Source: Mycobacterium colombiense CECT 3035 (GTDB lineage Bacteria > Actinomycetota > Actinomycetes > Mycobacteriales > Mycobacteriaceae). From it: 64,000 bases of DNA. Shown in pieces: positions 1 through 64,000 of this stretch. The stretch covers positions 4,960,001 to 5,024,000 of the forward strand of contig NZ_CP020821.1 in assembly GCF_002105755.1 (NCBI RefSeq), read 5' to 3'. The notes under the pieces were generated by a model. That model worked only from the letters and a program-made list of their open reading frames with translations, had not been told where the DNA came from and searched no databases. The position numbers were made by a program, and so were the translations under genes. How positions within the stretch are numbered: the stretch's first letter is position 1; every line of letters starts with the position of its first letter.

Positions 1-317
1 GCGTCGACGAGGTGCTGGAAATACTGCAAGGAAGCAGGCAGGACGCCACCAAAGAGAGGGTGCGGAACGCTCTCTATTACGCGGACAAACAAGGGAAGTT
101 GCATCGAGGCCACCGCGCCAAATTTTCCCTCAAAGACACCTCAACCCCGGCGGCAACCGGGGTTGAGGTTAACGAGGAGCTGAACGGCAGCTCCTCCCGA
201 GAGATAGGAGGTGGTCGAGATGAAGCCTCGACCCCGCCTGGCGATCAAGGTGGTGCTGCGTCTAACGCGCAATTCCATCTCGGTCGTCTTGGCGATCGAG
301 CCCCCATAGGAGGCTGA
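1..317 (+). CDS. C-terminal end of an unidentified protein (5' truncated)
   Basis: The reading frame is open from the first base (frame of position 3) to a TGA at 315-317. The first ~45 residues are basic and helical-looking and resemble the last, winged-helix-like part of a replication or DNA-binding protein, with the segment TKERVRNALYYADKQGKLHR. After about base 135 the product becomes low-complexity (Gly/Ser/Thr/Pro) and the DNA carries perfect hairpins, so the real protein may end earlier in function or the tail may be disordered. The family is not recognised. Codon use and base composition differ from the ribosomal genes downstream, which fits an integrated element, but that is inference. 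Confidence 0.4.
   Translation, partial: VDEVLEILQGSRQDATKERVRNALYYADKQGKLHRGHRAKFSLKDTSTPAATGVEVNEELNGSSSREIGGGRDEASTPPGDQGGAASNAQFHLGRLGDRAPIGG
138..169 (+). other. 13-bp perfect hairpin
   Basis: Arms 138-150 and 157-169 are exact reverse complements around a 6-nt loop (151-156). It is very GC-rich and is not followed by a T run, so it is not a classical terminator. It is the first of five strong hairpins that lead into the tRNA-like element at 367-438. Confidence 0.6.
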
Positions 318-357
318 TCGCCGCCCGTGGCCTCGTCTAACGGCGAGGTTCACGGGC
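174..357 (+). ncRNA. Candidate structured RNA: array of four hairpins
   Basis: Four further inverted repeats follow each other: 174-182/188-196 (9 bp, perfect), 213-219/227-233 (7 bp), 291-297/316-322 with an inner 299-302/312-315 helix, and 323-329/351-357 with an inner 331-335/344-348 helix. Such density, ending just before a tRNA-like 3' domain, suggests a folded RNA or strongly structured leader. The same stretch is also an open frame, so it could be structured mRNA. The family is not recognised. Confidence 0.3.
220..309 (+). CDS. Possible 29-residue peptide with strong Shine-Dalgarno
   Basis: An ATG at 220 follows AGGAGG (206-211) at an 8-nt spacing and opens a 29-codon frame ending TAG at 307-309. 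The peptide begins MKPRPRLAIK and continues with alternating hydrophobic and basic residues, so it could be a leader peptide or a small membrane-active peptide. It lies inside the hairpin array and overlaps, in another frame, the C-terminal frame of the upstream gene. The support is the ribosome binding site only; no family is recognised. Confidence 0.2.
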   Translation: MKPRPRLAIKVVLRLTRNSISVVLAIEPP

Positions 358-366
358 CTCTCAAAC

Positions 367-438
367 GGGCGGTGCACGGTGCCGGGTTGGCCTCTGGAAA
401 CCAACACCCGAGGGGTTCGAGTCCCCTACCGTCCACCA
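367..438 (+). tRNA. tRNA-like element with encoded CCA (degenerate tRNA or tRNA-like domain)
   Basis: The 7-bp acceptor stem pairs 367-373 with 428-434 (one G-U), followed by discriminator A and an encoded CCA (436-438). The T arm is canonical: AGGGG (411-415), loop TTCGAGT, CCCCT. The rest is unusual. There is only a tiny hairpin GCA-CGG-TGC where the D arm should be. The anticodon position holds an extended, bulged stem (GTTGG/CCAAC and CGGG/CCCG) with a 10-nt loop, so no anticodon can be assigned. At 72 nt it is short. It may be a decayed tRNA, a tmRNA-type tRNA-like domain, or the 3' end of the structured RNA upstream. Confidence 0.4.
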
Positions 439-442
439 TTTA

Positions 443-480
443 GTTGTTGCCACTGCTCTAGTAGCAGCAACTTAATTATA
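443..480 (+). terminator. Possible intrinsic terminator after the tRNA-like element
   Basis: Stem 443-450/464-471 (8 bp with one G-U) is followed by the AT-rich tail TTAATTATA. It begins 4 nt after the CCA end. The tail is short on T, so this is weak. Confidence 0.3.
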
Positions 481-487
481 CATACCG

Positions 488-507
488 ACTGAGTCATTTG
501 ACTCAGT
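488..507. promoter_or_regulatory. Perfect 9-bp inverted repeat
   Basis: ACTGAGTCA-TT-TGACTCAGT is an exact palindrome with a 2-nt centre. It lies between the tRNA-like element and the antitoxin remnant. It could be an operator for a small regulator; no terminator T run follows. Confidence 0.3.
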
Positions 508-538
508 TCAGGGATGTAGACACGCGCTCCAGCCCAGG

Positions 539-819
539 TCAGGGGGACTGCTTGCGGGCGATCTCTGATCGCTGGTCTGCCCCGAGCTTGTCGGCGCGTG
601 CCCTTCCGCCCTTCAGGCCGCCCTTGCGGCCGAGCGCGACCGCTGTCGGGGCTTTGCCGCAAACCACATCTCGCACGAGTCGTTCGATACCGGCGAGTGC
701 CTCGGATTTGTCGGGCTCAAGCCATGACAGCGATAGAAGCTCTTGGGCACAACCAAACCCACTTAACCAAACCCACTTATTGTCTTGAACTGACCACTCG
801 ACCCGGTAGGTGTAGTCAT
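539..819 (-). pseudogene. HicB-like antitoxin remnant, frameshifted
   Basis: Reading leftwards from about 814 gives YTYRVEWSVQDNKWVWL, then LSLSWLEPDKSEALAGIERLV, close in pattern to mycobacterial HicB-like proteins (YTYRVTWSPED...FPSLSWLAPT). The tail is Gly/Lys/Arg-rich (ALGRKGGLKGGRARADKL) and ends at TGA 539-541. The likely ATG (817-819) is out of frame with the conserved N-terminus by one base. In the middle a 14-bp sequence is exactly duplicated (752-765 and 766-779), and the reading frame only continues because of it. I infer at least two indels, so the gene is probably dead. Confidence 0.5.
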
Positions 820-826
820 CTGGCGT

Positions 827-955
827 TTAGTCGGTAGCATCGCTCACTATGTACGCGGCCAAAGAGTTAAGGTCACGTGGGCGTTTCCTTGAGCCGTCAA
901 GCATAACCGCGTCATCCCACCAGGGCGCCCGAGCCCGGTAAATTGCTCGCTTCAA
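827..955 (-). CDS. Small ORF or gene fragment upstream of the HicB-like remnant
   Basis: A TTG-initiated 42-codon frame carries the protein-like segment APWWDDAVMLDGSRKRPRDL and ends TAA at 827-829, 7 nt before the HicB-like start. The frame stays open upstream of the TTG to about 1010 without a better start. The partner position suggests the other half of a small toxin-antitoxin-like pair, but it does not look like HicA and I do not recognise the family. It may be a fragment. Confidence 0.25.
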   Translation of the reverse strand: MKRAIYRARAPWWDDAVMLDGSRKRPRDLNSLAAYIVSDATD

Positions 956-1003
956 ACTGACCCACGACCGCCTTCGCGCAGAATTTGGCTCTGAGCAGGT
1001 CGT

Positions 1004-1174
1004 CCCCTAGACTCTAGGGGTTGCCTTGGGCAGACCTCGGCCGGTGCGAATCGGCCCCGCGTGCCCTTCGGTGACAAAGACCGCGCACGTCAGGTTTTGG
1101 TGGGTCATGCCCGCCGAATGCCCACCCCGGTGGGCTCTCCTGCCGTGCACACGCAACCCAGGTCAGGAGATCGA
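1004..1174 (+). promoter_or_regulatory. Leader region of the spc operon
   Basis: This non-coding stretch starts with a near-perfect palindrome (CCCCTAGA-C-TCTAGGGG, 1004-1020), then carries a GGCCG...CGGCC hairpin around 1039-1057 and a CCCACC/GGTGGG hairpin around 1119-1136. The rplN ribosome binding site is CAGGAGA at 1164-1170. I cannot assign the promoter confidently. Confidence 0.3.
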
Positions 1175-1543
1175 GTGATTCAGCAGGAATCGCGACTGAA
1201 GGTCGCCGACAACACCGGCGCCAAGGAGATCTTGTGCATCCGTGTGCTCGGCGGTTCGTCGCGACGCTACGCCGGCATCGGTGATGTCATCGTCGCCACC
1301 GTCAAGGACGCCATCCCCGGCGGCAACGTGAAGCGCGGGGACGTCGTCAAGGCCGTCGTGGTGCGCACGGTCAAGGAGCGCCGCCGCCCCGACGGCAGCT
1401 ACATCAAGTTCGATGAGAACGCCGCGGTGATCATCAAACCCGACAACGACCCGCGCGGGACGCGCATCTTCGGGCCGGTGGGCCGCGAACTGCGCGAGAA
1501 GCGGTTCATGAAGATCATCTCGCTGGCCCCGGAGGTTTTGTAA
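1175..1543 (+). CDS. rplN: 50S ribosomal protein L14
   Basis: The 122-residue product is the full-length L14 beta-barrel protein that sits at the subunit interface, contacting 16S helix 14 and L19. The start is GTG at 1175 ([18 protein letters not shown]), the universal L14 N-terminus, preceded by CAGGAGA. Longer upstream frames add non-homologous residues and are rejected. It is the first gene of the spc operon here. In M. tuberculosis the genes before it (rpsQ, atsA and two others) also break the S10-spc continuity, so an operon start at rplN is expected. Confidence 0.97.
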
Positions 1544-1861
1544 ATGAAGGTCAAGAAGGACGACACCGTCCTGGTGATCGCCGGTAAGGACAAGGGCGCC
1601 AAAGGCAAGGTGCTGAAGGTCTACCCGGACCGCGAACGCGTGCTCGTCGAGGGCGTCAACGCGATCAAGAAGCACACCGCGGTTTCGACCAACCAGCGCG
1701 GCGCGCAGTCGGGCGGGATCGTCACCCAGGAAGCGCCGATCCACATCTCCAACGTGATGGTCGTCGACTCGGACGGCAAGCCCACCCGGGTCGGTTACCG
1801 GGTCGACGAGGAGACCGGCAAGCGCGTTCGTATCTCCAAGCGCAACGGCAAGGACATCTGA
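1544..1861 (+). CDS. rplX: 50S ribosomal protein L24
   Basis: The 105-residue product is L24, an assembly initiator that binds the 5' end of 23S rRNA near the exit tunnel. A KOW motif occupies about residues 3-30 ([18 protein letters not shown]). It begins at the base after the rplN stop codon and its stop overlaps the rplE start (TGATG), so the three genes are translationally coupled. Confidence 0.97.
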
Positions 1862-2424
1862 TGAGCACTGCAGAAAAGGTTCAGCCGCGCCTGAAAGAGC
1901 GCTACCGCAGCGAGATTCGCGATTCGCTGCAGCAGCAGTTCGGCTACGCCAACGTCATGCAGATCCCGACGGTGACCAAGGTCGTCGTCAACATGGGTGT
2001 CGGCGACGCGGCGCGGGACGCGAAACTGATCAACGGCGCGGTCAGCGACCTGGCCCTGATCACCGGGCAGCGCCCCGAGATCCGTCGCGCGCGCAAGTCC
2101 ATCGCGCAGTTCAAACTGCGTGAGGGCATGCCGATCGGTGCGCGGGTCACCCTGCGCGGCGACCGGATGTGGGAGTTCCTGGACCGCCTCACCTCGATCG
2201 CGCTGCCCCGTATCCGCGACTTCCGCGGGCTTTCGCCCAAGCAGTTCGACGGTGTCGGCAACTACACCTTCGGGCTCGCCGAGCAGTCGGTGTTCCACGA
2301 GATCGACGTGGACAAGATCGACCGGGTCCGCGGCATGGACATCAACGTCGTCACCTCGGCGACGAATGACGACGAAGGACGAGCGCTGTTGCGGGCCCTC
2401 GGCTTTCCGTTCAAGGAGAACTGA
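1861..2424 (+). CDS. rplE: 50S ribosomal protein L5
   Basis: The 187-residue product is L5, which binds 5S rRNA and forms the central protuberance and intersubunit bridge B1b. The L5 signature region [13 protein letters not shown] and the C-terminal [15 protein letters not shown] block are intact. Its ATG shares one base with the rplX stop codon. Confidence 0.97.
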
Positions 2425-2428
2425 GTAG

Positions 2429-2614
2429 ATGGCAAAGAAGGCACTGGTCAACAAGGCCGCACGCAAGCCGAAGTTCGCGGTGCGCGGCTACACCCGTTGC
2501 AACAGGTGCGGCCGCCCGCGCGCGGTCTTCCGCAAATTCGGCCTGTGCCGGATCTGCCTGCGCGAGATGGCGCACGCGGGCGAACTGCCCGGCGTGCAGA
2601 AGAGCAGCTGGTAA
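2429..2614 (+). CDS. rpsZ: 30S ribosomal protein S14, zinc (type Z) form
   Basis: The 61-residue product is the short S14 paralogue of the 30S head. It has the four zinc-binding cysteines at residues 24, 27, 40 and 43 (CNRC ... CRIC), so this is the C+ form. Actinobacteria commonly also carry a cysteine-free S14 elsewhere, induced under zinc limitation. It follows rplE by 4 nt. Confidence 0.96.
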
Positions 2615-2686
2615 CAGCCCAAACCCCCAAGACCAACCCAGAACAGGTGCGCGACAGGCCCAGAACGGGAACCACCGCGAGGAAGG

Positions 2687-2701
2687 TGACAGACACTGTC
2701 A
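2687..2701 (+). promoter_or_regulatory. Small hairpin between rpsZ and rpsH
   Basis: TGACAG-ACA-CTGTCA is a perfect 6-bp inverted repeat inside the 139-nt gap, the largest internal gap of the operon. It could be a processing or regulatory site; nothing further supports a role. Confidence 0.2.
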
Positions 2702-2753
2702 TGACTGCGACGACGACGATGCAGGGCGCAGCGATCAAGAGGAGTGGCGCTCG

Positions 2754-3152
2754 ATGACAATGACGGACCCGATCGCAGACTTCTTGACGCGTCTGCGTAA
2801 CGCCAATTCGGCGTATCACGACGAGGTGACGTTGCCGCACTCGAAGCTGAAGGCAAACATCGCCCAGATCCTCAAGAGCGAGGGCTACATCACCGACTAC
2901 CGGACCGAAGACGCTCGGGTCGGCAAGTCGCTGATCGTCCAGCTCAAGTACGGGCCGAGCCGGGAGCGAAGCATCGCCGGCCTGCGCCGCGTGTCCAAGC
3001 CCGGTCTGCGGGTGTACGCGAAATCCACCAATCTGCCACGCGTGCTCGGCGGCCTGGGTGTGGCGATCATCTCCACGTCCTCGGGTCTGTTGACCGACCG
3101 CCAGGCAGCCCGACAGGGCGTGGGCGGCGAAGTCCTCGCGTACGTCTGGTAA
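2754..3152 (+). CDS. rpsH: 30S ribosomal protein S8
   Basis: The 132-residue product is S8, a primary 16S rRNA-binding protein of the 30S platform. In E. coli it represses the spc operon. The ATG at 2754 ([18 protein letters not shown]) follows GAGGAGTGG. A second ATG two codons on (2760) is possible. The C-terminal [26 protein letters not shown] block is typical. Confidence 0.97.
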
Positions 3153-3175
3153 GGGCCGGGAGGTAACGAAAGACT

Positions 3176-3715
3176 ATGTCTCGCATTGGTAAGCAGCCGG
3201 TTCCGGTCCCGTCCGGAGTCGACGTGACGATCGATGGTCAGAAGGTGTCGGTGAAGGGGCCTAAGGGCGCCCTGGACCTGACGGTGGCCGAGCCGATCAC
3301 CGTGTCGCGCAACGACGATGGCGCGATCGTGGTCGCGCGTCCGAACGACGAACGGCGCAACCGCTCGTTGCACGGACTCTCGCGCACCCTGGTGTCCAAC
3401 CTGGTCACCGGCGTGACGCAGGGGTACACCACCAAGATGGAGATCTTCGGCGTCGGCTACCGGGTGCAGCTCAAGGGCTCCAACCTCGAGTTCGCGCTGG
3501 GCTACAGCCACCCCGTGGTGATCGAGGCTCCGGACGGCATCACGTTCGCCGTCCAGTCGCCGACGAAGTTTTCCATCACCGGGATCGACAAGCAGAAGGT
3601 CGGCCAGATCTCGGCGAACATCCGCCGTCTGCGCCGCCCCGACCCGTACAAGGGCAAGGGCGTGCGCTACGAGGGTGAGCAGATCCGCCGCAAGGTCGGA
3701 AAGACAGGTAAGTAA
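3176..3715 (+). CDS. rplF: 50S ribosomal protein L6
   Basis: The 179-residue product has the two repeated L6 domains and the signature [16 protein letters not shown] near the C-terminus. L6 binds 23S helix 97 close to the sarcin-ricin loop and factor-binding centre. It is preceded by a GGGAGG ribosome binding site and is 2 nt from rplR. Confidence 0.97.
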
Positions 3716-3717
3716 TC

Positions 3718-4125
3718 ATGGCGCAAACAAAAGCTGGCACCGCCACGCGAAAGCCGGTGGGGCAGAGCGTTTCCGCGACTCGGCGCGTCTCTCGGCTGCG
3801 CAGGCACGCGCGTCTGCGCAAGAAGATCGCCGGCACCCCGCAGCGTCCGCGGCTGGTGATCAACCGGTCCGCGCGACACATTCACGTGCAACTGGTCAAC
3901 GACGAGAACGGCACCACGGTGGCCGCCGCGTCGTCGATCGAGGACGACGTGCGCAGCCTGCAGGGCGACAAGAAAGCCCGCAGCGTGCGGGTGGGCCAGC
4001 TGATCGCCGAGCGCGCCAAGGCCGCCGGCATCGACAGCGTGGTCTTCGACCGTGGCGGCTACACCTACGGCGGACGGATCGCGGCGCTGGCCGATGCCGC
4101 ACGCGAGAACGGATTGCAATTCTGA
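3718..4125 (+). CDS. rplR: 50S ribosomal protein L18
   Basis: The 135-residue product is L18, which binds 5S rRNA together with L5 and L25. The N-terminus has a mycobacterial basic extension of about 15 residues before the conserved [19 protein letters not shown] block. The C-terminal [20 protein letters not shown] is typical. Confidence 0.97.
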
Positions 4126-4162
4126 TGGACAAGAGCTTGAACACGACTGGAAGGACCGCATA

Positions 4163-4846
4163 ATGGCGGAGCAGCCGACCGGCGGACAAGGCGCCGGCGA
4201 CAGCCGTGACTCGCGCGGTGACCGCGACAGCCGCGGTCGTCGGGGCGACGGCGGTCGTGGTGGCCGCGACCGCGACGGCGACAAGAGCAACTACCTGGAG
4301 CGGGTTGTCGCGATCAACCGTGTCTCCAAGGTGGTCAAGGGTGGTCGGCGATTCAGCTTCACCGCGCTGGTGATCGTCGGCGACGGCAACGGCATGGTCG
4401 GTGTCGGCTACGGCAAGGCCAAGGAAGTTCCCGCGGCCATCGCCAAGGGCGTCGAGGAGGCCCGCAAGGGCTTCTTCCGGGTTCCGCTGATCCGCGGGAC
4501 CATCACGCACCCGGTGCAGGGTGAGGCGGCCGCCGGCGTGGTGCTGCTGCGCCCGGCCAGCCCCGGTACCGGTGTGATCGCCGGTGGCGCCGCCCGTGCG
4601 GTGCTGGAATGCGCCGGCGTGCACGACATCCTGGCCAAGTCGCTGGGTAGCGACAACGCGATCAACGTGGTGCACGCGACCGTCGCCGCGCTCAAGCTGC
4701 TGCAGCGCCCCGAGGAGGTGGCCGCTCGCCGCGGCCTGCCCATCGAGGACGTTGCGCCGGCCGGAATGCTCAAGGCGCGCCGCGAAAGTGAAGCGATGGC
4801 CAGTGCGGCGGCCCGCGAGGCCCAGACCTCGGGGGCGCAGCCATGA
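4163..4846 (+). CDS. rpsE: 30S ribosomal protein S5
   Basis: The 227-residue product is S5, part of the decoding and mRNA entry region. A Gly/Arg/Asp-rich mycobacterial N-terminal tail (residues 1-40) precedes the double-stranded RNA-binding-like domain ([20 protein letters not shown]) and the C-terminal domain. I chose the ATG at 4163, which follows AAGGA; upstream in-frame codons lie in rplR. It overlaps rpmD by 4 nt (ATGA). Confidence 0.96.
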
Positions 4847-5061
4847 GCAGTCAACTGAAGATCACCCAGGTGCGTAGCACCATCGGGGCCCGCTGGAAGC
4901 AGCGCGAGTCCCTGCGCACCCTGGGCCTGCGAAAGATTCGCCAGTCAGTGGTCCGCGAGGACAACGCGCAGACCCGTGGCCTGATCGCGGTGGTCAGCCA
5001 CCTCGTCGAGGTGGAGCCGGCCGAGGCGACGGCCACGGGCACCGGAGGTAGCAAGAAATGA
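4843..5061 (+). CDS. rpmD: 50S ribosomal protein L30
   Basis: The 72-residue product has the L30 pattern ([28 protein letters not shown]). It starts inside the last codons of rpsE (ATGA overlap) and overlaps rplO by 4 nt, so the genes are coupled. Confidence 0.96.
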
Positions 5062-5501
5062 CGATCAAGCTGCACGACCTCAAGCCGGCGCGCGGGTCGA
5101 AGACGGCTCGCACGCGGGTCGGCCGCGGTGAGGGCTCCAAGGGTAAGACCGCCGGTCGCGGCACCAAGGGCACCAAGGCCCGCAAGAACGTGCCGACCAC
5201 CTTCGAGGGTGGCCAGATGCCGATCCACATGCGGCTGCCCAAGCTCAAGGGCTTCCGCAACCGGTTCCGCACCGAGTACGAGATCGTCAACGTCGGCGAC
5301 CTCAATCGGCTTTTCCCGCAGGGCGGTTCGATCGGCGTGGACGAGCTGGTGGCCAAGGGCGCGGTTCGCCGCAACTCGCTGGTCAAGGTCCTCGGCGACG
5401 GCAAGCTGACGGTCAAGGTCGAGGTGACCGCGCACAAGTTCAGCGGCAGCGCGCGCGAGAAGATCACCGCCGCGGGCGGCTCGGCCACCGAGCTGTCCTA
5501 G
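5058..5501 (+). CDS. rplO: 50S ribosomal protein L15
   Basis: The 147-residue product is L15, with the Gly/Lys/Arg-rich N-terminal segment ([19 protein letters not shown]) that threads into 23S rRNA and the globular C-terminal domain. Its TAG stop shares the CTAG sequence with the stop of the opposite-strand oxidoreductase, so the spc operon ends here. secY lies 14 kb downstream instead of following directly as in most bacteria. Confidence 0.97.
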
Positions 5502-6424
5502 CTCAGCTGCGGAATCACTTCCGCGGCAAGGCGTTCCATCTGCTCGTGGTTCTCTGCCGGGTCGACGCCGACGGGGTTCAGTAGCACCATCTGCGCCCCG
5601 GCGTCGATCACCTCGCGCAACCCGCGCACCACGTCGTCGGGTGTGCCCGACACCGGTACGTCCTGCACGCCGGGCATCTTCCCGTAGATGCGGTCCAGCC
5701 CGGCGAGCACCCGCTCCCGGGCCCTGGCGGGGTCGTCGTCGACCATCAGGTAGACCCGTTTGCCGATGGTGAAGTTCGCGGGGTCCTTCTGTTGCTCGTC
5801 GAGCTCGCGGCGCACCACGGTGACGGCCCCGGCGAACGCCTCGGTGGTCGACGAACCGGCGCCCAGAAACGAGTCGCCGTGCCGCACCGCGCGGGCCAGC
5901 GCCTTGGGCGCCAAGCCCCCGAACCAGATCGGCGGATGCGGCCGCTGCACCGGCTTGGGTTGGATCGGCAAGTCGTCGACGTCACGGAACCGGCCGTGAA
6001 ACGTCACCCTCGGCTCGTCGGACCACGCCGCCTTCATCAGCTCCAGGCCCTCGGTGAAATACGAGATGAAGGTCTCCTTGTCCACACCGAACGCCGCGAA
6101 CTGCCGCCTGCCGCCGCCCGGCGCGACGCCGATGTCCAGCCGGCCGTGGCTGAGCCGGTCGACGGCGGTGGCGGCCGAGGCCAACTGCAGGGGGTCGTGC
6201 AACGACGTCACCAGGACCGCGACACCCAGGCGCAGCCGCTCGGTGCACGCCGCGCAGTACGCCAGCAGCTCCAGCGGCGCCAGCAGCGGTGCGGGCCCGA
6301 TGATCTGCTCGAGCAGCCAGCCGCCCTCGAACCCTAGGTCTTCTGCACGCGCGAGAAACGCGCGCAACCCGGCTCCGTCGAATCCGTCGTAATCGAACTG
6401 CGGGATCGCGATGGAAAACCTCAC
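5498..6424 (-). CDS. Luciferase-like (LLM class) flavin/F420-dependent oxidoreductase
   Basis: The 308-residue TIM-barrel protein has the bacterial luciferase-like pattern: N-terminal [11 protein letters not shown], the segment [39 protein letters not shown], and [10 protein letters not shown]. Mycobacterial members mostly use F420 or FMN; the substrate is unknown. The start is GTG at 6424, six bases after a TACGGT -10 element, which suggests a leaderless message. It converges on rplO with overlapping stops. M. tuberculosis places sppA directly after rplO, so this gene is extra at this spot. Confidence 0.85.
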
Positions 6425-6430
6425 CCGACC

Positions 6431-6436
6431 ACCGTA
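6431..6436 (-). promoter_or_regulatory. -10 element for the oxidoreductase gene (leaderless)
   Basis: On the minus strand TACGGT is followed by six bases and the GTG start at 6424. This spacing puts the transcription start on the start codon. Confidence 0.5.
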
Positions 6437-6450
6437 CGGCCGTGCATCGG

Positions 6451-6456
6451 TAGTCT
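6451..6456 (+). promoter_or_regulatory. -10 element for sppA (leaderless)
   Basis: TAGTCT is followed by GCAGAC and the ATG of sppA at 6463, again a 6-nt spacing with no ribosome binding site. Confidence 0.5.
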
Positions 6457-6462
6457 GCAGAC

Positions 6463-8238
6463 ATGTTCGCTTTCCTGCCCTCGATCCCCGGGGTCGGCGA
6501 GGTCCGAGCCCTCGCCGGCCGGGTCGACACCGCCCGCCATCACGGCGTGCCCAACGGGTGCGTGCTCGAATTGGACCTGCGCTCGATGCCGCCGGAGACG
6601 TCGGGCTTCGATCCGCTGGCGATCATCACCGGGGGCAGCCGGCCGGTCGCGCTGCGCGACATGGTCGCCGCCATCCACCGGGCGGCTGAGGACTCGCGGG
6701 TGGCCGGGCTGATCGCCCGGGTTCAACTCGGCGCGTCGCCGTCGGCCGCGGTGCAGGAGCTGCGCGAGGCCATCGTCGAGTTCACCGCCGCCAAGCCCTC
6801 ACTGGCCTGGGCCGAGACCTACCCGGGCACGCTGTCGTACTACCTGGCATCGGCGTTCGGTGAGGTCTGGATGCAGCCGGCCGGAAGCCTCGGGCTGATC
6901 GGCTTCGCCAGCAATGCCACCTTCCTGCGAGACGCGTTCGACAAGGCCGGCATCGAAGCCCAATTCGTCGCGCGCGGCGAATACAAGTCGGCCGTAAACC
7001 GTTTCACCGAGCACGGCTTCACCGAGGCCCACCGCGAGGCCGTCACCCGGATGCTGGAAAGCTTGCAGGAGCAGGTGTGGGAAGCGGTGGCACGCTCGCG
7101 CAAGCTCGACACCGGCGTGCTCGACGCGCTGGCCGACCGCGCCCCGCTGTTGCGTGAGGAGGCCGTGTCGTCGGGACTGGTCGACCGGATCGGATTCCGG
7201 GATGAAGCCTATGACCGCATCGCGGAACTGGTTGGCGTGCAAGACGTTTCCGAGGAGAATGCGCCACCGCGGTTGTACCTGTCGCGTTATGCCGGCGCGG
7301 CCCGGTCCCGGCTGTCCCCGCCGGCGCCCCCGGTTCCCGGGCGCCGGCCCAAGCCAAAGGTGGCCGTCGTCAACATCGACGGCACCATCGTGGACGGGCG
7401 CGGGGGACCGCAGTTCCTGCCGTTCGGCGCCTCCACCGTCGGCAGCGACACCATCGCCCCGGCGTTGCGGGAGGCCGCCGCCGACGAATCGGTGTCCGCG
7501 ATCGTGCTGCGGGTGAACAGCCCGGGGGGCTCGGTGACCGCATCGGAAACCCTTTGGCGCGAAGTGAAAAGGGCTCGAAAGCTCGGCAAGCCGGTGGTGG
7601 CGTCGATGGGCGCGGTCGCCGCCTCGGGCGGCTACTACATCGCGGTGGCGGCCGACGCGATCGTCGCCAGCCCGGCGACGATCACCGGTTCGATCGGCGT
7701 GATCACCGGCAAGCTGGTGATTCGCGATCTGCTGGAGCGCCTCGGCGTCGGGCTGGATAGCGTGCGCACCAACGCCAATGCCGATTCCTGGTCGATCGAG
7801 GCGCCGTTCACCCCGGAGCAGCGCGCCCACCGGGAGGCCGAGGCCGACCTGGTGTACGCCGACTTCCTGGAGCGGGTCGCCGACGGCCGCAACCTGACCA
7901 CCGAGGCCGTCGATCGGGTCGCCCGGGGCCGGGTGTGGACCGGCGCCGACGCGCGCGAGCGGGGCCTGGTCGACGAACTGGGCGGCTTTCGCACCGCGCT
8001 GCGCCGCGCGAAAATCCTTGCGGGACTTGATGAAGACACCGACGTGCGCCTGGTGACCTACCCGGGTGGCTCGCTGCTGGACATGCTGCGGCCTCGGGCC
8101 TCCTCGCAACCGGCCGCCGCGTCGGTGCCCGACGCGCTGGCCGCACTGCTGGGCCGCACCATCGGCGGCGTCCTGGACAGCGTGGAACGGTCCTACACCG
8201 GGGCCAGCGCGTTGTGGCCGGGGCCCTGGCGCCTGTAG
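6463..8238 (+). CDS. sppA: Signal peptide peptidase SppA, 67K type (protease IV)
   Basis: The 591-residue protein has the duplicated ClpP/crotonase fold of long SppA enzymes, which degrade cleaved signal peptides at the membrane. The N-terminal half carries the catalytic-Lys region (VARGEYKSAVNRFTEHGF). The C-terminal half carries the nucleophile Ser in GAVAASGGYYIAVAAD and the SPGGS segment. It corresponds to M. tuberculosis Rv0724, also found after rplO. No obvious N-terminal membrane helix is present. Confidence 0.93.
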   Translation: MFAFLPSIPGVGEVRALAGRVDTARHHGVPNGCVLELDLRSMPPETSGFDPLAIITGGSRPVALRDMVAAIHRAAEDSRVAGLIARVQLGASPSAAVQELREAIVEFTAAKPSLAWAETYPGTLSYYLASAFGEVWMQPAGSLGLIGFASNATFLRDAFDKAGIEAQFVARGEYKSAVNRFTEHGFTEAHREAVTRMLESLQEQVWEAVARSRKLDTGVLDALADRAPLLREEAVSSGLVDRIGFRDEAYDRIAELVGVQDVSEENAPPRLYLSRYAGAARSRLSPPAPPVPGRRPKPKVAVVNIDGTIVDGRGGPQFLPFGASTVGSDTIAPALREAAADESVSAIVLRVNSPGGSVTASETLWREVKRARKLGKPVVASMGAVAASGGYYIAVAADAIVASPATITGSIGVITGKLVIRDLLERLGVGLDSVRTNANADSWSIEAPFTPEQRAHREAEADLVYADFLERVADGRNLTTEAVDRVARGRVWTGADARERGLVDELGGFRTALRRAKILAGLDEDTDVRLVTYPGGSLLDMLRPRASSQPAAASVPDALAALLGRTIGGVLDSVERSYTGASALWPGPWRL

Positions 8239-8240
8239 CC

Positions 8241-8350
8241 CCGATGGTGGCGACCCGCAGCGCCCGGCTACGCCGCGCTTGCGATCGCCACGAGTCCGAT
8301 GGTGGCGACCCGCAGCGCCCGGCTACGCCGCGCTTGCGATCGCCACTAGC
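8241..8350. repeat. Tandem duplication of a ~55-bp intergenic unit
   Basis: Copies begin at 8241 and 8296 (period 55 bp) and are identical except for the last few bases. Each unit has internal symmetry (GTGGCGA...TCGCCAC) and could form a hairpin. The second copy supplies the TAG stop codon (8346-8348) of the minus-strand methyltransferase. It looks like a MIRU/VNTR-type mycobacterial repeat. Confidence 0.8.
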
Positions 8351-9266
8351 CCGAGCCGGTCAGCTTGGCGCTGATGAAGATGATCTCGCCGAGCGGGTCG
8401 TCGTTCTCGGGGGCGGGCGCCTCGATGCCGTTGCGCTCGAACAGTTCCGTTCGCGTGATGCCCTCGGCCCGCCAGCCGATGCTGGACAGGTAGTCGACGA
8501 CGTGGTTGCGTTCGCCCGCGTAGACCAGCGACGCCATGTCGATGTCGACGCCGTGCTCCCGGAACGACCCGGACATCTCGCGCACCCGTTCGGCGTCGAA
8601 ATCCACGATGCCGGGCACGAATTCGGTGGCGATGGTGCTGCCCGGCCCGCTGAGCGCGGTGATGTTGTCGAACAGCCGGTCCTGGGCGTCGGGCGGCAGG
8701 TAGATCAGCAGGCCCTCGGCCAGCCAAGCCGTGGCCGCCGTCGTGTCGAATCCCGCCGCCTTCAGGGCCGCGGGCCAGTCCGCGCGCAGATCGATCGGAA
8801 TGGTGCGCCGTGACGCGGTCGGCTCCGCGCCGACGTCGGCCAGGGTGTTGCTCTTGAATTCGATCACCCGCGGCTGGTCGATCTCGTAGACCACCGTGCC
8901 GGCCGGCCAGGGCAGCCGGAAGGCGCGCGAGTCCAGCCCGGAGGCCAGGATCACCACCTGACGCACCCCGCCGCCGGTGGAGTCGATGAAGTAGTCGTCA
9001 AAGTACTTGGTGCGCACGGCCATTCCGTCGACCATCGACTGGATGCGCACCGGCGAGGCATTCTCGATCGCGTCCACGTCGAGGTCGCCGTCCATCATCT
9101 TGGTGAAGAAGTCCACCCCGACCGCGCGCACCAGCGGCTCGGCGAACGGATCGTTGATCAAACCGCGGGGATCCTTGGTCGCCATCGCACGACCGGCTGC
9201 GACCATGGTCGCGGTCGCGCCGACGCTGGACGCCAGGTCCCACTCATCGTCGTGAGTGCGTGACAT
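8346..9266 (-). CDS. SAM-dependent methyltransferase, TIGR00027/LCM-like family (copy A)
   Basis: The 306-residue product belongs to the mycobacterial 'putative SAM-dependent methyltransferase' family (Rv0725c/Rv0726c/Rv0731c type). It has the N-terminal [20 protein letters not shown], the SAM-binding segment [32 protein letters not shown], and [20 protein letters not shown]. Substrates of this family are unknown. I prefer ATG at 9266 ([11 protein letters not shown]) over the TTG at 9275. It is the last of three same-strand paralogues starting from 11152. Confidence 0.9.
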
Positions 9267-9277
9267 AGTCGGCAACC

Positions 9278-10189
9278 CTACTTCAGCGTCGCGTCGACGT
9301 AACTCAGGTCGCCGAAGGCCGCGAGCACCTCTTCGGGGAATTCGAAGCCGTTATGCGCGTACAGTTCCCGGACGGAGTGGGCCGTCACATCCCAGCCGTG
9401 CTCGGCCAGGTAGTCGACGACGACGCTGCGCTCACCGCGATAGAACAGGTCGCCCGCATCGAGGTTGAACCCGGCGCGCCGCCACCGTTCGGTGATGCGT
9501 TGCAGGCGCTCGTCGGTGAACGAATTGGGGTCCGGCACGTGTTCGGTGGCCAGCCTGCTGCCCGGCGCGCTGAGCGAGGCGATGTTGTCGAACAAGCGGT
9601 CCTGGGCCTCCGGTGGCAGGTAGGGCAGCAGTCCTTCGGCGCTCCACGCGGTCGGCCGGGTGACGTCAAAGCCGCTCTCCCGCAACGCGGCGGGCCAGTC
9701 ATCGCGCAGGTCGATGCCTACGGTTCGACGTTCGGCGGTCGGGGCGGCGCCGAGATCGGCCAGCGTGTTGGTCTTGAACGCGATGACCTGTGGCTGGTCG
9801 ATCTCGTAGACCACGGTGCCCGCGGGCCACGGCAACCGGTAGGGCCTGGTGTCCAGGCCGGCGGCGAGGATCACCGCCTGGCGGACACCGTCTTTGGTGG
9901 CATTGATGAAGAAGTTGTCGAAGAACCTGGTCCGCACGGTCATCTGCTCGGCCCGGGTCTTGCGGTTCATCAGCGGGTCGTCGGCGAAATCGACATCGTC
10001 GTCGAGGATCCGGATGAAGGGGTCCAGCCCGACGGCGCGGACCAAAGGATCGGCCAGTCGATCGTCGAGCAGCGGGTTGGGTCCCTGCGAAGCCACGGCG
10101 CGGGAGGCGGCGACCATCGTGGCCGTCGCTCCCACGCTGGACGCCAGGTCCCAACTGTCGCCCTCGGTTCGTCCCGTGTCAGCGGTCAT
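9278..10189 (-). CDS. SAM-dependent methyltransferase, TIGR00027/LCM-like family (copy B)
   Basis: The 303-residue paralogue has all family blocks: [73 protein letters not shown] and GSRLATEHV. It starts with ATG and lies 12 nt behind copy C, so the three copies probably form one transcript. The substrate is not known. Confidence 0.9.
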
Positions 10190-10201
10190 TGCAGATGGCT
10201 C

Positions 10202-11152
10202 CTACTTCTTCTCGAGTGTTCCGCTGGTGTACAGCATCTCGCCCATGCGCACGTCGTCGTCGGTGAGTGGGTCAAGCCCGTTGGCGGCGAACAGTTCTGC
10301 GATGCTGGCGCTGTTGAGGCGCCAGCCCCGGTCGGCCAGGTACTGCACCGCCTCGTTGCGGTCGCCGAAGTAGACCAGGCCTGCCATGTCCAGCTCGAAG
10401 CCGTGGGCGCGCCAGCGCTCGGAGATCGTCTGCATGCGCTCCTTCATCTTCTCCTCGGCGCCGGGCTCGGGCTTGGGTGCGCTCTCGGTGGCCAGCCGGC
10501 TGCCGGGCGCGCTGAGCTCGGTGATGGTGTCCAGCAGGCGATCCTGCGCCTCGGGCGGCAGGTAGCCGAGCAGACCCTCGGCGCTCCACGCGGTCGGCTG
10601 GGCCGGGTCGAACCCGGCGTTGCGCAGCGCGGCGGGCCAGTCGTCGCGCAGGTCGACGGCCACCACGCGCCGCTCGGCGGTGGGGGCGGCGCCCAGGTCG
10701 GCCAGCGAGCGGGTCTTGAATTCGATGACCTGCGGCTGGTCCACCTCGTAGACCACGGTGCCCGCGGGCCACGCCAGCCGGTACGGGCGGGCGTCCAGCC
10801 CGGACGCCAGGATCACCGCCTGCCTGATGCCCGCGTTCGTGGCGCCCAGGAAGAACTCGTCGAAGAACTTGGTGCGGACCGCCATGTTGTCGGCCATCCG
10901 CGACATCGCGCCGGCAGAGCCCGCGGCACCGTCGTGCACGTCGTTCAGCTCGGCGGGATCCAGCTCGCCGCTGGCGAGCCGGGAGAGCAGGTCCACGCCG
11001 ACCAGCTTGACCAGCGGCTCGGCGAAGGGGTCGTTGATCAGCGGTTTGTCGGCCCTGCTGGCCATGGCGCGGGCCGCCGCGACCATGGTCGCGGTCACGC
11101 CGACGCTGGACGCCAGGTCCCAGGTGTCGCCTTCGTACCTGGTGGAGGTCAT
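10202..11152 (-). CDS. SAM-dependent methyltransferase, TIGR00027/LCM-like family (copy C)
   Basis: The 316-residue product is the first gene of the leftward trio. Family motifs include [57 protein letters not shown] and [14 protein letters not shown]. It differs from the others by an acidic/Ala insertion near residues 65-85 and a Glu/Lys-rich loop near residue 225. It is divergent from the alcohol dehydrogenase gene, with 130 bp between them. Confidence 0.9.
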
Positions 11153-11180
11153 GTTGGGTGCCCCTATCGGAGGTAGTAAA

Positions 11181-11193
11181 GCTAATATTTAGC
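11181..11193. promoter_or_regulatory. AT-rich inverted repeat between methyltransferase and dehydrogenase
   Basis: GCTAA-TAT-TTAGC lies in an unusually AT-rich patch 29 bp upstream of copy C. It may be an operator or part of its promoter. Confidence 0.3.
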
Positions 11194-11282
11194 CGATATA
11201 ACAAGCTTCTCCCACTGTACGCTTCCCGCGATTCGCGGCAACCTTTACTGATGGCGTACGCAACGCGGCCGGGAGCGTCCCG

Positions 11283-12533
11283 ATGAGGGCGCTCGTCTAC
11301 GGCGTTTCGCCCGAGCCCGTCGAGGTCCCCGACGACGCGAACACGTTGACCCGGAACCTGGCGCGCACCCCGACCGCGCTGCGCGACCTGCCGGATCCCG
11401 AACCGCCGCACGAGGACTGGGTGATCACCCGGCCGCGGCTGACCGGCATCTGCGGATCGGATTCCAAGCAGATCCTGATGGACTTCGGCGAGGGCGACAC
11501 CGACAACGCCATGGCCGCGTTCTGTTCGTTCCCGCAAGTCATGGGCCACGAGGTGGTCGCCGACGTGGTGGCGCTGGGCCCCAAGGCCCGCGGGCTGAGC
11601 GTGGGGGAGCGGGTGGTGCTCAACCCGTGGCTGTCCTGCGGGCCGCGCGGCATCCGACCGCGCTGTCCCGCATGCGAAGCCGGCGACTACAGCCTGTGCT
11701 GGAGCTTCGCCGACGGTGACCTCAGACCGGGCATCCACACCGGGGTCTCGGCCGACGTGACGGGCGGCTACGCCGAACTGATGCCGGCGCACGACAGCAT
11801 GCTGTTCGCCGTGCCCGACTCGATCCCCGACGAGATGGCCGTCTTCGCCGACCCGTTCTCGGTGTCACTGCACTCGATCACCCGCCACCCGCCGCCGCGC
11901 TCGGGGGCCGCGCTGGTGTACGGGGCGGGCTCGCTGGGATTGTGCGCGGTCGCGATCCTGCGGGCGCTGTATCCCGACGTGGCGGTCGCGGTGGTGGCGC
12001 GCTTCCCCGCGCAAGCCGAGCTGGCCCGACGGTTCGGCGCCGCGAAAGTCCTTGCGCACGAACCTCCGTCGCCACTCATCGAAGAGCTCGTCGGCTGGGG
12101 CGGTGGCCGGCTGCGCCAGCCGCTGCAGGGCCTGCCGATGGCCCACCCCGGCGCCGTCGACGTCGTCTACGACACCGTCGGCAAGCCCGAGACCTTCGAG
12201 GTCGGCATCCGGGTCCTGCGCTCGCGGGGAACGCTGGTGAAGGCCGGCGTTCACGCGCCGGGCCGGTGGGAGGACAGCCCGCTGTACTTCAAGGAGCTCT
12301 CGTTCGTCGGCTCGAACGCGTTCGGCGTCGAGGAGGTGGACGGGCGGCGCAAGCACGCCATCGCCCACTACCTCGACCTGGCCGCCGCGGGCCGAATCGA
12401 CCTGCGCCCCATGCTCACCCACACGTTCGGGTTGGGGCAGTGGCGCGAGGCCTTCTGGGCGATCGCGAATCAGGGCGACAGCGGCGCGGTGAAGGTGGCG
12501 ATCGACCAGCGTCAGGGGTTGGCGCGCAGGTAG
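11283..12533 (+). CDS. Zinc-dependent alcohol dehydrogenase (MDR family)
   Basis: The 416-residue medium-chain dehydrogenase has the catalytic zinc site (GICGSDSK and GHE near residue 88), a structural-zinc-type cysteine cluster (CPACEAGDYSLC) and the cofactor loop VYGAGSLGLCAVAILRA, so it should oxidise an alcohol or polyol with NAD(P). It is longer than usual, with an insert around WLSCGPRGIRP. The ATG at 11283 follows GGGAGCG. It converges on fucA with a 22-bp overlap and may belong functionally with the fucA/serA2/xylB cassette; the substrate is unknown. Confidence 0.88.
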   Translation: MRALVYGVSPEPVEVPDDANTLTRNLARTPTALRDLPDPEPPHEDWVITRPRLTGICGSDSKQILMDFGEGDTDNAMAAFCSFPQVMGHEVVADVVALGPKARGLSVGERVVLNPWLSCGPRGIRPRCPACEAGDYSLCWSFADGDLRPGIHTGVSADVTGGYAELMPAHDSMLFAVPDSIPDEMAVFADPFSVSLHSITRHPPPRSGAALVYGAGSLGLCAVAILRALYPDVAVAVVARFPAQAELARRFGAAKVLAHEPPSPLIEELVGWGGGRLRQPLQGLPMAHPGAVDVVYDTVGKPETFEVGIRVLRSRGTLVKAGVHAPGRWEDSPLYFKELSFVGSNAFGVEEVDGRRKHAIAHYLDLAAAGRIDLRPMLTHTFGLGQWREAFWAIANQGDSGAVKVAIDQRQGLARR

Positions 12534-13165
12534 CCGTAGACCGAGGCGAAGTTGCGGTTGACGTCCTCGGGGATCGGCACCGGACCGCCGAGAGCTCTTG
12601 CACCCCAGACGATTTGGGCGGTCCGTTCGACCAGCGCGGTGATGTGCAGCACCTTGTCGGGCCGCGGCCCCACCGCGACCAGGCCGTGGTTGGCGATCAG
12701 CGCGGCGCCGCGGCCCTCGAGCGCTTTGACCGCGTTGGCGCCGACATCGGGCGTGCCCGAGGCGGCGTAGTCGGTGCACCGGACGTCGCCGCCGCAGTAC
12801 ACCGCGAACTCGTCGATGCACGCCGGGATCGATTCGTGGGCGATGGCGAACATGGTCGCCCACACCGGATGGCTGTGGATGACGCTGCCGACGTCGTCGA
12901 AGGCCCGGTAGCAGGCCAGGTGCAGCTGCATCTCCGACGACGGTGAGCGGCCCTCGTCCGCCCGCAGCACCGAGCCGTCCGCATCGACGAGCACCAGGTC
13001 GTCGAGCCGCATGTCGCGATAGTCGACCGACGACGGGGTGATGACGACGTTGCCGTCGGCGCGGCGCGCTGAGATGTTGCCGGCCGTCCCCTCCACCAGG
13101 CCGCGGCGCAGCATGTCCTTGGCGGCATCCAGCACCGCCGTCTCCGGGTTGTCGACGAACTTCAT
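12512..13165 (-). CDS. fucA: Class II aldolase (L-fuculose-phosphate aldolase-like)
   Basis: The 217-residue protein has the class II aldolase/adducin fold. Key pieces are GTAGNISARR, the metal-binding SVIHSHPVWATMFA and ALIANHGLVAVG. It should cleave a phosphorylated sugar to a dihydroxyacetone phosphate or similar fragment. It corresponds to Rv0727c. Its ATG overlaps the serA2 stop (ATGA), so serA2 and fucA form one operon. I chose the ATG at 13165, since the frame upstream lies in serA2. Confidence 0.9.
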   Translation of the reverse strand: MKFVDNPETAVLDAAKDMLRRGLVEGTAGNISARRADGNVVITPSSVDYRDMRLDDLVLVDADGSVLRADEGRSPSSEMQLHLACYRAFDDVGSVIHSHPVWATMFAIAHESIPACIDEFAVYCGGDVRCTDYAASGTPDVGANAVKALEGRGAALIANHGLVAVGPRPDKVLHITALVERTAQIVWGARALGGPVPIPEDVNRNFASVYGYLRANP

Positions 13166-14151
13166 GGCCCCAGCACCTCCGGGTTGACGATGTGAGCGGG
13201 CGCGTTGCCGGCCAGCAGCGCCTCCAGGTCGTCGGCCACCATCTGCGCCTGCCGCGCCTCGGTGTCGAAGGTGGCGCCGCCGATGTGCGGCGTCAGCACC
13301 ACGTTGCCCATCGCCACCAGCGGGTGATCGGCCGGCAACCATTCGCCGGCGAAGTGGTCCAGGCCCGCGGCGCCCACCTTGCCCGCGACCAGGGCGTCGA
13401 CCAGGGCGTCGGTGTCGTGCAGCTGGGCGCGGGCGGTGTTGAGGAAGACCACGCCGTCGCGCATTGCCGCAAACTCCCGCGCCCCGATCATGCCGGCCGT
13501 GTCGTCGGTGACCGGGGCGTGCAGCGAGACGACGTCGGCCTCGCCGAGCAACTTGTCGAGGCTGTGCCGTGCCTCGGGGTTGTAGGGGTCGCACGCGATC
13601 ACCCTCATGCCCAGCCCGGACAACCGCCATTGCGTCGCCCGGCCGACGGCGCCAAGGCCCACCAGACCCGCGGTGAGTCCCGCGATCTCCGCGGCGCGGA
13701 ACCGCTGATACGGGATGCTGCCGTCGCGAAAGATGTTGCCGCTGCGCACATCCGCGTCCGCGGCGAGCACGTGACGGGTGGCGGCGAGCAGCAGGGCGAC
13801 CGTCATCTCGGCGACCGCGTCGGCGTTGCGGGCCGGGGTGTTCAGCACCGGGATGCCGGCCGCGGTGGCCCCGGCGATGTCGACGTTGTTGGGGTCGCCG
13901 CGGGTGGACGCGATCACCCGCACGCCCCGCTCGAACACCGGGCCGCGCACCGAATCGCTTTCCACCACCACGATTTCGGCGGCCTCGCCGGCGATCCGTT
14001 CGGCCAGCTGCTCGGGGCTGTAGATGCGCAGCGGGGTCTGCTCGATCCAGGGGTCGTACACCACGTCGGCCAGCTCTCGCAGTTTGGCGAAGCCCGGCCC
14101 CCGCATCGGGGCCGTCACCAACGCGCGTGGTTTAGACGTCACGAGTGCCAA
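13162..14151 (-). CDS. serA2: D-isomer-specific 2-hydroxyacid dehydrogenase
   Basis: The protein has up to 329 residues with the NAD-binding Rossmann loop GLVGLGAVGRATQWRLSG, the catalytic Arg region (ARAQLHDTDALVDAL), and the His-containing LTPHIGGATFDTEAR. It corresponds to Rv0728c. It is called SerA2, but the genetic context with an aldolase and a sugar kinase points to sugar-acid metabolism rather than serine synthesis. The start could be TTG 14151 or GTG 14142 (VTSKPRALVTAP); the latter is as good. Confidence 0.88.
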   Translation of the reverse strand: MALVTSKPRALVTAPMRGPGFAKLRELADVVYDPWIEQTPLRIYSPEQLAERIAGEAAEIVVVESDSVRGPVFERGVRVIASTRGDPNNVDIAGATAAGIPVLNTPARNADAVAEMTVALLLAATRHVLAADADVRSGNIFRDGSIPYQRFRAAEIAGLTAGLVGLGAVGRATQWRLSGLGMRVIACDPYNPEARHSLDKLLGEADVVSLHAPVTDDTAGMIGAREFAAMRDGVVFLNTARAQLHDTDALVDALVAGKVGAAGLDHFAGEWLPADHPLVAMGNVVLTPHIGGATFDTEARQAQMVADDLEALLAGNAPAHIVNPEVLGP

Positions 14152-14159
14152 TGCTGGCG

Positions 14160-14165
14160 TACGGT
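14160..14165 (+). promoter_or_regulatory. -10 element for xylB (leaderless)
   Basis: TACGGT is followed by seven bases and the GTG of xylB; no ribosome binding site is present. Confidence 0.45.
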
Positions 14166-14172
14166 GACGCCC

Positions 14173-15510
14173 GTGTCACGCAAAGACGTCACAATCGGCA
14201 TCGACGTCGGCAGCACCGCGGTCAAGGCGATATCCGCCGACGCCGACGGCAACGTGACCGCCCGCGTGCGCATCCCCCATGAGCTGCGGGTACCGGCGCC
14301 CGACCGGCTGGAGCACGATGCCGAGGCGGCGTGGCGGCGGGGACCGTCGGCGGCCCTGAACGAACTGGTCCACCAACCCGGCATCGCCGCGGCGGCCGTC
14401 TCCGCGATGGTGCCGTCGATCACCGCCGTCGACGACACCGGCGCACCCATCACACCGGGACTGCTCTACGGCGACGCCCGCGGCCGCACGCCGGGCGGGG
14501 ACGCGCAGCCGCTGCCGGCGCTCGGCGAGGCCGCCGAATTCCTGCGCTGGACGGCCGCCCACGCGCCGGGCGCGGCGGGTTACTGGCCCGCGCCGGCGGT
14601 GGCCAACCACGCGCTGTCGGGGCAGGCGGTGATCGACATCGCCACCGCCGCCACCGCATTCCCCTTGTTCGACGGCACCGGCTGGAACCCCGAGGCCTGC
14701 GCCGAGCGCGGCGCGGCCGTCGAACAGCTGCCGCGGGTGGAGAGCATGGGAGCCGTCGTCGGACAGCTGCGCGGCACCGACGCCGCCCTGGCCACCGGTG
14801 CCATCGACGCGCTGTGCGAACAGATCGTCGCCGGCGCCGACAACGACGGCGACGTGCTGGTGATGTGCGGGACCACGCTGATCGTGTGGACCACCATCGC
14901 CGAGGCCCGCCAGATGCCCGGCCTGTGGACCATCCCGCACACCGCTCCCGGCAAGAGCCAGATCGGTGGGGCCAGCAACGCCGGCGGGCTGTTCCTGGGC
15001 TGGGTGGATCGCGTTGTGGCAGCGGCGGACCCGACCGCCGTCGAGCCAGGGCGCGTCCCGGTGTGGGAGCCGTACCTGCGGGGCGAACGCACGCCGTTGC
15101 ACGACCGGGACCGCCGGGGCGCGCTCGAGGGGCTGGATCTGACCCACGACGCCGCCGCGCTGCGCCGCGCCGCCTACGAGGCGTCCGGCTTCGTGGTCCG
15201 TCGGCTCATCGAACTGTCCGGCGCGCCGGTGTCGCGCATCGTGGCCACCGGCGGCGGCACCCGGGTGGCGGCGTGGCTGCAGGCCATCGCCGACGCCACC
15301 GGGCGGCCGGTCGAGGTGTCCGGTGTCGCGGAGGGGGCCGCGCTGGGGGCGGCGTTCCTGGCGCGGATGGCGGTCGGCCTGGAGACGACGATCGCCGACG
15401 CCGCCCGATGGGCGCGCACCGAGCGCGTCGTCGAGCCCGACCCCGCGTGGGCGAGCGCGGTCGAGGATCGCTACCAGCGCTTCGCAGGAGCTGGGAAACC
15501 GCAGATGTAG
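14173..15510 (+). CDS. xylB: FGGY-family carbohydrate kinase (xylulokinase-like)
   Basis: The 445-residue protein has the FGGY ATPase fold: N-terminal phosphate loop IGIDVGSTAVKAI, the middle VMCGTTLIVWTT, and the C-terminal nucleotide loop ATGGGTRVAAWLQAIADATG. It phosphorylates a pentulose or similar sugar; specificity cannot be read from sequence. It corresponds to Rv0729. The GTG at 14173 (VSRKDVTIGIDVG) is chosen from homology and the leaderless promoter. It is divergent from serA2-fucA, making a small sugar-catabolism locus. Confidence 0.9.
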   Translation: MSRKDVTIGIDVGSTAVKAISADADGNVTARVRIPHELRVPAPDRLEHDAEAAWRRGPSAALNELVHQPGIAAAAVSAMVPSITAVDDTGAPITPGLLYGDARGRTPGGDAQPLPALGEAAEFLRWTAAHAPGAAGYWPAPAVANHALSGQAVIDIATAATAFPLFDGTGWNPEACAERGAAVEQLPRVESMGAVVGQLRGTDAALATGAIDALCEQIVAGADNDGDVLVMCGTTLIVWTTIAEARQMPGLWTIPHTAPGKSQIGGASNAGGLFLGWVDRVVAAADPTAVEPGRVPVWEPYLRGERTPLHDRDRRGALEGLDLTHDAAALRRAAYEASGFVVRRLIELSGAPVSRIVATGGGTRVAAWLQAIADATGRPVEVSGVAEGAALGAAFLARMAVGLETTIADAARWARTERVVEPDPAWASAVEDRYQRFAGAGKPQM

Positions 15511-15532
15511 CGCGGTGGCCCGACCGGCGTTC

Positions 15533-15538
15533 TAGGCT
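15533..15538 (+). promoter_or_regulatory. -10 element for the acetyltransferase gene (leaderless)
   Basis: TAGGCT is followed by GGTGCC and the ATG at 15545. Confidence 0.5.
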
Positions 15539-15544
15539 GGTGCC

Positions 15545-16213
15545 ATGACCGACCAGGACCGCAAAGCCGCCCGCCGCGAAATCGCCGACGCTCTGTTGAA
15601 AGCCCTCGAACGACGGCACGAAGTGCTCGACTTGATCGTGGAGGCCGGCAACAAATCGGAGGCGGTCAAGGCCATCGCCGGTCTGCTCGGCACCTCGAAC
15701 ACGGGCGCCGAAGCGGTCTTCGGCCTGTCCTTCGACCGGCTCACCAAGGATTCGCGCAAGACGATCCAGGCCGAACTCGAGGACCTGAACAAGCAGCTGA
15801 GCTTCACTCTGGGCGAGCGCCCGGCGAGCTCGGGGGACACCCTCGAGCTCCGGCCGTTCTCCGCGAGCGAGGACCGCGACATCTTCGGCGTCCGCACCGC
15901 GGACATGGGTGGCGCGTCGGGCGACGGGTCCGGCGGGCGGGCGGGCAACCTCGACGACGAGATCAGGGCCGCGCTGGGCCGGGTCGACGACGAAGAGGCC
16001 GCGTGGTTTGTGGCCATCGACAACGGCGAGAAGGTCGGCATGGTGTTCGGCGAGCTGGTCCGTGGCGAGGTCGACGTCCGGATCTGGATCCACCCCGATC
16101 ACCGCAAGCGGGGTTACGGCACTGCCGCGCTGCGCAAGTCGCGCTCGGAGATGGCCTGGTGTTTCCCCGCGGTGCCGATGGTGGTGCGGGCCCCGGCCGC
16201 CAATCCCGGCTGA
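15545..16213 (+). CDS. GNAT acetyltransferase with GyrA-like N-terminal segment
   Basis: The 222-residue protein has two parts. Residues 1-80 resemble a coiled-coil segment of DNA gyrase subunit A (ALLKALERRHEVLDLIVEA ... GLSFDRLTKDSRKTIQAEL). The C-terminal half is a GNAT domain with the acetyl-CoA loop HPDHRKRGYGTAALRKS. It corresponds to Rv0730. The fusion hints at acetylation tied to a DNA or protein partner, but the substrate is unknown. Confidence 0.85.
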   Translation: MTDQDRKAARREIADALLKALERRHEVLDLIVEAGNKSEAVKAIAGLLGTSNTGAEAVFGLSFDRLTKDSRKTIQAELEDLNKQLSFTLGERPASSGDTLELRPFSASEDRDIFGVRTADMGGASGDGSGGRAGNLDDEIRAALGRVDDEEAAWFVAIDNGEKVGMVFGELVRGEVDVRIWIHPDHRKRGYGTAALRKSRSEMAWCFPAVPMVVRAPAANPG

Positions 16214-16215
16214 CG

Positions 16216-17148
16216 TCAGCGCAGGACGGCGTCGACCGCGATGTGGTTCTGCAGCGACTGCAGGCTTTCGCCCGATGCGACGGGCAGCCCGGCCTCGGCG
16301 AACATGTCGGCGCGGGTGCGCGTCGACACCTGCCAGCCGTGGTCGGTCAGATACGCCGCGGCGGGGGTGCGCTCGCCGCGGTAGACCAGCTCCGACACGT
16401 CGACGTCGAAGCCGTATCGCCCCCACCGCCTGGCCATCGCCTTCGCGCGCTTCTCCAGCAGGTGCGGGGTGCCGCCGTCGTGGTATTCGGTCGCCAGCCG
16501 GCTGCCCGGGGCGCTCAGCGTGGTGATGGCGTCGAACAGCCTGTCCTGCGCCTCCGGCGGCAGATACATCAGCAGCCCCTCCGCGCTCCACGCGCTGGGC
16601 CGCGACTCGTCGAAACCCGTGTCGCGCAAGGCATTCAGCCAGTCATCGCGCAGGTCGACCGACACGGTGCGCCGCTCCGCCGTGGGCTGCGCCCCCAACT
16701 TGGCCAGGGTGGCGGACTTGAACTCGATGACCGCGGGCTGGTCGACCTCGTACACCACGGTGCCCGCCGGCCAGGCCAGCCGGTATGGTCGCGAATCCAG
16801 GCCGGAGGCCAGGATGACGACCTGGCGGATGCCCGAAGCGGTTGCGTCGGTAAAGAATTCGTCGAAGTAACGGGTGCGCACGGCCATCATGTTGACCATG
16901 CGTTGCAGGTTGAACTCGGCGTCGGGGTCGGCGTCGGCGTCGATACCGCCCGTCTCGTCGGTGATCTCACCGTCGAGCACCCGGATGAAGAACTCGGCGC
17001 CCACCGCGCGGACCAGCGGGTCGGCGAACGGATCGTCGATCAGCGCGCCGGGCTGCCGTCCGGCCAGCGCCCGGCACGCGGCGACCCAGGTCGCCGTGGC
17101 GCCGACGCTCGAGGCCAGGTCCCAGGTGTCTTGGTCGGTGCGTGTCAC
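16216..17148 (-). CDS. SAM-dependent methyltransferase, TIGR00027/LCM-like family (copy D)
   Basis: The 310-residue paralogue has [77 protein letters not shown] and GSRLATEYH. The GTG start overlaps the stop of copy E (GTGA). It has an acidic insert ([15 protein letters not shown]) near residue 70. It is closest in position to Rv0731c. Confidence 0.9.
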
Positions 17149-18077
17149 GAAGCCTCCTTCGTCAGTGTCGCGGTCACGTATCGGATGTCGCCGAACGCCG
17201 CCATCGACGGCTGCTCGGGAAATTCAAAACCGTTGGCCGCGTACAGTTCCGGGGTGCTATGCACCTCCGAGCGCCAGCCCCGCTCGGACAGGTAGGCCAC
17301 CACGTCGTTGCGCTCGCCGGGGTAGACCAGATCGGCCCAGTTGAGGTCCAGCCCCATCCGCCGCCAGCGCTCGCTGATCTCTCGGCCACGCTTTTCGATG
17401 CGGCCCCGGATGTCGGGCGCGTAGCCGGCGCCGATCCGGCTGCCATCGGCCGACTGCGCGGTGATGTGGTCGAACAGGCGGTCCTGGGCGTCCGGCGGCA
17501 GATAACCGAGCAGCCCTTCAGCGCTCCACGCCGCGGGCGCGCTCGCGTCGAATCCACTGTCGGCCAACGCCGCCGGCCAGTCGTCGCGCAGGTCGACCCC
17601 CACCGCCCGCCGGTCGGCGCTCGGTGTCGCGCCCAGCCCCGCGAGGGTGCGGGTCTTGAACTCGATCACCCGGGGCTGGTCGATCTCGTAGACCACCATG
17701 CCGGGCGGCCAGGCCAGCCGGTAGGCGCGGGTGTCCAGCCCGGAGGCCAGGATGACCGCCTGGCGGATGCCGGCGCCGGCGGCGTCGAGGAAGAACGAAT
17801 CGAAGAACCGGGTGCGGACCGCCATGCCCTCACCGAGGCGGCGCGGCGTGAACGCCGGATCGTCCTCGGGTGTCTCGATGTCTCCGTTCATCATTCGGAT
17901 GAAGGCCTCGACCCCGACGGCGCGCACCAACGGCTCGGCGAAGGGATCGTCGATCAACGGGTCGGGACCCTTGGAGGCCAGGGCCCGCCGGGCGGCGACC
18001 GCGGTGGCGGTGGCGCCCACGCTGGACGCCAGATCCCAACTGTCGCCGTCTGATCGCTTGCTGTCGGTCTCCGGCAT
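17145..18077 (-). CDS. SAM-dependent methyltransferase, TIGR00027/LCM-like family (copy E, divergent)
   Basis: The 310-residue paralogue starts at ATG 18077 ([19 protein letters not shown]). It keeps the SAM loop ([19 protein letters not shown]) and [11 protein letters not shown]. It departs from its sisters at the late motif: where the others read [11 protein letters not shown], it reads [11 protein letters not shown], losing the conserved Thr-Glu pair. It may have altered specificity or activity. It is coupled to copies D and F. Confidence 0.88.
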
Positions 18078-18079
18078 GG

Positions 18080-18994
18080 CTAACCCAGGGTGGCGGTGAC
18101 GGCGACGATGTTGCGGAACTGCGCCATCGCCTCGTCGTCGTGGAACTGCAGGCCGTAGTCGCCGAACAGGTCGCGGCGCGGCCGCGCGGCCACCTCCCAG
18201 CCCTTGCCGGTGAGGTAGTCGACGACGTTGTTGCGCTCGCCGTCGAAGAACAGTCCCGACAGGTCGATGTCGCAGCCGACCTTGGCCCAGCGGTCGTTGA
18301 ACTCCTGGGCGCGCTGCGACATCGTGGTGCCGGCGGTCTCGGGGTGATACTCGGTGGCCAGCCTGCTGCCGGGGGCGCTGAGCCCGGTGATGTTGTCGAA
18401 GAGCCGGTCCTGGGCGTCGGGCGGCAGGTACATCAGCAGGCCCTCGGCGCTCCACGACGTCGGCTGCGTCACGTCGAAGCCGCCGGCGCGCAACGCGGCG
18501 GGCCAGTCGTCGCGCAGATCGACGCTGACCGTGCGCCGCTCGGCGGCCGGGGCGACGCCCAGGCTGGACATGGTGGTGCTCTTGAACTCGATGACGGCCG
18601 GCTGATCGACCTCGTAGACCACGCTGCCGGCCGGCCAGCTCAGCCGGTAGGCGCGGGCGTCCAGGCCGGCGGCGAGGATCACCGCCTGGCGAACGCCGTC
18701 GCGGGCGGCATTGAGGAAGAAGTCGTCGAAGAAGCGGGTGCGCACGGCGATGGAGTCGGTCTCCAGTCCCAGATCCTTGCCGCTGCCCTCGTAGCCCTCG
18801 GAGTCGCCGACCTCACCATCGACCAGGCGGCGGAAGAAATCCAGGCCGACGGCGCGCACCAGGGGCGCGGCGAACGGGTCGTTGATGATGGGCTCGGTGG
18901 CCTCGCTGGCCAGCGCGCGGGCTGCGGCGACCATGGTGGCCGTGGCGCCGACGCTCGAGGCCAAGTCCCAGCTGTCTTGGTCAGTGCGTGTCAT
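18080..18994 (-). CDS. SAM-dependent methyltransferase, TIGR00027/LCM-like family (copy F)
   Basis: The 304-residue first gene of the second trio has an N-terminus nearly the same as copy D ([20 protein letters not shown]). Core motifs [33 protein letters not shown] and [19 protein letters not shown] are intact. Two nucleotides separate its stop from copy E's start. The near identity of the D and F N-termini suggests recent tandem duplication. Confidence 0.9.
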   Translation of the reverse strand: MTRTDQDSWDLASSVGATATMVAAARALASEATEPIINDPFAAPLVRAVGLDFFRRLVDGEVGDSEGYEGSGKDLGLETDSIAVRTRFFDDFFLNAARDGVRQAVILAAGLDARAYRLSWPAGSVVYEVDQPAVIEFKSTTMSSLGVAPAAERRTVSVDLRDDWPAALRAGGFDVTQPTSWSAEGLLMYLPPDAQDRLFDNITGLSAPGSRLATEYHPETAGTTMSQRAQEFNDRWAKVGCDIDLSGLFFDGERNNVVDYLTGKGWEVAARPRRDLFGDYGLQFHDDEAMAQFRNIVAVTATLG

Positions 18995-19273
18995 GCTGCT
19001 CCCAAGTTACTTAGCAAATGCAACGATTCAGGGGAACTCTACGCCTCGCGGCTTACGGCTTGCTGTGTTTTCCGGGGCGCGTTGCGGCGGCGGCGCAAAC
19101 GCCCGGTGAACGGCGCCGCGAGGGCCCGCAGGAAAGGCCCTGACCGGACCTGCCCGGACCAGCTGTTAGTCTCGTACACGGTTTGACGCGCTATAGAGAA
19201 GTCGGCCGTACGTCCTGGCCTGCGGGTGTTGGGCGCGTGATGCAGGAAACCCCCGGCTGCGCAGGAGGAAGAG
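18995..19273 (+). promoter_or_regulatory. Intergenic region upstream of secY
   Basis: This 279-bp divergent gap must hold promoters for methyltransferase copy F and secY. A TATAGA (19192-19197) is a plausible -10 for secY, but I see no convincing -35. A strong AGGAGG (19263-19268) precedes the secY TTG by five bases. Confidence 0.35.
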
Positions 19274-20599
19274 TTGCTTTCCGCTTTCATCTCATCGCTG
19301 CGGACAGTCGACCTGAGACGGAAGATCCTCTTCACGCTTGGCATCGTCGTCTTGTACCGGGTCGGCGCCGCGCTACCGTCGCCTGGCGTCAACTACCCGA
19401 ACGTCCAGCAGTGCATCAAAGAGGCCAGCGGCGGCGCGGCCGGACAGATCTACTCGCTGATCAACCTGTTCTCGGGTGGTGCGCTGCTCAAGCTCACCGT
19501 GTTCGCGGTGGGGGTGATGCCGTACATCACCGCGAGCATCATCGTGCAGCTGCTCACGGTGGTCATCCCGCGGTTCGAGGAACTGCGTAAGGAAGGCCAG
19601 TCCGGCCAGGCCAAGATGACGCAGTACACGCGTTATCTGGCCATCGCCCTGGCCATCCTGCAGGCCACCAGCATCGTGGCCCTGGCGGCCAACGGCGGGC
19701 TGCTGCAGGGCTGCTCGCTGGACATCATCGCCGACCAGAGCATCTTCACGCTGGTCGTCATCGTGCTGGTGATGACCAGCGGCGCCGCGCTGGTGATGTG
19801 GATGGGTGAGCTGATCACCGAGCGCGGCATCGGCAACGGCATGTCCCTGCTGATCTTCGTCGGCATCGCGGCGCGCATCCCCGCCGAGGGCAAGACGATC
19901 CTGGACAGCCGCGGCGGGATGATCTTCGCCGCGGTCCTGATCGCCGCGCTGGTCATCATCGTCGGCGTGGTCTTCGTCGAGCAGGGCCAGCGCCGGATCC
20001 CGGTCCAGTACGCCAAGCGCATGGTCGGGCGCCGCATGTACGGCGGAACCTCGACGTACCTGCCGCTGAAGGTCAACCAGGCCGGCGTTATCCCGGTGAT
20101 CTTCGCGTCCTCGCTGATCTACATCCCGCACCTGATCACCCAGCTGATCCGCAGCGGCGCCGGCGGGGTGGGCAACAGCTGGTGGGACAAGTTCGTCGGC
20201 ACCTACCTGTCCGACCCGAGCGACCCCGTCTACATCGCCATCTACTTCGGCCTCATCATCTTCTTCACGTACTTCTACGTCTCGATCACGTTCAATCCCG
20301 ACGAGCGTGCCGACGAGATGAAGAAGTTCGGCGGCTTCATTCCCGGCATCCGGCCGGGCAAGCCGACCGCGGACTACCTGCGTTTCGTGCTGAGCCGGAT
20401 CACCCTGCCGGGTTCGATCTACCTCGGCGCAATCTCGGTGCTGCCCAACTTGTTCTTGCAGATCGGCAACAGCGGAGCGGTTCAGAATCTGCCGTTCGGC
20501 GGTACCGCGGTGTTGATCATGATCGGCGTGGGCTTGGATACGGTCAAGCAGATCGAGAGTCAGCTCATGCAGCGCAACTATGAAGGGTTCCTCAAGTGA
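19274..20599 (+). CDS. secY: Protein translocase channel subunit SecY
   Basis: The 441-residue protein has ten membrane helices forming the Sec channel. The start is TTG at 19274 ([19 protein letters not shown]), as in M. tuberculosis Rv0732. Recognisable are helix 2 ([22 protein letters not shown]), the cytosolic C4 loop ([14 protein letters not shown]) and the C5 loop ([22 protein letters not shown]) that contact SecA and the ribosome. Its end overlaps the adk start, giving the usual secY-adk-map order. Confidence 0.97.
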
Positions 20600-21141
20600 G
20601 AGTCGTTTTGCTGGGACCGCCGGGGGCGGGCAAGGGAACGCAGGCCCAGAAGCTCTCGGAAAAGCTGGGGATCCCGCAAATCTCCACCGGTGAGCTGTTC
20701 CGTAGCAACATCGAGAACGGGACCAAGCTCGGCCTGGAGGCCAAGCGCTACCTGGACGCCGGCGACCTGGTGCCCTCGGAGCTGACCAACCAGCTCGTCG
20801 ACGACCGGCTGAACGACCCCGACGCCGCCAACGGCTTCATCCTGGACGGCTACCCGCGCTCGATCGAGCAGGCCAAGGCGCTGCACGAGATGCTGGGACG
20901 CCGGGGCACCGACATCGACGCGGTGCTGGAATTCCGGGTCTCCGAGGACGAGTTGCTGCAGCGCCTCAAGGGCCGCGGCCGCGCCGACGACACCGAAGAG
21001 GTCATCCTGAACCGGATGAAGGTCTACCGCGACGAGACTGCGCCCCTGCTGGACTACTACAGCCACGAGCTCAAGACGGTTGACGCCATCGGCACCCTGG
21101 ACGAAGTCTTCGCCCGCGCGCTGCGGGCGCTGGGCAAGTAG
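20596..21141 (+). CDS. adk: Adenylate kinase
   Basis: The 181-residue short-type enzyme interconverts ATP+AMP and 2 ADP. The P-loop is [12 protein letters not shown] (residues 7-18) and the AMP site is [14 protein letters not shown]. The LID is short ([11 protein letters not shown]) and has no zinc cysteines. The GTG start overlaps the secY stop (GTGA). It corresponds to Rv0733. Confidence 0.97.
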
Positions 21142-21143
21142 GG

Positions 21144-21947
21144 ATGAACCCGCTGGCGCGGCTGCGGAGCCGCAAGGTGGTGCCGCAGCGCAGTGCCGGC
21201 GAACTCGACGCCATGGCCGCGGCGGGCGCGGTGGTCGCGGCCGCATTGCGGGCGGTCCGCGCGGCCGCGGTGTCGGGGGTGTCGACGCTGAGCCTGGACG
21301 AAATCGCCGAATCGGTGATCCGCGACGCCGGCGCGGTGCCGTCGTTCCTGGGCTACCACGGTTACCCGGCGTCGATCTGCGCGTCGGTCAACGAGCGGGT
21401 GGTGCACGGGATCCCGTCGGCCGCCGAGATTCTGGCGCCCGGTGACCTGGTGTCGATCGACTGCGGCGCGGTGCTGGACGGCTGGCACGGCGACGCCGCG
21501 GTCACGTTCGGGATCGGGACGCTGGACGCGGCCGACGAAGCGCTGTCGCAGGCGACCAGGGAATCGCTGGAGGCCGGGATCGCGGCGATGGTGCCGGGGA
21601 ACCGGCTGACCGACGTCTCGCACGCCATCGAGATGGGCACGCGCGACGCCGCGGCCCGCTACTCGCGGGCCTTCGGGATCGTCGAGGGCTACGGCGGCCA
21701 CGGCATCGGCCGGCAGATGCACATGGACCCGTTCCTGCCCAACGAGGGCTCGCCCGGGCGCGGGCCCCTGCTGGCCGCCGGGTCGGTGCTGGCCATCGAG
21801 CCCATGCTGACGCTGGGAACCGGCAAGACCGTCGTGCTCGACGACCAGTGGACGGTCACCACCACCGACGGGTCGCGCGCGGCGCACTGGGAGCACACCG
21901 TCGCGGTCACCGACGCCGGTCCGCGCATCCTGACTTTGCCCTCGTAG
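21144..21947 (+). CDS. mapA: Methionine aminopeptidase type I
   Basis: The 267-residue metalloenzyme removes N-terminal Met from new proteins. The five metal ligands are visible: Asp in [10 protein letters not shown], Asp in HGDAAVTFG, His in [12 protein letters not shown], Glu in [10 protein letters not shown] and Glu in HWEHTVAVT. It starts 2 nt after adk. It corresponds to Rv0734. Confidence 0.95.
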
Positions 21948-21959
21948 CAGGGCTAGCCT

Positions 21960-21987
21960 TGAACTAAACGCCCACTCGCCTCGTTTC
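21960..21987 (+). promoter_or_regulatory. SigL-type promoter in front of sigL
   Basis: TGAACT (21960-21965) and CGTTTC (21982-21987) are separated by 16 bp, matching the published SigL consensus (TGAACC, 16-18 bp, CGTxxx). This supports SigL autoregulation, as reported for M. tuberculosis. Confidence 0.7.
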
Positions 21988-22006
21988 AGTAGGCGGAGGT
22001 GATCGA

Positions 22007-22552
22007 GTGGCTCGGGTTGCTGGCACTGGAAGGGCGTCCGGCGCTGCGGAGGCCGCTCTGATGAAGGCGCTGTACGACGAACACGCCGCGGTGTTGTGGC
22101 GTTACGCGTTGCGGCTGACGGGGGACGCGAGCCAGTCCGAGGATGTGGTGCAGGAGACGTTGCTGCGGGCGTGGCAACACCCCGAGGTCGTCGGCGACAC
22201 CGAGCGCTCGGCGCGGGCGTGGTTGTTCACCGTGGCCCGCAACATGATCATCGACGACCGGCGCAGCGCGCGGTTCCGCAACGTCGTCGGCTCGACCGAC
22301 GTCACGGGGGCACCCGAGCAGTCCACGCCGGATGAGGTCAACGCGGCGCTGGACCGGTTGCTGATCGCGGATGCGATGGCCCAGTTGTCCGCCGAACACC
22401 GGGCGGTGATCGAACGGTCCTACTACCGCGGTTGGACCACCACACAGACTGCTGCAGACCTCGGCATCGCCGAGGGAACGGTGAAGTCGCGACTACACTA
22501 TGCCGTGCGGGCGTTGCGACTCACTCTGCAGGAACTTGGGGTTACCCGATGA
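22007..22552 (+). CDS. sigL: ECF RNA polymerase sigma factor SigL
   Basis: The 181-residue ECF sigma factor has region 2 (RYALRLTGDASQSEDVVQET, LRAWQHPEV) and region 4 (TQTAADLGIAEGTVKSRLHY). It closely tracks M. tuberculosis Rv0735 throughout. The GTG at 22007 follows GGCGGAGG. In M. tuberculosis SigL controls a small envelope and redox-related regulon. The gene is followed by its anti-sigma factor. Confidence 0.95.
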   Translation: MARVAGTGRASGAAEAALMKALYDEHAAVLWRYALRLTGDASQSEDVVQETLLRAWQHPEVVGDTERSARAWLFTVARNMIIDDRRSARFRNVVGSTDVTGAPEQSTPDEVNAALDRLLIADAMAQLSAEHRAVIERSYYRGWTTTQTAADLGIAEGTVKSRLHYAVRALRLTLQELGVTR

Positions 22553-22582
22553 GGGCCTCCGATTGCTTGAGGGGTGAGAAGA

Positions 22583-23299
22583 ATGGATGAAATGAGGACG
22601 CCGGTGGCCGATCTCGGCCCTCCCGAAGACCGCTACGCGATGTGGGATGCCGCATACGTGCTGGGCTCCTTGCCGGCCGCGCAACGCCGCGAATTCGAGA
22701 CGCACATGGCGCACTGCCCGGCCTGCCGCTCGGCCGTCGCCGACCTCAGTGGCGTGCCGGCCCTGCTGTCCCAACTCGACGGTGACGAAGTGGCCGCGAT
22801 CGACCAGTCCGGCCCGGCGCCGGAGATGTCTGAAAAGTTGCTGCCGTCCCTGCTGGCGACCGTTCGCTGGCGGCGGCGCCGCACCCGGGTGGTGACCTGG
22901 GTGGCGTCGACGGCAGCGGCCGCGGTGCTGGCGATCGGGGTGTTCGTCGGTCTCGAGGGGTGGTCGTCGACTCCGTCCCAGCAGGTGACTGCGTCGGAGC
23001 CGATGGCTCAGGTGGGCACCAGCCTGCTGACGTCGACGGTCGCCGTCAGCAGCCAGCACTGGGGGACGTCGATCAACCTGCGCTGCGTGTGCCTGGCCCC
23101 GTTGACCGCGCACCACGACACGCTCGCGATGGTCGTGGTGGGGCGTGACGGCAGCCAGACCCGGCTGGCGACGTGGGTGGCCGTGCCCGGCCACACCGCG
23201 ACGCCCGCGGGCGCGATCTCGACGCCGATCGATCAGATCGCCGCCGTGCAGGTGGTGGCCGCCGATAGCGGCCAGGTGCTGCTGCAACGCTCGCTGTAG
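22583..23299 (+). CDS. rslA: Anti-sigma-L factor RslA (zinc-associated)
   Basis: The 238-residue membrane protein has the ZAS signature HMAHCPAC (His41, Cys45, Cys48), one transmembrane helix at about 103-126, and an extracytoplasmic domain with a CVC motif (LRCVCLAP). It sequesters SigL in the cytosol and releases it on oxidation, as known for Rv0736. I chose the ATG at 22583, 9 nt after GAGGGG; a GTG nine bases upstream is an alternative. Confidence 0.92.
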   Translation: MDEMRTPVADLGPPEDRYAMWDAAYVLGSLPAAQRREFETHMAHCPACRSAVADLSGVPALLSQLDGDEVAAIDQSGPAPEMSEKLLPSLLATVRWRRRRTRVVTWVASTAAAAVLAIGVFVGLEGWSSTPSQQVTASEPMAQVGTSLLTSTVAVSSQHWGTSINLRCVCLAPLTAHHDTLAMVVVGRDGSQTRLATWVAVPGHTATPAGAISTPIDQIAAVQVVAADSGQVLLQRSL

Positions 23300-23313
23300 G
23301 GATCGGAGCCAGC

Positions 23314-24525
23314 GTGTCCGGCTACGCGCGTCCGCTTCGGGTGCTCGTCGTGGGCGCCGGCGTGGCCGGCATCTCCGTTGCCCGCGGATTGCTGCGCGAC
23401 GGACACGACGTCACCGTGTTCGAGCGGCGTCCCGACGTGCGGGCGGCCGGCGGCGCGGTGACCATCTGGTCCAACGGCGAGACGGTCCTGAGCCAGCTGG
23501 GCGTGGACATGGACGGTGCCGGCAGGCCGCTGGCCAGCGTCCGCGCCGTGACGTCCACGGGCCGCAGGCTCGGCACCCTCGACGTGACCACGATGGCGCG
23601 GCGGCTGGGCGCGGCCGTCCGGATGGTTCCGCGCCGCGTCCTGCTGGACCGGCTGCTCGAAGGGTTCCCCGCCGACCGCATCAGGTGCGACTCCCGGGTG
23701 ATTGCGTTGGCCCGCAACGGCAACGGTGTCCGGGTCGACTTCGGCGACGGCACCATCGCCGAGGGCGACGTGCTGATCGGCGCCGACGGGCTGCACTCGG
23801 TGGTGCGGGAATGTGTTGGCGCGCAAGGCGCGCGGCCCACCGGCTGGTGCAGCTGGCAGGGGCTGGCCACCGTTCCGGAGATCGCGGACTCCGATGCCGC
23901 GCTGATGATCATCGGTGCGCGGGGAAACCTCGGCCTGTGGCCGGCCGGCGGCACCGACGTGCAGTGGTGGTTCGACCTGCCGTGGTCGTACGAATTCGTC
24001 AGGCCGCAGCGTCCGATCGAGTTGATCCGCACCCACTTCTCGGGGTGGTCCGACTCGGCCGATCGGGTGCTCGCGGCGTTGACCGATGACGATCTGGCCC
24101 CCTCGCCGTTCCCGCATTTCCGGCATCCGATTCCGCCCGCCGGCGACGGCCCGGTCACGTTGCTCGGGGATGCCGCGCACACGATGCCGCCCACCCTGGC
24201 GCAGGGGACCAACCAGGCTCTGCTCGACACGATGGTGCTGTGCAAGGCGCTGGCGGAAATGCGTGGCGGGGGGAACGGCGCCGACGTTTCGCGCGCGCTG
24301 CGCTGGTACGAACGGACGCGGCGACGCAAGGTCCGGGCCGTGTCGTGGGTGGCGTCGCTGCCGGTGTCGCACGGCGAACGCGTGCTGAGGCCGGCCGCAC
24401 TGATCTCGGACCGGGTGCAGGCCCGCGCGCTGACGACGTTTCTGCGCGTCACGAGCCACCGACGGATGTCGGACCAGATCAGCCGGGACCTGGGGCTAGT
24501 GGCGAAGATCCCGTCGAGCCCGTGA
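23314..24525 (+). CDS. FAD-dependent monooxygenase (aromatic hydroxylase type)
   Basis: The 403-residue protein has the class A flavoprotein hydroxylase motifs: GAGVAGISVARGLLRDGHDV for the FAD dinucleotide, GADGLHSVVRE (the DG motif) and GDAAHTMPPTLAQGTNQAL (the GD motif). It should hydroxylate an aromatic or similar substrate using NAD(P)H and O2. It starts with GTG 14 nt after rslA and overlaps the next gene (GTGA). M. tuberculosis has no such gene between rslA and Rv0737. Confidence 0.85.
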   Translation: MSGYARPLRVLVVGAGVAGISVARGLLRDGHDVTVFERRPDVRAAGGAVTIWSNGETVLSQLGVDMDGAGRPLASVRAVTSTGRRLGTLDVTTMARRLGAAVRMVPRRVLLDRLLEGFPADRIRCDSRVIALARNGNGVRVDFGDGTIAEGDVLIGADGLHSVVRECVGAQGARPTGWCSWQGLATVPEIADSDAALMIIGARGNLGLWPAGGTDVQWWFDLPWSYEFVRPQRPIELIRTHFSGWSDSADRVLAALTDDDLAPSPFPHFRHPIPPAGDGPVTLLGDAAHTMPPTLAQGTNQALLDTMVLCKALAEMRGGGNGADVSRALRWYERTRRRKVRAVSWVASLPVSHGERVLRPAALISDRVQARALTTFLRVTSHRRMSDQISRDLGLVAKIPSSP

Positions 24526-25115
24526 ACGACCGGGCCGACTTCGTCACCGTACGAGGAGATTTCGACGCGCCCTCCCGCTGGCTCTGGCTGGTGAAGTGGT
24601 GCGTGCTGGCGCTGCCGCACTACCCGATCCTGATCGCGCTCTACCTGGCGTATCCGTTCTCGACCGTCGCCGCCGGCGTGGCCATCCTGTGCACCGGGCG
24701 GTATCCGAGGCCGCTCTTCGACTTCAACGTGGGGGTGCTGCGCTGGTCATGGCGGGTGATGAACTACCGGTTCCCGATGAACAGCACCGACAAATACCCG
24801 CCGTTCACCCTCGCGTCGCGGCCCGACTACCCCGGTGATCTGGCGGTCGAGTACCCGGAGCGGCTGAAAAACTGGGCGGTGCTGGTGAAGTGGTTGCTGG
24901 CGATCCCCCAGGTGCTGCTGTGCTGGTCGATGGAGGCGCTGCTGCAGGTGCTGTGTGTCATCGCCGCGCTCGCGTTGTTGTGCACCGGCACGATCCCGCG
25001 GGGCATCTTCGATCTGCTCATGGGCATGGTGCGCTGGCGGTACCGGGTGGCGGCCTACGTGTCGTTGATGCGCGACGAATACCCGCCGTTCCGAATGGAT
25101 TTGGGCGGCCGATGA
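24522..25115 (+). CDS. DUF4389-like membrane protein
   Basis: The 197-residue protein has two similar halves, each with a hydrophobic hairpin followed by a short aromatic motif: WLWLVKWCVLALPHYPILIA with LCTGRYPRPLFDF, then VLVKWLLAIPQVLLCWSMEA with LCTGTIPRGIFDL. Each half ends YPPF. This matches the DUF4389 pattern; function is unknown. The GTG start overlaps the preceding stop and its own stop overlaps the next ATG, so the three genes are coupled. Confidence 0.8.
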   Translation: MNDRADFVTVRGDFDAPSRWLWLVKWCVLALPHYPILIALYLAYPFSTVAAGVAILCTGRYPRPLFDFNVGVLRWSWRVMNYRFPMNSTDKYPPFTLASRPDYPGDLAVEYPERLKNWAVLVKWLLAIPQVLLCWSMEALLQVLCVIAALALLCTGTIPRGIFDLLMGMVRWRYRVAAYVSLMRDEYPPFRMDLGGR

Positions 25116-25738
25116 TCATCCGGAACTTCGCGTTTCCCTACGTCTATCGATACGGGCAGCCGATTTTCGACCGGTTGTTCTACCACCGGTATCGACGGGC
25201 CGCGCTGAGCAACGCGACGGGCCGGCTGTTGATGCTCGGCCTCGGGCCCGGCACCGACCTGATGTTTCTGCCTGCCGCGGTGACGTCGGTCGCCGCCGTG
25301 GAACCCGACCCGTCCTTCCGGCGGATGGCCGCGCGGCGCGCCTTCCGCCACGGCATCGCGGTCGACATCGTCGAGGGCACGGGTGAGTCGATTCCCTTCC
25401 CGGACAACCGTTTCGACTCCGTGCACATCGGGCTGGTGTTGTGCTCGGTCGATGACGTGGCCGTCACCCTGGGCGAGATCCGGCGGGTGCTGACGCCCGG
25501 GGGCAGGCTCGTCGTCCTCGAGCACGTGCGGGGGGAAGGAGCGACGGGCCGGTGTCAGGACCTCGTCGCCAGGCCGTGGTCGTGGCTGGCCGGGGGATGC
25601 GAGCCGAACCGGCGGACCCTCGACGCGATCGCCGGGGCGGGATTCGATACCAGCGCGCTGCGCAGCATTCCCCGAACGCCGGTGCCCTTCCCGTGCAAGC
25701 CCCATCTGCAGGGCTTCGCCGTGCTCACTCGACGCTGA
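25112..25738 (+). CDS. Class I SAM-dependent methyltransferase (Methyltransf_11 type)
   Basis: The 208-residue protein has the SAM loop LMLGLGPGTDLMFLP, the acidic EPDPSF, and the post-II region FDSVHIGLVLCSVDDV. It resembles UbiE/thiol-methyltransferase-like enzymes with a C-terminal KPHLQGFAVLTRR. It is translationally coupled to the DUF4389 gene and converges on the permease gene with a 14-bp overlap. The substrate is unknown. Confidence 0.85.
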   Translation: MIIRNFAFPYVYRYGQPIFDRLFYHRYRRAALSNATGRLLMLGLGPGTDLMFLPAAVTSVAAVEPDPSFRRMAARRAFRHGIAVDIVEGTGESIPFPDNRFDSVHIGLVLCSVDDVAVTLGEIRRVLTPGGRLVVLEHVRGEGATGRCQDLVARPWSWLAGGCEPNRRTLDAIAGAGFDTSALRSIPRTPVPFPCKPHLQGFAVLTRR

Positions 25739-28228
25739 CCGCCTCGACGATGTTGAGATGCGCCGCCCGCCGCGCCGGTGGCACCGAGCCGAGCAGGCTG
25801 ATCGCCAGCGCGCCGAGCGTGAAGGCGAGCGCCAGCGGACTCAGCCGAAAGCCGACCTCGAAGTTCATCACGTCCCCGCTGATGCGGCTGAACAGCCACT
25901 GGTCCACCAGCCCCAGCGCGAGCCCCAAAACGCCACCGACGACACCGATTCCGGCCGCCTCGGCCAGGACCATCCGCAACGCGAAGCGCCGGCTGGCTCC
26001 CATTGCGCGCAGCACACCGATCTCGCGCCGGCGTTCGATCACCGACAGCGTCAGCGTGTTGAGCAGTGCGACGCCGGCTACCGCCACGACGATCACCCAC
26101 ACCGCGTTGGCGATGAACATGCTCTGGCGCAGCGGAGCTTCCAGCCCCGCCAGCGCCGCGGGACCGTCGTACACGTGGTTGGGCGCCGGCACCGCGTCGC
26201 GAACGGTGCTCAGCAGGCGCTGCCGGTTCACCCCGGGCGCCGCGGCGATCTGCAGTGTCGTCGCCGCGGGGCGGTCGAACCACGCCCGCAGGTCCTCGAG
26301 GTCGATCCCGACCGTGCCGATGACGGTCGAGAAGAACGGCACCAGGGCCAGCACCGTCGCGTCCCGCGGGCCGTGCGGCGTCTGCAGCCGCAGTCGGTCG
26401 CCGGCGCGGACGTGCAGAATCGCGCCCAGATTCTGCGTGAGCACCACGCCGCGGCCGGCGAGCGCCTCGGCGCGCACCCGCTCGTCGAGCGCCCGGAACA
26501 GCGCATCGTGGCTGCCGGCGGAAAACCCGTCGAGCAGGACGCGGGTACCCCCGACGACGGCGAACCCGAACGCGCCCTCGGTCACTCGTGCCACGCCGGG
26601 CAGGGCGCGGACCTTCTCGGAAAGGCCTTGTGGCAGAACGTCGGTCGGGTAACTGTCGGGAGCGTCCGCGCTCACCCAGACGTCGGCGTCGGCGACCGGC
26701 GACAGGATGTCGCGCGCCGATCGGATCATGTCGGCGTTCGTACCGGTGATCACGACGGTGGTGAGCACCCCGATGAGCACGGTCATCACCGTCGCCCACA
26801 CCCGTCGCGGCGCACGCCGGATCGTGGCCGCCGCGAGCCCCCCGAACGATCCGAACACACGCGCCGTCGCCGCCGCGGCCTCGACGATGGGCACGGTGCA
26901 CGCGAACCCCAGGGCGATCTCGGCGCCCAGCAGGGCGGCCATCGCGACCACCGCGTAGCTGCCGCGCTGCCCGGTCACGATCGACGCCGACGCCGCCAAC
27001 ACCGCGACCGCACCGACCCCGCAGGCGATGCGCAGCCAGCGGGGCACCGCGTCGGCCGCCGAGGCCCCCACCGGGGCCAGCGCCTCGACCGGTGACACCT
27101 TGTAGACCTGCCGTGCCGCCATCGCCGACGCCGCCACGCTGGTGAGCGCCGTCACCGCCAGCGCCAGCGGTACGGCGTAACCGGGCAGCCAATACTGCAC
27201 GCGGGCTTCCAGCCCCTGCGTCACCGCCGGCGGCAACCGGCCAATCGCGATGTGCCCGGCCACAATTCCCACGCCGGACCCGATGGCCCCGCCGATCAGC
27301 CCGAGGATCGCGGCCTCGGCGAGCATGTCGCCGACGATGGTGACGCGCCGGCCACCGATCGCGCGCAGCATCGAGACGACCGGCCGCCGCTGGGTGATCG
27401 CCATCGTCATCGTGGTGTAGATCAAAAACGCGCCGACCACCAACGCGACCGCGGCGCCCAGCAGGGCCATGTAGTTCATCAGCCGCACACCGTCGCCGGC
27501 CCGGGCGGCGCGGAAGCTGGGGGCCGCGACGATCGCCCGGCCGTGCACCGCGCCGCTGACCGCCGCGCGCACCGCGCCGAGGTCGGCGCCGGGCTTCGTG
27601 GCGATCAGGATCGAGTCGAGTTGGCCCGCGCGACCGGTGGCGTTCTGCGCCAACGCAAGTGGCGCCAGCACGTAGTGCCCGCCGTTGAGGTCCGCGTACT
27701 GTTTACCCGCGAGCACGTCGGTGACCGTGACCGATGCCGAACCCAGTTGGAATGCCTGGCCTTTGGCGTAGCCGACGCGCGGTCCGACCTGAACTCCGGA
27801 GGGAACGGCCTGCCCGGGCTGGACGCCCCCCTGGTGCAGCGCCTCCTTGAGGGCACCGCCGAGCGCGGCGGTGCTAGCATCCGCGCCCAGCAGCAGCACC
27901 GGCCCCGACGGCGTGGACGCCGACGTCCGGATCATCGGCGCCGCGGTGGCGACGCCCGGGACCGCGGCCACCTCGGCCAGGATCGAGTCGGGAAATCCGG
28001 CGTCGGTGATGCCGGACACCTCGAGCGCGGCGACGCCAGCGATCCCGTCGGCCAGCCGGCTGACCGACCCGGTGATCGACCCGAAGATTCCGAACACCGC
28101 AACCAAATACGTTGCCGAGACGGCCATTACCGCGATCGACGCGAACGTGCGGCGGCGATGCGTGGCGAGCTCACGCAGGCTGAACACCCGCAGCCTGCTC
28201 GCCGTGGCGGTGATCGCCGGCCCGGGTT

Positions 28229-28232
<4 letters not shown>
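25725..28232 (-). CDS. ABC transporter permease, double FtsX/MacB-like
   Basis: The 835-residue integral membrane protein has the FtsX layout twice: an N-terminal anchor (THRRRTFASIAVMAVSATYL), an extracellular domain, three helices around residues 250-370, then a second set beginning RRAPRRVWATVMTVLIG and ending with three helices. The cytoplasmic coupling motif RREIGVLRAMGASRR is near the C-terminus. Such proteins work as lipid or peptide exporters or as mechanotransducers. The GTG start overlaps the ATPase stop. Confidence 0.88.
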
Positions 28233-28924
<692 letters not shown>

Positions 28925-29002
28925 CTAGGCACCACGAGGACGAGCGGTGAACGGTTCACACCCGCGATGAACCGACCGGGCCGCTCCCTCGTTTCTTCAG
29001 GC

Positions 29003-30745
29003 ATGCCCGGCAGGTACCGGGTGGTCGACCATATCGTCGGACACCTAGCGGCAATCGGAGTCGATCACGTCTTCGGAGTGGACGGCGCCAACATCGAGGA
29101 CGTTTACGACGCCGCGCACTTTCACCCCGACATCAACGCGGTGCTGGCCAAGCACGAGTTCTCCGCGGCCACCATGGCCGACGGGTACAGCCGCAGCGGG
29201 GCCGGCCTGGGTGTGGTCGCCGCGACCTCGGGCGGTGGATCGCTGAACCTCGTCGCCGGTCTGGGCGAGTCGCTTGCGAGCCGGGTGCCGGTGCTGGCGC
29301 TGGTCGGCCAGCCCGCCAGCGCGATGGACGGCCAGGGCAGCTTCCAGGACACCAGCGGCGCGAACGGATCGCTGAACGCCGAGGCGCTGTTCTCGGCGGT
29401 ATCGGTGTTCTGCGAGCGGCTGCGCAGGCCGGCGGACATCGTGTCGGTGCTGCCCCGGGCCGTCGCCGCGGCGCACACCGGCGGCCCGGCGGTGTTGTTG
29501 CTGCCCAAGGACATTCAGCAGGCGATTCTGGAATGCGGCCAGAACGGGAGGCCGGTCGAGGGCCTGCGTCCCATCGGCAACCCGGACGCGATCGCCGAAA
29601 TGCTGCGCGACGCCAGCGGCCCGGTGACCATCATCGTCGGCGAGCAGGTCGCCCGCGACGACGCCCGCGTCGAGCTCGAAGCCCTGCGCGCGGTGTTGCG
29701 GGCGCGGGTGGCCACCGTGCCCGACGCCAAAGACGTCGCGGGCACTCCCGGCCTCGGATCGTCGTCCGCGCTCGGGGTGACCGGCGTCATGGGTCACCCG
29801 GGTGTGGCTGAAGCGGTGGCCGGCAGCGCCGTGTGCCTGGTCGTGGGCACGCGCCTGTCGGTCACCGCGCGCGCCGGGCTGGACGACGCGCTGGCGGCGG
29901 TGCCGACGATCTCGCTCGGGTCGGCGCCGCCGTATGTTCCATGCCCGCACGTGCACGCCGACGACCTGCGCGGCTCGCTGCGCCTGCTGACCCAGGCACT
30001 GTGCGGTCCGGCGCGGCCCACCAAGGTGCGGGTGCCGGGTACGCTGCCGCCCACCGAGATGACGCCGCCGCCCTGCGCAGGCCCGGGCCTGCGGTACCGC
30101 GACGCGATGGCGGTGCTGGACGGTGTCCTGCCCGACGGCGCCGACATCGTGGTGGACGCCGGCAACACCGGCGCCGCGGCGATCCACTATCTCCCGGCGC
30201 GCCGCGGCGGCAGGTTCGTCGTGGCGCTCGGTATGGGCGGCATGGGCTACAGCTTCGGCGCCGGGATCGGAATGTCGTTCGGGCGCGCCAACAGTGGCCG
30301 GCCCGGCGGCCGCACCGTGGTGATCGCCGGCGACGGCGCGTTCTTCATGCACGGCATGGAGGTGCACACCGCGCTGCAATACCGGCTACCGATGACGTTC
30401 GTACTGTTCAACAACAACGCGCACGCCATGTGTGTCACCCGCGAGCAGCTGTTCTACGACGACATCTACAGCTACAACCGTTTTCGTCCCAGCCGGCTCG
30501 GCGCCGGTTTGGCGGCGATGTTCCCGAGCCTGACGTCGGTGGACGTCAGCGACGCCGACGGGCTCGGCGCGGCGATGAACGCCGCCCTGGGCATCGACGG
30601 GCCGGCGGTGATCAGCGTCGAGTGCGCCGCCGACGAGATCCCGCCGTTCGCCCCCTTTCTCGCCGCATTGGCATCGAAAGGCGGCGCCGTGAACCAAGTT
30701 TCATTCGACAAGGAGATTCAGAACAATGTCGCTGCCAGCGCTTGA
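29003..30745 (+). CDS. Thiamine diphosphate-dependent enzyme (acetolactate synthase-like)
   Basis: The 580-residue protein has the three-domain ThDP fold: an N-terminal PYR domain with the conserved Glu52 (LAKHEFSAATMADGYSRSG), a central domain, and a C-terminal PP domain with the ThDP/Mg motif GDGAFFMHG ending in VLFNNNAHAM. It should decarboxylate a 2-oxoacid and ligate or release the product. Anabolic AHAS is unlikely, as no small subunit is near. Start 29003 is chosen by fold; ATG 28967 is possible. It overlaps the next gene by 20 bp. Confidence 0.82.
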   Translation: MPGRYRVVDHIVGHLAAIGVDHVFGVDGANIEDVYDAAHFHPDINAVLAKHEFSAATMADGYSRSGAGLGVVAATSGGGSLNLVAGLGESLASRVPVLALVGQPASAMDGQGSFQDTSGANGSLNAEALFSAVSVFCERLRRPADIVSVLPRAVAAAHTGGPAVLLLPKDIQQAILECGQNGRPVEGLRPIGNPDAIAEMLRDASGPVTIIVGEQVARDDARVELEALRAVLRARVATVPDAKDVAGTPGLGSSSALGVTGVMGHPGVAEAVAGSAVCLVVGTRLSVTARAGLDDALAAVPTISLGSAPPYVPCPHVHADDLRGSLRLLTQALCGPARPTKVRVPGTLPPTEMTPPPCAGPGLRYRDAMAVLDGVLPDGADIVVDAGNTGAAAIHYLPARRGGRFVVALGMGGMGYSFGAGIGMSFGRANSGRPGGRTVVIAGDGAFFMHGMEVHTALQYRLPMTFVLFNNNAHAMCVTREQLFYDDIYSYNRFRPSRLGAGLAAMFPSLTSVDVSDADGLGAAMNAALGIDGPAVISVECAADEIPPFAPFLAALASKGGAVNQVSFDKEIQNNVAASA

Positions 30746-31373
30746 GGACATCGGAGACCTCATCGACGGGGTCACCCGCATCGAAACCAGCCCCAGGGAG
30801 AAGGCCACGCCGATCATCATGGACATGATGCGCTCGGTGTACCCGCACGATCAGGTCTTCGGACAGTACTGCACCGTCAACGATTACGTCGACTGTCCGC
30901 CCGACGACTTGTTCGAGTACATGGCCGACACCCGCAGCCTGGAGGAGTGGACCTACAGCCTGCGCGGCTTCACCCCCACGGATGAACCCGGGTTGTGGCT
31001 GGCCCACGACCGACTCGGCTCCGAAACCGAGATCTACACCCGCACCGTCGCCAACGCGCAGGCGCGGACGGTGGATTACCACTGCGCCTGGGATCAGGGC
31101 AAGCACCTGTGGATGATCTACCTGATGCGCGTCATCGACGCCCAGACCGTCCTCGACAGGCCGGGTTCGGTTGTGCTGTGGACGAATTGCCACCACCCGT
31201 TCTATGACCACAACCCGTATCCGGAGACCGCGCCCGCCCAGCGACCGGTATGGGTCGGCGACTTCTGGGACATGTTCGGCGCCGGCCACCTGCTGGAGAT
31301 GCGCAACCTGAAGGCGATCGCCGAGTACCGGCACCGCAACGGGCTCCCGGTGACGCCGGCATGGATGAGGTGA
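30726..31373 (+). CDS. SRPBCC-like protein (polyketide cyclase/aromatase-type fold)
   Basis: The 215-residue protein has the START/SRPBCC helix-grip signature in the middle: YVDCPPDDLFEYMADTRSLE followed by WTYSLRGF. These domains bind hydrophobic ligands and act as cyclases or lipid carriers. It starts within the last 20 bp of the ThDP gene and precedes the KAS III-like gene by 7 nt, so it is likely part of the same pathway. The exact role is unknown. Confidence 0.65.
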   Translation: MSLPALEDIGDLIDGVTRIETSPREKATPIIMDMMRSVYPHDQVFGQYCTVNDYVDCPPDDLFEYMADTRSLEEWTYSLRGFTPTDEPGLWLAHDRLGSETEIYTRTVANAQARTVDYHCAWDQGKHLWMIYLMRVIDAQTVLDRPGSVVLWTNCHHPFYDHNPYPETAPAQRPVWVGDFWDMFGAGHLLEMRNLKAIAEYRHRNGLPVTPAWMR

Positions 31374-31380
31374 GCGCGCC

Positions 31381-32400
31381 ATGGATAACCCGCGCGTCAG
31401 CCTGATCGACGTCGCCACGTATCTGCCCGGTGAGCCGATCCCCGCCGACTACTACGCGCAATTCGCCGAGTCGGATGACCTGCGTGACAACGTGATGTTT
31501 CGCGCACCGAAGTTTCGCCATCACGTCGCGGCGGACGAGAGTTCCATCGACATGATCGAACGCGCGGCCCAGGGGCTGATCGAGCGGCACGGCCATGACG
31601 TGGTCGAGGGCGCCGACGTGCTGATCACCCACACTCAGGTGCCCGACATGGCGTTCTACGGCCAAGGTGGTGGCATCGCACATCGGCTGGGCATGCGGCC
31701 GTCCTGGGTGCTCGACCTGAACAACGGCGGTTGCGCCGCATTCGTGTTGGCGCTCAACGTGGCCCGTAAACTACTGGCGGCCGGTGAGGGACGCACCGCG
31801 ATCATCGCCATCGCCCAGAATGCGGCCGGCCAGTTCTTCGATCAACCGACGATCCGCCGCAAGGCGCAGTCGGCGGTGCCCGGCGACGGGGCCGCGGTGG
31901 GCCTGGTGGCGGTGGGCGACCAGTCATCCATCCTCGATGTCGAGTGCCGCACCTACGGCGAGTACGCCGGGGAGATGACGCTTTCCTACGACCCGCCGCG
32001 CAAGTGGTGGCAGGCCGGTGCCGGCGAGGGCAGCATCGGGTTCACCGAAAGCAAGATCACCAAGGTGCTGGCCCGCGGCAACCGGCAGGTTCCCGAGGTG
32101 GCGCTGGCGGTGTGCGACCGAATCGGGCTGGCCGCCAAGGACATCGACCTGTTGGTCACCAACCAGCCGAACCGGGCCTTTCTGCGCAATTGGCGAGACG
32201 CGCTGGAGCTGCCGAAGTCGAGGCACCTCGACACTTTCGATGAGTGCGGCAACCTGTTCGGCGCCGGGATCCCGATCAACCTGGACCGCGCGATATCCGA
32301 CGGCCGTCTCGGGGCCGGGCAGGTGGTCATGATGGCGGCCTTCGCGCACGCCGGTGACTTCGCGGGCGCCGCCGCGGTGCGCTGGGGTGGGCGGGGCTGA
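31381..32400 (+). CDS. Ketoacyl-ACP synthase III-like protein lacking the catalytic His
   Basis: The 339-residue protein has the thiolase fold with the FabH nucleophile Cys118 in LNNGGCAAFVLALN. The usual catalytic His (FabH HQAN) is replaced: the segment reads LVTNQPNRAF, with Asn261. The late Asn is kept at 291 (ECGNLFGAG). Loss of His is expected to impair malonyl decarboxylation, so the protein may transfer an acyl group to oxygen, nitrogen or carbon rather than do standard chain initiation. Its stop overlaps the aminotransferase start. Confidence 0.82.
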   Translation: MDNPRVSLIDVATYLPGEPIPADYYAQFAESDDLRDNVMFRAPKFRHHVAADESSIDMIERAAQGLIERHGHDVVEGADVLITHTQVPDMAFYGQGGGIAHRLGMRPSWVLDLNNGGCAAFVLALNVARKLLAAGEGRTAIIAIAQNAAGQFFDQPTIRRKAQSAVPGDGAAVGLVAVGDQSSILDVECRTYGEYAGEMTLSYDPPRKWWQAGAGEGSIGFTESKITKVLARGNRQVPEVALAVCDRIGLAAKDIDLLVTNQPNRAFLRNWRDALELPKSRHLDTFDECGNLFGAGIPINLDRAISDGRLGAGQVVMMAAFAHAGDFAGAAAVRWGGRG

Positions 32401-33461
32401 TGCAACCCGCCCCGGGGCTGATGGCCGGCGATATCTGCGCCGCGTTGCCCGACGCGGTGGATCCATTCGCCTTGTCGCTCAACGAGAATCCCTTTCCTCC
32501 GCTGCCGGCGGTGCGTTCGGCGTTGGTCCGGTCGGTGTGCGCGGCGAATCGGTATCCGGAGTTCCTGCCGGAGCGGTTGCGCCATGTGATCGCGGCGCAC
32601 ATCGGCATGCCCGCCGAACGGGTGGTGCTGGGCGCCGGGGCGACCGGGGTGGTGCTGCAAGCGCTGCAGGCGCTGACCGCGCCGGGGGACACGATGGCGA
32701 TGGCCTCGCCGACGTTCGACGGGTATCCGATCGTGGCGCAGATGGCGCGGCTGAATCCGTCGCTCGTTCCGCTGGACGAACGCGGCCACAACGACCTCGA
32801 CGCGCTGGCCGATGCGGCCGCGCAGGCGCGCGTGGTGGTGCTGTGCCGGCCGCACAACCCGACCGGCACGCTGGAGCCCACCAGGGCCGTCGTCCGGTTT
32901 CTTCGCCGGGTGCCGCGCGACACCGTCGTGCTGCTCGACGAGGCCTATATCGAGTTCGCCGCAGCCGAGCACCGTTTCGACGTGGCGGCATTGGTCGCGC
33001 GATTTCCCAATGTGGTGGTGGTGCGGACCTTTTCCAAAGCCTATGGCCTGGCGGGGCTGCGGATCGGGTACGGGGTGGCCTCCCGCGAGCTGGCCGCGCT
33101 GCTGTGGTCCCAGCAGCTGCCGTTCGGCATCGCCATCACCAGTCTGCTTGCCGTCGCGGCGTCCTACTACGCGGAAGACGAACTGCTGCGCCGGATCCGG
33201 CTGATCACCGCCGAACGCCGCTATCTCCGGATGCGCCTGAGCGCGATGGGGATCTACACGACCGATGCCCACGCAAATTTCACGTATCTGCCTTCGCGGG
33301 GTGGGCAGTGCCGGCCGTGGCGTGAGGTTTTCGGCGACAGCGGGCCGCGGGTGCGGTACTACGCGGACGGCGGCGCGCGGATCACCGTGGGCGGCCGCGC
33401 GTCGACGACGGCCGTGCTGTCGGCGTTGGGAAAGGACCCGCTCGGGCGCCAGGTGCGGTAA
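32400..33461 (+). CDS. PLP-dependent aminotransferase (HisC/aromatic type, class I/II)
   Basis: The 353-residue fold-type I aminotransferase has the PLP-binding Lys in RTFSKAYGLAGLRIGYG, the ASPTFDGYPIVAQ segment, RPHNPTGTLEPT and LLDEAYIEF. Length and motifs match HisC or the aromatic aminotransferase family (Pat, 353 residues in M. tuberculosis). Clustering with the ThDP and KAS III-like genes suggests transamination of a pathway ketone or 2-oxoacid rather than histidine synthesis. Confidence 0.85.
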   Translation: MQPAPGLMAGDICAALPDAVDPFALSLNENPFPPLPAVRSALVRSVCAANRYPEFLPERLRHVIAAHIGMPAERVVLGAGATGVVLQALQALTAPGDTMAMASPTFDGYPIVAQMARLNPSLVPLDERGHNDLDALADAAAQARVVVLCRPHNPTGTLEPTRAVVRFLRRVPRDTVVLLDEAYIEFAAAEHRFDVAALVARFPNVVVVRTFSKAYGLAGLRIGYGVASRELAALLWSQQLPFGIAITSLLAVAASYYAEDELLRRIRLITAERRYLRMRLSAMGIYTTDAHANFTYLPSRGGQCRPWREVFGDSGPRVRYYADGGARITVGGRASTTAVLSALGKDPLGRQVR

Positions 33462-33470
33462 GAAAGGGGC

Positions 33471-33977
33471 GTGGCGCAAGCACAACCGGAGAAGCGTGAT
33501 CCGATCGCGGCGGCGCGCGCCAATTGGGAGCGCGCGGGGTGGGGTGACGTCGCACCGGGCATGGTGGCGGTGACCTCGGTGATGCGCGCGCACCAGATAC
33601 TGCTGGCACGCGTCGAGACGGCGTTGCGCCCCTACGACCTGAGCTTCTCGCGATACGAATTGTTGCGCCTGCTGGCCTTCAGCCGGACCGGTGCGCTGCC
33701 GATCACCAAGGCCTCCGACCGATTGCAGGTCCACGTCACCAGCGTGACCCACGCGATCCGCCGGCTGGAGGCCGACGGGCTGGTGCAGCGGGTGCCGCAT
33801 CCCACCGACGGGCGCACCACGCTGGTGCAGATCACCGAGCTGGGCCGCTCCACGGTCGAGGACGCCACCGTCACGCTCAACAAGCAGGTGTTCGCCGACA
33901 TCGGCATGGACGCCGCCGAGTCCGCGGCGCTGGTGTCGTCCATCGAAACGTTGCGCCGCAACGCGGGCGACTTCTAA
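33471..33977 (+). CDS. MarR-family transcriptional regulator (Rv0737-like)
   Basis: The 168-residue winged-helix protein has the MarR core LSFSRYELLRLLAFSRTGAL, recognition region HVTSVTHAIRRLEADGLVQR and wing HPTDGRTTLVQIT. It corresponds to M. tuberculosis Rv0737, which directly follows rslA there. It may regulate the gene cluster just upstream, with which it is co-oriented (9-nt gap). GTG start after AAAGGGG. Confidence 0.88.
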   Translation: MAQAQPEKRDPIAAARANWERAGWGDVAPGMVAVTSVMRAHQILLARVETALRPYDLSFSRYELLRLLAFSRTGALPITKASDRLQVHVTSVTHAIRRLEADGLVQRVPHPTDGRTTLVQITELGRSTVEDATVTLNKQVFADIGMDAAESAALVSSIETLRRNAGDF

Positions 33978-34840
33978 TCGCGCACCGCGGCGGCGACGGA
34001 GGGCGCGGCCTCGGATTGGGGATAGTGACCGACACCGGGAAGCTCGGTCACCGTCGCGTGCGGCAGGACCTTGACGGCCTGTTCGAGGACATGGCGGCCC
34101 GACACCGGGTCGTCAAGCCCCCACACGAGGTGCAGAGGGCCGTCCCAGTGGGCGAGGGCCGCTTCCCACCGACGGTGATGGATGGCCCGCTCGGCGTTGT
34201 ATTTGATCAGCAAGTGCGCGAGCTTGTGACCGTTGTCTCGCGACATGCCCAGCCACAAGTCCTCGAATTCGGTGTCGGTGAACCGCGATCCGCGAACGCC
34301 TTCGAGTCCGGATCGCGCCCTCGCGGCGTCGACACGGCCGGCCAGCAATTTTCCGACGACCGGTAGCAGCAATAATTTCTGCAGCCGTGTCGGGCGGTAC
34401 GCGCTGTAGACGATTCCTGAGTTCAAGACGACGAGCCTGTCGATGGTGAAACCGAGCCGTCCCCGATTGGCCCGGTCGGCGAGTTCCTGGCCCACGATTC
34501 CGCCGTAGTCGTGGACCACCAAGCTGACCGGATCCACGCGCAGGTGCGCCGCGAGATCTTCCACGGTGTCGGCGGATTCGGCAACGGAGTACTCGTACGG
34601 GTTGGGCTTGTCCGACGCGCCGTAGCCCAGAAAATCCATCGTGATGACGTGGTGGTCCCGAGCGAGGTCGCCGGCCAGGGCGGCGTAGTCGTAGGACCAG
34701 GTGGGGAAACCGTGCAGCAGCAGCACCGTCGGGCCGGTTCCGCGCCGCCGAAACGCGATGCGGTGACCCCGCCGAATCGTCAGGGTTTCGTTCTCGTCGA
34801 TCCACTGCGCGGCTGAATGCACAGGCAAATCTGGATACAT
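33974..34840 (-). CDS. Alpha/beta hydrolase with Asp nucleophile
   Basis: The 288-residue protein has the oxyanion loop HGFPTWSYDY and a nucleophile elbow VVHDYGG, with Asp111 rather than Ser, as in haloalkane dehalogenases and epoxide hydrolases. The catalytic His lies in GVGHYPQSE. The substrate is unknown. The start ATG lies inside a perfect palindrome next to the divergent TetR gene, so repression by that TetR is likely. It converges on marR with overlapping stops. Confidence 0.87.
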   Translation of the reverse strand: MYPDLPVHSAAQWIDENETLTIRRGHRIAFRRRGTGPTVLLLHGFPTWSYDYAALAGDLARDHHVITMDFLGYGASDKPNPYEYSVAESADTVEDLAAHLRVDPVSLVVHDYGGIVGQELADRANRGRLGFTIDRLVVLNSGIVYSAYRPTRLQKLLLLPVVGKLLAGRVDAARARSGLEGVRGSRFTDTEFEDLWLGMSRDNGHKLAHLLIKYNAERAIHHRRWEAALAHWDGPLHLVWGLDDPVSGRHVLEQAVKVLPHATVTELPGVGHYPQSEAAPSVAAAVRD

Positions 34841-34849
34841 TCATGTATC
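34834..34849. promoter_or_regulatory. Likely TetR operator 1
   Basis: GATACATTCATGTATC is a perfect palindrome (7-bp arms, 2-nt centre) covering the hydrolase start codon and 40 bp upstream of tetR. Confidence 0.6.
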
Positions 34850-34854
34850 GTAAT

Positions 34855-34873
34855 GCAGGTCTGTACGACCTGC
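34855..34873. promoter_or_regulatory. Likely TetR operator 2
   Basis: GCAGGTCTGTACGACCTGC is a perfect palindrome with 7-bp arms, only 5 bp from operator 1 and 15 bp before the tetR start. Confidence 0.5.
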
Positions 34874-34888
34874 AATCGGGAGGCGCTG

Positions 34889-35509
34889 GTGGCTCGCTTG
34901 ACCCGGGCTGAGCAACGCGAACAAACCCGGCAGCGTCTCGTCGAGGCCGCAGGCAGGGTGTTCTGCCGGGTGGGGTTCGAAGCGGCGCCAATCGACGTCA
35001 TCGCAGAGGAGGCCGGGTTCTCCCGGGGCGCCTTCTACTCGAACTTCGAGTCGAAGGACGACCTGTTCCTCGAGCTGATCCGCCATCACCTCGACGCGGA
35101 GGTCGACACGCTGGGCCGCGCGCTCGATCGCATCAAGTCCGCCGCCGACCTCGCGCCGGCGATCGAACGCCGCTACCGCGTCCTCGGCGAGGACAGCAGC
35201 TGGTGCCTCCTGACCACCGAGTTTCAGCTCTACACGATGCGCGGGGGTGCCAAGGCGAACGAATTCGGCGAGATCTACGAGTCTTACCGGCGCCGTCTGG
35301 GCGATCTCATCGGCGCCCACTTCGAGCGCCTCGGCATCGAATCGAGTTTGACCCCATATGAATTCGGCGTGGCCCAGATTGCGCTGTCACACGGACTGGC
35401 GCTACAACGGGCGGCCGACGGCTCGCTGAAGGCGAATCTCACCGCGCGCGCACTTGCCACATTCGTCCGCGGCGCGCTCGCCGAAAACCGCCGAGGGAAA
35501 GGCCGTTAG
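34889..35509 (+). CDS. TetR-family transcriptional regulator
   Basis: The 206-residue protein has the TetR helix-turn-helix at the N-terminus (IDVIAEEAGFSRGAFYSNFES) and a C-terminal ligand domain. I chose the GTG at 34889 (VARLTRAEQREQTRQRLVEA), which follows GGGAGG; an upstream ATG would start inside the operators. It is divergent from the hydrolase and its stop overlaps that of mmsB, placing it next to the mms operon. Confidence 0.9.
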   Translation: MARLTRAEQREQTRQRLVEAAGRVFCRVGFEAAPIDVIAEEAGFSRGAFYSNFESKDDLFLELIRHHLDAEVDTLGRALDRIKSAADLAPAIERRYRVLGEDSSWCLLTTEFQLYTMRGGAKANEFGEIYESYRRRLGDLIGAHFERLGIESSLTPYEFGVAQIALSHGLALQRAADGSLKANLTARALATFVRGALAENRRGKGR

Positions 35510-36390
35510 CTGCTGCGCAGCATCTCGATGACGGCGCTGAAGTCCTTGTCCGCATGCTCGGCGGCGAATGCCGCGTAGATCTCGGCGGCGTGTGTGCCCA
35601 GCGGCGCCGCGGCACCACTGGAGGACACCGCATCCATCGCCAGGCCGAGGTCCTTGTTCATCAGCGCGGTGGCAAACCCCGGTTTGAAGTCGTTGTTCGC
35701 CGGGGAGGTCGGGACCGGGCCCGGCACAGGGCAATTGGTGTGCACCGCCCAGCAGTTGCCGGTGGCGCCGGTGATGACGTCGAACAGGGACTGGGCGGAC
35801 AATCCGAGCTTCTCGGCCAGGATGAACGCCTCGCCGATCGCGATCTGCTGCACCGCAAGCACCATGTTGTTGCACACCTTGGCGGCCTGCCCGGCCCCGG
35901 CCGCGCCGCAGTGAATGATCTTGCCCGCCATGGGTTCCAGCACCGGCCGCGCTCGCCGCACGGCGTCCTCGTCGCCACCCACCATGAACGCAAGCGTCCC
36001 GGCGACGGCGCCCTTCACCCCGCCCGAGACGGGGGCGTCCAGCTGCGCGACGCCGCTCGACTCGGCCAGCGCGTGCACCTCGCGGGCATCGTTGACCGAG
36101 ATGGTGGAGCTGTCGATGAACAGGGCGCCGGGCCGCGCGGCGGGCAGGATCTCCGCGTAGCAGCGCTTGACCAGTTCCCCGTTGGGCAGCATGGTGATCA
36201 CCACGTCCGACCCGGCCACCGCGGCGGTGGCGCTGTCGAATCCGGTGACGCCGGCCTCGGCCGCGGCGGACAGCGCCGCGGACACGGGATCGAATCCGCG
36301 CACCGCATGTTTGGCCGCAACAAGATTGGTCGCCATGGGCCCACCCATGTGGCCCAGGCCCAGGAAGGCCACCGTCAGGTGCTCGGTCAT
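35506..36390 (-). CDS. mmsB: 3-hydroxyisobutyrate dehydrogenase
   Basis: The 294-residue enzyme oxidises 3-hydroxyisobutyrate to methylmalonate semialdehyde in valine degradation. NAD-binding FLGLGHMGGPMATNLV is at the N-terminus, the substrate motif is DAPVSGGVKGA, and the catalytic Lys is in KVCNNMVLAVQQ. It is the last gene of mmsA-fadE9-mmsB, matching Rv0753c-Rv0752c-Rv0751c. Confidence 0.93.
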   Translation of the reverse strand: MTEHLTVAFLGLGHMGGPMATNLVAAKHAVRGFDPVSAALSAAAEAGVTGFDSATAAVAGSDVVITMLPNGELVKRCYAEILPAARPGALFIDSSTISVNDAREVHALAESSGVAQLDAPVSGGVKGAVAGTLAFMVGGDEDAVRRARPVLEPMAGKIIHCGAAGAGQAAKVCNNMVLAVQQIAIGEAFILAEKLGLSAQSLFDVITGATGNCWAVHTNCPVPGPVPTSPANNDFKPGFATALMNKDLGLAMDAVSSSGAAAPLGTHAAEIYAAFAAEHADKDFSAVIEMLRSS

Positions 36391-36403
36391 CTGGAGCCCT
36401 TTC

Positions 36404-36439
36404 TATGCGGTTGTTTACGCGGTTGTTTATGCGGTTGTG
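36404..36439. repeat. Three 12-bp tandem repeats between mmsB and fadE9
   Basis: TATGCGGTTGTT, TACGCGGTTGTT and TATGCGGTTGTG follow head to tail. The TAA stop of fadE9 (36427-36429) lies at the junction of copies 2 and 3, so the repeat covers the end of that gene. Copy number may vary between strains. Confidence 0.8.
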
Positions 36440-37593
36440 CGGACCCGCGCGGCTTCGGCCCGACCGATGACCACCCGCATGATTTCGTTGGTGCCTTCCA
36501 GGATCCGGTGCACCCGCAGGTCGCGGACGATCTTTTCCAGACCATACTCGCGCAGGTAGCCGTAGCCACCGTGCAGCTGCAGGGCTTTGTCGGCGACCTC
36601 GAAGCAGGTGTCGGTGACGTAGCGCTTGGCCATCGCACACAGCTCGACCTTGTCGGGATCGTCGGTGTCCAGCGCATTGGCCGCCCGCCACAACATCATT
36701 CGCGATGTTTCGAGGCCGGTGGCCATGTCGGCCAGGGTGAAGCGGATGGTCGGCTCGTCGAGCAGGGACGACCCGAACGCCTGCCGATCGCGAACGTAGG
36801 CCCCGGCCTTGTCCGAGGCGGCCTGGGCGCCGCCGAGCGAGCACGCGGCGATGTTGAGCCGACCGCCGTTGAGCCCGTTCATCGCGATGCCGAATCCGGC
36901 GCCCTCACCCTCGGCGCCGCCCAGCATCGCGTCGGCCGGCACCCGCACCCCTTCCAGGATCACCTGCGCGGTGGGTTGGGCGTGCCAGCCCATCTTCTCC
37001 TCGAGGGCACCGAAACTCAATCCGGGAGCGCCCTTTTCGACCACGAAGGCCGAGATGCCGCGCGGCCCCTCGTTACCGGTGCGGGCCATCACCACGTAGA
37101 CGTCCGAGGCGCCCGCGCCGGAGATGAACTGCTTGACGCCGTCCAGCACATAGTCGCCGCCCTGCTTGACCGCGCGGGTGCTCAGCGCACTGGCGTCGGA
37201 CCCCGCGCCCGGTTCGGTGAGGCAGTAACTGGCGATGACGTCCATCGACGCCAGCCGCGGGACCCAGTCCTTGCGCTGCTCGGCGGTGCCGAAGGTGTCG
37301 ATCATCCACGCGCACATGTTGTGAATCGACAGGAACGCGGCGGTGGTGGGGTCGGCGATGGCCAGCTGCTCGAAGATGCGGACACCGTCGAGCCGGCGCA
37401 GTCCGCTCCCGCCGACGTCCTCGCGACAGTAGATCGCCGCCATGCCGAGCTCGGCGGATTCGCGCAGCACGTCGACCGGGAAATGTTTGGCCGCATCCCA
37501 TTCCAGGGCGAAGGGGGCCAGACGCTTGGCGGCGAACGCGGCGGCCGTCTCGGTGATCACCCGTTCGTCGTCGTTGAGGGTAAATGAAGCCAT
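36427..37593 (-). CDS. fadE9: Acyl-CoA dehydrogenase (isobutyryl-CoA dehydrogenase-like)
   Basis: The 388-residue flavoenzyme has the acyl-CoA dehydrogenase blocks CLTEPGAGSDASALSTRA, the YGYLREYGLEKIVRD segment and RILEGTNEIMR, whose Glu is the likely catalytic base. From context it probably dehydrogenates isobutyryl-CoA. I chose the ATG at 37593 (MASFTLNDDERVITE), which fits the M. tuberculosis FadE9 length of about 390. Confidence 0.92.
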   Translation of the reverse strand: MASFTLNDDERVITETAAAFAAKRLAPFALEWDAAKHFPVDVLRESAELGMAAIYCREDVGGSGLRRLDGVRIFEQLAIADPTTAAFLSIHNMCAWMIDTFGTAEQRKDWVPRLASMDVIASYCLTEPGAGSDASALSTRAVKQGGDYVLDGVKQFISGAGASDVYVVMARTGNEGPRGISAFVVEKGAPGLSFGALEEKMGWHAQPTAQVILEGVRVPADAMLGGAEGEGAGFGIAMNGLNGGRLNIAACSLGGAQAASDKAGAYVRDRQAFGSSLLDEPTIRFTLADMATGLETSRMMLWRAANALDTDDPDKVELCAMAKRYVTDTCFEVADKALQLHGGYGYLREYGLEKIVRDLRVHRILEGTNEIMRVVIGRAEAARVRTTA

Positions 37594-37606
37594 GAAGCAG
37601 TCAGCC

Positions 37607-39127
37607 CTAATCCATTGTGGGAATGACGAATTCGGCGCCATCCTTGATGCCGGACGGCCAGCGGGACGTCACGGTCTTGGTCTTGGTGTAGAAGATGATC
37701 GACGAGGGGCCGTGCTGGTTGAGATCGCCGAACCCGGAACGCTTCCAGCCGCCGAAGGTGTGGTAGGCCACCGGCACCGGGATCGGCACGTTGACGCCGA
37801 CCATGCCGACCTGCACGCGGGAGACGAAGTCGCGGGCCGCGTCGCCGTCGCGGGTGAAAATCGCCACGCCGTTACCGTATTCGTGCTCCGACGGCAGCCG
37901 CAGGGCCTCCTCATAATCATGCGCGCGCACGATGCACAACACGGGCCCGAAGATCTCGTCGGTGTAGATCGACATGTCCGGGGTGACGTGGTCGAACAGG
38001 GTGGGGCCGATGAAGAAGCCGCCCTCGAGGTTGGCGTCGCCGAAAGTCAGGTCGTCACTGGAACGTTCGCGGCCGTCGATGACCAACTCGGCTCCCGCGT
38101 CGACGCCCTGGGCGATGTAGTCGCGCACCCGCGCCACGGCGGCCTCGGTCACCAGCGGGCCGTAGTCGGCCTTGGGGTCCAGGCTGTGGCCGACGCGCAG
38201 GTTGTTGATCCGCTCGATGAGCCGGGCGCGCAGCCGGTCGGCCGTCTTGTCGCCGACCGGGACTGCCACGCTGATCGCCATGCAGCGCTCGCCGGCGCTG
38301 CCGTATCCGGCGCCGATCAGCGCGTCGACGGCCTGGTCCAGGTCGGCGTCGGGCATCACGATCATGTGGTTCTTGGCGCCGCCGAAGCACTGCGAGCGCT
38401 TGCCGGTGGCCGCGGCCCCGGCGTAGATGTACTGGGCGATGTCAGAGCTGCCGACGAACCCGACCGCCTGGATGTCGGGGTGGTTCAGGATCGTGTCGAC
38501 GGCCTCCTTGTCGCCGTGCACGACCTGGAACACGCCGGGCGGCAGGCCCGCCTCTACGAACAGTTCGGCCAGCCGCACCGGGACCGACGGGTCACGCTCG
38601 CTGGGCTTGAGCACGAACGCGTTGCCGCAGGCCAGCGCCGGGCCGGCCTTCCACAGCGGGATCATCGCCGGGAAGTTGAACGGGGTGATGCCGGCGACCA
38701 CACCCAGCGGCTGGCGCAGCGAATAGACGTCGATGCCCGGTCCGGCGCCCTCGCTGTACTCACCCTTGAGCAGGTGGGGGATGCCGATGCAGAACTCGAT
38801 GACCTCGATGCCGCGCTGGATGTCGCCCTTGGCGTCGGGCAGCGTCTTGCCGTGCTCGCGGGACAGCAGCTCGGCGAGTTCGTCGATGTGCTTGTTGACC
38901 AGCTCGATGAAGCGCATCATCACCCGCGCGCGCCGTTGTGGATTTGTTGCGGCCCAACCCTTTTGGGCCTCGACGGCGGATGCCACCGCGGCATCGATGT
39001 CGGCCTGGCCGGCCATCGGCACCGTCGCCTGAACAGCCCCGGTGCTGGGGTCGAAGACGTCAGCGCTGCGGGCGGACTGGCCGGCGGTGCGCTGCCCATC
39101 GATGAAGTGGGGAATCTGTGTGGTCAT
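37607..39127 (-). CDS. mmsA: Methylmalonate-semialdehyde dehydrogenase (CoA-acylating)
   Basis: The 506-residue aldehyde dehydrogenase converts methylmalonate semialdehyde to propionyl-CoA. Signature pieces are ITPFNFPAMIPLWKAGPALA, the substrate-nucleotide glycine loop GFVGSS, the catalytic Cys in GYGSAGERCMAISVA and EIFGPVLCIV. It is the first gene of the operon and its promoter region carries a GATAC-type palindrome like the tetR operator. Confidence 0.95.
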   Translation of the reverse strand: MTTQIPHFIDGQRTAGQSARSADVFDPSTGAVQATVPMAGQADIDAAVASAVEAQKGWAATNPQRRARVMMRFIELVNKHIDELAELLSREHGKTLPDAKGDIQRGIEVIEFCIGIPHLLKGEYSEGAGPGIDVYSLRQPLGVVAGITPFNFPAMIPLWKAGPALACGNAFVLKPSERDPSVPVRLAELFVEAGLPPGVFQVVHGDKEAVDTILNHPDIQAVGFVGSSDIAQYIYAGAAATGKRSQCFGGAKNHMIVMPDADLDQAVDALIGAGYGSAGERCMAISVAVPVGDKTADRLRARLIERINNLRVGHSLDPKADYGPLVTEAAVARVRDYIAQGVDAGAELVIDGRERSSDDLTFGDANLEGGFFIGPTLFDHVTPDMSIYTDEIFGPVLCIVRAHDYEEALRLPSEHEYGNGVAIFTRDGDAARDFVSRVQVGMVGVNVPIPVPVAYHTFGGWKRSGFGDLNQHGPSSIIFYTKTKTVTSRWPSGIKDGAEFVIPTMD

Positions 39128-39159
39128 GGGGCCCTCGAGTGTGGTTGACGGGCGTAAGC

Positions 39160-39175
39160 GGATACTTGCATATCC
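39160..39175. promoter_or_regulatory. Candidate TetR operator upstream of mmsA
   Basis: GGATACTTGCATATCC has 5-bp arms (GGATA/TATCC). It resembles the palindrome at the tetR/hydrolase start (GATACATTCATGTATC), sharing GATAC-N-T-N-CAT, so the same regulator may bind both. Confidence 0.35.
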
Positions 39176-39177
39176 TA

Positions 39178-39184
39178 GTAACCC
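39178..39184 (+). promoter_or_regulatory. GTAACCC box upstream of the flavoprotein gene
   Basis: GTAACCCGGTTCGA here shares GTAACCCG-NN-TCGA with the box before the sigma factor gene. It may be an ECF -35 element 45 bp from the ATG. Confidence 0.3.
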
Positions 39185-39228
39185 GGTTCGACCCTTGGCA
39201 AGGCGGGAGCGGGCTAGCCTGACAGCTG

Positions 39229-40644
39229 ATGCACACCATCGAGGCCGACTACCTGGTGGTCGGGGCGGGCGCCATGGGCATGGCGTTCGTCGACACGCTG
39301 GTCTCCGAGACGGAGGCCCGCGTGGTCGTGGTGGATCGCTACCACGCGCCCGGCGGGCACTGGACCATGGCCTATCCGTTCGTGCGGCTGCATCAGCCCT
39401 CGGCGTTCTATGGTGTCAACTCGGCACGGCTGGGCGGCGACACCGTCGACCAAGTCGGTTGGAACCGTGGCCTTTACGAGCTGGCGACCGCCGGCGAGAT
39501 CTGCGCGTACTACGACCACATCATGCACCGGGAGTGGTTGCCGACCGGCCGGGTCGATTACTTCCCCATGAGCGAATACCTCGGTGACGGCCGGTTTCGC
39601 ACGCTGGCCGGCGTCGACCACTCCGTCCGCGTGACGCGGCGCGTCATCGACGCCACCTACATGCGGGTCACCGTCCCGGCCATGCGGCGCCCGCCGTACG
39701 CCATCGCCGCCGGCGTCGACTGCGTTCCGCCCAACGACCTGCCCCGGCGCACCGCACACCAGCGTTACGTGATCGCCGGGGCCGGCAAGACCGGCATCGA
39801 CACCTGCCTGTGGCTGCTGAGTCACGGTGTCGAGCCGGACCGGCTGACCTGGATCATGCCCCGCGACTCCTGGCTGCTGGACCGCGAGACGATGCAGCCC
39901 GGGGCGTTGTTCGCCGACAAGCTCAAGGCGAGCTTCACCGCGCAGCTGCGTGCGATCAACGAAGCGGACTCGGTGCCGGATCTGTTCGCGCGTCTCGAGG
40001 AGGCCGGCGTGCTGTTGCGGATCGACCGCGCGGTCCGGCCCACCATGTACCGCTGCGCGACGGTCACCCGGCTCGAACTCGAGCAGTTGCGGCGCATCAC
40101 CGACGTGCTGCGGATGGGCCACCTGCTGGCCATCGAGCCGGGCAGGATGGTCCTGGACGGCGGCACCGTCGCGCTCCGCGGTGGCGAGCTGTTCATCGAC
40201 TGCACCGCGGACGGCGCCGAAAAGCGGCCAGCCACAGCAATTTTCGATCCCGGGCGGATCACCCTGCAGAGCGTGCGCGGGTGCCAGCAGATCTTCAGCG
40301 CCGCGCTGATCGCCCACGTCGAAGCTGCCTACCGGGACGACGCCGCCCGCAACGAGCTGTGCGTGCCCCTGCCGCATCCGGACACCGACGTCGACTGGAT
40401 GCGGCTGGCGCTGGCCGACTACAGCAATCAGCTGCGCTGGTTCGACGACCCGGAGTTGATGTCCTGGCTGTCCGCGGCCCGCCTGGACCTGTTCGGCCAT
40501 CTGATCGGCCACCTGCTCCCGTCCGCGTCGGCGAAGCCGCGGGTGCGGGAACGGATTCTGGGCATCGCCAAGTCCGTCTTCACCGCCACCGCCACCAAGC
40601 TCGACCGGCTGATGGCCGCCGAAGCCGCACTCGCGGTGCCCTGA
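39229..40644 (+). CDS. NAD(P)/FAD-binding oxidoreductase
   Basis: The 471-residue protein starts with an FAD dinucleotide fold (YLVVGAGAMGMAFVDTL) followed by an HxPGGHW-like segment (YHAPGGHWTMAYPFVRLHQP). It has a second Rossmann motif near residue 182 (RYVIAGAGKTGIDTCLWL) that suggests NAD(P)H use, as in flavin monooxygenases. The substrate is unknown. A TAGCCT (39215-39220) lies 8 nt before the ATG. It sits just upstream of the sigma/Rieske operon. Confidence 0.78.
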   Translation: MHTIEADYLVVGAGAMGMAFVDTLVSETEARVVVVDRYHAPGGHWTMAYPFVRLHQPSAFYGVNSARLGGDTVDQVGWNRGLYELATAGEICAYYDHIMHREWLPTGRVDYFPMSEYLGDGRFRTLAGVDHSVRVTRRVIDATYMRVTVPAMRRPPYAIAAGVDCVPPNDLPRRTAHQRYVIAGAGKTGIDTCLWLLSHGVEPDRLTWIMPRDSWLLDRETMQPGALFADKLKASFTAQLRAINEADSVPDLFARLEEAGVLLRIDRAVRPTMYRCATVTRLELEQLRRITDVLRMGHLLAIEPGRMVLDGGTVALRGGELFIDCTADGAEKRPATAIFDPGRITLQSVRGCQQIFSAALIAHVEAAYRDDAARNELCVPLPHPDTDVDWMRLALADYSNQLRWFDDPELMSWLSAARLDLFGHLIGHLLPSASAKPRVRERILGIAKSVFTATATKLDRLMAAEAALAVP

Positions 40645-40656
40645 CCCGTGTAACCC
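40641..40656 (+). promoter_or_regulatory. GTAACCC promoter block before the sigma factor gene
   Basis: CTGACCCGTGTAACCC matches 15 of 16 bases of the block at 41930-41945. It looks like an ECF -35 element. The -10 cannot be fixed; CGGG around 40671 is a candidate. Confidence 0.45.
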
Positions 40657-40686
40657 GAGTCGATATTCATCGGGTGAAGGAGGCAT

Positions 40687-41229
40687 GTGGCGGCAAACGA
40701 ACCCGTCGGCCCGCGACCCCTGCGCGCGGTGCCCGACGACGACGGCGGCTACCCGAACTGGGAGGCCGTGTACTCCGACAACGTGACCTGGGTGTACCGC
40801 ACGTTGTTCGCGCGCGTCGGCAACCAAACCGACGCCGAAGACCTCACGGCCGAGGTGTTCCTCGCCGCGCTGCGGCCGCTGCGGCTGACCGCGACCGTCG
40901 CCGAGGTCCGGGCCTACCTGCGGGCGACGGCCAGGACGGTGCTGGCCGCGCACTGGCGCGAGACGCTGGGCCGGGAGATAACCTCGATCGAGGACATCGA
41001 ACAACCAGCCGAGAGCCAGGACGCGATCAGCACCGCGCCGCAGCGCGTTGCCCGGGTTCTGGACAACCTGCCGGACCGGTACCGCCAGATTCTGGAATCG
41101 CGCTTCCTGCAGGGCAATTCGATCAAGGAGTCAGCCGCGGAACTCGGGATCAGCGTGGCCAATGCCAAAGTGCTGCAGCACCGCGCCCTGCGGCTGGCCG
41201 CACAGGTCAACGATGGGGGCCGGCCATGA
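40687..41229 (+). CDS. ECF-type sigma factor
   Basis: The 180-residue protein has sigma region 2 (SDNVTWVYRTLFARVGNQTD, DAEDLTAEVFLAALRPL) and region 4 (LPDRYRQILESRFLQGNSIK, SAAELGISVANAKVLQHRAL). I do not match it to a named mycobacterial sigma factor. The GTG at 40687 follows GAAGGAGG. The next gene overlaps its stop codon and stands where an anti-sigma factor normally lies. The shared upstream motif suggests it transcribes its own operon. Confidence 0.87.
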   Translation: MAANEPVGPRPLRAVPDDDGGYPNWEAVYSDNVTWVYRTLFARVGNQTDAEDLTAEVFLAALRPLRLTATVAEVRAYLRATARTVLAAHWRETLGREITSIEDIEQPAESQDAISTAPQRVARVLDNLPDRYRQILESRFLQGNSIKESAAELGISVANAKVLQHRALRLAAQVNDGGRP

Positions 41230-41933
41230 ACGCGCGAGGGCTGCGACGTTACGTCGACGATCTGTTGCGGGGCCGGCGGCCCAGGCCGTTTGCGCCCAAC
41301 GACTTCGAGGCCGCGCAACTGCGCACGGCGATCGAGCTGCGCGCCGCCCGCGAGGACGGTGACTCCCCGCGCCAGGAATTCGTCACCGACCTGCGCCGGC
41401 GTATCGCCGAGCAGATGTCCGGCGCGCCAACCCAACCGCCGCAGGTGCGCGGCAGCACGCGCCGCCAGGTCATCGTCGGCACGTCGGCGGCCGCCACCGC
41501 CGCGGTCGCCGCGGTGTCCGTCGATCGCGCGCTGATCGCGGGGCAAACGGGCGAGGGCCGCACCCCCGAGGTCGCCGCCGGGCAGCTCACCCCCAGCGAG
41601 GGGAGCTGGCAGCGCGTCGCGGCCGGCTCGGAGGTGCCCGACGGTGCCACGCGCGCCTTCGACCTCGGCTCGGTGACCGGATTCGTCCGCCGGGTCGGCG
41701 GCCAGGTCCAGGCGATCTCCGGGGTGTGCACCCATCAGGGCTGCAAGCTGTGGTTCGACGCGCCCGACGACACGCTGCGCTGCCCCTGCCACACCACGTC
41801 GTTCTCGCCCAGCGGGCAAGTGCTCACCCACCAGTTGCCGATCGCGCCGAAGCCTTTGCCCGCGTTGATGGTTCGTGAGGTCAACGGGGTCATCGAGGTA
41901 TTCGCCCCGCCGCACACCGAGCGGCCGGCCTGA
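41226..41933 (+). CDS. Rieske [2Fe-2S] protein with cytosolic N-terminal domain; possible anti-sigma
   Basis: The 235-residue protein has a charged N-terminal ~75 residues (RRYVDDLLRGRRPRPF, FVTDLRRRIAEQM), then a twin-Arg/hydrophobic segment (TRRQVIVGTSAAATAAVAAV) and a Rieske domain with CTHQGC and CPCH. Cys/His pairs for the cluster and the two disulfide cysteines are present. By topology the cluster would lie outside the membrane. The ATGA overlap with the sigma gene and the cytosolic head make a redox-sensing anti-sigma role plausible, but this is inference. Confidence 0.82.
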   Translation: MNARGLRRYVDDLLRGRRPRPFAPNDFEAAQLRTAIELRAAREDGDSPRQEFVTDLRRRIAEQMSGAPTQPPQVRGSTRRQVIVGTSAAATAAVAAVSVDRALIAGQTGEGRTPEVAAGQLTPSEGSWQRVAAGSEVPDGATRAFDLGSVTGFVRRVGGQVQAISGVCTHQGCKLWFDAPDDTLRCPCHTTSFSPSGQVLTHQLPIAPKPLPALMVREVNGVIEVFAPPHTERPA

Positions 41934-41945
41934 GCCGTGTAACCC
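41930..41945 (+). promoter_or_regulatory. GTAACCC promoter block before the cupredoxin gene
   Basis: CTGAGCCGTGTAACCC is identical to 40641-40656 except for one base. It lies 18 bp before the first cupredoxin ATG. Confidence 0.45.
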
Positions 41946-41963
41946 ACCGCCCTATCTCTGGGC

Positions 41964-42362
41964 ATGGATATCCGCATGCATCGAAGGCGTTCGGCGGCCA
42001 TGGCGGCCGCAGGCGTGCTGCTGTTGGCCGGTTGCTCCCAGTCCCGGCCGGTTGCGACCACCGCCGCGCCCAGCACCGGAACGTCGATCACCGCGCCGGC
42101 GGCTCCGGTGCGCGGCGACCAGGTCACCATCGACGGCTTCGCGTTCGCGCCGGTGACACTGACCGTGCCCGCGGGGACCACCGTCACGTGGACCAACCGC
42201 GACGAGGAACCCCATACGGTGGCCGCCAGCGACGGTTCGTTTCATTCACCGGGGATGGGAACCGGGGCCACCTTCACCCATACCTTCCCCACCGCAGGGA
42301 CTTTCGACTACGTCTGCTCGATCCACCCGATGATGCGCGGCACCGTGGTGGTGACGGGGTGA
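41964..42362 (+). CDS. Cupredoxin (pseudoazurin/plastocyanin-like) lipoprotein
   Basis: The 132-residue protein has a lipoprotein signal with lipobox LLAGC (Cys24) and a cupredoxin domain with type-1 copper ligands His84 (EEPHTV), Cys118, His121 and Met124 (CSIHPMM), the pseudoazurin spacing. It should shuttle electrons at the outer face of the membrane. An ATG at 41976 would give a shorter, more usual signal and would fit better with the upstream promoter block. Confidence 0.88.
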   Translation: MDIRMHRRRSAAMAAAGVLLLAGCSQSRPVATTAAPSTGTSITAPAAPVRGDQVTIDGFAFAPVTLTVPAGTTVTWTNRDEEPHTVAASDGSFHSPGMGTGATFTHTFPTAGTFDYVCSIHPMMRGTVVVTG

Positions 42363-42406
42363 GCGCCGACGACGATGCAGCGCGAAGCGATGAGGAGGAG
42401 CGGCGG

Positions 42407-43339
42407 ATGGCCACCGCCCAGCAAAGCGGCATGACCCGCCGCCAGCTGATCCGGCACGGGGCCTGGTTCGGGGCGGCGGTCGGATTCGCCGTGACCGGTG
42501 GCGAGGTCATCTCGCACGTGGCGGGCCAGGCGAAGGCGCAGCACGCGGCGGGCCGGCCCGCCCTGCGGTTCGCCCAGATCAGCGACAGCCATATCGGTTT
42601 CACCGGGGCGCCCAACCCGGACGTCGCCGGTACGTTCGGCCACGCGATCGAGCAGGTCAACAACCTCGGATACACACCGGATTTCGTCATCCACACCGGT
42701 GACCTCACCCACCTGTCCAGCCCGGAGCAGTTCGACCAGGTGAAGCAGATGATGACGGGCCTCAAGACGCCGCACGTGTTCACCGTGCCGGGGGAGCACG
42801 ACTCGGTCGACGATGCGGGCCAGAAGTACCGAAACGCGTTCGGCGCCAGCTCCGTTGGCGACGGGTGGTACAGCCTCGACATCGCCGGCGTGCACCTGAT
42901 CGCGTTGGTCAACACGCTGAATCTGCGCAAGCTCGGGCATCTGGGTGCCGATCAGCTGGAGTTCGTCAAGAAGGACGTCGCGCGTCTTTCCAGCGATACC
43001 CCCATCATCGTCTTCAGCCACATCCCGCTGTTCGCGATGTACCCGCAATGGGGCTGGGGCACCGACGATGCCACCCAGGCGCTGAGCTACCTGCGGCGCT
43101 TCTCCTCGGTCACCTGCCTCAACGGCCATGTCCACCAACTGTTCTCCAAGACGGAGGGCAACGTCGCGTTCTACAGCGGCACCACCACCGCGTACCCGCT
43201 GCCGCGACCGGGTGATGGGCCCGCGCCCAAGCCGGTCACCCTGCCGGCCGGCAAGCTGCGCGACGCGCTGGGCATCCGCGAGGTCAGCTACACCAGGGGA
43301 GAGGTCGCGCTGGCCTTGAAGGAGACTGCACTGCAATGA
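42407..43339 (+). CDS. Exported metallophosphoesterase (Tat-type signal)
   Basis: The 310-residue calcineurin-like phosphoesterase has the metal motifs DSHIGF, TGDLTH, FSHIPLF and LNGHVHQ. The GNHD block reads PGEHD, so the usual Asn is Glu. The N-terminus has TRRQLIRHGAWFG followed by a hydrophobic stretch, a Tat-like signal. I chose the ATG at 42407 after GAGGAGGAG; a GTG at 42359 overlapping the cupredoxin stop would add 16 acidic residues. The substrate is unknown. Confidence 0.85.
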   Translation: MATAQQSGMTRRQLIRHGAWFGAAVGFAVTGGEVISHVAGQAKAQHAAGRPALRFAQISDSHIGFTGAPNPDVAGTFGHAIEQVNNLGYTPDFVIHTGDLTHLSSPEQFDQVKQMMTGLKTPHVFTVPGEHDSVDDAGQKYRNAFGASSVGDGWYSLDIAGVHLIALVNTLNLRKLGHLGADQLEFVKKDVARLSSDTPIIVFSHIPLFAMYPQWGWGTDDATQALSYLRRFSSVTCLNGHVHQLFSKTEGNVAFYSGTTTAYPLPRPGDGPAPKPVTLPAGKLRDALGIREVSYTRGEVALALKETALQ

Positions 43340-43728
43340 CTTTGACGAGTATCGTGATCCGCCTCGGCCTGGCCGCGTCGTTGATCGTCAGCGCCGCCGG
43401 CCACGCCTACCTCTATGTGCACGGCTACCAACATATTCCGGAGATCGGTACGGCGTTCATGGCCCAGGCCAGCCTTTCGTTCGCGATCGCGCTGCTGATC
43501 CTGGTGGGCGGCCCCGCCTGGCTGCGCTGGGCCGGTGCGGCGGTGGCGGCCGGCTCGCTGGTCGCGTTCGTCTTGTCGCGCACCGTCGGCCTGTTCGGCT
43601 TCTCCGAACGGGGCTGGGAGCCGGCACCGTACGCGGCCGTCACCGTCGCGGCCGAGCTGTTGACGGTGGTGCTGTGGGGGCTGGATGGAGGCCTTCGGCT
43701 TCGAGGGGCCCAGACCACCGTCGTTTGA
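43336..43728 (+). CDS. Small four-helix membrane protein
   Basis: The 130-residue protein has four hydrophobic helices (for example LGLAASLIVSAAGHAYLYVH and AQASLSFAIALLILVGG). It overlaps the phosphoesterase stop by 4 nt and ends the sigma-Rieske-cupredoxin operon. Its size and helix pattern are DoxX-like, but no definite family is recognised. Confidence 0.75.
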   Translation: MTLTSIVIRLGLAASLIVSAAGHAYLYVHGYQHIPEIGTAFMAQASLSFAIALLILVGGPAWLRWAGAAVAAGSLVAFVLSRTVGLFGFSERGWEPAPYAAVTVAAELLTVVLWGLDGGLRLRGAQTTVV

Positions 43729-43759
43729 GCCGGCGTTTGAGCGACGGGAGTGCTCGCGG

Positions 43760-44896
43760 CTAGGCGCCCGGGGCCTCCGGGGCGGGCTGGTCTGCGCGGG
43801 CGTCGGCCGTGCTGACGGGCCCGGGCTCGTCGGAGCTGGACGGGACGGGAGCCGACCACTTGATCCGCAGCCGGCGCTTGAGGGACATCGAGGGCTTCTC
43901 GATGAGGAACCAGCTCGCCGCGGCAAGCGGCAGGGTGGTCGCCACCGCGGCGACAAAGAACAGCACCGGGTGCAGGCGCGTCGCGAGCCCGCTGACCGCC
44001 AGCAATTGCTGCGCCGGGAAGGCGTAGATGTAGACGCCGTAGGACAGATCGGTGCGCAGCCTCAACCGTTCGCTCTTGAGCAGGGAGCCCGACACCACGA
44101 CGGCGTAGGCCAGCGGGAGCGCCCCGACCACCCGGTAATCGGGCAGCAGCAACCCGGCCGCCACGACGATGACGATGCAGACCGCGACCAGCGACCATCG
44201 GGCCGGGATGGCGTCCCGCCACTGATACATGACGGCGCCGGCCGAAAACATGATGGCCGAGCGCACCGCGAGCTGCGGGATGGTCCATACCCCGGGGAAC
44301 GTCAGGGGCGGCACCGCCAACGCCGCCAGTGTTGCCAGTACCAGGATCGCGGGGGATATCCAGCGCCGATTGCCGAGCCCGGCCACCCCGATGGCGGCAA
44401 CGAAGAGGTAGCACAGCAGTTCCCACACCAGCGACCACATGGAACCGTTCCAGGCGGGTCCCCCCGGCACCCCGTGCAGCGTGCCGTCGATGCTGGGCTG
44501 CAGGTAGGCGATCGCACTGTTTTTCACGACGTACTCGAGCGGAGCGATGGAGCCGAGCAGCTTGGTGGCCGAACCGCCCTGGATCGCCAGACTGAGCGGG
44601 GCGAAGACGAACGCGGTCACGATCAGGCAGATGTAGAAACCGGGCAGGATGCGCAGTGCGCGGGCGGTGAGATAGTCACGCAGTCGCGGGTCGGTGAGCC
44701 AGCTCCGGGTGATGAGAAAGCCCGAGATCGCGAAGAATCCGTCGACACCGACCGAGAAGAAGAGCTGCAGGATCGGCTTGGGTGGCATGTGGCCGGTGAT
44801 GGGCCACGAGTGGAAGAGCATCACCTCGGCCGCCAGCGCCAACCGAAGTGCGTTGAGCGCGTTTCTTCGCGGGTCGAATACCTGCCCTAGTTTCAT
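43760..44896 (-). CDS. Acyltransferase 3 family membrane protein (copy 1)
   Basis: The 378-residue protein has about ten membrane helices with the acyltransferase-3 His in the first helix region (EVMLFHSWPITGH), the GVDGFFAISGFLIT block, and RALRILPGFYICLIVTAF. These enzymes O-acylate envelope carbohydrates or lipids. The last ~45 residues are a cytosolic Pro/Ser/Asp-rich tail. GGAGG precedes the ATG. It is a tandem paralogue of the next gene. Confidence 0.9.
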   Translation of the reverse strand: MKLGQVFDPRRNALNALRLALAAEVMLFHSWPITGHMPPKPILQLFFSVGVDGFFAISGFLITRSWLTDPRLRDYLTARALRILPGFYICLIVTAFVFAPLSLAIQGGSATKLLGSIAPLEYVVKNSAIAYLQPSIDGTLHGVPGGPAWNGSMWSLVWELLCYLFVAAIGVAGLGNRRWISPAILVLATLAALAVPPLTFPGVWTIPQLAVRSAIMFSAGAVMYQWRDAIPARWSLVAVCIVIVVAAGLLLPDYRVVGALPLAYAVVVSGSLLKSERLRLRTDLSYGVYIYAFPAQQLLAVSGLATRLHPVLFFVAAVATTLPLAAASWFLIEKPSMSLKRRLRIKWSAPVPSSSDEPGPVSTADARADQPAPEAPGA

Positions 44897-44984
44897 CCAG
44901 CCTCCGCCCCCTGCGCACCACTCATCGTCGGCGCCATCGTACGGGCCAAAAGCCGACGGGCGCTGACGCGGGCAGTGGCCTCGA

Positions 44985-46178
44985 TCAGGTCGCAGCCTCG
45001 CGATTCTTTGCCGGCAACGCCGCGTCTTGCGTCTTCACATCGTCGCGATCATGGGTAGGCGGCACCGGGGACTCCGGTGGCATCGCCATGGTCGCTTGCT
45101 CGCGAGAGCCGGCGGATCTCTGTTTCAGTCGCGCCTTGAGCGACCTCGCCGGCTTTTCGACCAGGAACCAGCTCGCCGCGGCCAGCGGCAGGGTGGCCAG
45201 CGCCACGGTCAGGCAGAACACGATCGGATTGAGGCTGAGCAGGCCGAGGACCGCCAGCAGCTGCTGGGTCGGATACGCGTAGATGTACATGCCGTAGGAC
45301 AGGTCCGTGCGCAACCTCAATCGCTTGTTGTGCAACAGGGACCCGGAGACGATGACGGCGTAGGCCAACGGCACCGCGGCGACCACCCGGTAGTCCGGCA
45401 ACTGGCCGGCCACCAGCACGATGACCACGCTCACCGCGACCAGCGACCAGCGGGCGGGAATCACGTCGCGCCACTGATACAGCAGCGCTCCGGCGGCGAA
45501 CATGATCGCCGCCCGGCAGGCCAGGAAGACGATGACGATGCCGACGTTGCCGGTCGGTTTGTTGAACACCTCGGGGAACGTGACGGGAGGCATCATGGAC
45601 GCCCCGATGGCGGCCGCCACCAATATCACCGGCGAGACCCACCTGCGGTTGGCCAGTCCGGCCACGCCGATGGCGGCGACGACCAGATAGCACATCACTT
45701 CCCAGAACAGTGACCACAGCGACGCGTTCCAGATGCCGGCGTTCGGGATGTCGAACGGGGTGCCGCCCACGTCGGGCTTGAGCCACAGGACCGCGATGTT
45801 CTTCAGGACGTACTCGAACGGGGCGAACGAGAACAGCAGCTTGGTCGGCGAACCGCCCTGGATCGCCACGCTGAGCGGGGCGAACACGAAGGCGGTCACG
45901 ATCATGCAGACGTAGAAGCCGGGCAGGATGCGCAGGGCCCGGGCGGCGAGGTAGGCGCGCAGCTTCGGGTTGCTCAGCCAACTCGCGGTGATGAGGAATC
46001 CCGAGATGGCGAAGAACCCGTCCACCCCGACGGACAGCAGGAGTTGCAGAACGGCCCGCAGCGAGGGCAGGTGGCCGTGAACCGGGTAGGTGTGCCAGAA
46101 GATGACCTCCGCCGCGAGCGCTAACCGCCATGCGTTCAGTGCGTTGCTTCGCGGATCGAAAACCTGCCCTAGCTTCAT
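44985..46178 (-). CDS. Acyltransferase 3 family membrane protein (copy 2)
   Basis: The 397-residue paralogue of the preceding protein starts with the same MKLGQVFDPR and has EVIFWHTYPVHGH, VGVDGFFAISGFLITASW and RALRILPGFYVCMIVTAF. The two copies are 88 bp apart and co-oriented, so they arose by tandem duplication. The nearby rmlB/rmlC genes (rhamnose donor) make a cell-envelope glycolipid substrate possible. Confidence 0.9.
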   Translation of the reverse strand: MKLGQVFDPRSNALNAWRLALAAEVIFWHTYPVHGHLPSLRAVLQLLLSVGVDGFFAISGFLITASWLSNPKLRAYLAARALRILPGFYVCMIVTAFVFAPLSVAIQGGSPTKLLFSFAPFEYVLKNIAVLWLKPDVGGTPFDIPNAGIWNASLWSLFWEVMCYLVVAAIGVAGLANRRWVSPVILVAAAIGASMMPPVTFPEVFNKPTGNVGIVIVFLACRAAIMFAAGALLYQWRDVIPARWSLVAVSVVIVLVAGQLPDYRVVAAVPLAYAVIVSGSLLHNKRLRLRTDLSYGMYIYAYPTQQLLAVLGLLSLNPIVFCLTVALATLPLAAASWFLVEKPARSLKARLKQRSAGSREQATMAMPPESPVPPTHDRDDVKTQDAALPAKNREAAT

Positions 46179-46365
46179 CGGCGTCCCCCGCCACCCGCAT
46201 CGGGCATCATCGGCATCATCATCGGCGCAATCTTAGCGCCCTCTAAGAGAGAAAAGGGCCGGTTCACGCTATCCGACGGATCGGGCGGCCGCAAACGCGA
46301 CGCTAATCGACGCGTGTCCAACAAGGGTCGAACGGCGTTGCGCGAGATGGCACATCGCCGCGCCG

Positions 46366-46971
46366 TCAGCCGCGCAGACCGTCGATGAATGCCTTCGTCT
46401 CGTCCCAGGTGGGCAGCAGGCCGGAGGCGCGCACTTCCTCGAGGCTGGGTGCCGCCGCGTCGCGATCGGACAGGTTGGGCGGCGCCCCGTCCACCAGCGG
46501 CCAGTCGATGGCCAGCGCGGGATCGGTTGCGCGGATCGTGTGTTCGCGCTGCGGGTTGTATTCCGCCGAGCACAGATACATGACCGTCGAATTGTCTTGC
46601 AGCGCCAGGAAGCCATGCCCCAGGCCTTCGGACAAATAGATCGTCCGGTGATCGGTGTCGTCGAGCAGCACCGAATCCCATTGCCCGAACGTCGGCGAAC
46701 CCACCCGAATGTCGACGACGACGTCGAACACCGAACCACGAACGCAGGTCACGTACTTCGCCTGGCTGGGCGGCACCTCGGCGAAATGCAGTCCGCGCAG
46801 CACACCGGCCGACGACACCGAGCAGTTGGCTTGCCGGACGTCGAGGCGATGACCGGCGAAGGAGCGGAACCCCTTGTCGGTGAGCCATTCGAAGAAGTGG
46901 CCGCGCGAATCGCCGTGCACGGCAGGGGTGATCTCCCAGGCGCCGGGAACTTTCAGTTCGCGAACATCCAC
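46366..46971 (-). CDS. rmlC: dTDP-4-dehydrorhamnose 3,5-epimerase
   Basis: The 201-residue cupin enzyme performs the third step to dTDP-L-rhamnose, needed for the arabinogalactan linker. The catalytic His is in GVLRGLHFAEVPPSQAKY, and GHGFLALQDNSTVMYLCS is typical. I chose GTG 46971 (VDVRELKVPGAWEI), one base after the rmlB stop, giving about the M. tuberculosis length (Rv3465); GTG 46983 would overlap rmlB. Confidence 0.94.
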   Translation of the reverse strand: MDVRELKVPGAWEITPAVHGDSRGHFFEWLTDKGFRSFAGHRLDVRQANCSVSSAGVLRGLHFAEVPPSQAKYVTCVRGSVFDVVVDIRVGSPTFGQWDSVLLDDTDHRTIYLSEGLGHGFLALQDNSTVMYLCSAEYNPQREHTIRATDPALAIDWPLVDGAPPNLSDRDAAAPSLEEVRASGLLPTWDETKAFIDGLRG

Positions 46972-46972
46972 G

Positions 46973-47980
<1,008 letters not shown>

Positions 47981-47994
47981 ACGGAGCCGATCGG

Positions 47995-48861
47995 TCAGTT
48001 GGCGGCAGTTAGCCCCAGAGGTCCGGCCAATTCGCTTAGCGCAGGTAGCAGCGTTTCCTCGTCGTGCCCGCCCAGCACCTGGATCGCCACGTGGTCGGCT
48101 CCGGCCTCCAGATGTTCACCCAACCGCCGCGCGATGTCCTCCGGGGTGCCATAGGCGACCACCGAGTCGATCAGCCGGTCGCTGCCGGGCTTGTGCACGT
48201 CGGCTTCGGTGAACCCCAGCCGCAGCCAGTTGTTCACGTAGTTGCTCAGGCCCAGGTAGAACTCGACGGTCTGACGCCCGATCGCGCGCGCCCGCTCCGC
48301 GTCGGTGGTCAGCACCACCTTGTGCTCGGGCGCCAAATACACCGCACCGCCGAGTAACTCGCGCGCCTTGGCGGTGTGTTCGGGGGTGGTCAGGTAGGGG
48401 TGCGCGCCGGCGCTGCGCCGTGCCGCCAGACCCAGCACCCGCGGCCCGAGCGCCGCGAGCACCCGCCGGCTGGTCGGCACCAGCGCGGCGTCGAGTTCGT
48501 CGAGGTAGGAGACCAGGGCGTCGTATGGCTTCACGTATTCCTGGGTGTGCTCGGGGTGGCCCACCCCGATGCCCAGCAAAAACCTTCCCGGATGGCCGGA
48601 TTCGATGCGGTGGAAGGATTCGGCGACGTCCGGGGCGGGCGCCGACCAGATGTTGACGATCCCCGTGGCAAGCTGCAGCGACGTCGTGCGCGCCAGGGCG
48701 GGTTCGGCCCAGGACAGATCGGCGTCCGGTGATCCGCCGATCCACGCGGCGCCGTAGCCCAGCGACTCGATGCCCGCGGCCAACTCGGGGGAGACGGATC
48801 GGGTGGGCAACCACACGCCGTACCGCCCCAGCTCGGGTTTGAGCGAAACTCCCTCGGTCAT
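47995..48861 (-). CDS. Luciferase-like F420-dependent oxidoreductase (TIGR03620-like), copy 2
   Basis: The 288-residue luciferase-like protein has [55 protein letters not shown] and [20 protein letters not shown]. It corresponds in place to Rv3463. It is followed by rmlB on the same strand and preceded by a close paralogue 18 nt upstream. The reaction is unknown; F420 use is inferred from the family. Confidence 0.87.
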   Translation of the reverse strand: MTEGVSLKPELGRYGVWLPTRSVSPELAAGIESLGYGAAWIGGSPDADLSWAEPALARTTSLQLATGIVNIWSAPAPDVAESFHRIESGHPGRFLLGIGVGHPEHTQEYVKPYDALVSYLDELDAALVPTSRRVLAALGPRVLGLAARRSAGAHPYLTTPEHTAKARELLGGAVYLAPEHKVVLTTDAERARAIGRQTVEFYLGLSNYVNNWLRLGFTEADVHKPGSDRLIDSVVAYGTPEDIARRLGEHLEAGADHVAIQVLGGHDEETLLPALSELAGPLGLTAAN

Positions 48862-48879
48862 CTGCTCCCCCTCGCCGTG

Positions 48880-49728
48880 TCAGGACTGCTTCAACCCCAG
48901 CGGCCCGGCCAGCTCGGCCAGCGCCGAGACCAGGTTTTCATCCTTCGTCAGAACCTGCACGGGGACGTGATCGGCGCCCGCGTCGAGGTGTTCTTTGAGC
49001 CGCGCCGCGATCTGGTCCACGGTGCCATACGCCACCACCGCGTCCACCAGACGGTCGCTGCCGGGGCGGGTGATCTCGTCCTCGCTGAAACCCAGCCGCT
49101 TCCAGTTGTTTCGGTAGTTGGCGAGGTTGAAATAGATGTCGAGCGCCTTGCGGCCGACCGTCCGCGCCTTCTGGGCGTCGGTGGTCAGGATCGCCTTGTG
49201 CTCGGGCGCCAGGAACGCCGACGGGCCGATGATCTCGCGGGCCCGCGCGGTGTGTTCCGGGGTGGTCAGGTACGGGTGCGCCCCGGCCGAGCGCTCAGCG
49301 GACAGCTTGAGCACGCGCGGGCCCAGCGCAGCCACCACGCGGCGGTTGGCGGGCACGCCGTAGTCATCGAGCTGCTTGAGGTAGTCGGTGAGCGCGTCGT
49401 AGGGCTTGCGGTACTCGGTGTGCGCCTCGGGATGACCGACGCCGATGCCCAGCAGGAACCGGCCCGGGTACGCCTTGTCGATGCGGTGAAAGGATTCGGC
49501 CACCGGCTTGGCGGCGGCGGTCCAGATGTTGACGATGCCGGTGCCCACCTGCAACGTCGTGGTCGCCTCCAAGAGGGGCTCGACCCAGGCCAGCTCGGCG
49601 GGCGGCGAACCGCCGACCCAGACGGCGCCGTAGCCCAGCGCCTCGATGTCCCTGGCCTGTTCGGGTGTGACGCCGCGTCCGAACGATCCGAACCGGCCCA
49701 GATTGGGTTTGCTCGCTGCATCGGTCAT
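48880..49728 (-). CDS. Luciferase-like F420-dependent oxidoreductase (TIGR03620-like), copy 1
   Basis: The 282-residue tandem paralogue has [40 protein letters not shown] and [21 protein letters not shown]. tuberculosis has one gene at this place, so this is a lineage duplication. It is co-oriented with the histidine kinase upstream (28-nt gap). Confidence 0.87.
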
Positions 49729-49756
49729 GGTGTTCCCAACCTGCGTCCCGCGGCGG

Positions 49757-51307
49757 CTATTCCGGGTCGGCTACATCCTCGTCGGGATCGTCGAGAACGG
49801 CACCGGCGACGCCGGCGGCGGGCGGCTCCAGCGGCAGCAGCACGATGAACCGGGTGTCGCCGGGTCTCGACTCCACCCGCAGGTCCCCGCGGTGCTTCTT
49901 CACCACGATGTTGAACGCCAGGTCCAGGCCCAGCCCGGTGCCCTCACCGAAGGGCTTGGTGGTGAAGAACGGCTCGAAGATGTGCTCGCGGATGTCCTCG
50001 GGTATGCCCGGCCCGGTGTCGCAGATCTCGATGCGCGCCAGCGTCTCGCCCTCCCGGCAGGTGCGGATGGTCAGGGTGCCGCCGCTATCGCGCATCGCGG
50101 CGATCGCGTTGTCGATGATGTTGGTCCACACCTGATTGAGATCGCCTGGGTAGCAAGGGATTTCGGGCAGCGTCTGGTCGAACTCCTTGACCACCGTGAT
50201 GGTGGGGTTCGTACCCGCGTCCCTGCTCGGGTCCTTGGTCAATCGATCGGCGAACATCACCAGCGTGCTGCGCAGCAGATCGTGCACGTTGGTCACCTGG
50301 AACGGGGCCCGATCCAGCTGCGAATACTGCTTGGCGTCGGCGACCAGCGCCGAAATCCGTTTGCTCGCTTCGAGAATCTGGTTCATCAGCAGCTCGCTCT
50401 CGATGGTGTAGTTGATCCATCGGATCGCCTGCTCCAGCGATGTCGACGCGAGCTCCTCGGTGACCGCGGAGATCCGCTCCAGCCAATCGGTGTCGATGCC
50501 GCCCTCGACGAACGTCGGCGCGATGTCCCACCCGCCGTCGATGCCGTGGTCTTCCAGCCAGTCGCCAACGGCGTCCTCGCGGTCGGAAGTCTCCAGCGCG
50601 CTCAAATGCTGCGACCCTCCGGGAGCGGCCGACTTGGCGACCTGCTCGGCGACCCGCTCCTGCAGCCGCACCAGGGCGCTCAACGCCTCGGGCGTGATGG
50701 TGCCGTCGGCGAGCATCGCGAGCTTGTGGCGCATGTTGGCCACGCGTTCGCGCAGGTCCGCCGCGGACCGCGAGATCGCCGCGGCGGGATTGTTCAGCTG
50801 GTGTGTCAGCCCCGCCGACAGCCGGCCCAGCGCCAGCAGCTTCTCCCGGTTGTCGATGATCCGGCGGGTGCGGTCGGTGCCCACGGCGATGCCGTCGAGC
50901 AGGTGCACCGCCATCGGGAACTGGTCGCGCATGAACTGCGCGAACACCGGGGCGTCCATCACGAAGAAGCGTGACGGCTTGGTCACGTGCACCGAGGCGT
51001 CGTAGTTCTTCTGCTTGCCTCCGGTGAACGCCCGCCAGGCCCCGCAGTACACGCCGCGCTGCGAGGTCCGGTTGGTCTCGATGTCCTGGCCGCCGGAGAG
51101 CTTGGTCATGGTCAGCTCCCCGTCGATCAGGACGTAGAAGCAGGTCGCCGGTTCGCCCTCGACACAGATCGGGCCCGGTTCGTAGTGCTGGATGTGCCCG
51201 TTGCTGCACAGCACCGCGAGCTGCTCGTCGGTGAGCGCCTCGAACAGGAACAGGCTGCGCAGCTCGTCGGGCTCACACGGCATGGGCCTCGCTTCGGCGG
51301 CGGTCAT
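49757..51307 (-). CDS. Sensor histidine kinase with cyclic-nucleotide-binding-like domain
   Basis: The 516-residue protein has an N-terminal cNMP-binding-type domain (about 15-135, [20 protein letters not shown]), a dimerisation helix with the phospho-His in [16 protein letters not shown], and an HATPase domain with the N box [16 protein letters not shown]1 DTGPGIP and G2 [13 protein letters not shown]. There is no membrane helix, so it is cytosolic. It is coupled to the upstream receiver/reductase fusion (7-nt gap). Confidence 0.9.
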
Positions 51308-51314
51308 GCTCCTC

Positions 51315-52979
51315 CTAGTTCTCGGCCAGGTATCGGTGCACCAGCATCACCGCCATCGACCCTTCACCGACGGCGGCGGCGACCCGTTTGGCGGAGGTGG
51401 CGCGGACGTCGCCGGTGGCGAACACCCCGGGCACGCTGGTCTCCAGGTGATGCGGCGGGCGTTCCAGCGTCCAGCCGCACACGTTGCGCAGGTCCGGGCC
51501 GGTCAAGATGAAGCCGTGGTCGTCGCGGGCCAGCACCCCGTCCAGCCAGTCGGTGCGCGGGGCGGCGCCGATGAAGATGAACATCCGGCCGCAGGTGACG
51601 TCCTCGGTTTGGCCGGTGCGGTTGTTGACCAGCCGCAGCTGCTCGAGGTGCCCGTCGCCGGTAGCGCGCTGCACCTCGGTGCAGGTCAGCACGTTGATCT
51701 TGGGGTTCGCCTCGATCTGCTGGATCAGGTAGTAGGACATCGACGCCTCCAGCGACGGCGCCCGCACCACGATGTTGACCGACTTGGCCGTCCGGGACAG
51801 GTACATCGCGGCCTGGCCGGCCGAATTGGCCCCGCCGATCACGTAGACCTCTTCGTCCTCGCAATCCGAGGCGACCGAGATCGCCGCGCCGTAGTGGACG
51901 CCGCACCCGGTCAGCTCGCTGCAGCCCTCGGCCTGCAGCTGGCGGTAGGCGACCCCGGTGGCCAGGATGACCGCGTGCGCGTCGATCGACCCGCCGTCGG
52001 CGAACCGCACGGTCCGCTTGGAGCCGTTCACCTCGAGGGCGGTGGCCTTGCGGGCGGTGATCAGCTCGGCGCCGAACTTCTCCGCCTGCCGCCGCGCCCG
52101 GTCGGCCAGCTGCCCGCCCGACACCCCGTCGGGGAAGCCCAGGTAGTTCTCGATGCGCGAGCTTTGCCCGGCCTGGCCACCGGTGGCGGTGTGCTCGATG
52201 AGCACCGTGCGCAGCCCCTCGGAGGCGCCGTACACGGCCGCGGCCAGGCCCGCGGGCCCGCCGCCGACCACGATCAGGTCGTAGAACTCCTGCGACGGCG
52301 TGGTGGTCAGGCCCAGGGTCTCGGCCAGTTGCGCGTCGGTCGGTTCGACCAGGGTGTCGCCGCGCTGGGTGACCACCACCGGCAGCCGCCTGCCGTCCTC
52401 GCCGGCCGCGGTGAGCAACCGCTCGCCGGCGGGTTCGTCGGCCATGAACCAGGTGTAGTAAAGGCCGTTGCGGGCCAGGAAGTCGCGGACCTGCCAGGAC
52501 CGCGCCGACCAGCGGTGGCCGATCACCTTGGTGTGCGGGATGGGGTGCTCGGGTGCGGCCCGCCAGGCGTCCAGCAGCCCGTCGATGACGGGGTAGAACT
52601 TCTCCTCCGGCGGATCCCACGGCTTGAGCAGGTAGTGGTCCAGGTCGACGACGTTGATCGCGTCGATGGCGGCGTGGGTGTCGGCGTAGGCGGTCAGCAA
52701 CACGCGGCGCGCCGCCGGGTACAGGTCCATCGCCTGCTCGAGGAACTCGATGCCGCTCATCTGCGGCATCCGGTAGTCGGCGATCAGCAGCGCGACCGTC
52801 TCGCCGCGCAACTTGAGCTCCTTGAGCGTGCCCAGCGCGTCGGGCCCGGACTCCGCGCGCACGATCCGGTGCTCCTCGCCGTAGTGGCGGCGCAGGTCGC
52901 GGGCGACCGCCCGGGACACCGAGGGATCGTCGTCGACGGTCAGCATGACGGGCTTGCGCTGGCTTGAGGGGTTGGTCAT
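51315..52979 (-). CDS. Response-regulator receiver fused to thioredoxin-reductase-like flavoprotein
   Basis: The 554-residue fusion has a receiver domain at 1-125 (acidic pocket DDD, phospho-acceptor Asp68 in LIADYRMPQ, Lys in YLLKPWD), a linker, then a two-Rossmann flavoprotein (VVGGGPAGLAAAVYGASEGL for FAD, YVIGGANSAGQAAMYLS for NAD(P)H). The redox CxxC of thioredoxin reductases is missing: the region reads GCGVHYGAAISVAS. It probably passes electrons to another partner or acts as a signal output. The adjacent kinase is its likely partner. Confidence 0.88.
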   Translation of the reverse strand: MTNPSSQRKPVMLTVDDDPSVSRAVARDLRRHYGEEHRIVRAESGPDALGTLKELKLRGETVALLIADYRMPQMSGIEFLEQAMDLYPAARRVLLTAYADTHAAIDAINVVDLDHYLLKPWDPPEEKFYPVIDGLLDAWRAAPEHPIPHTKVIGHRWSARSWQVRDFLARNGLYYTWFMADEPAGERLLTAAGEDGRRLPVVVTQRGDTLVEPTDAQLAETLGLTTTPSQEFYDLIVVGGGPAGLAAAVYGASEGLRTVLIEHTATGGQAGQSSRIENYLGFPDGVSGGQLADRARRQAEKFGAELITARKATALEVNGSKRTVRFADGGSIDAHAVILATGVAYRQLQAEGCSELTGCGVHYGAAISVASDCEDEEVYVIGGANSAGQAAMYLSRTAKSVNIVVRAPSLEASMSYYLIQQIEANPKINVLTCTEVQRATGDGHLEQLRLVNNRTGQTEDVTCGRMFIFIGAAPRTDWLDGVLARDDHGFILTGPDLRNVCGWTLERPPHHLETSVPGVFATGDVRATSAKRVAAAVGEGSMAVMLVHRYLAEN

Positions 52980-53231
52980 CGGCGTTAAGTATGCGCTCGT
53001 CAGCAGCCGTGTGGGAGGCCGAGCGGGCGGGCCGCGTTCCGCCGGCAGCGATTTTGGTGGAGCGAGAATAACCAGGTATCGTGGAACAACGGTGCGGCAT
53101 CCGCGCCGACTTTTTGTGTGCCAAGTCCCTAGGAATTTCCTGTCACCGGCTCACGTTCCAAGTCGGTGCAGTGTCGCGTCGGATCGGCGCAGACGAGAAC
53201 GAAACTATACGACGAGGACTCTTAACTAGTT
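52980..53231 (+). promoter_or_regulatory. Region upstream of infA
   Basis: This 252-bp gap separates the reductase fusion from infA, which face away from each other. It must hold the promoter of the alpha operon. CTATAC (around 53206) could be a -10, but I cannot place the site securely. No gene is evident. Confidence 0.35.
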
Positions 53232-53453
53232 ATGGCCAAGAAGGACGGCGCCATCGAGGTGGAAGGCCGGGTGGTCGAGCCTCTGCCCAATGCGATGTTC
53301 CGCATTGAGCTGGAGAACGGTCACAAGGTGCTTGCCCACATCAGCGGCAAGATGCGGCAGCACTACATCCGCATCCTGCCCGAGGACCGGGTGGTGGTGG
53401 AGTTGTCTCCCTACGACCTGTCCCGCGGCCGCATCGTTTACCGGTACAAGTAA
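53232..53453 (+). CDS. infA: Translation initiation factor IF-1
   Basis: The 73-residue S1-like OB-fold protein is the standard IF-1 ([20 protein letters not shown] and [21 protein letters not shown]). It begins the infA-rpmJ-rpsM-rpsK-rpsD-rpoA-rplQ set. It corresponds to Rv3462c. Confidence 0.98.
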
Positions 53454-53507
53454 CGCGCCTGACCTACCAGCAATCTACGAACGAATACAGAACAGGATCG
53501 AACAGCC

Positions 53508-53621
53508 GTGAAGGTGAACCCGAGCGTCAAGCCAATCTGTGACAAGTGCAGGGTGATCCGTCGGCATGGGCGGGTCATGGTGATCTGCTCCGATCCGCGC
53601 CACAAGCAGCGCCAGGGCTGA
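53508..53621 (+). CDS. rpmJ: 50S ribosomal protein L36, zinc form
   Basis: The 37-residue product is L36, with zinc ligands Cys11, Cys14, Cys27 and His32 ([22 protein letters not shown]). The start is GTG at 53508. It lies between infA and rpsM as in other actinobacteria. Confidence 0.95.
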
Positions 53622-53783
53622 TCCGCCCCGACCGCGACACAACTGAATGCAGACCTCCCAGCACCACTGAGCGAATAGGTCGCTCATCACGCCCGGACGG
53701 AGGCCGGGCCCCGGTAAAACCCAGATGGGGCCGGGAACGGGCTGGGATCAGACCTCCGCCTAGAAAAAGAGGAAACGCCACCT

Positions 53784-54158
53784 ATGGCTCGACTAGTAGG
53801 CGTCGATCTTCCGCGTGACAAGCGGATGGAGATCGCGCTGACCTACATCTTCGGCGTCGGCCGCACCCGGTCGAACGAGATCCTGGCCGCTACCGGCATC
53901 GACCGGAACCTGCGCACCCGGGACCTGACCGATGACCAGCTGACCCACTTGCGTGACTACATCGAAGCGAACCTGAAGGTGGAGGGTGACCTGCGCCGCG
54001 AGGTTCAGGCCGACATCCGGCGCAAGATCGAGATTGGTTGCTACCAGGGCCTGCGGCACCGCCGCGGCCTGCCGGTGCGCGGCCAGCGGACCAAGACCAA
54101 CGCGCGCACCCGCAAGGGCCCCAAGCGCACCATCGCCGGCAAGAAGAAGGCCAGGTAA
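53784..54158 (+). CDS. rpsM: 30S ribosomal protein S13
   Basis: The 124-residue product has the S13 start [20 protein letters not shown] and the basic C-terminal [21 protein letters not shown]13 forms bridges to the 50S subunit. An AGAGGAAA ribosome binding site lies before the ATG, after a 162-nt leader. Confidence 0.97.
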
Positions 54159-54164
54159 TCACCC

Positions 54165-54581
54165 ATGCCACCAGCCAAGAAGGCAGCCGCTGCCCCCAAG
54201 AAGGGGCAGAAGACCCGTCGCCGGGAAAAGAAGAACGTCCCGCACGGTGCCGCCCACATCAAGAGCACGTTCAACAACACGATCGTGACCATCACCGACC
54301 CGCAGGGCAACGTCATCGCCTGGGCGTCGTCGGGCCACGTCGGGTTCAAGGGCTCGCGGAAGTCGACGCCGTTCGCCGCGCAGCTGGCCGCCGAGAACGC
54401 GGCCCGCAAGGCGCAGGAGCACGGCGTCAAGAAGGTCGACGTGTTCGTGAAGGGCCCGGGCTCGGGCCGGGAGACGGCGATCCGGTCGCTGCAGGCCGCC
54501 GGTCTGGAGGTCGGCGCGATCTCCGACGTCACCCCCCAGCCGCACAACGGCGTTCGTCCCCCCAAGCGCAGAAGGGTCTAG
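54165..54581 (+). CDS. rpsK: 30S ribosomal protein S11
   Basis: The 138-residue product is S11 of the 30S platform, with a Lys/Ala-rich N-terminal tail, then [20 protein letters not shown] and the C-terminal [20 protein letters not shown]. It is 6 nt from rpsM. Confidence 0.97.
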
Positions 54582-54591
54582 GAGATAACCA

Positions 54592-55197
54592 ATGGCTCGT
54601 TACACCGGACCCGTTACCCGCAAGTCGCGCCGGCTGCGCACCGACCTCGTCGGCGGCGACCAGGCGTTCGAGAAGCGCCCCTACCCGCCCGGCCAGCACG
54701 GCCGCGCGCGGATCAAGGAGAGCGAATACCTGCTGCAGCTGCAGGAGAAGCAGAAGGCCCGCTTCACCTACGGCGTGATGGAAAAGCAGTTCCGTCGCTA
54801 CTACGAAGAGGCCGTGCGCCAGCCCGGTAAGACGGGTGAAGAGCTGCTGCGCATCCTGGAAAGCCGGCTGGACAACGTCGTGTACCGCGCCGGCCTGGCC
54901 CGCACCCGCCGGATGGCGCGGCAGCTGGTCAGCCACGGACACTTCAGCGTCAACGGCGTGCACGTCAACGTGCCCAGCTACCGGGTGTCGCAGTACGACA
55001 TCATCGACGTGCGGGACGGCTCGCTGAACACCGTGCCGTTCCAGATCGCGCGGGAGACGGCGGGCGATCGCCCGATCCCGAGCTGGCTGCAGGTGGTGGG
55101 GGAGCGTCAGCGCATCCTCGTGCACCAGCTGCCCGAGCGGGCGCAGATCGACGTGCCGCTCGCCGAGCAGCTCATCGTCGAGTTCTACTCGAAGTAA
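54592..55197 (+). CDS. rpsD: 30S ribosomal protein S4
   Basis: The 201-residue product is S4, a primary 16S-binding and assembly protein. It has the S4 RNA-binding block ESRLDNVVYRAGLARTRRMA and QLVSHGHFSVNGVHVNVPSY. The N-terminus lacks the cysteines seen in zinc-type S4. Confidence 0.97.
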   Translation: MARYTGPVTRKSRRLRTDLVGGDQAFEKRPYPPGQHGRARIKESEYLLQLQEKQKARFTYGVMEKQFRRYYEEAVRQPGKTGEELLRILESRLDNVVYRAGLARTRRMARQLVSHGHFSVNGVHVNVPSYRVSQYDIIDVRDGSLNTVPFQIARETAGDRPIPSWLQVVGERQRILVHQLPERAQIDVPLAEQLIVEFYSK

Positions 55198-55244
55198 AGA
55201 CCCCCTGCGCGCAACCCGGCGCAGGTCTTACCGGCATCAAATAG

Positions 55245-56318
<1,074 letters not shown>

Positions 56319-56391
56319 CGACACAACCGACGAAAGTCCGTCCCGGCCCTACCTGATACGGGGGCCGGCCCCCAATGAGGAGATAGTCGCA

Positions 56392-57048
56392 ATGCCCAAG
56401 CCCACCAAGGGACCTCGCCTCGGCGGGTCGTCTTCGCACCAGAAGGCGCTGCTCGCCAACCTGGCCACCTCCCTGTTCGAGCACGGCCGGATCAAGACGA
56501 CCGAGCCCAAGGCGCGGGCGCTGCGGCCCTACGCGGAGAAGCTGATCACCCACGCGAAAAAGGGTGCGCTGCACAACCGTCGAGAGGTGCTGAAGAAGAT
56601 CCGCGACAAGGACGTGGTGCACGCCCTGTTCGCGGAGATCGGCCCGTTCTACGCCGACCGCAACGGCGGCTACACCCGCATCATCAAGGTCGAGCCGCGC
56701 AAGGGCGACAACGCGCCCATGGCCGTGATCGAGCTGGTGCGGGAGAAGACGGTCACCTCCGAGGCCGACCGGGCGCGACGGGTGAAGGCTTCCAAGAAGT
56801 CCGACGCCCCCGTCGCGGCCGCGGCGGCACCTCAGGCGGCTGTCGAGCCTGCCGAGGCCGTCGGCCCGACGGCCGGGGAGGCCACCGCCGAGGTCGAGGA
56901 GACCCAGGCCTCTGAGACCGAGGCCTCGGTGACCGAGGCCGAGCCGACCAAGGCGCAGGCCGAGGCCGAGGACAAGGCCGACAAGGCCGTGGCCGCGCGG
57001 GCGGAAGCCGAAGCCGCCGAGGCGAACGACGAGGCTGACGAGAGTTAG
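56392..57048 (+). CDS. rplQ: 50S ribosomal protein L17 with long acidic C-terminal extension
   Basis: The 218-residue protein has an L17 core in the first ~115 residues ([40 protein letters not shown]). A long Ala/Glu-rich tail follows (from about residue 125), built of AEA/EAE-type repeats and ending NDEADES. M. tuberculosis L17 has 180 residues, so this tail is longer. The tail is probably disordered. Confidence 0.95.
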
Positions 57049-57889
57049 CGAGGACGTCCGTCTGCGGCTTGATATCGCCTACGACGGAACAGGTTTCGCG
57101 GGCTGGGCCGCTCAGGCCGGCCAGCGGACCGTGGCGGGAGTTCTCGACGAGGCGCTGACGACGGTGTTTCGCACGCCGGTGCGGCTGCGCGCGGCGGGAC
57201 GCACCGACGCCGGAGTGCACGCCACCGGGCAGGTGGCTCATGTCGACGTGCCGCCGGAGGCGCTGCCGAACGCGTACCCGCGCGCACCGCGCGTCGGTGA
57301 GCCCGAGTTTCTGCCGCTGCTGCGCCGGCTGGGCCGGTTTTTGCCGACCGACGTCCGGGTGGTCGGCATCGCCCGCGCGCCGGCGGGTTTCGACGCCCGG
57401 TTCTCGGCGCTGCGGCGCCACTACGTGTATCGGCTCTCGACGGCGCCGTGGGGCGTGCAGCCGCTGCAGGCCCGCTACGTCACCGCCTGGCCGCGCCCGC
57501 TGGACGTCGAGGCGATGGCGACCGCATCGCGAGACCTGCTGGGATTGCATGACTTCGCCGCGTTCTGCCGTCACCGCGAGAACGCCACCACCATCCGCGA
57601 CCTGCAGCGGCTGGAGTGGACCCGCGACGGCGACCTTATCACCGCGCAGGTCAGCGCCGACGCGTTCTGCTGGTCGATGGTGCGCTCGCTGGTCGGCGCG
57701 CTGCTGGCCGTCGGCGAACACCGCCGCCCCGTCTCGTATTGCCGCGAATTGCTCAGCGCCACAGAGCGTTCCAGCGACTTCGCGGCCGCGCCCGCCCATG
57801 GGTTGTCGCTGGTCGGTGTCGACTATCCGCCCGATGACCAGCTGGCCGCGCGCAACCTGATCACCCGCGACATCCGCTCGCGCGACTGA
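57035..57889 (+). CDS. truA: tRNA pseudouridine synthase A (start uncertain)
   Basis: TruA makes pseudouridine at tRNA positions 38-40. The catalytic Asp is in [13 protein letters not shown]. The conserved N-terminal strand ([16 protein letters not shown]) lies at 57059-57106, upstream of the only canonical in-frame start (GTG 57131). No ATG, GTG or TTG precedes it in frame after the last stop; CTG 57035 or CTG 57062 are candidates. The first overlaps rplQ by 14 nt. The rest matches Rv3455c. Confidence 0.88.
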
Positions 57890-57893
57890 GCGC

Positions 57894-58541
57894 TCAGAGC
57901 CGCGCGGCGACGAAACCCGCGGCCTGATCCACCAGCCCGGAATCGATGTACGAGGGCTGCAGGTGCGACGGCCAATTCAAACCGCCGGAACAGATCGGGT
58001 CACCCTTGGCGCACACGTCGATCGTCTTGCCGGCGAAGGCCGGGCTGAAATCGGGCACCGGCCCGAGGATTCCGCGGGTGCCGTTGCCGAACAGGGCCAC
58101 CGCGGCGACCTGCTGATCCAGGGCCGGCGGCAGCGGGTTGGTGAACCCGAACGCCGGTTCGGTCACCGCGACCACGAGGTCGGCGGACGCGGCGCCCAGC
58201 GAATAGCCGCCCAGCACCTCGCGGGTGCTCGGGCAGCTTCGCGCCATCTGCTGGACGTGGGCGCTCATGTCGTTGGCGCCCTTGGCCGGACTCACGTCGG
58301 CGGGATAGTTGACCCCGTAGGCCCCGACCGGCAAACGGGTCTTTGCGCGCAGGGAATTGACGAACGCCGCGCCGACATAGCCGACACCGGGCGGTTCCTC
58401 GCGGCCGCGCGCGAACACCACTTCGGCGCCGGGACACCCCGCCGATGCCGCCGGCGCCCCGAACGTGGTGACCGCCAGGGCAAGCAGCGAGGACGCGGCG
58501 ATGGAGGCGGCGCATGCCACGCCACACCGGCGGTGGCTCAA
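57894..58541 (-). CDS. Cutinase-family serine esterase (copy 1)
   Basis: The 215-residue secreted protein has a signal peptide (SHRRCGVACAASIAASSLLA, cleavage after PAASA) and the cutinase fold: oxyanion region VVFARGREEPPGVG, nucleophile GGYSLGAAS, Asp in KGDPICSGG and His in WPSHLQPSY. The elbow is GYSLG rather than GYSQG. The TTG start at 58541 lies 2 nt after the stop of the next cutinase. Related M. tuberculosis genes at this place are cut3/cut4. Confidence 0.85.
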   Translation of the reverse strand: MSHRRCGVACAASIAASSLLALAVTTFGAPAASAGCPGAEVVFARGREEPPGVGYVGAAFVNSLRAKTRLPVGAYGVNYPADVSPAKGANDMSAHVQQMARSCPSTREVLGGYSLGAASADLVVAVTEPAFGFTNPLPPALDQQVAAVALFGNGTRGILGPVPDFSPAFAGKTIDVCAKGDPICSGGLNWPSHLQPSYIDSGLVDQAAGFVAARL

Positions 58542-58543
58542 CG

Positions 58544-59179
58544 CTAGACCCTGGCCGCCACGAAATTCGCTGCCCTGTTGGTCAATCCGGGGACGTAGCT
58601 CAGGTGCGAACTCCACTGCATGCCGCTCGAGCAGATCGGGTCGCCCGGGTTGCACAGGTCGATGGTCTTACCCTCGAAATTCGGGGACAGGGCGCTCATC
58701 AGTTGACCCGCCCGGCCGGACGGGTTGCCGAACAGCGCGACCGCGGCGACGTGATCGGCGGCCGCGGACGGCAACGGCTGACGGTAGCCGAGGCCGGACA
58801 CCGGTGCGGCCGTGACGATGTCGACGACGGCCGCGCCCTGCGAGTATCCACCCAGCACCAGTTTGGTGTTGGGGCAGTTGGCGGCCATCTGCTGGATGTG
58901 GGTGCTGGCGTCGTTGGCGCCGTTGGCGGCGGCCAGGAAGTCCTTGCTGGCCGGGTAGTTCACCCCATATGCGCCAACGCTTTTGCGGGTCTGCTCGCGC
59001 AACGCGCTGACGAACGCACCGCCCACCTTGCCGACACCGGGCGGCTCGTCGGTGCCGCGTGCGAACACCACCTCAACGCCGGGGCACGACGCCGACGCAT
59101 GCGGAACCAATTGGGGAGCAACCAATAACGCGCCAACCGCGCCAATTCCGATGCCCAGCCCTAACGGGATAAGCCTCAC
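58544..59179 (-). CDS. Cutinase-family serine esterase (copy 2)
   Basis: The 211-residue secreted esterase has a short signal peptide (MRLIPLGLGIGIGAVGALLV) and the motifs VVFARGTDEPPGVG, GGYSQGAAVVD, NPGDPICSSG and SSHLSYVPG. It should cleave ester lipids outside the cell. The GTG start lies 6 nt after TAACAT (leaderless). It is coupled to copy 1, which follows it. Confidence 0.9.
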   Translation of the reverse strand: MRLIPLGLGIGIGAVGALLVAPQLVPHASASCPGVEVVFARGTDEPPGVGKVGGAFVSALREQTRKSVGAYGVNYPASKDFLAAANGANDASTHIQQMAANCPNTKLVLGGYSQGAAVVDIVTAAPVSGLGYRQPLPSAAADHVAAVALFGNPSGRAGQLMSALSPNFEGKTIDLCNPGDPICSSGMQWSSHLSYVPGLTNRAANFVAARV

Positions 59180-59185
59180 ACAGCG

Positions 59186-59191
59186 ATGTTA
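59186..59191 (-). promoter_or_regulatory. -10 element for cutinase copy 2 (leaderless)
   Basis: On the minus strand TAACAT, six bases, then the GTG at 59179. Confidence 0.5.
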
Positions 59192-59221
59192 AGGGGGCGT
59201 TGATAACCCGACGGTAACGAT

Positions 59222-60136
59222 TTAGACGAGAGGTGCTTGCGGTGAGTCGGTGGCCGGGGCCGGCGCGGCCGGAGTCGGCAGCGACGGCGCGGGCGACGGC
59301 CCGGTGCCGCCGTGGATCGAGGGGCCCGAATCCGGCGGGTTCTGCCCGTAGACCGGCGACTGCTGGCCGTAGCCCGGCTGCTGCGGGACGGGGCCCAGCG
59401 GCGGGCCGAACGCGGGCGACTGCTGGCCGAGGCCGGCGGCCGCCAGCTTCTGCGCGACGAACGACGCGGCCTGGGTGGTGTAGACGGGGACGTAGCCCTC
59501 GGTGTGCCCGCTCCACTCGTTGCCTTCGCCCGCGTGGCAGATCGGGTCGTTGGGGTTGCAGTAGTCGGCGGCCTTAGAGCCCAGCATCGAGCTCTTGGTG
59601 GGCAGCGACCCGCCGGCGCGGTCGGCCACGTCACCGAAGGTCACTACGGCGGCGATGTTGTTGGCGTACTGCGCGGGCAGGGTGTTGCCCCAGCTGATGC
59701 CGCCGATCGGGACGCCGGCCACGATGTCCATCACCGACGCGCCCTGCGAGTACCCGCCGAGCACGATCTTGGTGTTCGGGCAGGTTTCCACGCTCTTCTT
59801 GACGCGGTCGATGGTGTCGTTGGCGCCGTCGCCGCCGTGCAGCTGCAGCTTGCTGGCGGCGTAGTTCACCCCGTACGGCAGGATGTTCAAGCCGGTCTGC
59901 TGGCGCAGCGAGTCCACGAAGGCGTCGCCGACCCGGCCCAGGCCGTTGGGCTCGTTGGTGCCCCTGGCGAAGACCACCTCGACGTCCGGGCAGTCGAAGG
60001 CGGAGGCTTTGGGCGCTGCGGCGGGGGTGGCGAGCAGGCCAGCAGCGATAACCAGGGCAGAGGCACCCAGGCCGATGAAGCGAGTTGCCGACCGCGCGGT
60101 GCCCGCCCGACGGGTACGTACACGGTGAGTTTTCAC
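59222..60136 (-). CDS. Cutinase-family serine esterase with Pro-rich tail (copy 3)
   Basis: The 304-residue protein has a signal peptide ending near PKASAFDCP, then the cutinase fold ([46 protein letters not shown]). From about residue 235 it adds a Pro/Gly/Gln/Ser-rich tail ([14 protein letters not shown]), which may anchor it in the envelope. The GTG start follows TAAAAT by 6 nt. Confidence 0.9.
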
Positions 60137-60142
60137 CGGGCA

Positions 60143-60148
60143 ATTTTA
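60143..60148 (-). promoter_or_regulatory. -10 element for cutinase copy 3 (leaderless)
   Basis: On the minus strand TAAAAT, six bases, then the GTG at 60136. Confidence 0.55.
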
Positions 60149-60257
60149 CCCAAATCGTGATGTGTTGAAACCCCGGCGACCTGTGGATAACCGCGCTAAC
60201 GGCGCGGATCGGCGGCCTACCTTCGGTGTCAACGGATTCACGGGATGGGGAGAGTCA

Positions 60258-61625
60258 GTGCCGCGTCAGCCGGCCACGTGGTTGCACGTCAGCGCGTACC
60301 GGTATTTGCTGCGGCGCACCGAACGGGCGTTGCTGCGCGAGGCGGCCGGGCTCCCCACCCACCCCCGTTCGGGGCCGGTGGCGCTCGGGTGCGTCGCCGC
60401 GGCGGTCGCCATGGCGGGTTGCGCGGTCCTCGGTTTGCTGCGACCTCATGTGGCGCTGGATCGCGCGCAGATCGTGGTGAGCCGGGAATCCGGTGCCCTG
60501 TTCGTCCGGGTGGGCGATGTCTGGCATCCGGTGCTCAACCTGGCCTCGGCCCGGCTCATCGCGGCCACGGCCGCCGACCCGCAGCCGGTCCCCGAATCCG
60601 CCCTGGGCGCCACCAAACGCGGCCCGCTGCTGGGCATTCCGGGCGCACCGCAATTTCTCGGCAGGCCGCTGTCCGTAGGGGATATGGGTTGGTCGATATG
60701 CGCTAGCACCGGCGCTAGCACCACGACGGTGATCGTGGGTCGCCGCTCCGAGGGCCCGGCGGTGCACCCCGTGCCCGAAGGGCACGCGATCCTGGCGGCC
60801 CCGCCTTCCGGTTCGCCGGCCTACCTGCTTTACGACGGCCACCGGGCGATGGTGGACCTCGACGACGCCGCCGTGGTCCGCGCACTGCGCATCGAGGGGC
60901 GTGCGCCGCTGCCGGTCGCGCAGGCATTGCTGAATGCGGTGCCGGAAGCGCCACCGATCGCGCCGCCTCGGCTCCGCGGTCGCGGCGGCGCGGCGCCCGG
61001 ATTGCCCGGATTCGCGGTCGGCAGTGTGCTTCGCATCACACGGGCCGACGGCGACGAGTTTTACGCGGTGCTGGCGACCGGGGTGCAGCGCATCGGCCGG
61101 GTGGCCGCCGACCTGCTGCGCCTTCGCAACCCGCAGGGAACGGCCAACCCCGTCACCGTCGCCCCCGACGCGATCCGGGCCGCGCCGGTGGTCGCCGAGT
61201 TGCCGGTTGCCCTCTTTCCCGACCGGGCGCCCACGCTCGCCCCGCCCGCCGGCACGTTGTGCGCCGGCTGGGAGGAGGCGAGAACGGGCGTCACGCTCCT
61301 GGCCGAGAACGCACTGCCGATCCCGCCCGATCGCACGCCGGTCGCCCTGGCGCAGGCCGACGGCGACGGCCCCGCGCTGGACGCCGTGTACGTGCCGCCC
61401 GGCACCAGCGCCTACGTGCGCGCCGGCGATGAGGCCGGCACCCGCTACCTGATCGCCGACACCGGGGTCCGGTTCGCCGTTCATGACGACGCCGCCGCGC
61501 ACGACCTCGGCCTCGGCGACGCGGGCCCGGCGCCGTGGCCGCTCCTCAGTCTGTTGCCGGCGGGGCCGGAGCTGAGCCGGCAGAACGCATCAATCGCTCG
61601 GGATGCGGTCGCGCGTTCGCCGTGA
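60258..61625 (+). CDS. eccB4: ESX-4 secretion core protein EccB4
   Basis: The 455-residue type VII component has the EccB N-terminus (TWLHVSAYRYLLRRTERALL), one transmembrane helix near residues 40-61, and a long extracytoplasmic domain with the repeated PGD-like blocks (GDVWHPVLNLASARLI). I chose the GTG at 60258, which has a GGGGAG site and matches EccB starts. Its end overlaps mycP4 by 36 bp. EccB4 is the periplasmic part of the ESX-4 core. Confidence 0.93.
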   Translation: MPRQPATWLHVSAYRYLLRRTERALLREAAGLPTHPRSGPVALGCVAAAVAMAGCAVLGLLRPHVALDRAQIVVSRESGALFVRVGDVWHPVLNLASARLIAATAADPQPVPESALGATKRGPLLGIPGAPQFLGRPLSVGDMGWSICASTGASTTTVIVGRRSEGPAVHPVPEGHAILAAPPSGSPAYLLYDGHRAMVDLDDAAVVRALRIEGRAPLPVAQALLNAVPEAPPIAPPRLRGRGGAAPGLPGFAVGSVLRITRADGDEFYAVLATGVQRIGRVAADLLRLRNPQGTANPVTVAPDAIRAAPVVAELPVALFPDRAPTLAPPAGTLCAGWEEARTGVTLLAENALPIPPDRTPVALAQADGDGPALDAVYVPPGTSAYVRAGDEAGTRYLIADTGVRFAVHDDAAAHDLGLGDAGPAPWPLLSLLPAGPELSRQNASIARDAVARSP

Positions 61626-62903
61626 GCGACCTCGTATCGCCCCGGCTGCCAGAGCGACGGTCAGCGCAACCAGGCAGACCGCGGCGCCCCGGAGCGCGGT
61701 GTCGCGGGCGCGGGAGTCGCGCGGTGGGATCGGCGGCGACGGCGCGATCGGCACCGGTGCCGGTGGTGGGGCGGCGTGGTCGGCGGCCGGACCCATACCG
61801 GTGCTGACGGCGGCGACGGGATCGATCGTGCCGTTGCCGACGACGGGATCCCATCCGGCGGGTGGATGATGCGCGGTCGTCTCGATGCGCTGCATCACCT
61901 GGCGGGCGGTCAGCGCGGGGAAGCGGGCACGGATCAGCGCGGCCAGTCCGCTGACCATCGGGGCCGCAAAGCTCGTGCCGGATACCGGTTCCGGCGCGAG
62001 CGACGCCACCGCCTCACCGGGCGCGGCGACATCCACCCAGGGCCCGGCAAGGGTGAACGGCGATGGCGCGCCATGGGAATTCACCGACCCGACGGTCAGC
62101 ACGTAGTCGTCGTACCACGCGGGACTGACGGCGACCGTGATGGTCTGCCAGGTGACGTCGGCCCGCTGCGATGGGCACTGACCGGCGCCACCGGTGTTGC
62201 CGGCTGCGGCCACGATGACGGAATTCTTGACGTCGACGGCGTAGGCCAGTGCCGCGCCCAGCGCGCGATCGTCGAGCGCGGTCGCCACCGGTGCGCACGC
62301 AACCGACGAGATGTTGATCACCGAGGCTCCCAGATCAGCGGCCGTTCGAACGGCCTTCGCCAGGGTGTCGACGTCACCGACCCCGACGCGGGACCGGTCG
62401 CCGGTGGGGGCGAACTTGGCGCTGGACTGGCGAATGCTGATCAACGTGGCCTCCGGGGCGACCCCGCTGAAGCCGTCGGCCTTCGAATCGGCTGTGGCCG
62501 CGATGATTCCGGCCACCAGCGTGCCGTGAGCGTCGCAATCCTGCGTGCCGTCGCCGGTCGACACGTAGTCGCCGCCGGGCACCACATCGGGCAGCCGACG
62601 GTGCCGTGAGATCCCGGTGTCGATCACCGCGACCCGCTGGCCGGCGCCGCGGGTGAGTGGCCAGACCGCCGACAGGTCGCCCAGGCCCGATTGCTGATTG
62701 CGGCCCGGCCCCGCGTCGGCCGTCATCGGCGCGCAAATCTCGCGCTGCACGGTTGGCCACGGGGACGCCGGCAAACCGGGCTTGGGCAACCACCTGTCGT
62801 CGACGTCCGGCGGCGAAAAAGCCTGCGCCGTCGGCGTTCCGAACGCGCTCTCGAGGGTCAGCGCCAAGGCCACCAGCAGCCGCCCTGCGCACGCACCCCT
62901 CAT
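61590..62903 (-). CDS. mycP4: Mycosin-4, ESX-4-associated subtilisin-like protease
   Basis: The 437-residue membrane-anchored protease has a signal peptide, the Ser-protease triad (Asp95 in VAVIDTGISRH, His126 in DAHGTLVAGI, Ser in SGTSFAAPMVSG), a Pro-rich linker and a C-terminal helix near the end (AAVCLVALTVALAAGAIRG). The ATG at 62903 overlaps the eccD4 stop (ATGA); a second ATG at 62915 adds four residues. Confidence 0.93.
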   Translation of the reverse strand: MRGACAGRLLVALALTLESAFGTPTAQAFSPPDVDDRWLPKPGLPASPWPTVQREICAPMTADAGPGRNQQSGLGDLSAVWPLTRGAGQRVAVIDTGISRHRRLPDVVPGGDYVSTGDGTQDCDAHGTLVAGIIAATADSKADGFSGVAPEATLISIRQSSAKFAPTGDRSRVGVGDVDTLAKAVRTAADLGASVINISSVACAPVATALDDRALGAALAYAVDVKNSVIVAAAGNTGGAGQCPSQRADVTWQTITVAVSPAWYDDYVLTVGSVNSHGAPSPFTLAGPWVDVAAPGEAVASLAPEPVSGTSFAAPMVSGLAALIRARFPALTARQVMQRIETTAHHPPAGWDPVVGNGTIDPVAAVSTGMGPAADHAAPPPAPVPIAPSPPIPPRDSRARDTALRGAAVCLVALTVALAAGAIRGRSRRTRDRIPSD

Positions 62904-64000
62904 GTGAGGTTCCATCCCCGGGCCGCGGCGTAGAGACCGCATATCCAGCAGGTCAACGGAACCATCGCGGCCAGCGCCAGCCACTCCAGCAGCCCGGCGC
63001 CTGCGCGCAGGACCGGCGAGGCGGGACGCGCCGGGCCGGCCCAGCCGAAGTACATCGCCGCGGCGACGGCCAGAGTCGTCGCGGCCGCGATCCACGGTCC
63101 GGGCACCGTTGCGCGCGCGGCGGCAACACCCAAGGTCGTTGCGGAAACGGAAATTCCGCCGATGGCGAACACCAGCATTCGTCTCACGTCGCCGCATCGC
63201 GCACGCAGCAGCAGGAGCGCGCCGGTGAGCGTGCCGAAGGCGGTGCACGACAGGCGCGGTGCTCCGGCCAGCACGGTGGCTACCCCTCCTGCCGCGGCCG
63301 ATATCGACAATCCGGCGAGCAGGCCGGTCAGCCACCTGTCGGCGTGGACCGCGCGGGAGCGTGTCCTCGCGTCGCGGGGCTCGGTCTCCGCCGTCTCCAG
63401 CCGGGGTGACAACCCGGCCAGCGCGATCGATGCGCGCGCCGCCACCGGAAGCAGGCAAACGGAGATCAGCGCAGCCGCCGACGCGACGACGCGCAGCGGC
63501 GCCGCACCGAGCACGCCGACCAGCCCGGCCACCGCGATCACCACCGCACAGACCGACATCGCCGTCAATGGCACCGTCCCACAACCCGATACGCGCATCG
63601 CGACAACCGTCGTGACGCCGGCCGCCGCCGCGGCCAGTAACACGTCGGAAGCGCCGAACGCCCCGGGAACCGCCACAAAGCCGGCGATCGCCATGGACGC
63701 CGTGGCGATGACGCTCAAAGCCAGCCCGGCGGTCTGATCTCGATAGCGGCGGTGCGCGATGGCCGCCAGCACGAGGGCCAGGCCGCCGGCCGCCGCCAAC
63801 GCGATCACCGTCGCGGTGACATCTCGTTCGCCGTTGGCGTGCAGCGTGTTACGCACGATTGCCAGCCCTCCGGCTCCGCTGAACAGCATCGCCGCGACCA
63901 CGCCGATGAGCCGGACCGCACGCGCACGTGCGGCGCCGCCGTTCGGTGTGGCCGTCGCGTCGAGTGCGGCCGAGACCACCTCGGCGACGTCGAAGTGGCG
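62900..64000 (-). CDS. eccD4: ESX-4 secretion channel protein EccD4 (5' truncated by the window)
   Basis: The visible 366 residues are the membrane part of EccD4 and run off the right edge. At least nine hydrophobic helices are seen (for example VVAAMLFSGAGGLAIVRNTL and GLALSVIATASMAIAGFVAV). EccD forms the two-fold channel of type VII systems. The ubiquitin-like N-terminal domain would lie beyond 64000. Confidence 0.9.
   Translation of the reverse strand, partial: RHFDVAEVVSAALDATATPNGGAARARAVRLIGVVAAMLFSGAGGLAIVRNTLHANGERDVTATVIALAAAGGLALVLAAIAHRRYRDQTAGLALSVIATASMAIAGFVAVPGAFGASDVLLAAAAAGVTTVVAMRVSGCGTVPLTAMSVCAVVIAVAGLVGVLGAAPLRVVASAAALISVCLLPVAARASIALAGLSPRLETAETEPRDARTRSRAVHADRWLTGLLAGLSISAAAGGVATVLAGAPRLSCTAFGTLTGALLLLRARCGDVRRMLVFAIGGISVSATTLGVAAARATVPGPWIAAATTLAVAAAMYFGWAGPARPASPVLRAGAGLLEWLALAAMVPLTCWICGLYAAARGWNLT

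Follow-up and report, generated by a model that had tools for sequence, protein, structure and literature searches.

A conserved gene module of Mycobacterium colombiense probably encodes an ECF sigma factor and its anti-sigma factor, the latter carrying an outer Rieske domain as sensor, with exported redox proteins as the outputs. In the window (the whole 64,000-nucleotide stretch of DNA analysed), the genes for the sigma factor, the Rieske protein, a cupredoxin, a metallophosphoesterase and a small membrane protein follow one another on the forward strand (Table 1). This operon order, and the ATGA overlap of its first two genes, had been proposed in a sequence-only reading, and both are borne out: the sigma stop codon TGA occupies 41227–41229 and the Rieske ATG begins at 41226. 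Pfam likewise returns the domains claimed there, namely sigma-70 regions 2 and 4, Rieske, Copper-bind and Metallophos, and the twin-arginine motif behind the description of the metallophosphoesterase as Tat-type is directly visible in its sequence, as is one in the Rieske protein.

Table 1. Features of the sigma–Rieske module, in window coordinates
Feature	Position	Strand	Basis
Sigma-upstream box	40648..40677	+	GTGTAACC 40648-40655, TATT 40664-40667
ECF sigma factor, 180 aa, GTG start	40687..41229	+	Sigma70_r2 and Sigma70_r4 above cut-off
Rieske protein, 235 aa, presumed anti-sigma factor	41226..41933	+	Pfam Rieske E 1.9e-13
N-terminal domain, residues 1-64, presumed sigma-binding	41226..41417	+	three predicted helices
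Twin-arginine motif (residues 79-80) and single membrane helix (~89-104)	41460..41537	+	alignment, model
Rieske [2Fe-2S] domain, CTHQGC and CPCH motifs	41604..41828	+	invariant ligands
Cupredoxin-upstream box	41937..41966	+	GTGTAACC 41937-41944, TATC 41953-41956, ATG 41964
Cupredoxin lipoprotein (amicyanin/plastocyanin-like), 132 aa	41964..42362	+	Copper-bind E 1.2e-10; lipobox by inspection
Tat-type metallophosphoesterase, GTG start overlapping cupredoxin stop	42359..43339	+	Metallophos E 2.3e-12
Small membrane protein, 130 aa	43336..43728	+	family not recognised

The sigma factor contains regions 2 and 4 only (Sigma70_r2, 29–91; Sigma70_r4_2, 120–169), which places it in the ECF class, and it scores 59.7 bits with TIGR02937 against a cut-off of 42.9. 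The closest solved chain in a PDB sequence search is 6dxo_A (E 2.6e-11), presumably BldN; with 62.9 bits against a curated cut-off of 206.45, the protein falls far outside the BldN family TIGR02952. The cupredoxin domain makes the third protein a type 1 copper protein, and its score of 52.8 does not reach the amicyanin equivalog (110.2). A Pfam search with the small membrane protein gave nothing above cut-off.

The gene neighborhood is strongly conserved. In all 65 mycobacterial or Skermania loci the sigma gene adjoins the Rieske gene, and the cupredoxin and phosphoesterase genes lie inside the fetched stretch in all 65 as well, in divergent orientation in 22; a match to the small membrane protein is present in 53. 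The sigma–Rieske pair also occurs in three further actinobacterial families, so that the system is not confined to mycobacteria. The pair (threshold E <1e-30) is present in 26 of 394 genomes from the class, the phosphoesterase in 24 and both in 23 (Fisher p 6e-33). One genome (G134) has the pair with no phosphoesterase match in the genome and no cupredoxin match nearby. As a side observation, a heavy-metal-ATPase motif lies ∼4 kb from the pair in nine loci, which looks like the shared synteny of one clade.

The two operons are linked by a bipartite upstream box, GTGTAACC-N7/8-TAT(C/T), which stands ahead of sigma in 63 of the 65 loci (it was not found there in L062 and L066) and ahead of the cupredoxin in 65/65. 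The 16-bp block originally noticed in the window (40641–40656 and 41930–41945, 15/16 identity) is real but covers stop codons belonging to the genes upstream of it; what different species conserve is GTGTAACC with TAT(C/T) 8 bp on. When the sigma and cupredoxin operons are divergent or separated (L124, L125, L120), each box keeps to its own operon. The strict box is found in 18 of the 26 genomes that hold the pair versus 14/368 other genomes (p 1e-16), and box matches within the holders amount to 31/45, versus 2/27 for a reversed control. The frequency of GTAACCC in the window (6 observed, 2.3 expected) is weak by itself, since 3 of 100 shuffles reach at least 6. The reading had extended the box and the regulon to a nearby flavoprotein, and this extension fails. 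The GTAACCC before that gene (39178..39184, +) was rejected as a member: GTAACC occurs upstream in 9/26 loci, and the bipartite form in 0/26 flavoprotein upstream regions. By inspection, this site adjoins the divergent mmsA promoter, and the flavoprotein, matched in only 28/65 loci (near full length in 23), lies outside the conserved module. The comparison backs the regulator pair with the cupredoxin operon as its target, and not the flavoprotein as an output.

In three unrelated genes an ATG lies 25 bases past the first base of GTAACC, and the cupredoxin ATG is at an identical distance from the box in 32/32 loci of one group. This phasing of start codons suggests that transcripts begin 25 bases after GTAACC, which would place GTAACC too close for an ordinary −35. 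A conventional ECF promoter is possible, though in our judgment unlikely; here GTAACC would be the −35, followed by a 16-bp spacer, a −10 of GG(T/C)(G/A) and a start ∼35 bases after GTAACC, with TATC as an accessory element in the spacer. Such a promoter would share its −35 and spacing with the putative rsbN promoter, as GTAACC-N16-CGTTGT (N15 in one) is found downstream of bldN in 10/10 Streptomyces-like loci, and it fits the moderate conservation of GTAACC-N16-GGYR at box positions 23–28. It also fits a codon-position test in which no third-position excess appeared downstream of the phased ATG, so that translation from this codon gains no support, and an in-frame ATG, GTG or TTG occurs four codons later in 14/32 loci, which would permit leaderless translation from such a start. 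A GTG peak, seen after 28/83 boxes two bases before the place of the phased ATG, we take to be part of a GGTG element and not start codons. Against the conventional promoter, a TAT/TAC keeps its set distance of 8 bp from GTAACC before both sigma (63/65) and the cupredoxin (65/65) while positions 23–28 vary; moreover, its transcripts would have no phased start codon, and in 18/32 loci none of ATG, GTG and TTG stands four codons on.

The Rieske protein has a cytosolic N-terminal domain, a Tat-type anchor and an outer Rieske domain. In an alignment of 40 proteins (that of the window and 39 from the 65 loci), R79 and R80 are invariant, as are C168, H170, C173, C186, C188 and H189. The CxH and CxxH ligands and the Rieske fold (Pfam, alignment, model and fold match) place it in the Rieske [2Fe-2S] class, and most of the Rieske part is modeled with pLDDT >90. 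It is not identified as a bc1/b6f Rieske subunit, the best equivalog score being 32.6 bits against a cut-off of 250. The structure model places, at low confidence, a membrane helix at 89–104 and N-terminal helices at 3–14, 26–40 and 50–64. Residues 1–64 are presumed to bind sigma. A profile of this domain (A2; best 15 candidates per genome scored) matches in 25/394 genomes, once per genome and solely at the sigma–Rieske locus, and no PDB match lies below E 0.15. Zinc anti-sigma domains carry an HxxxCxxC motif; this motif is absent here, as all 20 N-terminal segments in alignment A2 lack Cys, and residues 1–64 of the window's protein contain neither Cys nor His.

Alternatively, the Rieske protein could be an electron-transfer protein that is co-expressed with sigma and exchanges electrons with the cupredoxin, sigma being controlled in some other way. 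Both proteins are electron carriers, and in one genome (G306) a boxed gene for a small Rieske lipoprotein occupies the cupredoxin's usual place before the phosphoesterase. We regard this as improbable, given that it is not obvious what a plain exported Rieske protein would do with a conserved 64-residue cytosolic domain ahead of its Tat anchor, and that sigma and Rieske genes adjoin in 65/65 loci while the cupredoxin operon shifts orientation or place.

Scans with the box point to a small candidate regulon. Across the genus, 29 of 34 boxes in 30 loci precede sigma, the cupredoxin, one PPE gene or MYSN (a small exported protein). The M. colombiense genome has just two matches to TGTAACC-N6/8-TATC, one at the cupredoxin and one at a PPE gene; control runs gave one match and none, and we give weight to the PPE match solely on the ground that two further genomes also have a box before this PPE gene. 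A close relative (G179) has a single match, at the cupredoxin. In G134 the box precedes another gene, and some matches in genomes holding the pair precede unrelated sequence. Single boxed cases were a ferric-reductase-like gene (G053) and small exported proteins (G085, G331), which may be chance, and the one match each in G003 and G329, away from the system, looks like chance. An alternative, which we regard as quite improbable, is that some other regulator uses the box as its operator or activator site. In its favor, TAT(C/T) just 8 bp from GTAACC is too near for a −35/−10 pair, the ATG phasing suggests TATC as the −10 with GTAACC at about −25 to −20, and G559, a Streptomyces-like genome, shows a good box ahead of its cupredoxin with no Rieske family match. 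Against it, sigma is the only DNA-binding protein of the conserved module recognisable by Pfam, the box is enriched in pair-bearing genomes, and GTAACC lies downstream of bldN where the rsbN promoter is expected.

The nearest described system is BldN–RsbN of Streptomyces, with a class III anti-sigma factor. RsbN is described as a membrane-anchored anti-sigma factor that blocks sigma region 4 and tethers BldN to the membrane (PMC8103513), and the rsbN promoter is reported to be BldN-dependent (PMC4255298). The window system shares with it a sigma factor nearest 6dxo_A, a membrane-anchored partner encoded directly downstream, and GTAACC in the putative rsbN promoter. It differs in that the partner's outer part is a Rieske domain and its N-terminal domain has no detectable homology to RsbN: against genes downstream of bldN the hhalign probability is <1%, solved chains are unmatched, and an RsbN-like (ASDIII) homologue was accordingly rejected. 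By inspection, the putative rsbN promoter also has no TAT 8 bp on from its GTAACC, the targets differ, and the window's sigma scores far under the BldN family cut-off. Redox-responsive anti-sigma factors are exemplified by RsrA/RshA and RskA, which rely on zinc-bound thiols or a disulfide. If our reading of the pair is right, they share with it a redox-sensitive partner controlling an ECF sigma factor, whereas sensing would here fall to an outer iron–sulfur cluster. Like the respiratory-type Rieske subunits PetC, QcrA and AioB, the window's Rieske protein has CTHxGC and CPCH motifs and the additional pair of cysteines, and its top sequence matches are 8hn2 and 8r3a (fold match 8hn2); it differs from these subunits in scoring below all equivalog cut-offs, in its extra N-terminal domain and in its sigma partner. 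The sequence-only reading knew of no such system in mycobacteria, and no description of a Rieske anti-sigma factor or of this gene set was found in the literature searched.

In the sigma/anti-sigma reading that we favor, the 64-residue domain of the Rieske protein would keep sigma at the membrane, and Tat would export the protein with its [2Fe-2S] cluster already folded, so that the cluster would face outward. A change in the cluster, whether in its oxidation state or through damage or failed assembly, would release sigma. The freed sigma factor would then transcribe both its own operon and a small regulon coding for exported electron-transfer and surface proteins, with the cupredoxin as core output. 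Sigma binding, the sensed signal and the reading of the box by sigma are what we infer here. Counting against this reading are the misfit of the box to a plain −35/−10, the low-confidence model of the N-terminal domain and its lack of detectable similarity to RsbN-like proteins or solved chains, the box matches before unrelated sequence, and the exceptions G559, G134, L062 and L066. A more specific version, which we hold to be doubtful, is that the anti-sigma factor reports on its own cluster: only cluster-loaded protein would fold, pass Tat proofreading and tether sigma; cluster loss, over-oxidation or failed assembly would free sigma, which would read GTGTAACC about one helical turn too near the −10 and produce leaderless mRNAs for exported electron carriers.

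Together, the pair and the common box on exported copper and redox genes suggest an undescribed sensor of the electron state at the cell surface. If so, an outward-facing iron–sulfur cluster would join the short list of anti-sigma sensors, and the system would be a compact case of an extramembrane electron state relayed to transcription. The distance from box to start raises a sharp question about the way in which an ECF sigma factor recognises a promoter. The same reading would also account for a regulon, apparently undescribed, that is conserved in many non-tuberculous mycobacteria and in some other actinobacteria.

The genome that carries the window is a single contig of 5.58 Mb. The gene order proposed by the sequence-only reading, namely sigma factor, Rieske protein (joined by an ATGA overlap), cupredoxin, Tat-type metallophosphoesterase and membrane protein, is borne out by the gene coordinates tabulated here. 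In several close relatives (loci L010, L018 and L019) the flavoprotein is shortened. Beyond the cluster, on the minus strand at 43760-46178, lie two neighbouring and similar membrane proteins, which we take to be of an acyltransferase-like family.

Genes of the cluster, in window positions
Gene	Position	Strand	Junction
Flavoprotein	39229-40644	+	
ECF sigma factor	40687-41229	+	
Rieske protein	41226-41933	+	ATGA overlap with sigma
Cupredoxin lipoprotein	41964-42362	+	
Tat-type metallophosphoesterase	42359-43339	+	GTG overlap with cupredoxin
Small membrane protein	43336-43728	+	

When the Rieske protein was searched against named genomes, where it is 93% identical to a Mycobacterium colombiense protein, 66 loci came back; L074, a remote locus with a 28% match, was left out, and the remaining 65 come from Mycobacterium, Mycolicibacterium, Mycobacteroides and Skermania. 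Locus content was judged by tblastn with the window's proteins as queries. The sigma gene lies directly 5' of the Rieske gene in 65/65 loci, with extrapolated ends at most 3 bases apart, and both cupredoxin and phosphoesterase fall inside the fetched stretch in all 65, divergent from sigma-Rieske in 22. Matches to the small membrane protein occur in 53 loci and to the flavoprotein in 28 (near full length in 23), the absence counts being upper bounds because contig ends cut some loci. In nine loci (L046, L047, L049-L053, L067 and L069) a heavy-metal-ATPase motif, GMSCASCA, is seen about 4 kb from the pair, near position 9600.

The genes share a bipartite box. GTAACC, followed 7 or 8 bases on by TAT or TAC, occurs upstream of the cupredoxin in 65/65 loci and upstream of sigma in 63/65, the form not being found there in L062 and L066; divergent loci carry two boxes that point away from each other. 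A profile was built from 94 non-redundant sites out of 172 (84 loci), in which the GTAACC and TA[TC] columns are forced because the sites were selected by these. The gap between the elements is 8 bases in 90 sites and 7 in four, and across those 90 sites positions -1 to 0 are GT, with moderate conservation of GG(T/C)(G/A)(A/T)G at positions 23-28. By eye, the presumed 5' leader of the cupredoxin seems to hold GC-rich inverted repeats downstream of the box (L046-L053, L057, L064). The flavoprotein had also been thought to be preceded by the shared box, which does not hold: once loci with matches starting after residue 5 are excluded, GTAACC lies upstream of it in 9 of the 26 loci examined and the bipartite form in none.

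Across the class, the Rieske protein is matched at E 1e-10 in 44/394 genomes; as holders of the sigma-Rieske system we took the 26 with a match below E 1e-30, excluding 18 weaker ones. The phosphoesterase (E 1e-40) occurs in 24/394 genomes, and 23 have both it and the sigma-Rieske system (Fisher p 6e-33; 394 genomes). These counts are lower bounds because only the best 7 and 5 candidates per genome, respectively, were scored. The strict box pattern is present in 18/26 holders versus 14/368 other genomes (p 1e-16), and 31 of its 45 matches fall in holders, compared with 2/27 for the reversed control; some of the 31 are not before system genes. Of the eight holders that lack the strict pattern, seven have near-variant boxes before sigma or its neighbours, and in the eighth, G134, a box precedes the gene directly upstream of sigma, whose product gives a weak PAP2 match under Pfam's cut-off. 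In locus L120 about 1.9 kb separates the Rieske gene from the cupredoxin match, which has a box about 0.3 kb before it.

Genome G306 has a small Rieske lipoprotein gene with a box before the phosphoesterase (locus L161, about 4743-5330). A long G run interrupts this gene and shifts its frame, perhaps through phase variation or a sequencing error. A second box, with 9 bases between its elements, precedes the phosphoesterase, and no cupredoxin match was found at this locus. In a Streptomyces-like genus, the phosphoesterase occurs in 7/199 genomes (8 loci); six of these loci have no GTAACC, while the box is degenerate in G363 and good in G559 (L203), each with a further GTAACC without a TAT element about 40 bp upstream. 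The Rieske family profile gives only partial matches, in five of these seven genomes (best E 7e-12), none of which extends to residues 1-45, and it has no match in G559 or G575. G559, with its good box and no Rieske match, counts against a strict sigma-box link.

Within 158 genomes of the window's own genus, GTGTAACC-N7/8-TATCT gave 50 matches in 43 genomes versus 9 for the reversed control, and the regulon assignment rests on 30 loci with 34 boxes out of these matches. Fifteen boxes lie before the cupredoxin, nine before sigma, three before one PPE gene, two before a gene for a small protein starting MYSN, and five are without an assignment: two before a DoxX gene upstream of sigma-Rieske (L232, L240), one before an evident cupredoxin start (L229), one 180 bases from the end of its locus (L246), and one in L228. 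In L248 and L249, where a boxed DoxX gene lies upstream of sigma-Rieske, the fetched stretches gave no cupredoxin or phosphoesterase match. The PPE gene is boxed in the window's own genome (C1:190089-190109, outside the window, L155), and G066 and G169 show the same arrangement. At the start of the PPE gene, a short reading frame from upstream terminates in TAATG. The MYSN gene, with its own box, sits just 3' of the Rieske gene in L046, L047, L049-L053, L058, L067, L069 and L124; its product is small and exported, about 74 aa in L124, and matches no Pfam family.

The closest solved relative of sigma is 6dxo_A (E 2.6e-11), which we take to be BldN from its complex with RsbN. In the Streptomyces-like genus, ten genomes carry a gene with 94-97% identity to 6dxo_A over region 2, and the gene downstream resembles RsbN. 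GTAACC-N16-CGTTGT follows the bldN-like gene in 9/10 loci, with N15 in the tenth, and further CGTAAC occurrences are also present. A BldN-dependent promoter is reported for rsbN (PMC4255298). Given the BldN relative, the GTAACC downstream of bldN and this promoter, sigma region 4 plausibly reads GTAACC.

In one group of cupredoxin loci (L009-L038, L070, L073) an ATG stands exactly 25 bases past the G of GTAACC in 32/32, and the same spacing is seen in 11/11 MYSN loci chosen and in both DoxX genes. It is absent from the remaining 33 cupredoxin loci, whose leaders are mostly longer, and MYSN in L231 starts about 178 bases downstream of its box. Over 83 non-redundant boxes, ATG peaks at this distance (12 versus at most 4 elsewhere). 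On one of two readings the box would be a plain -35/-10 promoter with GTAACC as the -35, against which the phased ATG of the cupredoxin, MYSN and DoxX genes speaks. On the other, which this phasing fits, transcripts would be leaderless and start at the ATG, with TATC as the -10 and GTAACC about one helical turn nearer than usual. A codon-position test lends no support to translation from the phased ATG, and 14 of the 32 loci have a second in-frame start four codons later.

In an alignment of the Rieske protein with those of 39 of the 65 loci, R79-R80, C168, H170, C186 and H189 do not vary, nor does the additional pair C173 and C188; CTHxGC, CPCH and the RR pair are kept, by inspection, in 12 distant Rieske proteins. 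Residues 1-64 form a conserved domain, whose profile (E 1e-4; 15 best candidates per genome scored) finds 25/394 genomes, one match each and always at the sigma-Rieske locus. None of 20 such segments contains Cys, and the domain matches neither solved chains (best E 0.15) nor the genes downstream of bldN. In the AlphaFold2 model the Rieske fold is mostly above pLDDT 90, with 8hn2 as best structural match; three helices and a membrane helix are predicted with low confidence.

Within the library of papers searched, neither a Rieske anti-sigma factor nor the sigma/Rieske/cupredoxin/phosphoesterase gene set in mycobacteria turned up; the sequence-only reading likewise knew of no such system in mycobacteria. 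As to the proposal of a Rieske sensor releasing a sigma factor, the sigma-Rieske pairing and the co-regulation are well supported by comparison of the loci, and binding, signal and release are what we infer. Most likely, sigma and the Rieske protein work together as an ECF sigma/anti-sigma pair: the Rieske protein would bind sigma, its cluster outside the membrane would sense a signal, and sigma, once released, would direct production of the exported redox proteins as the output.
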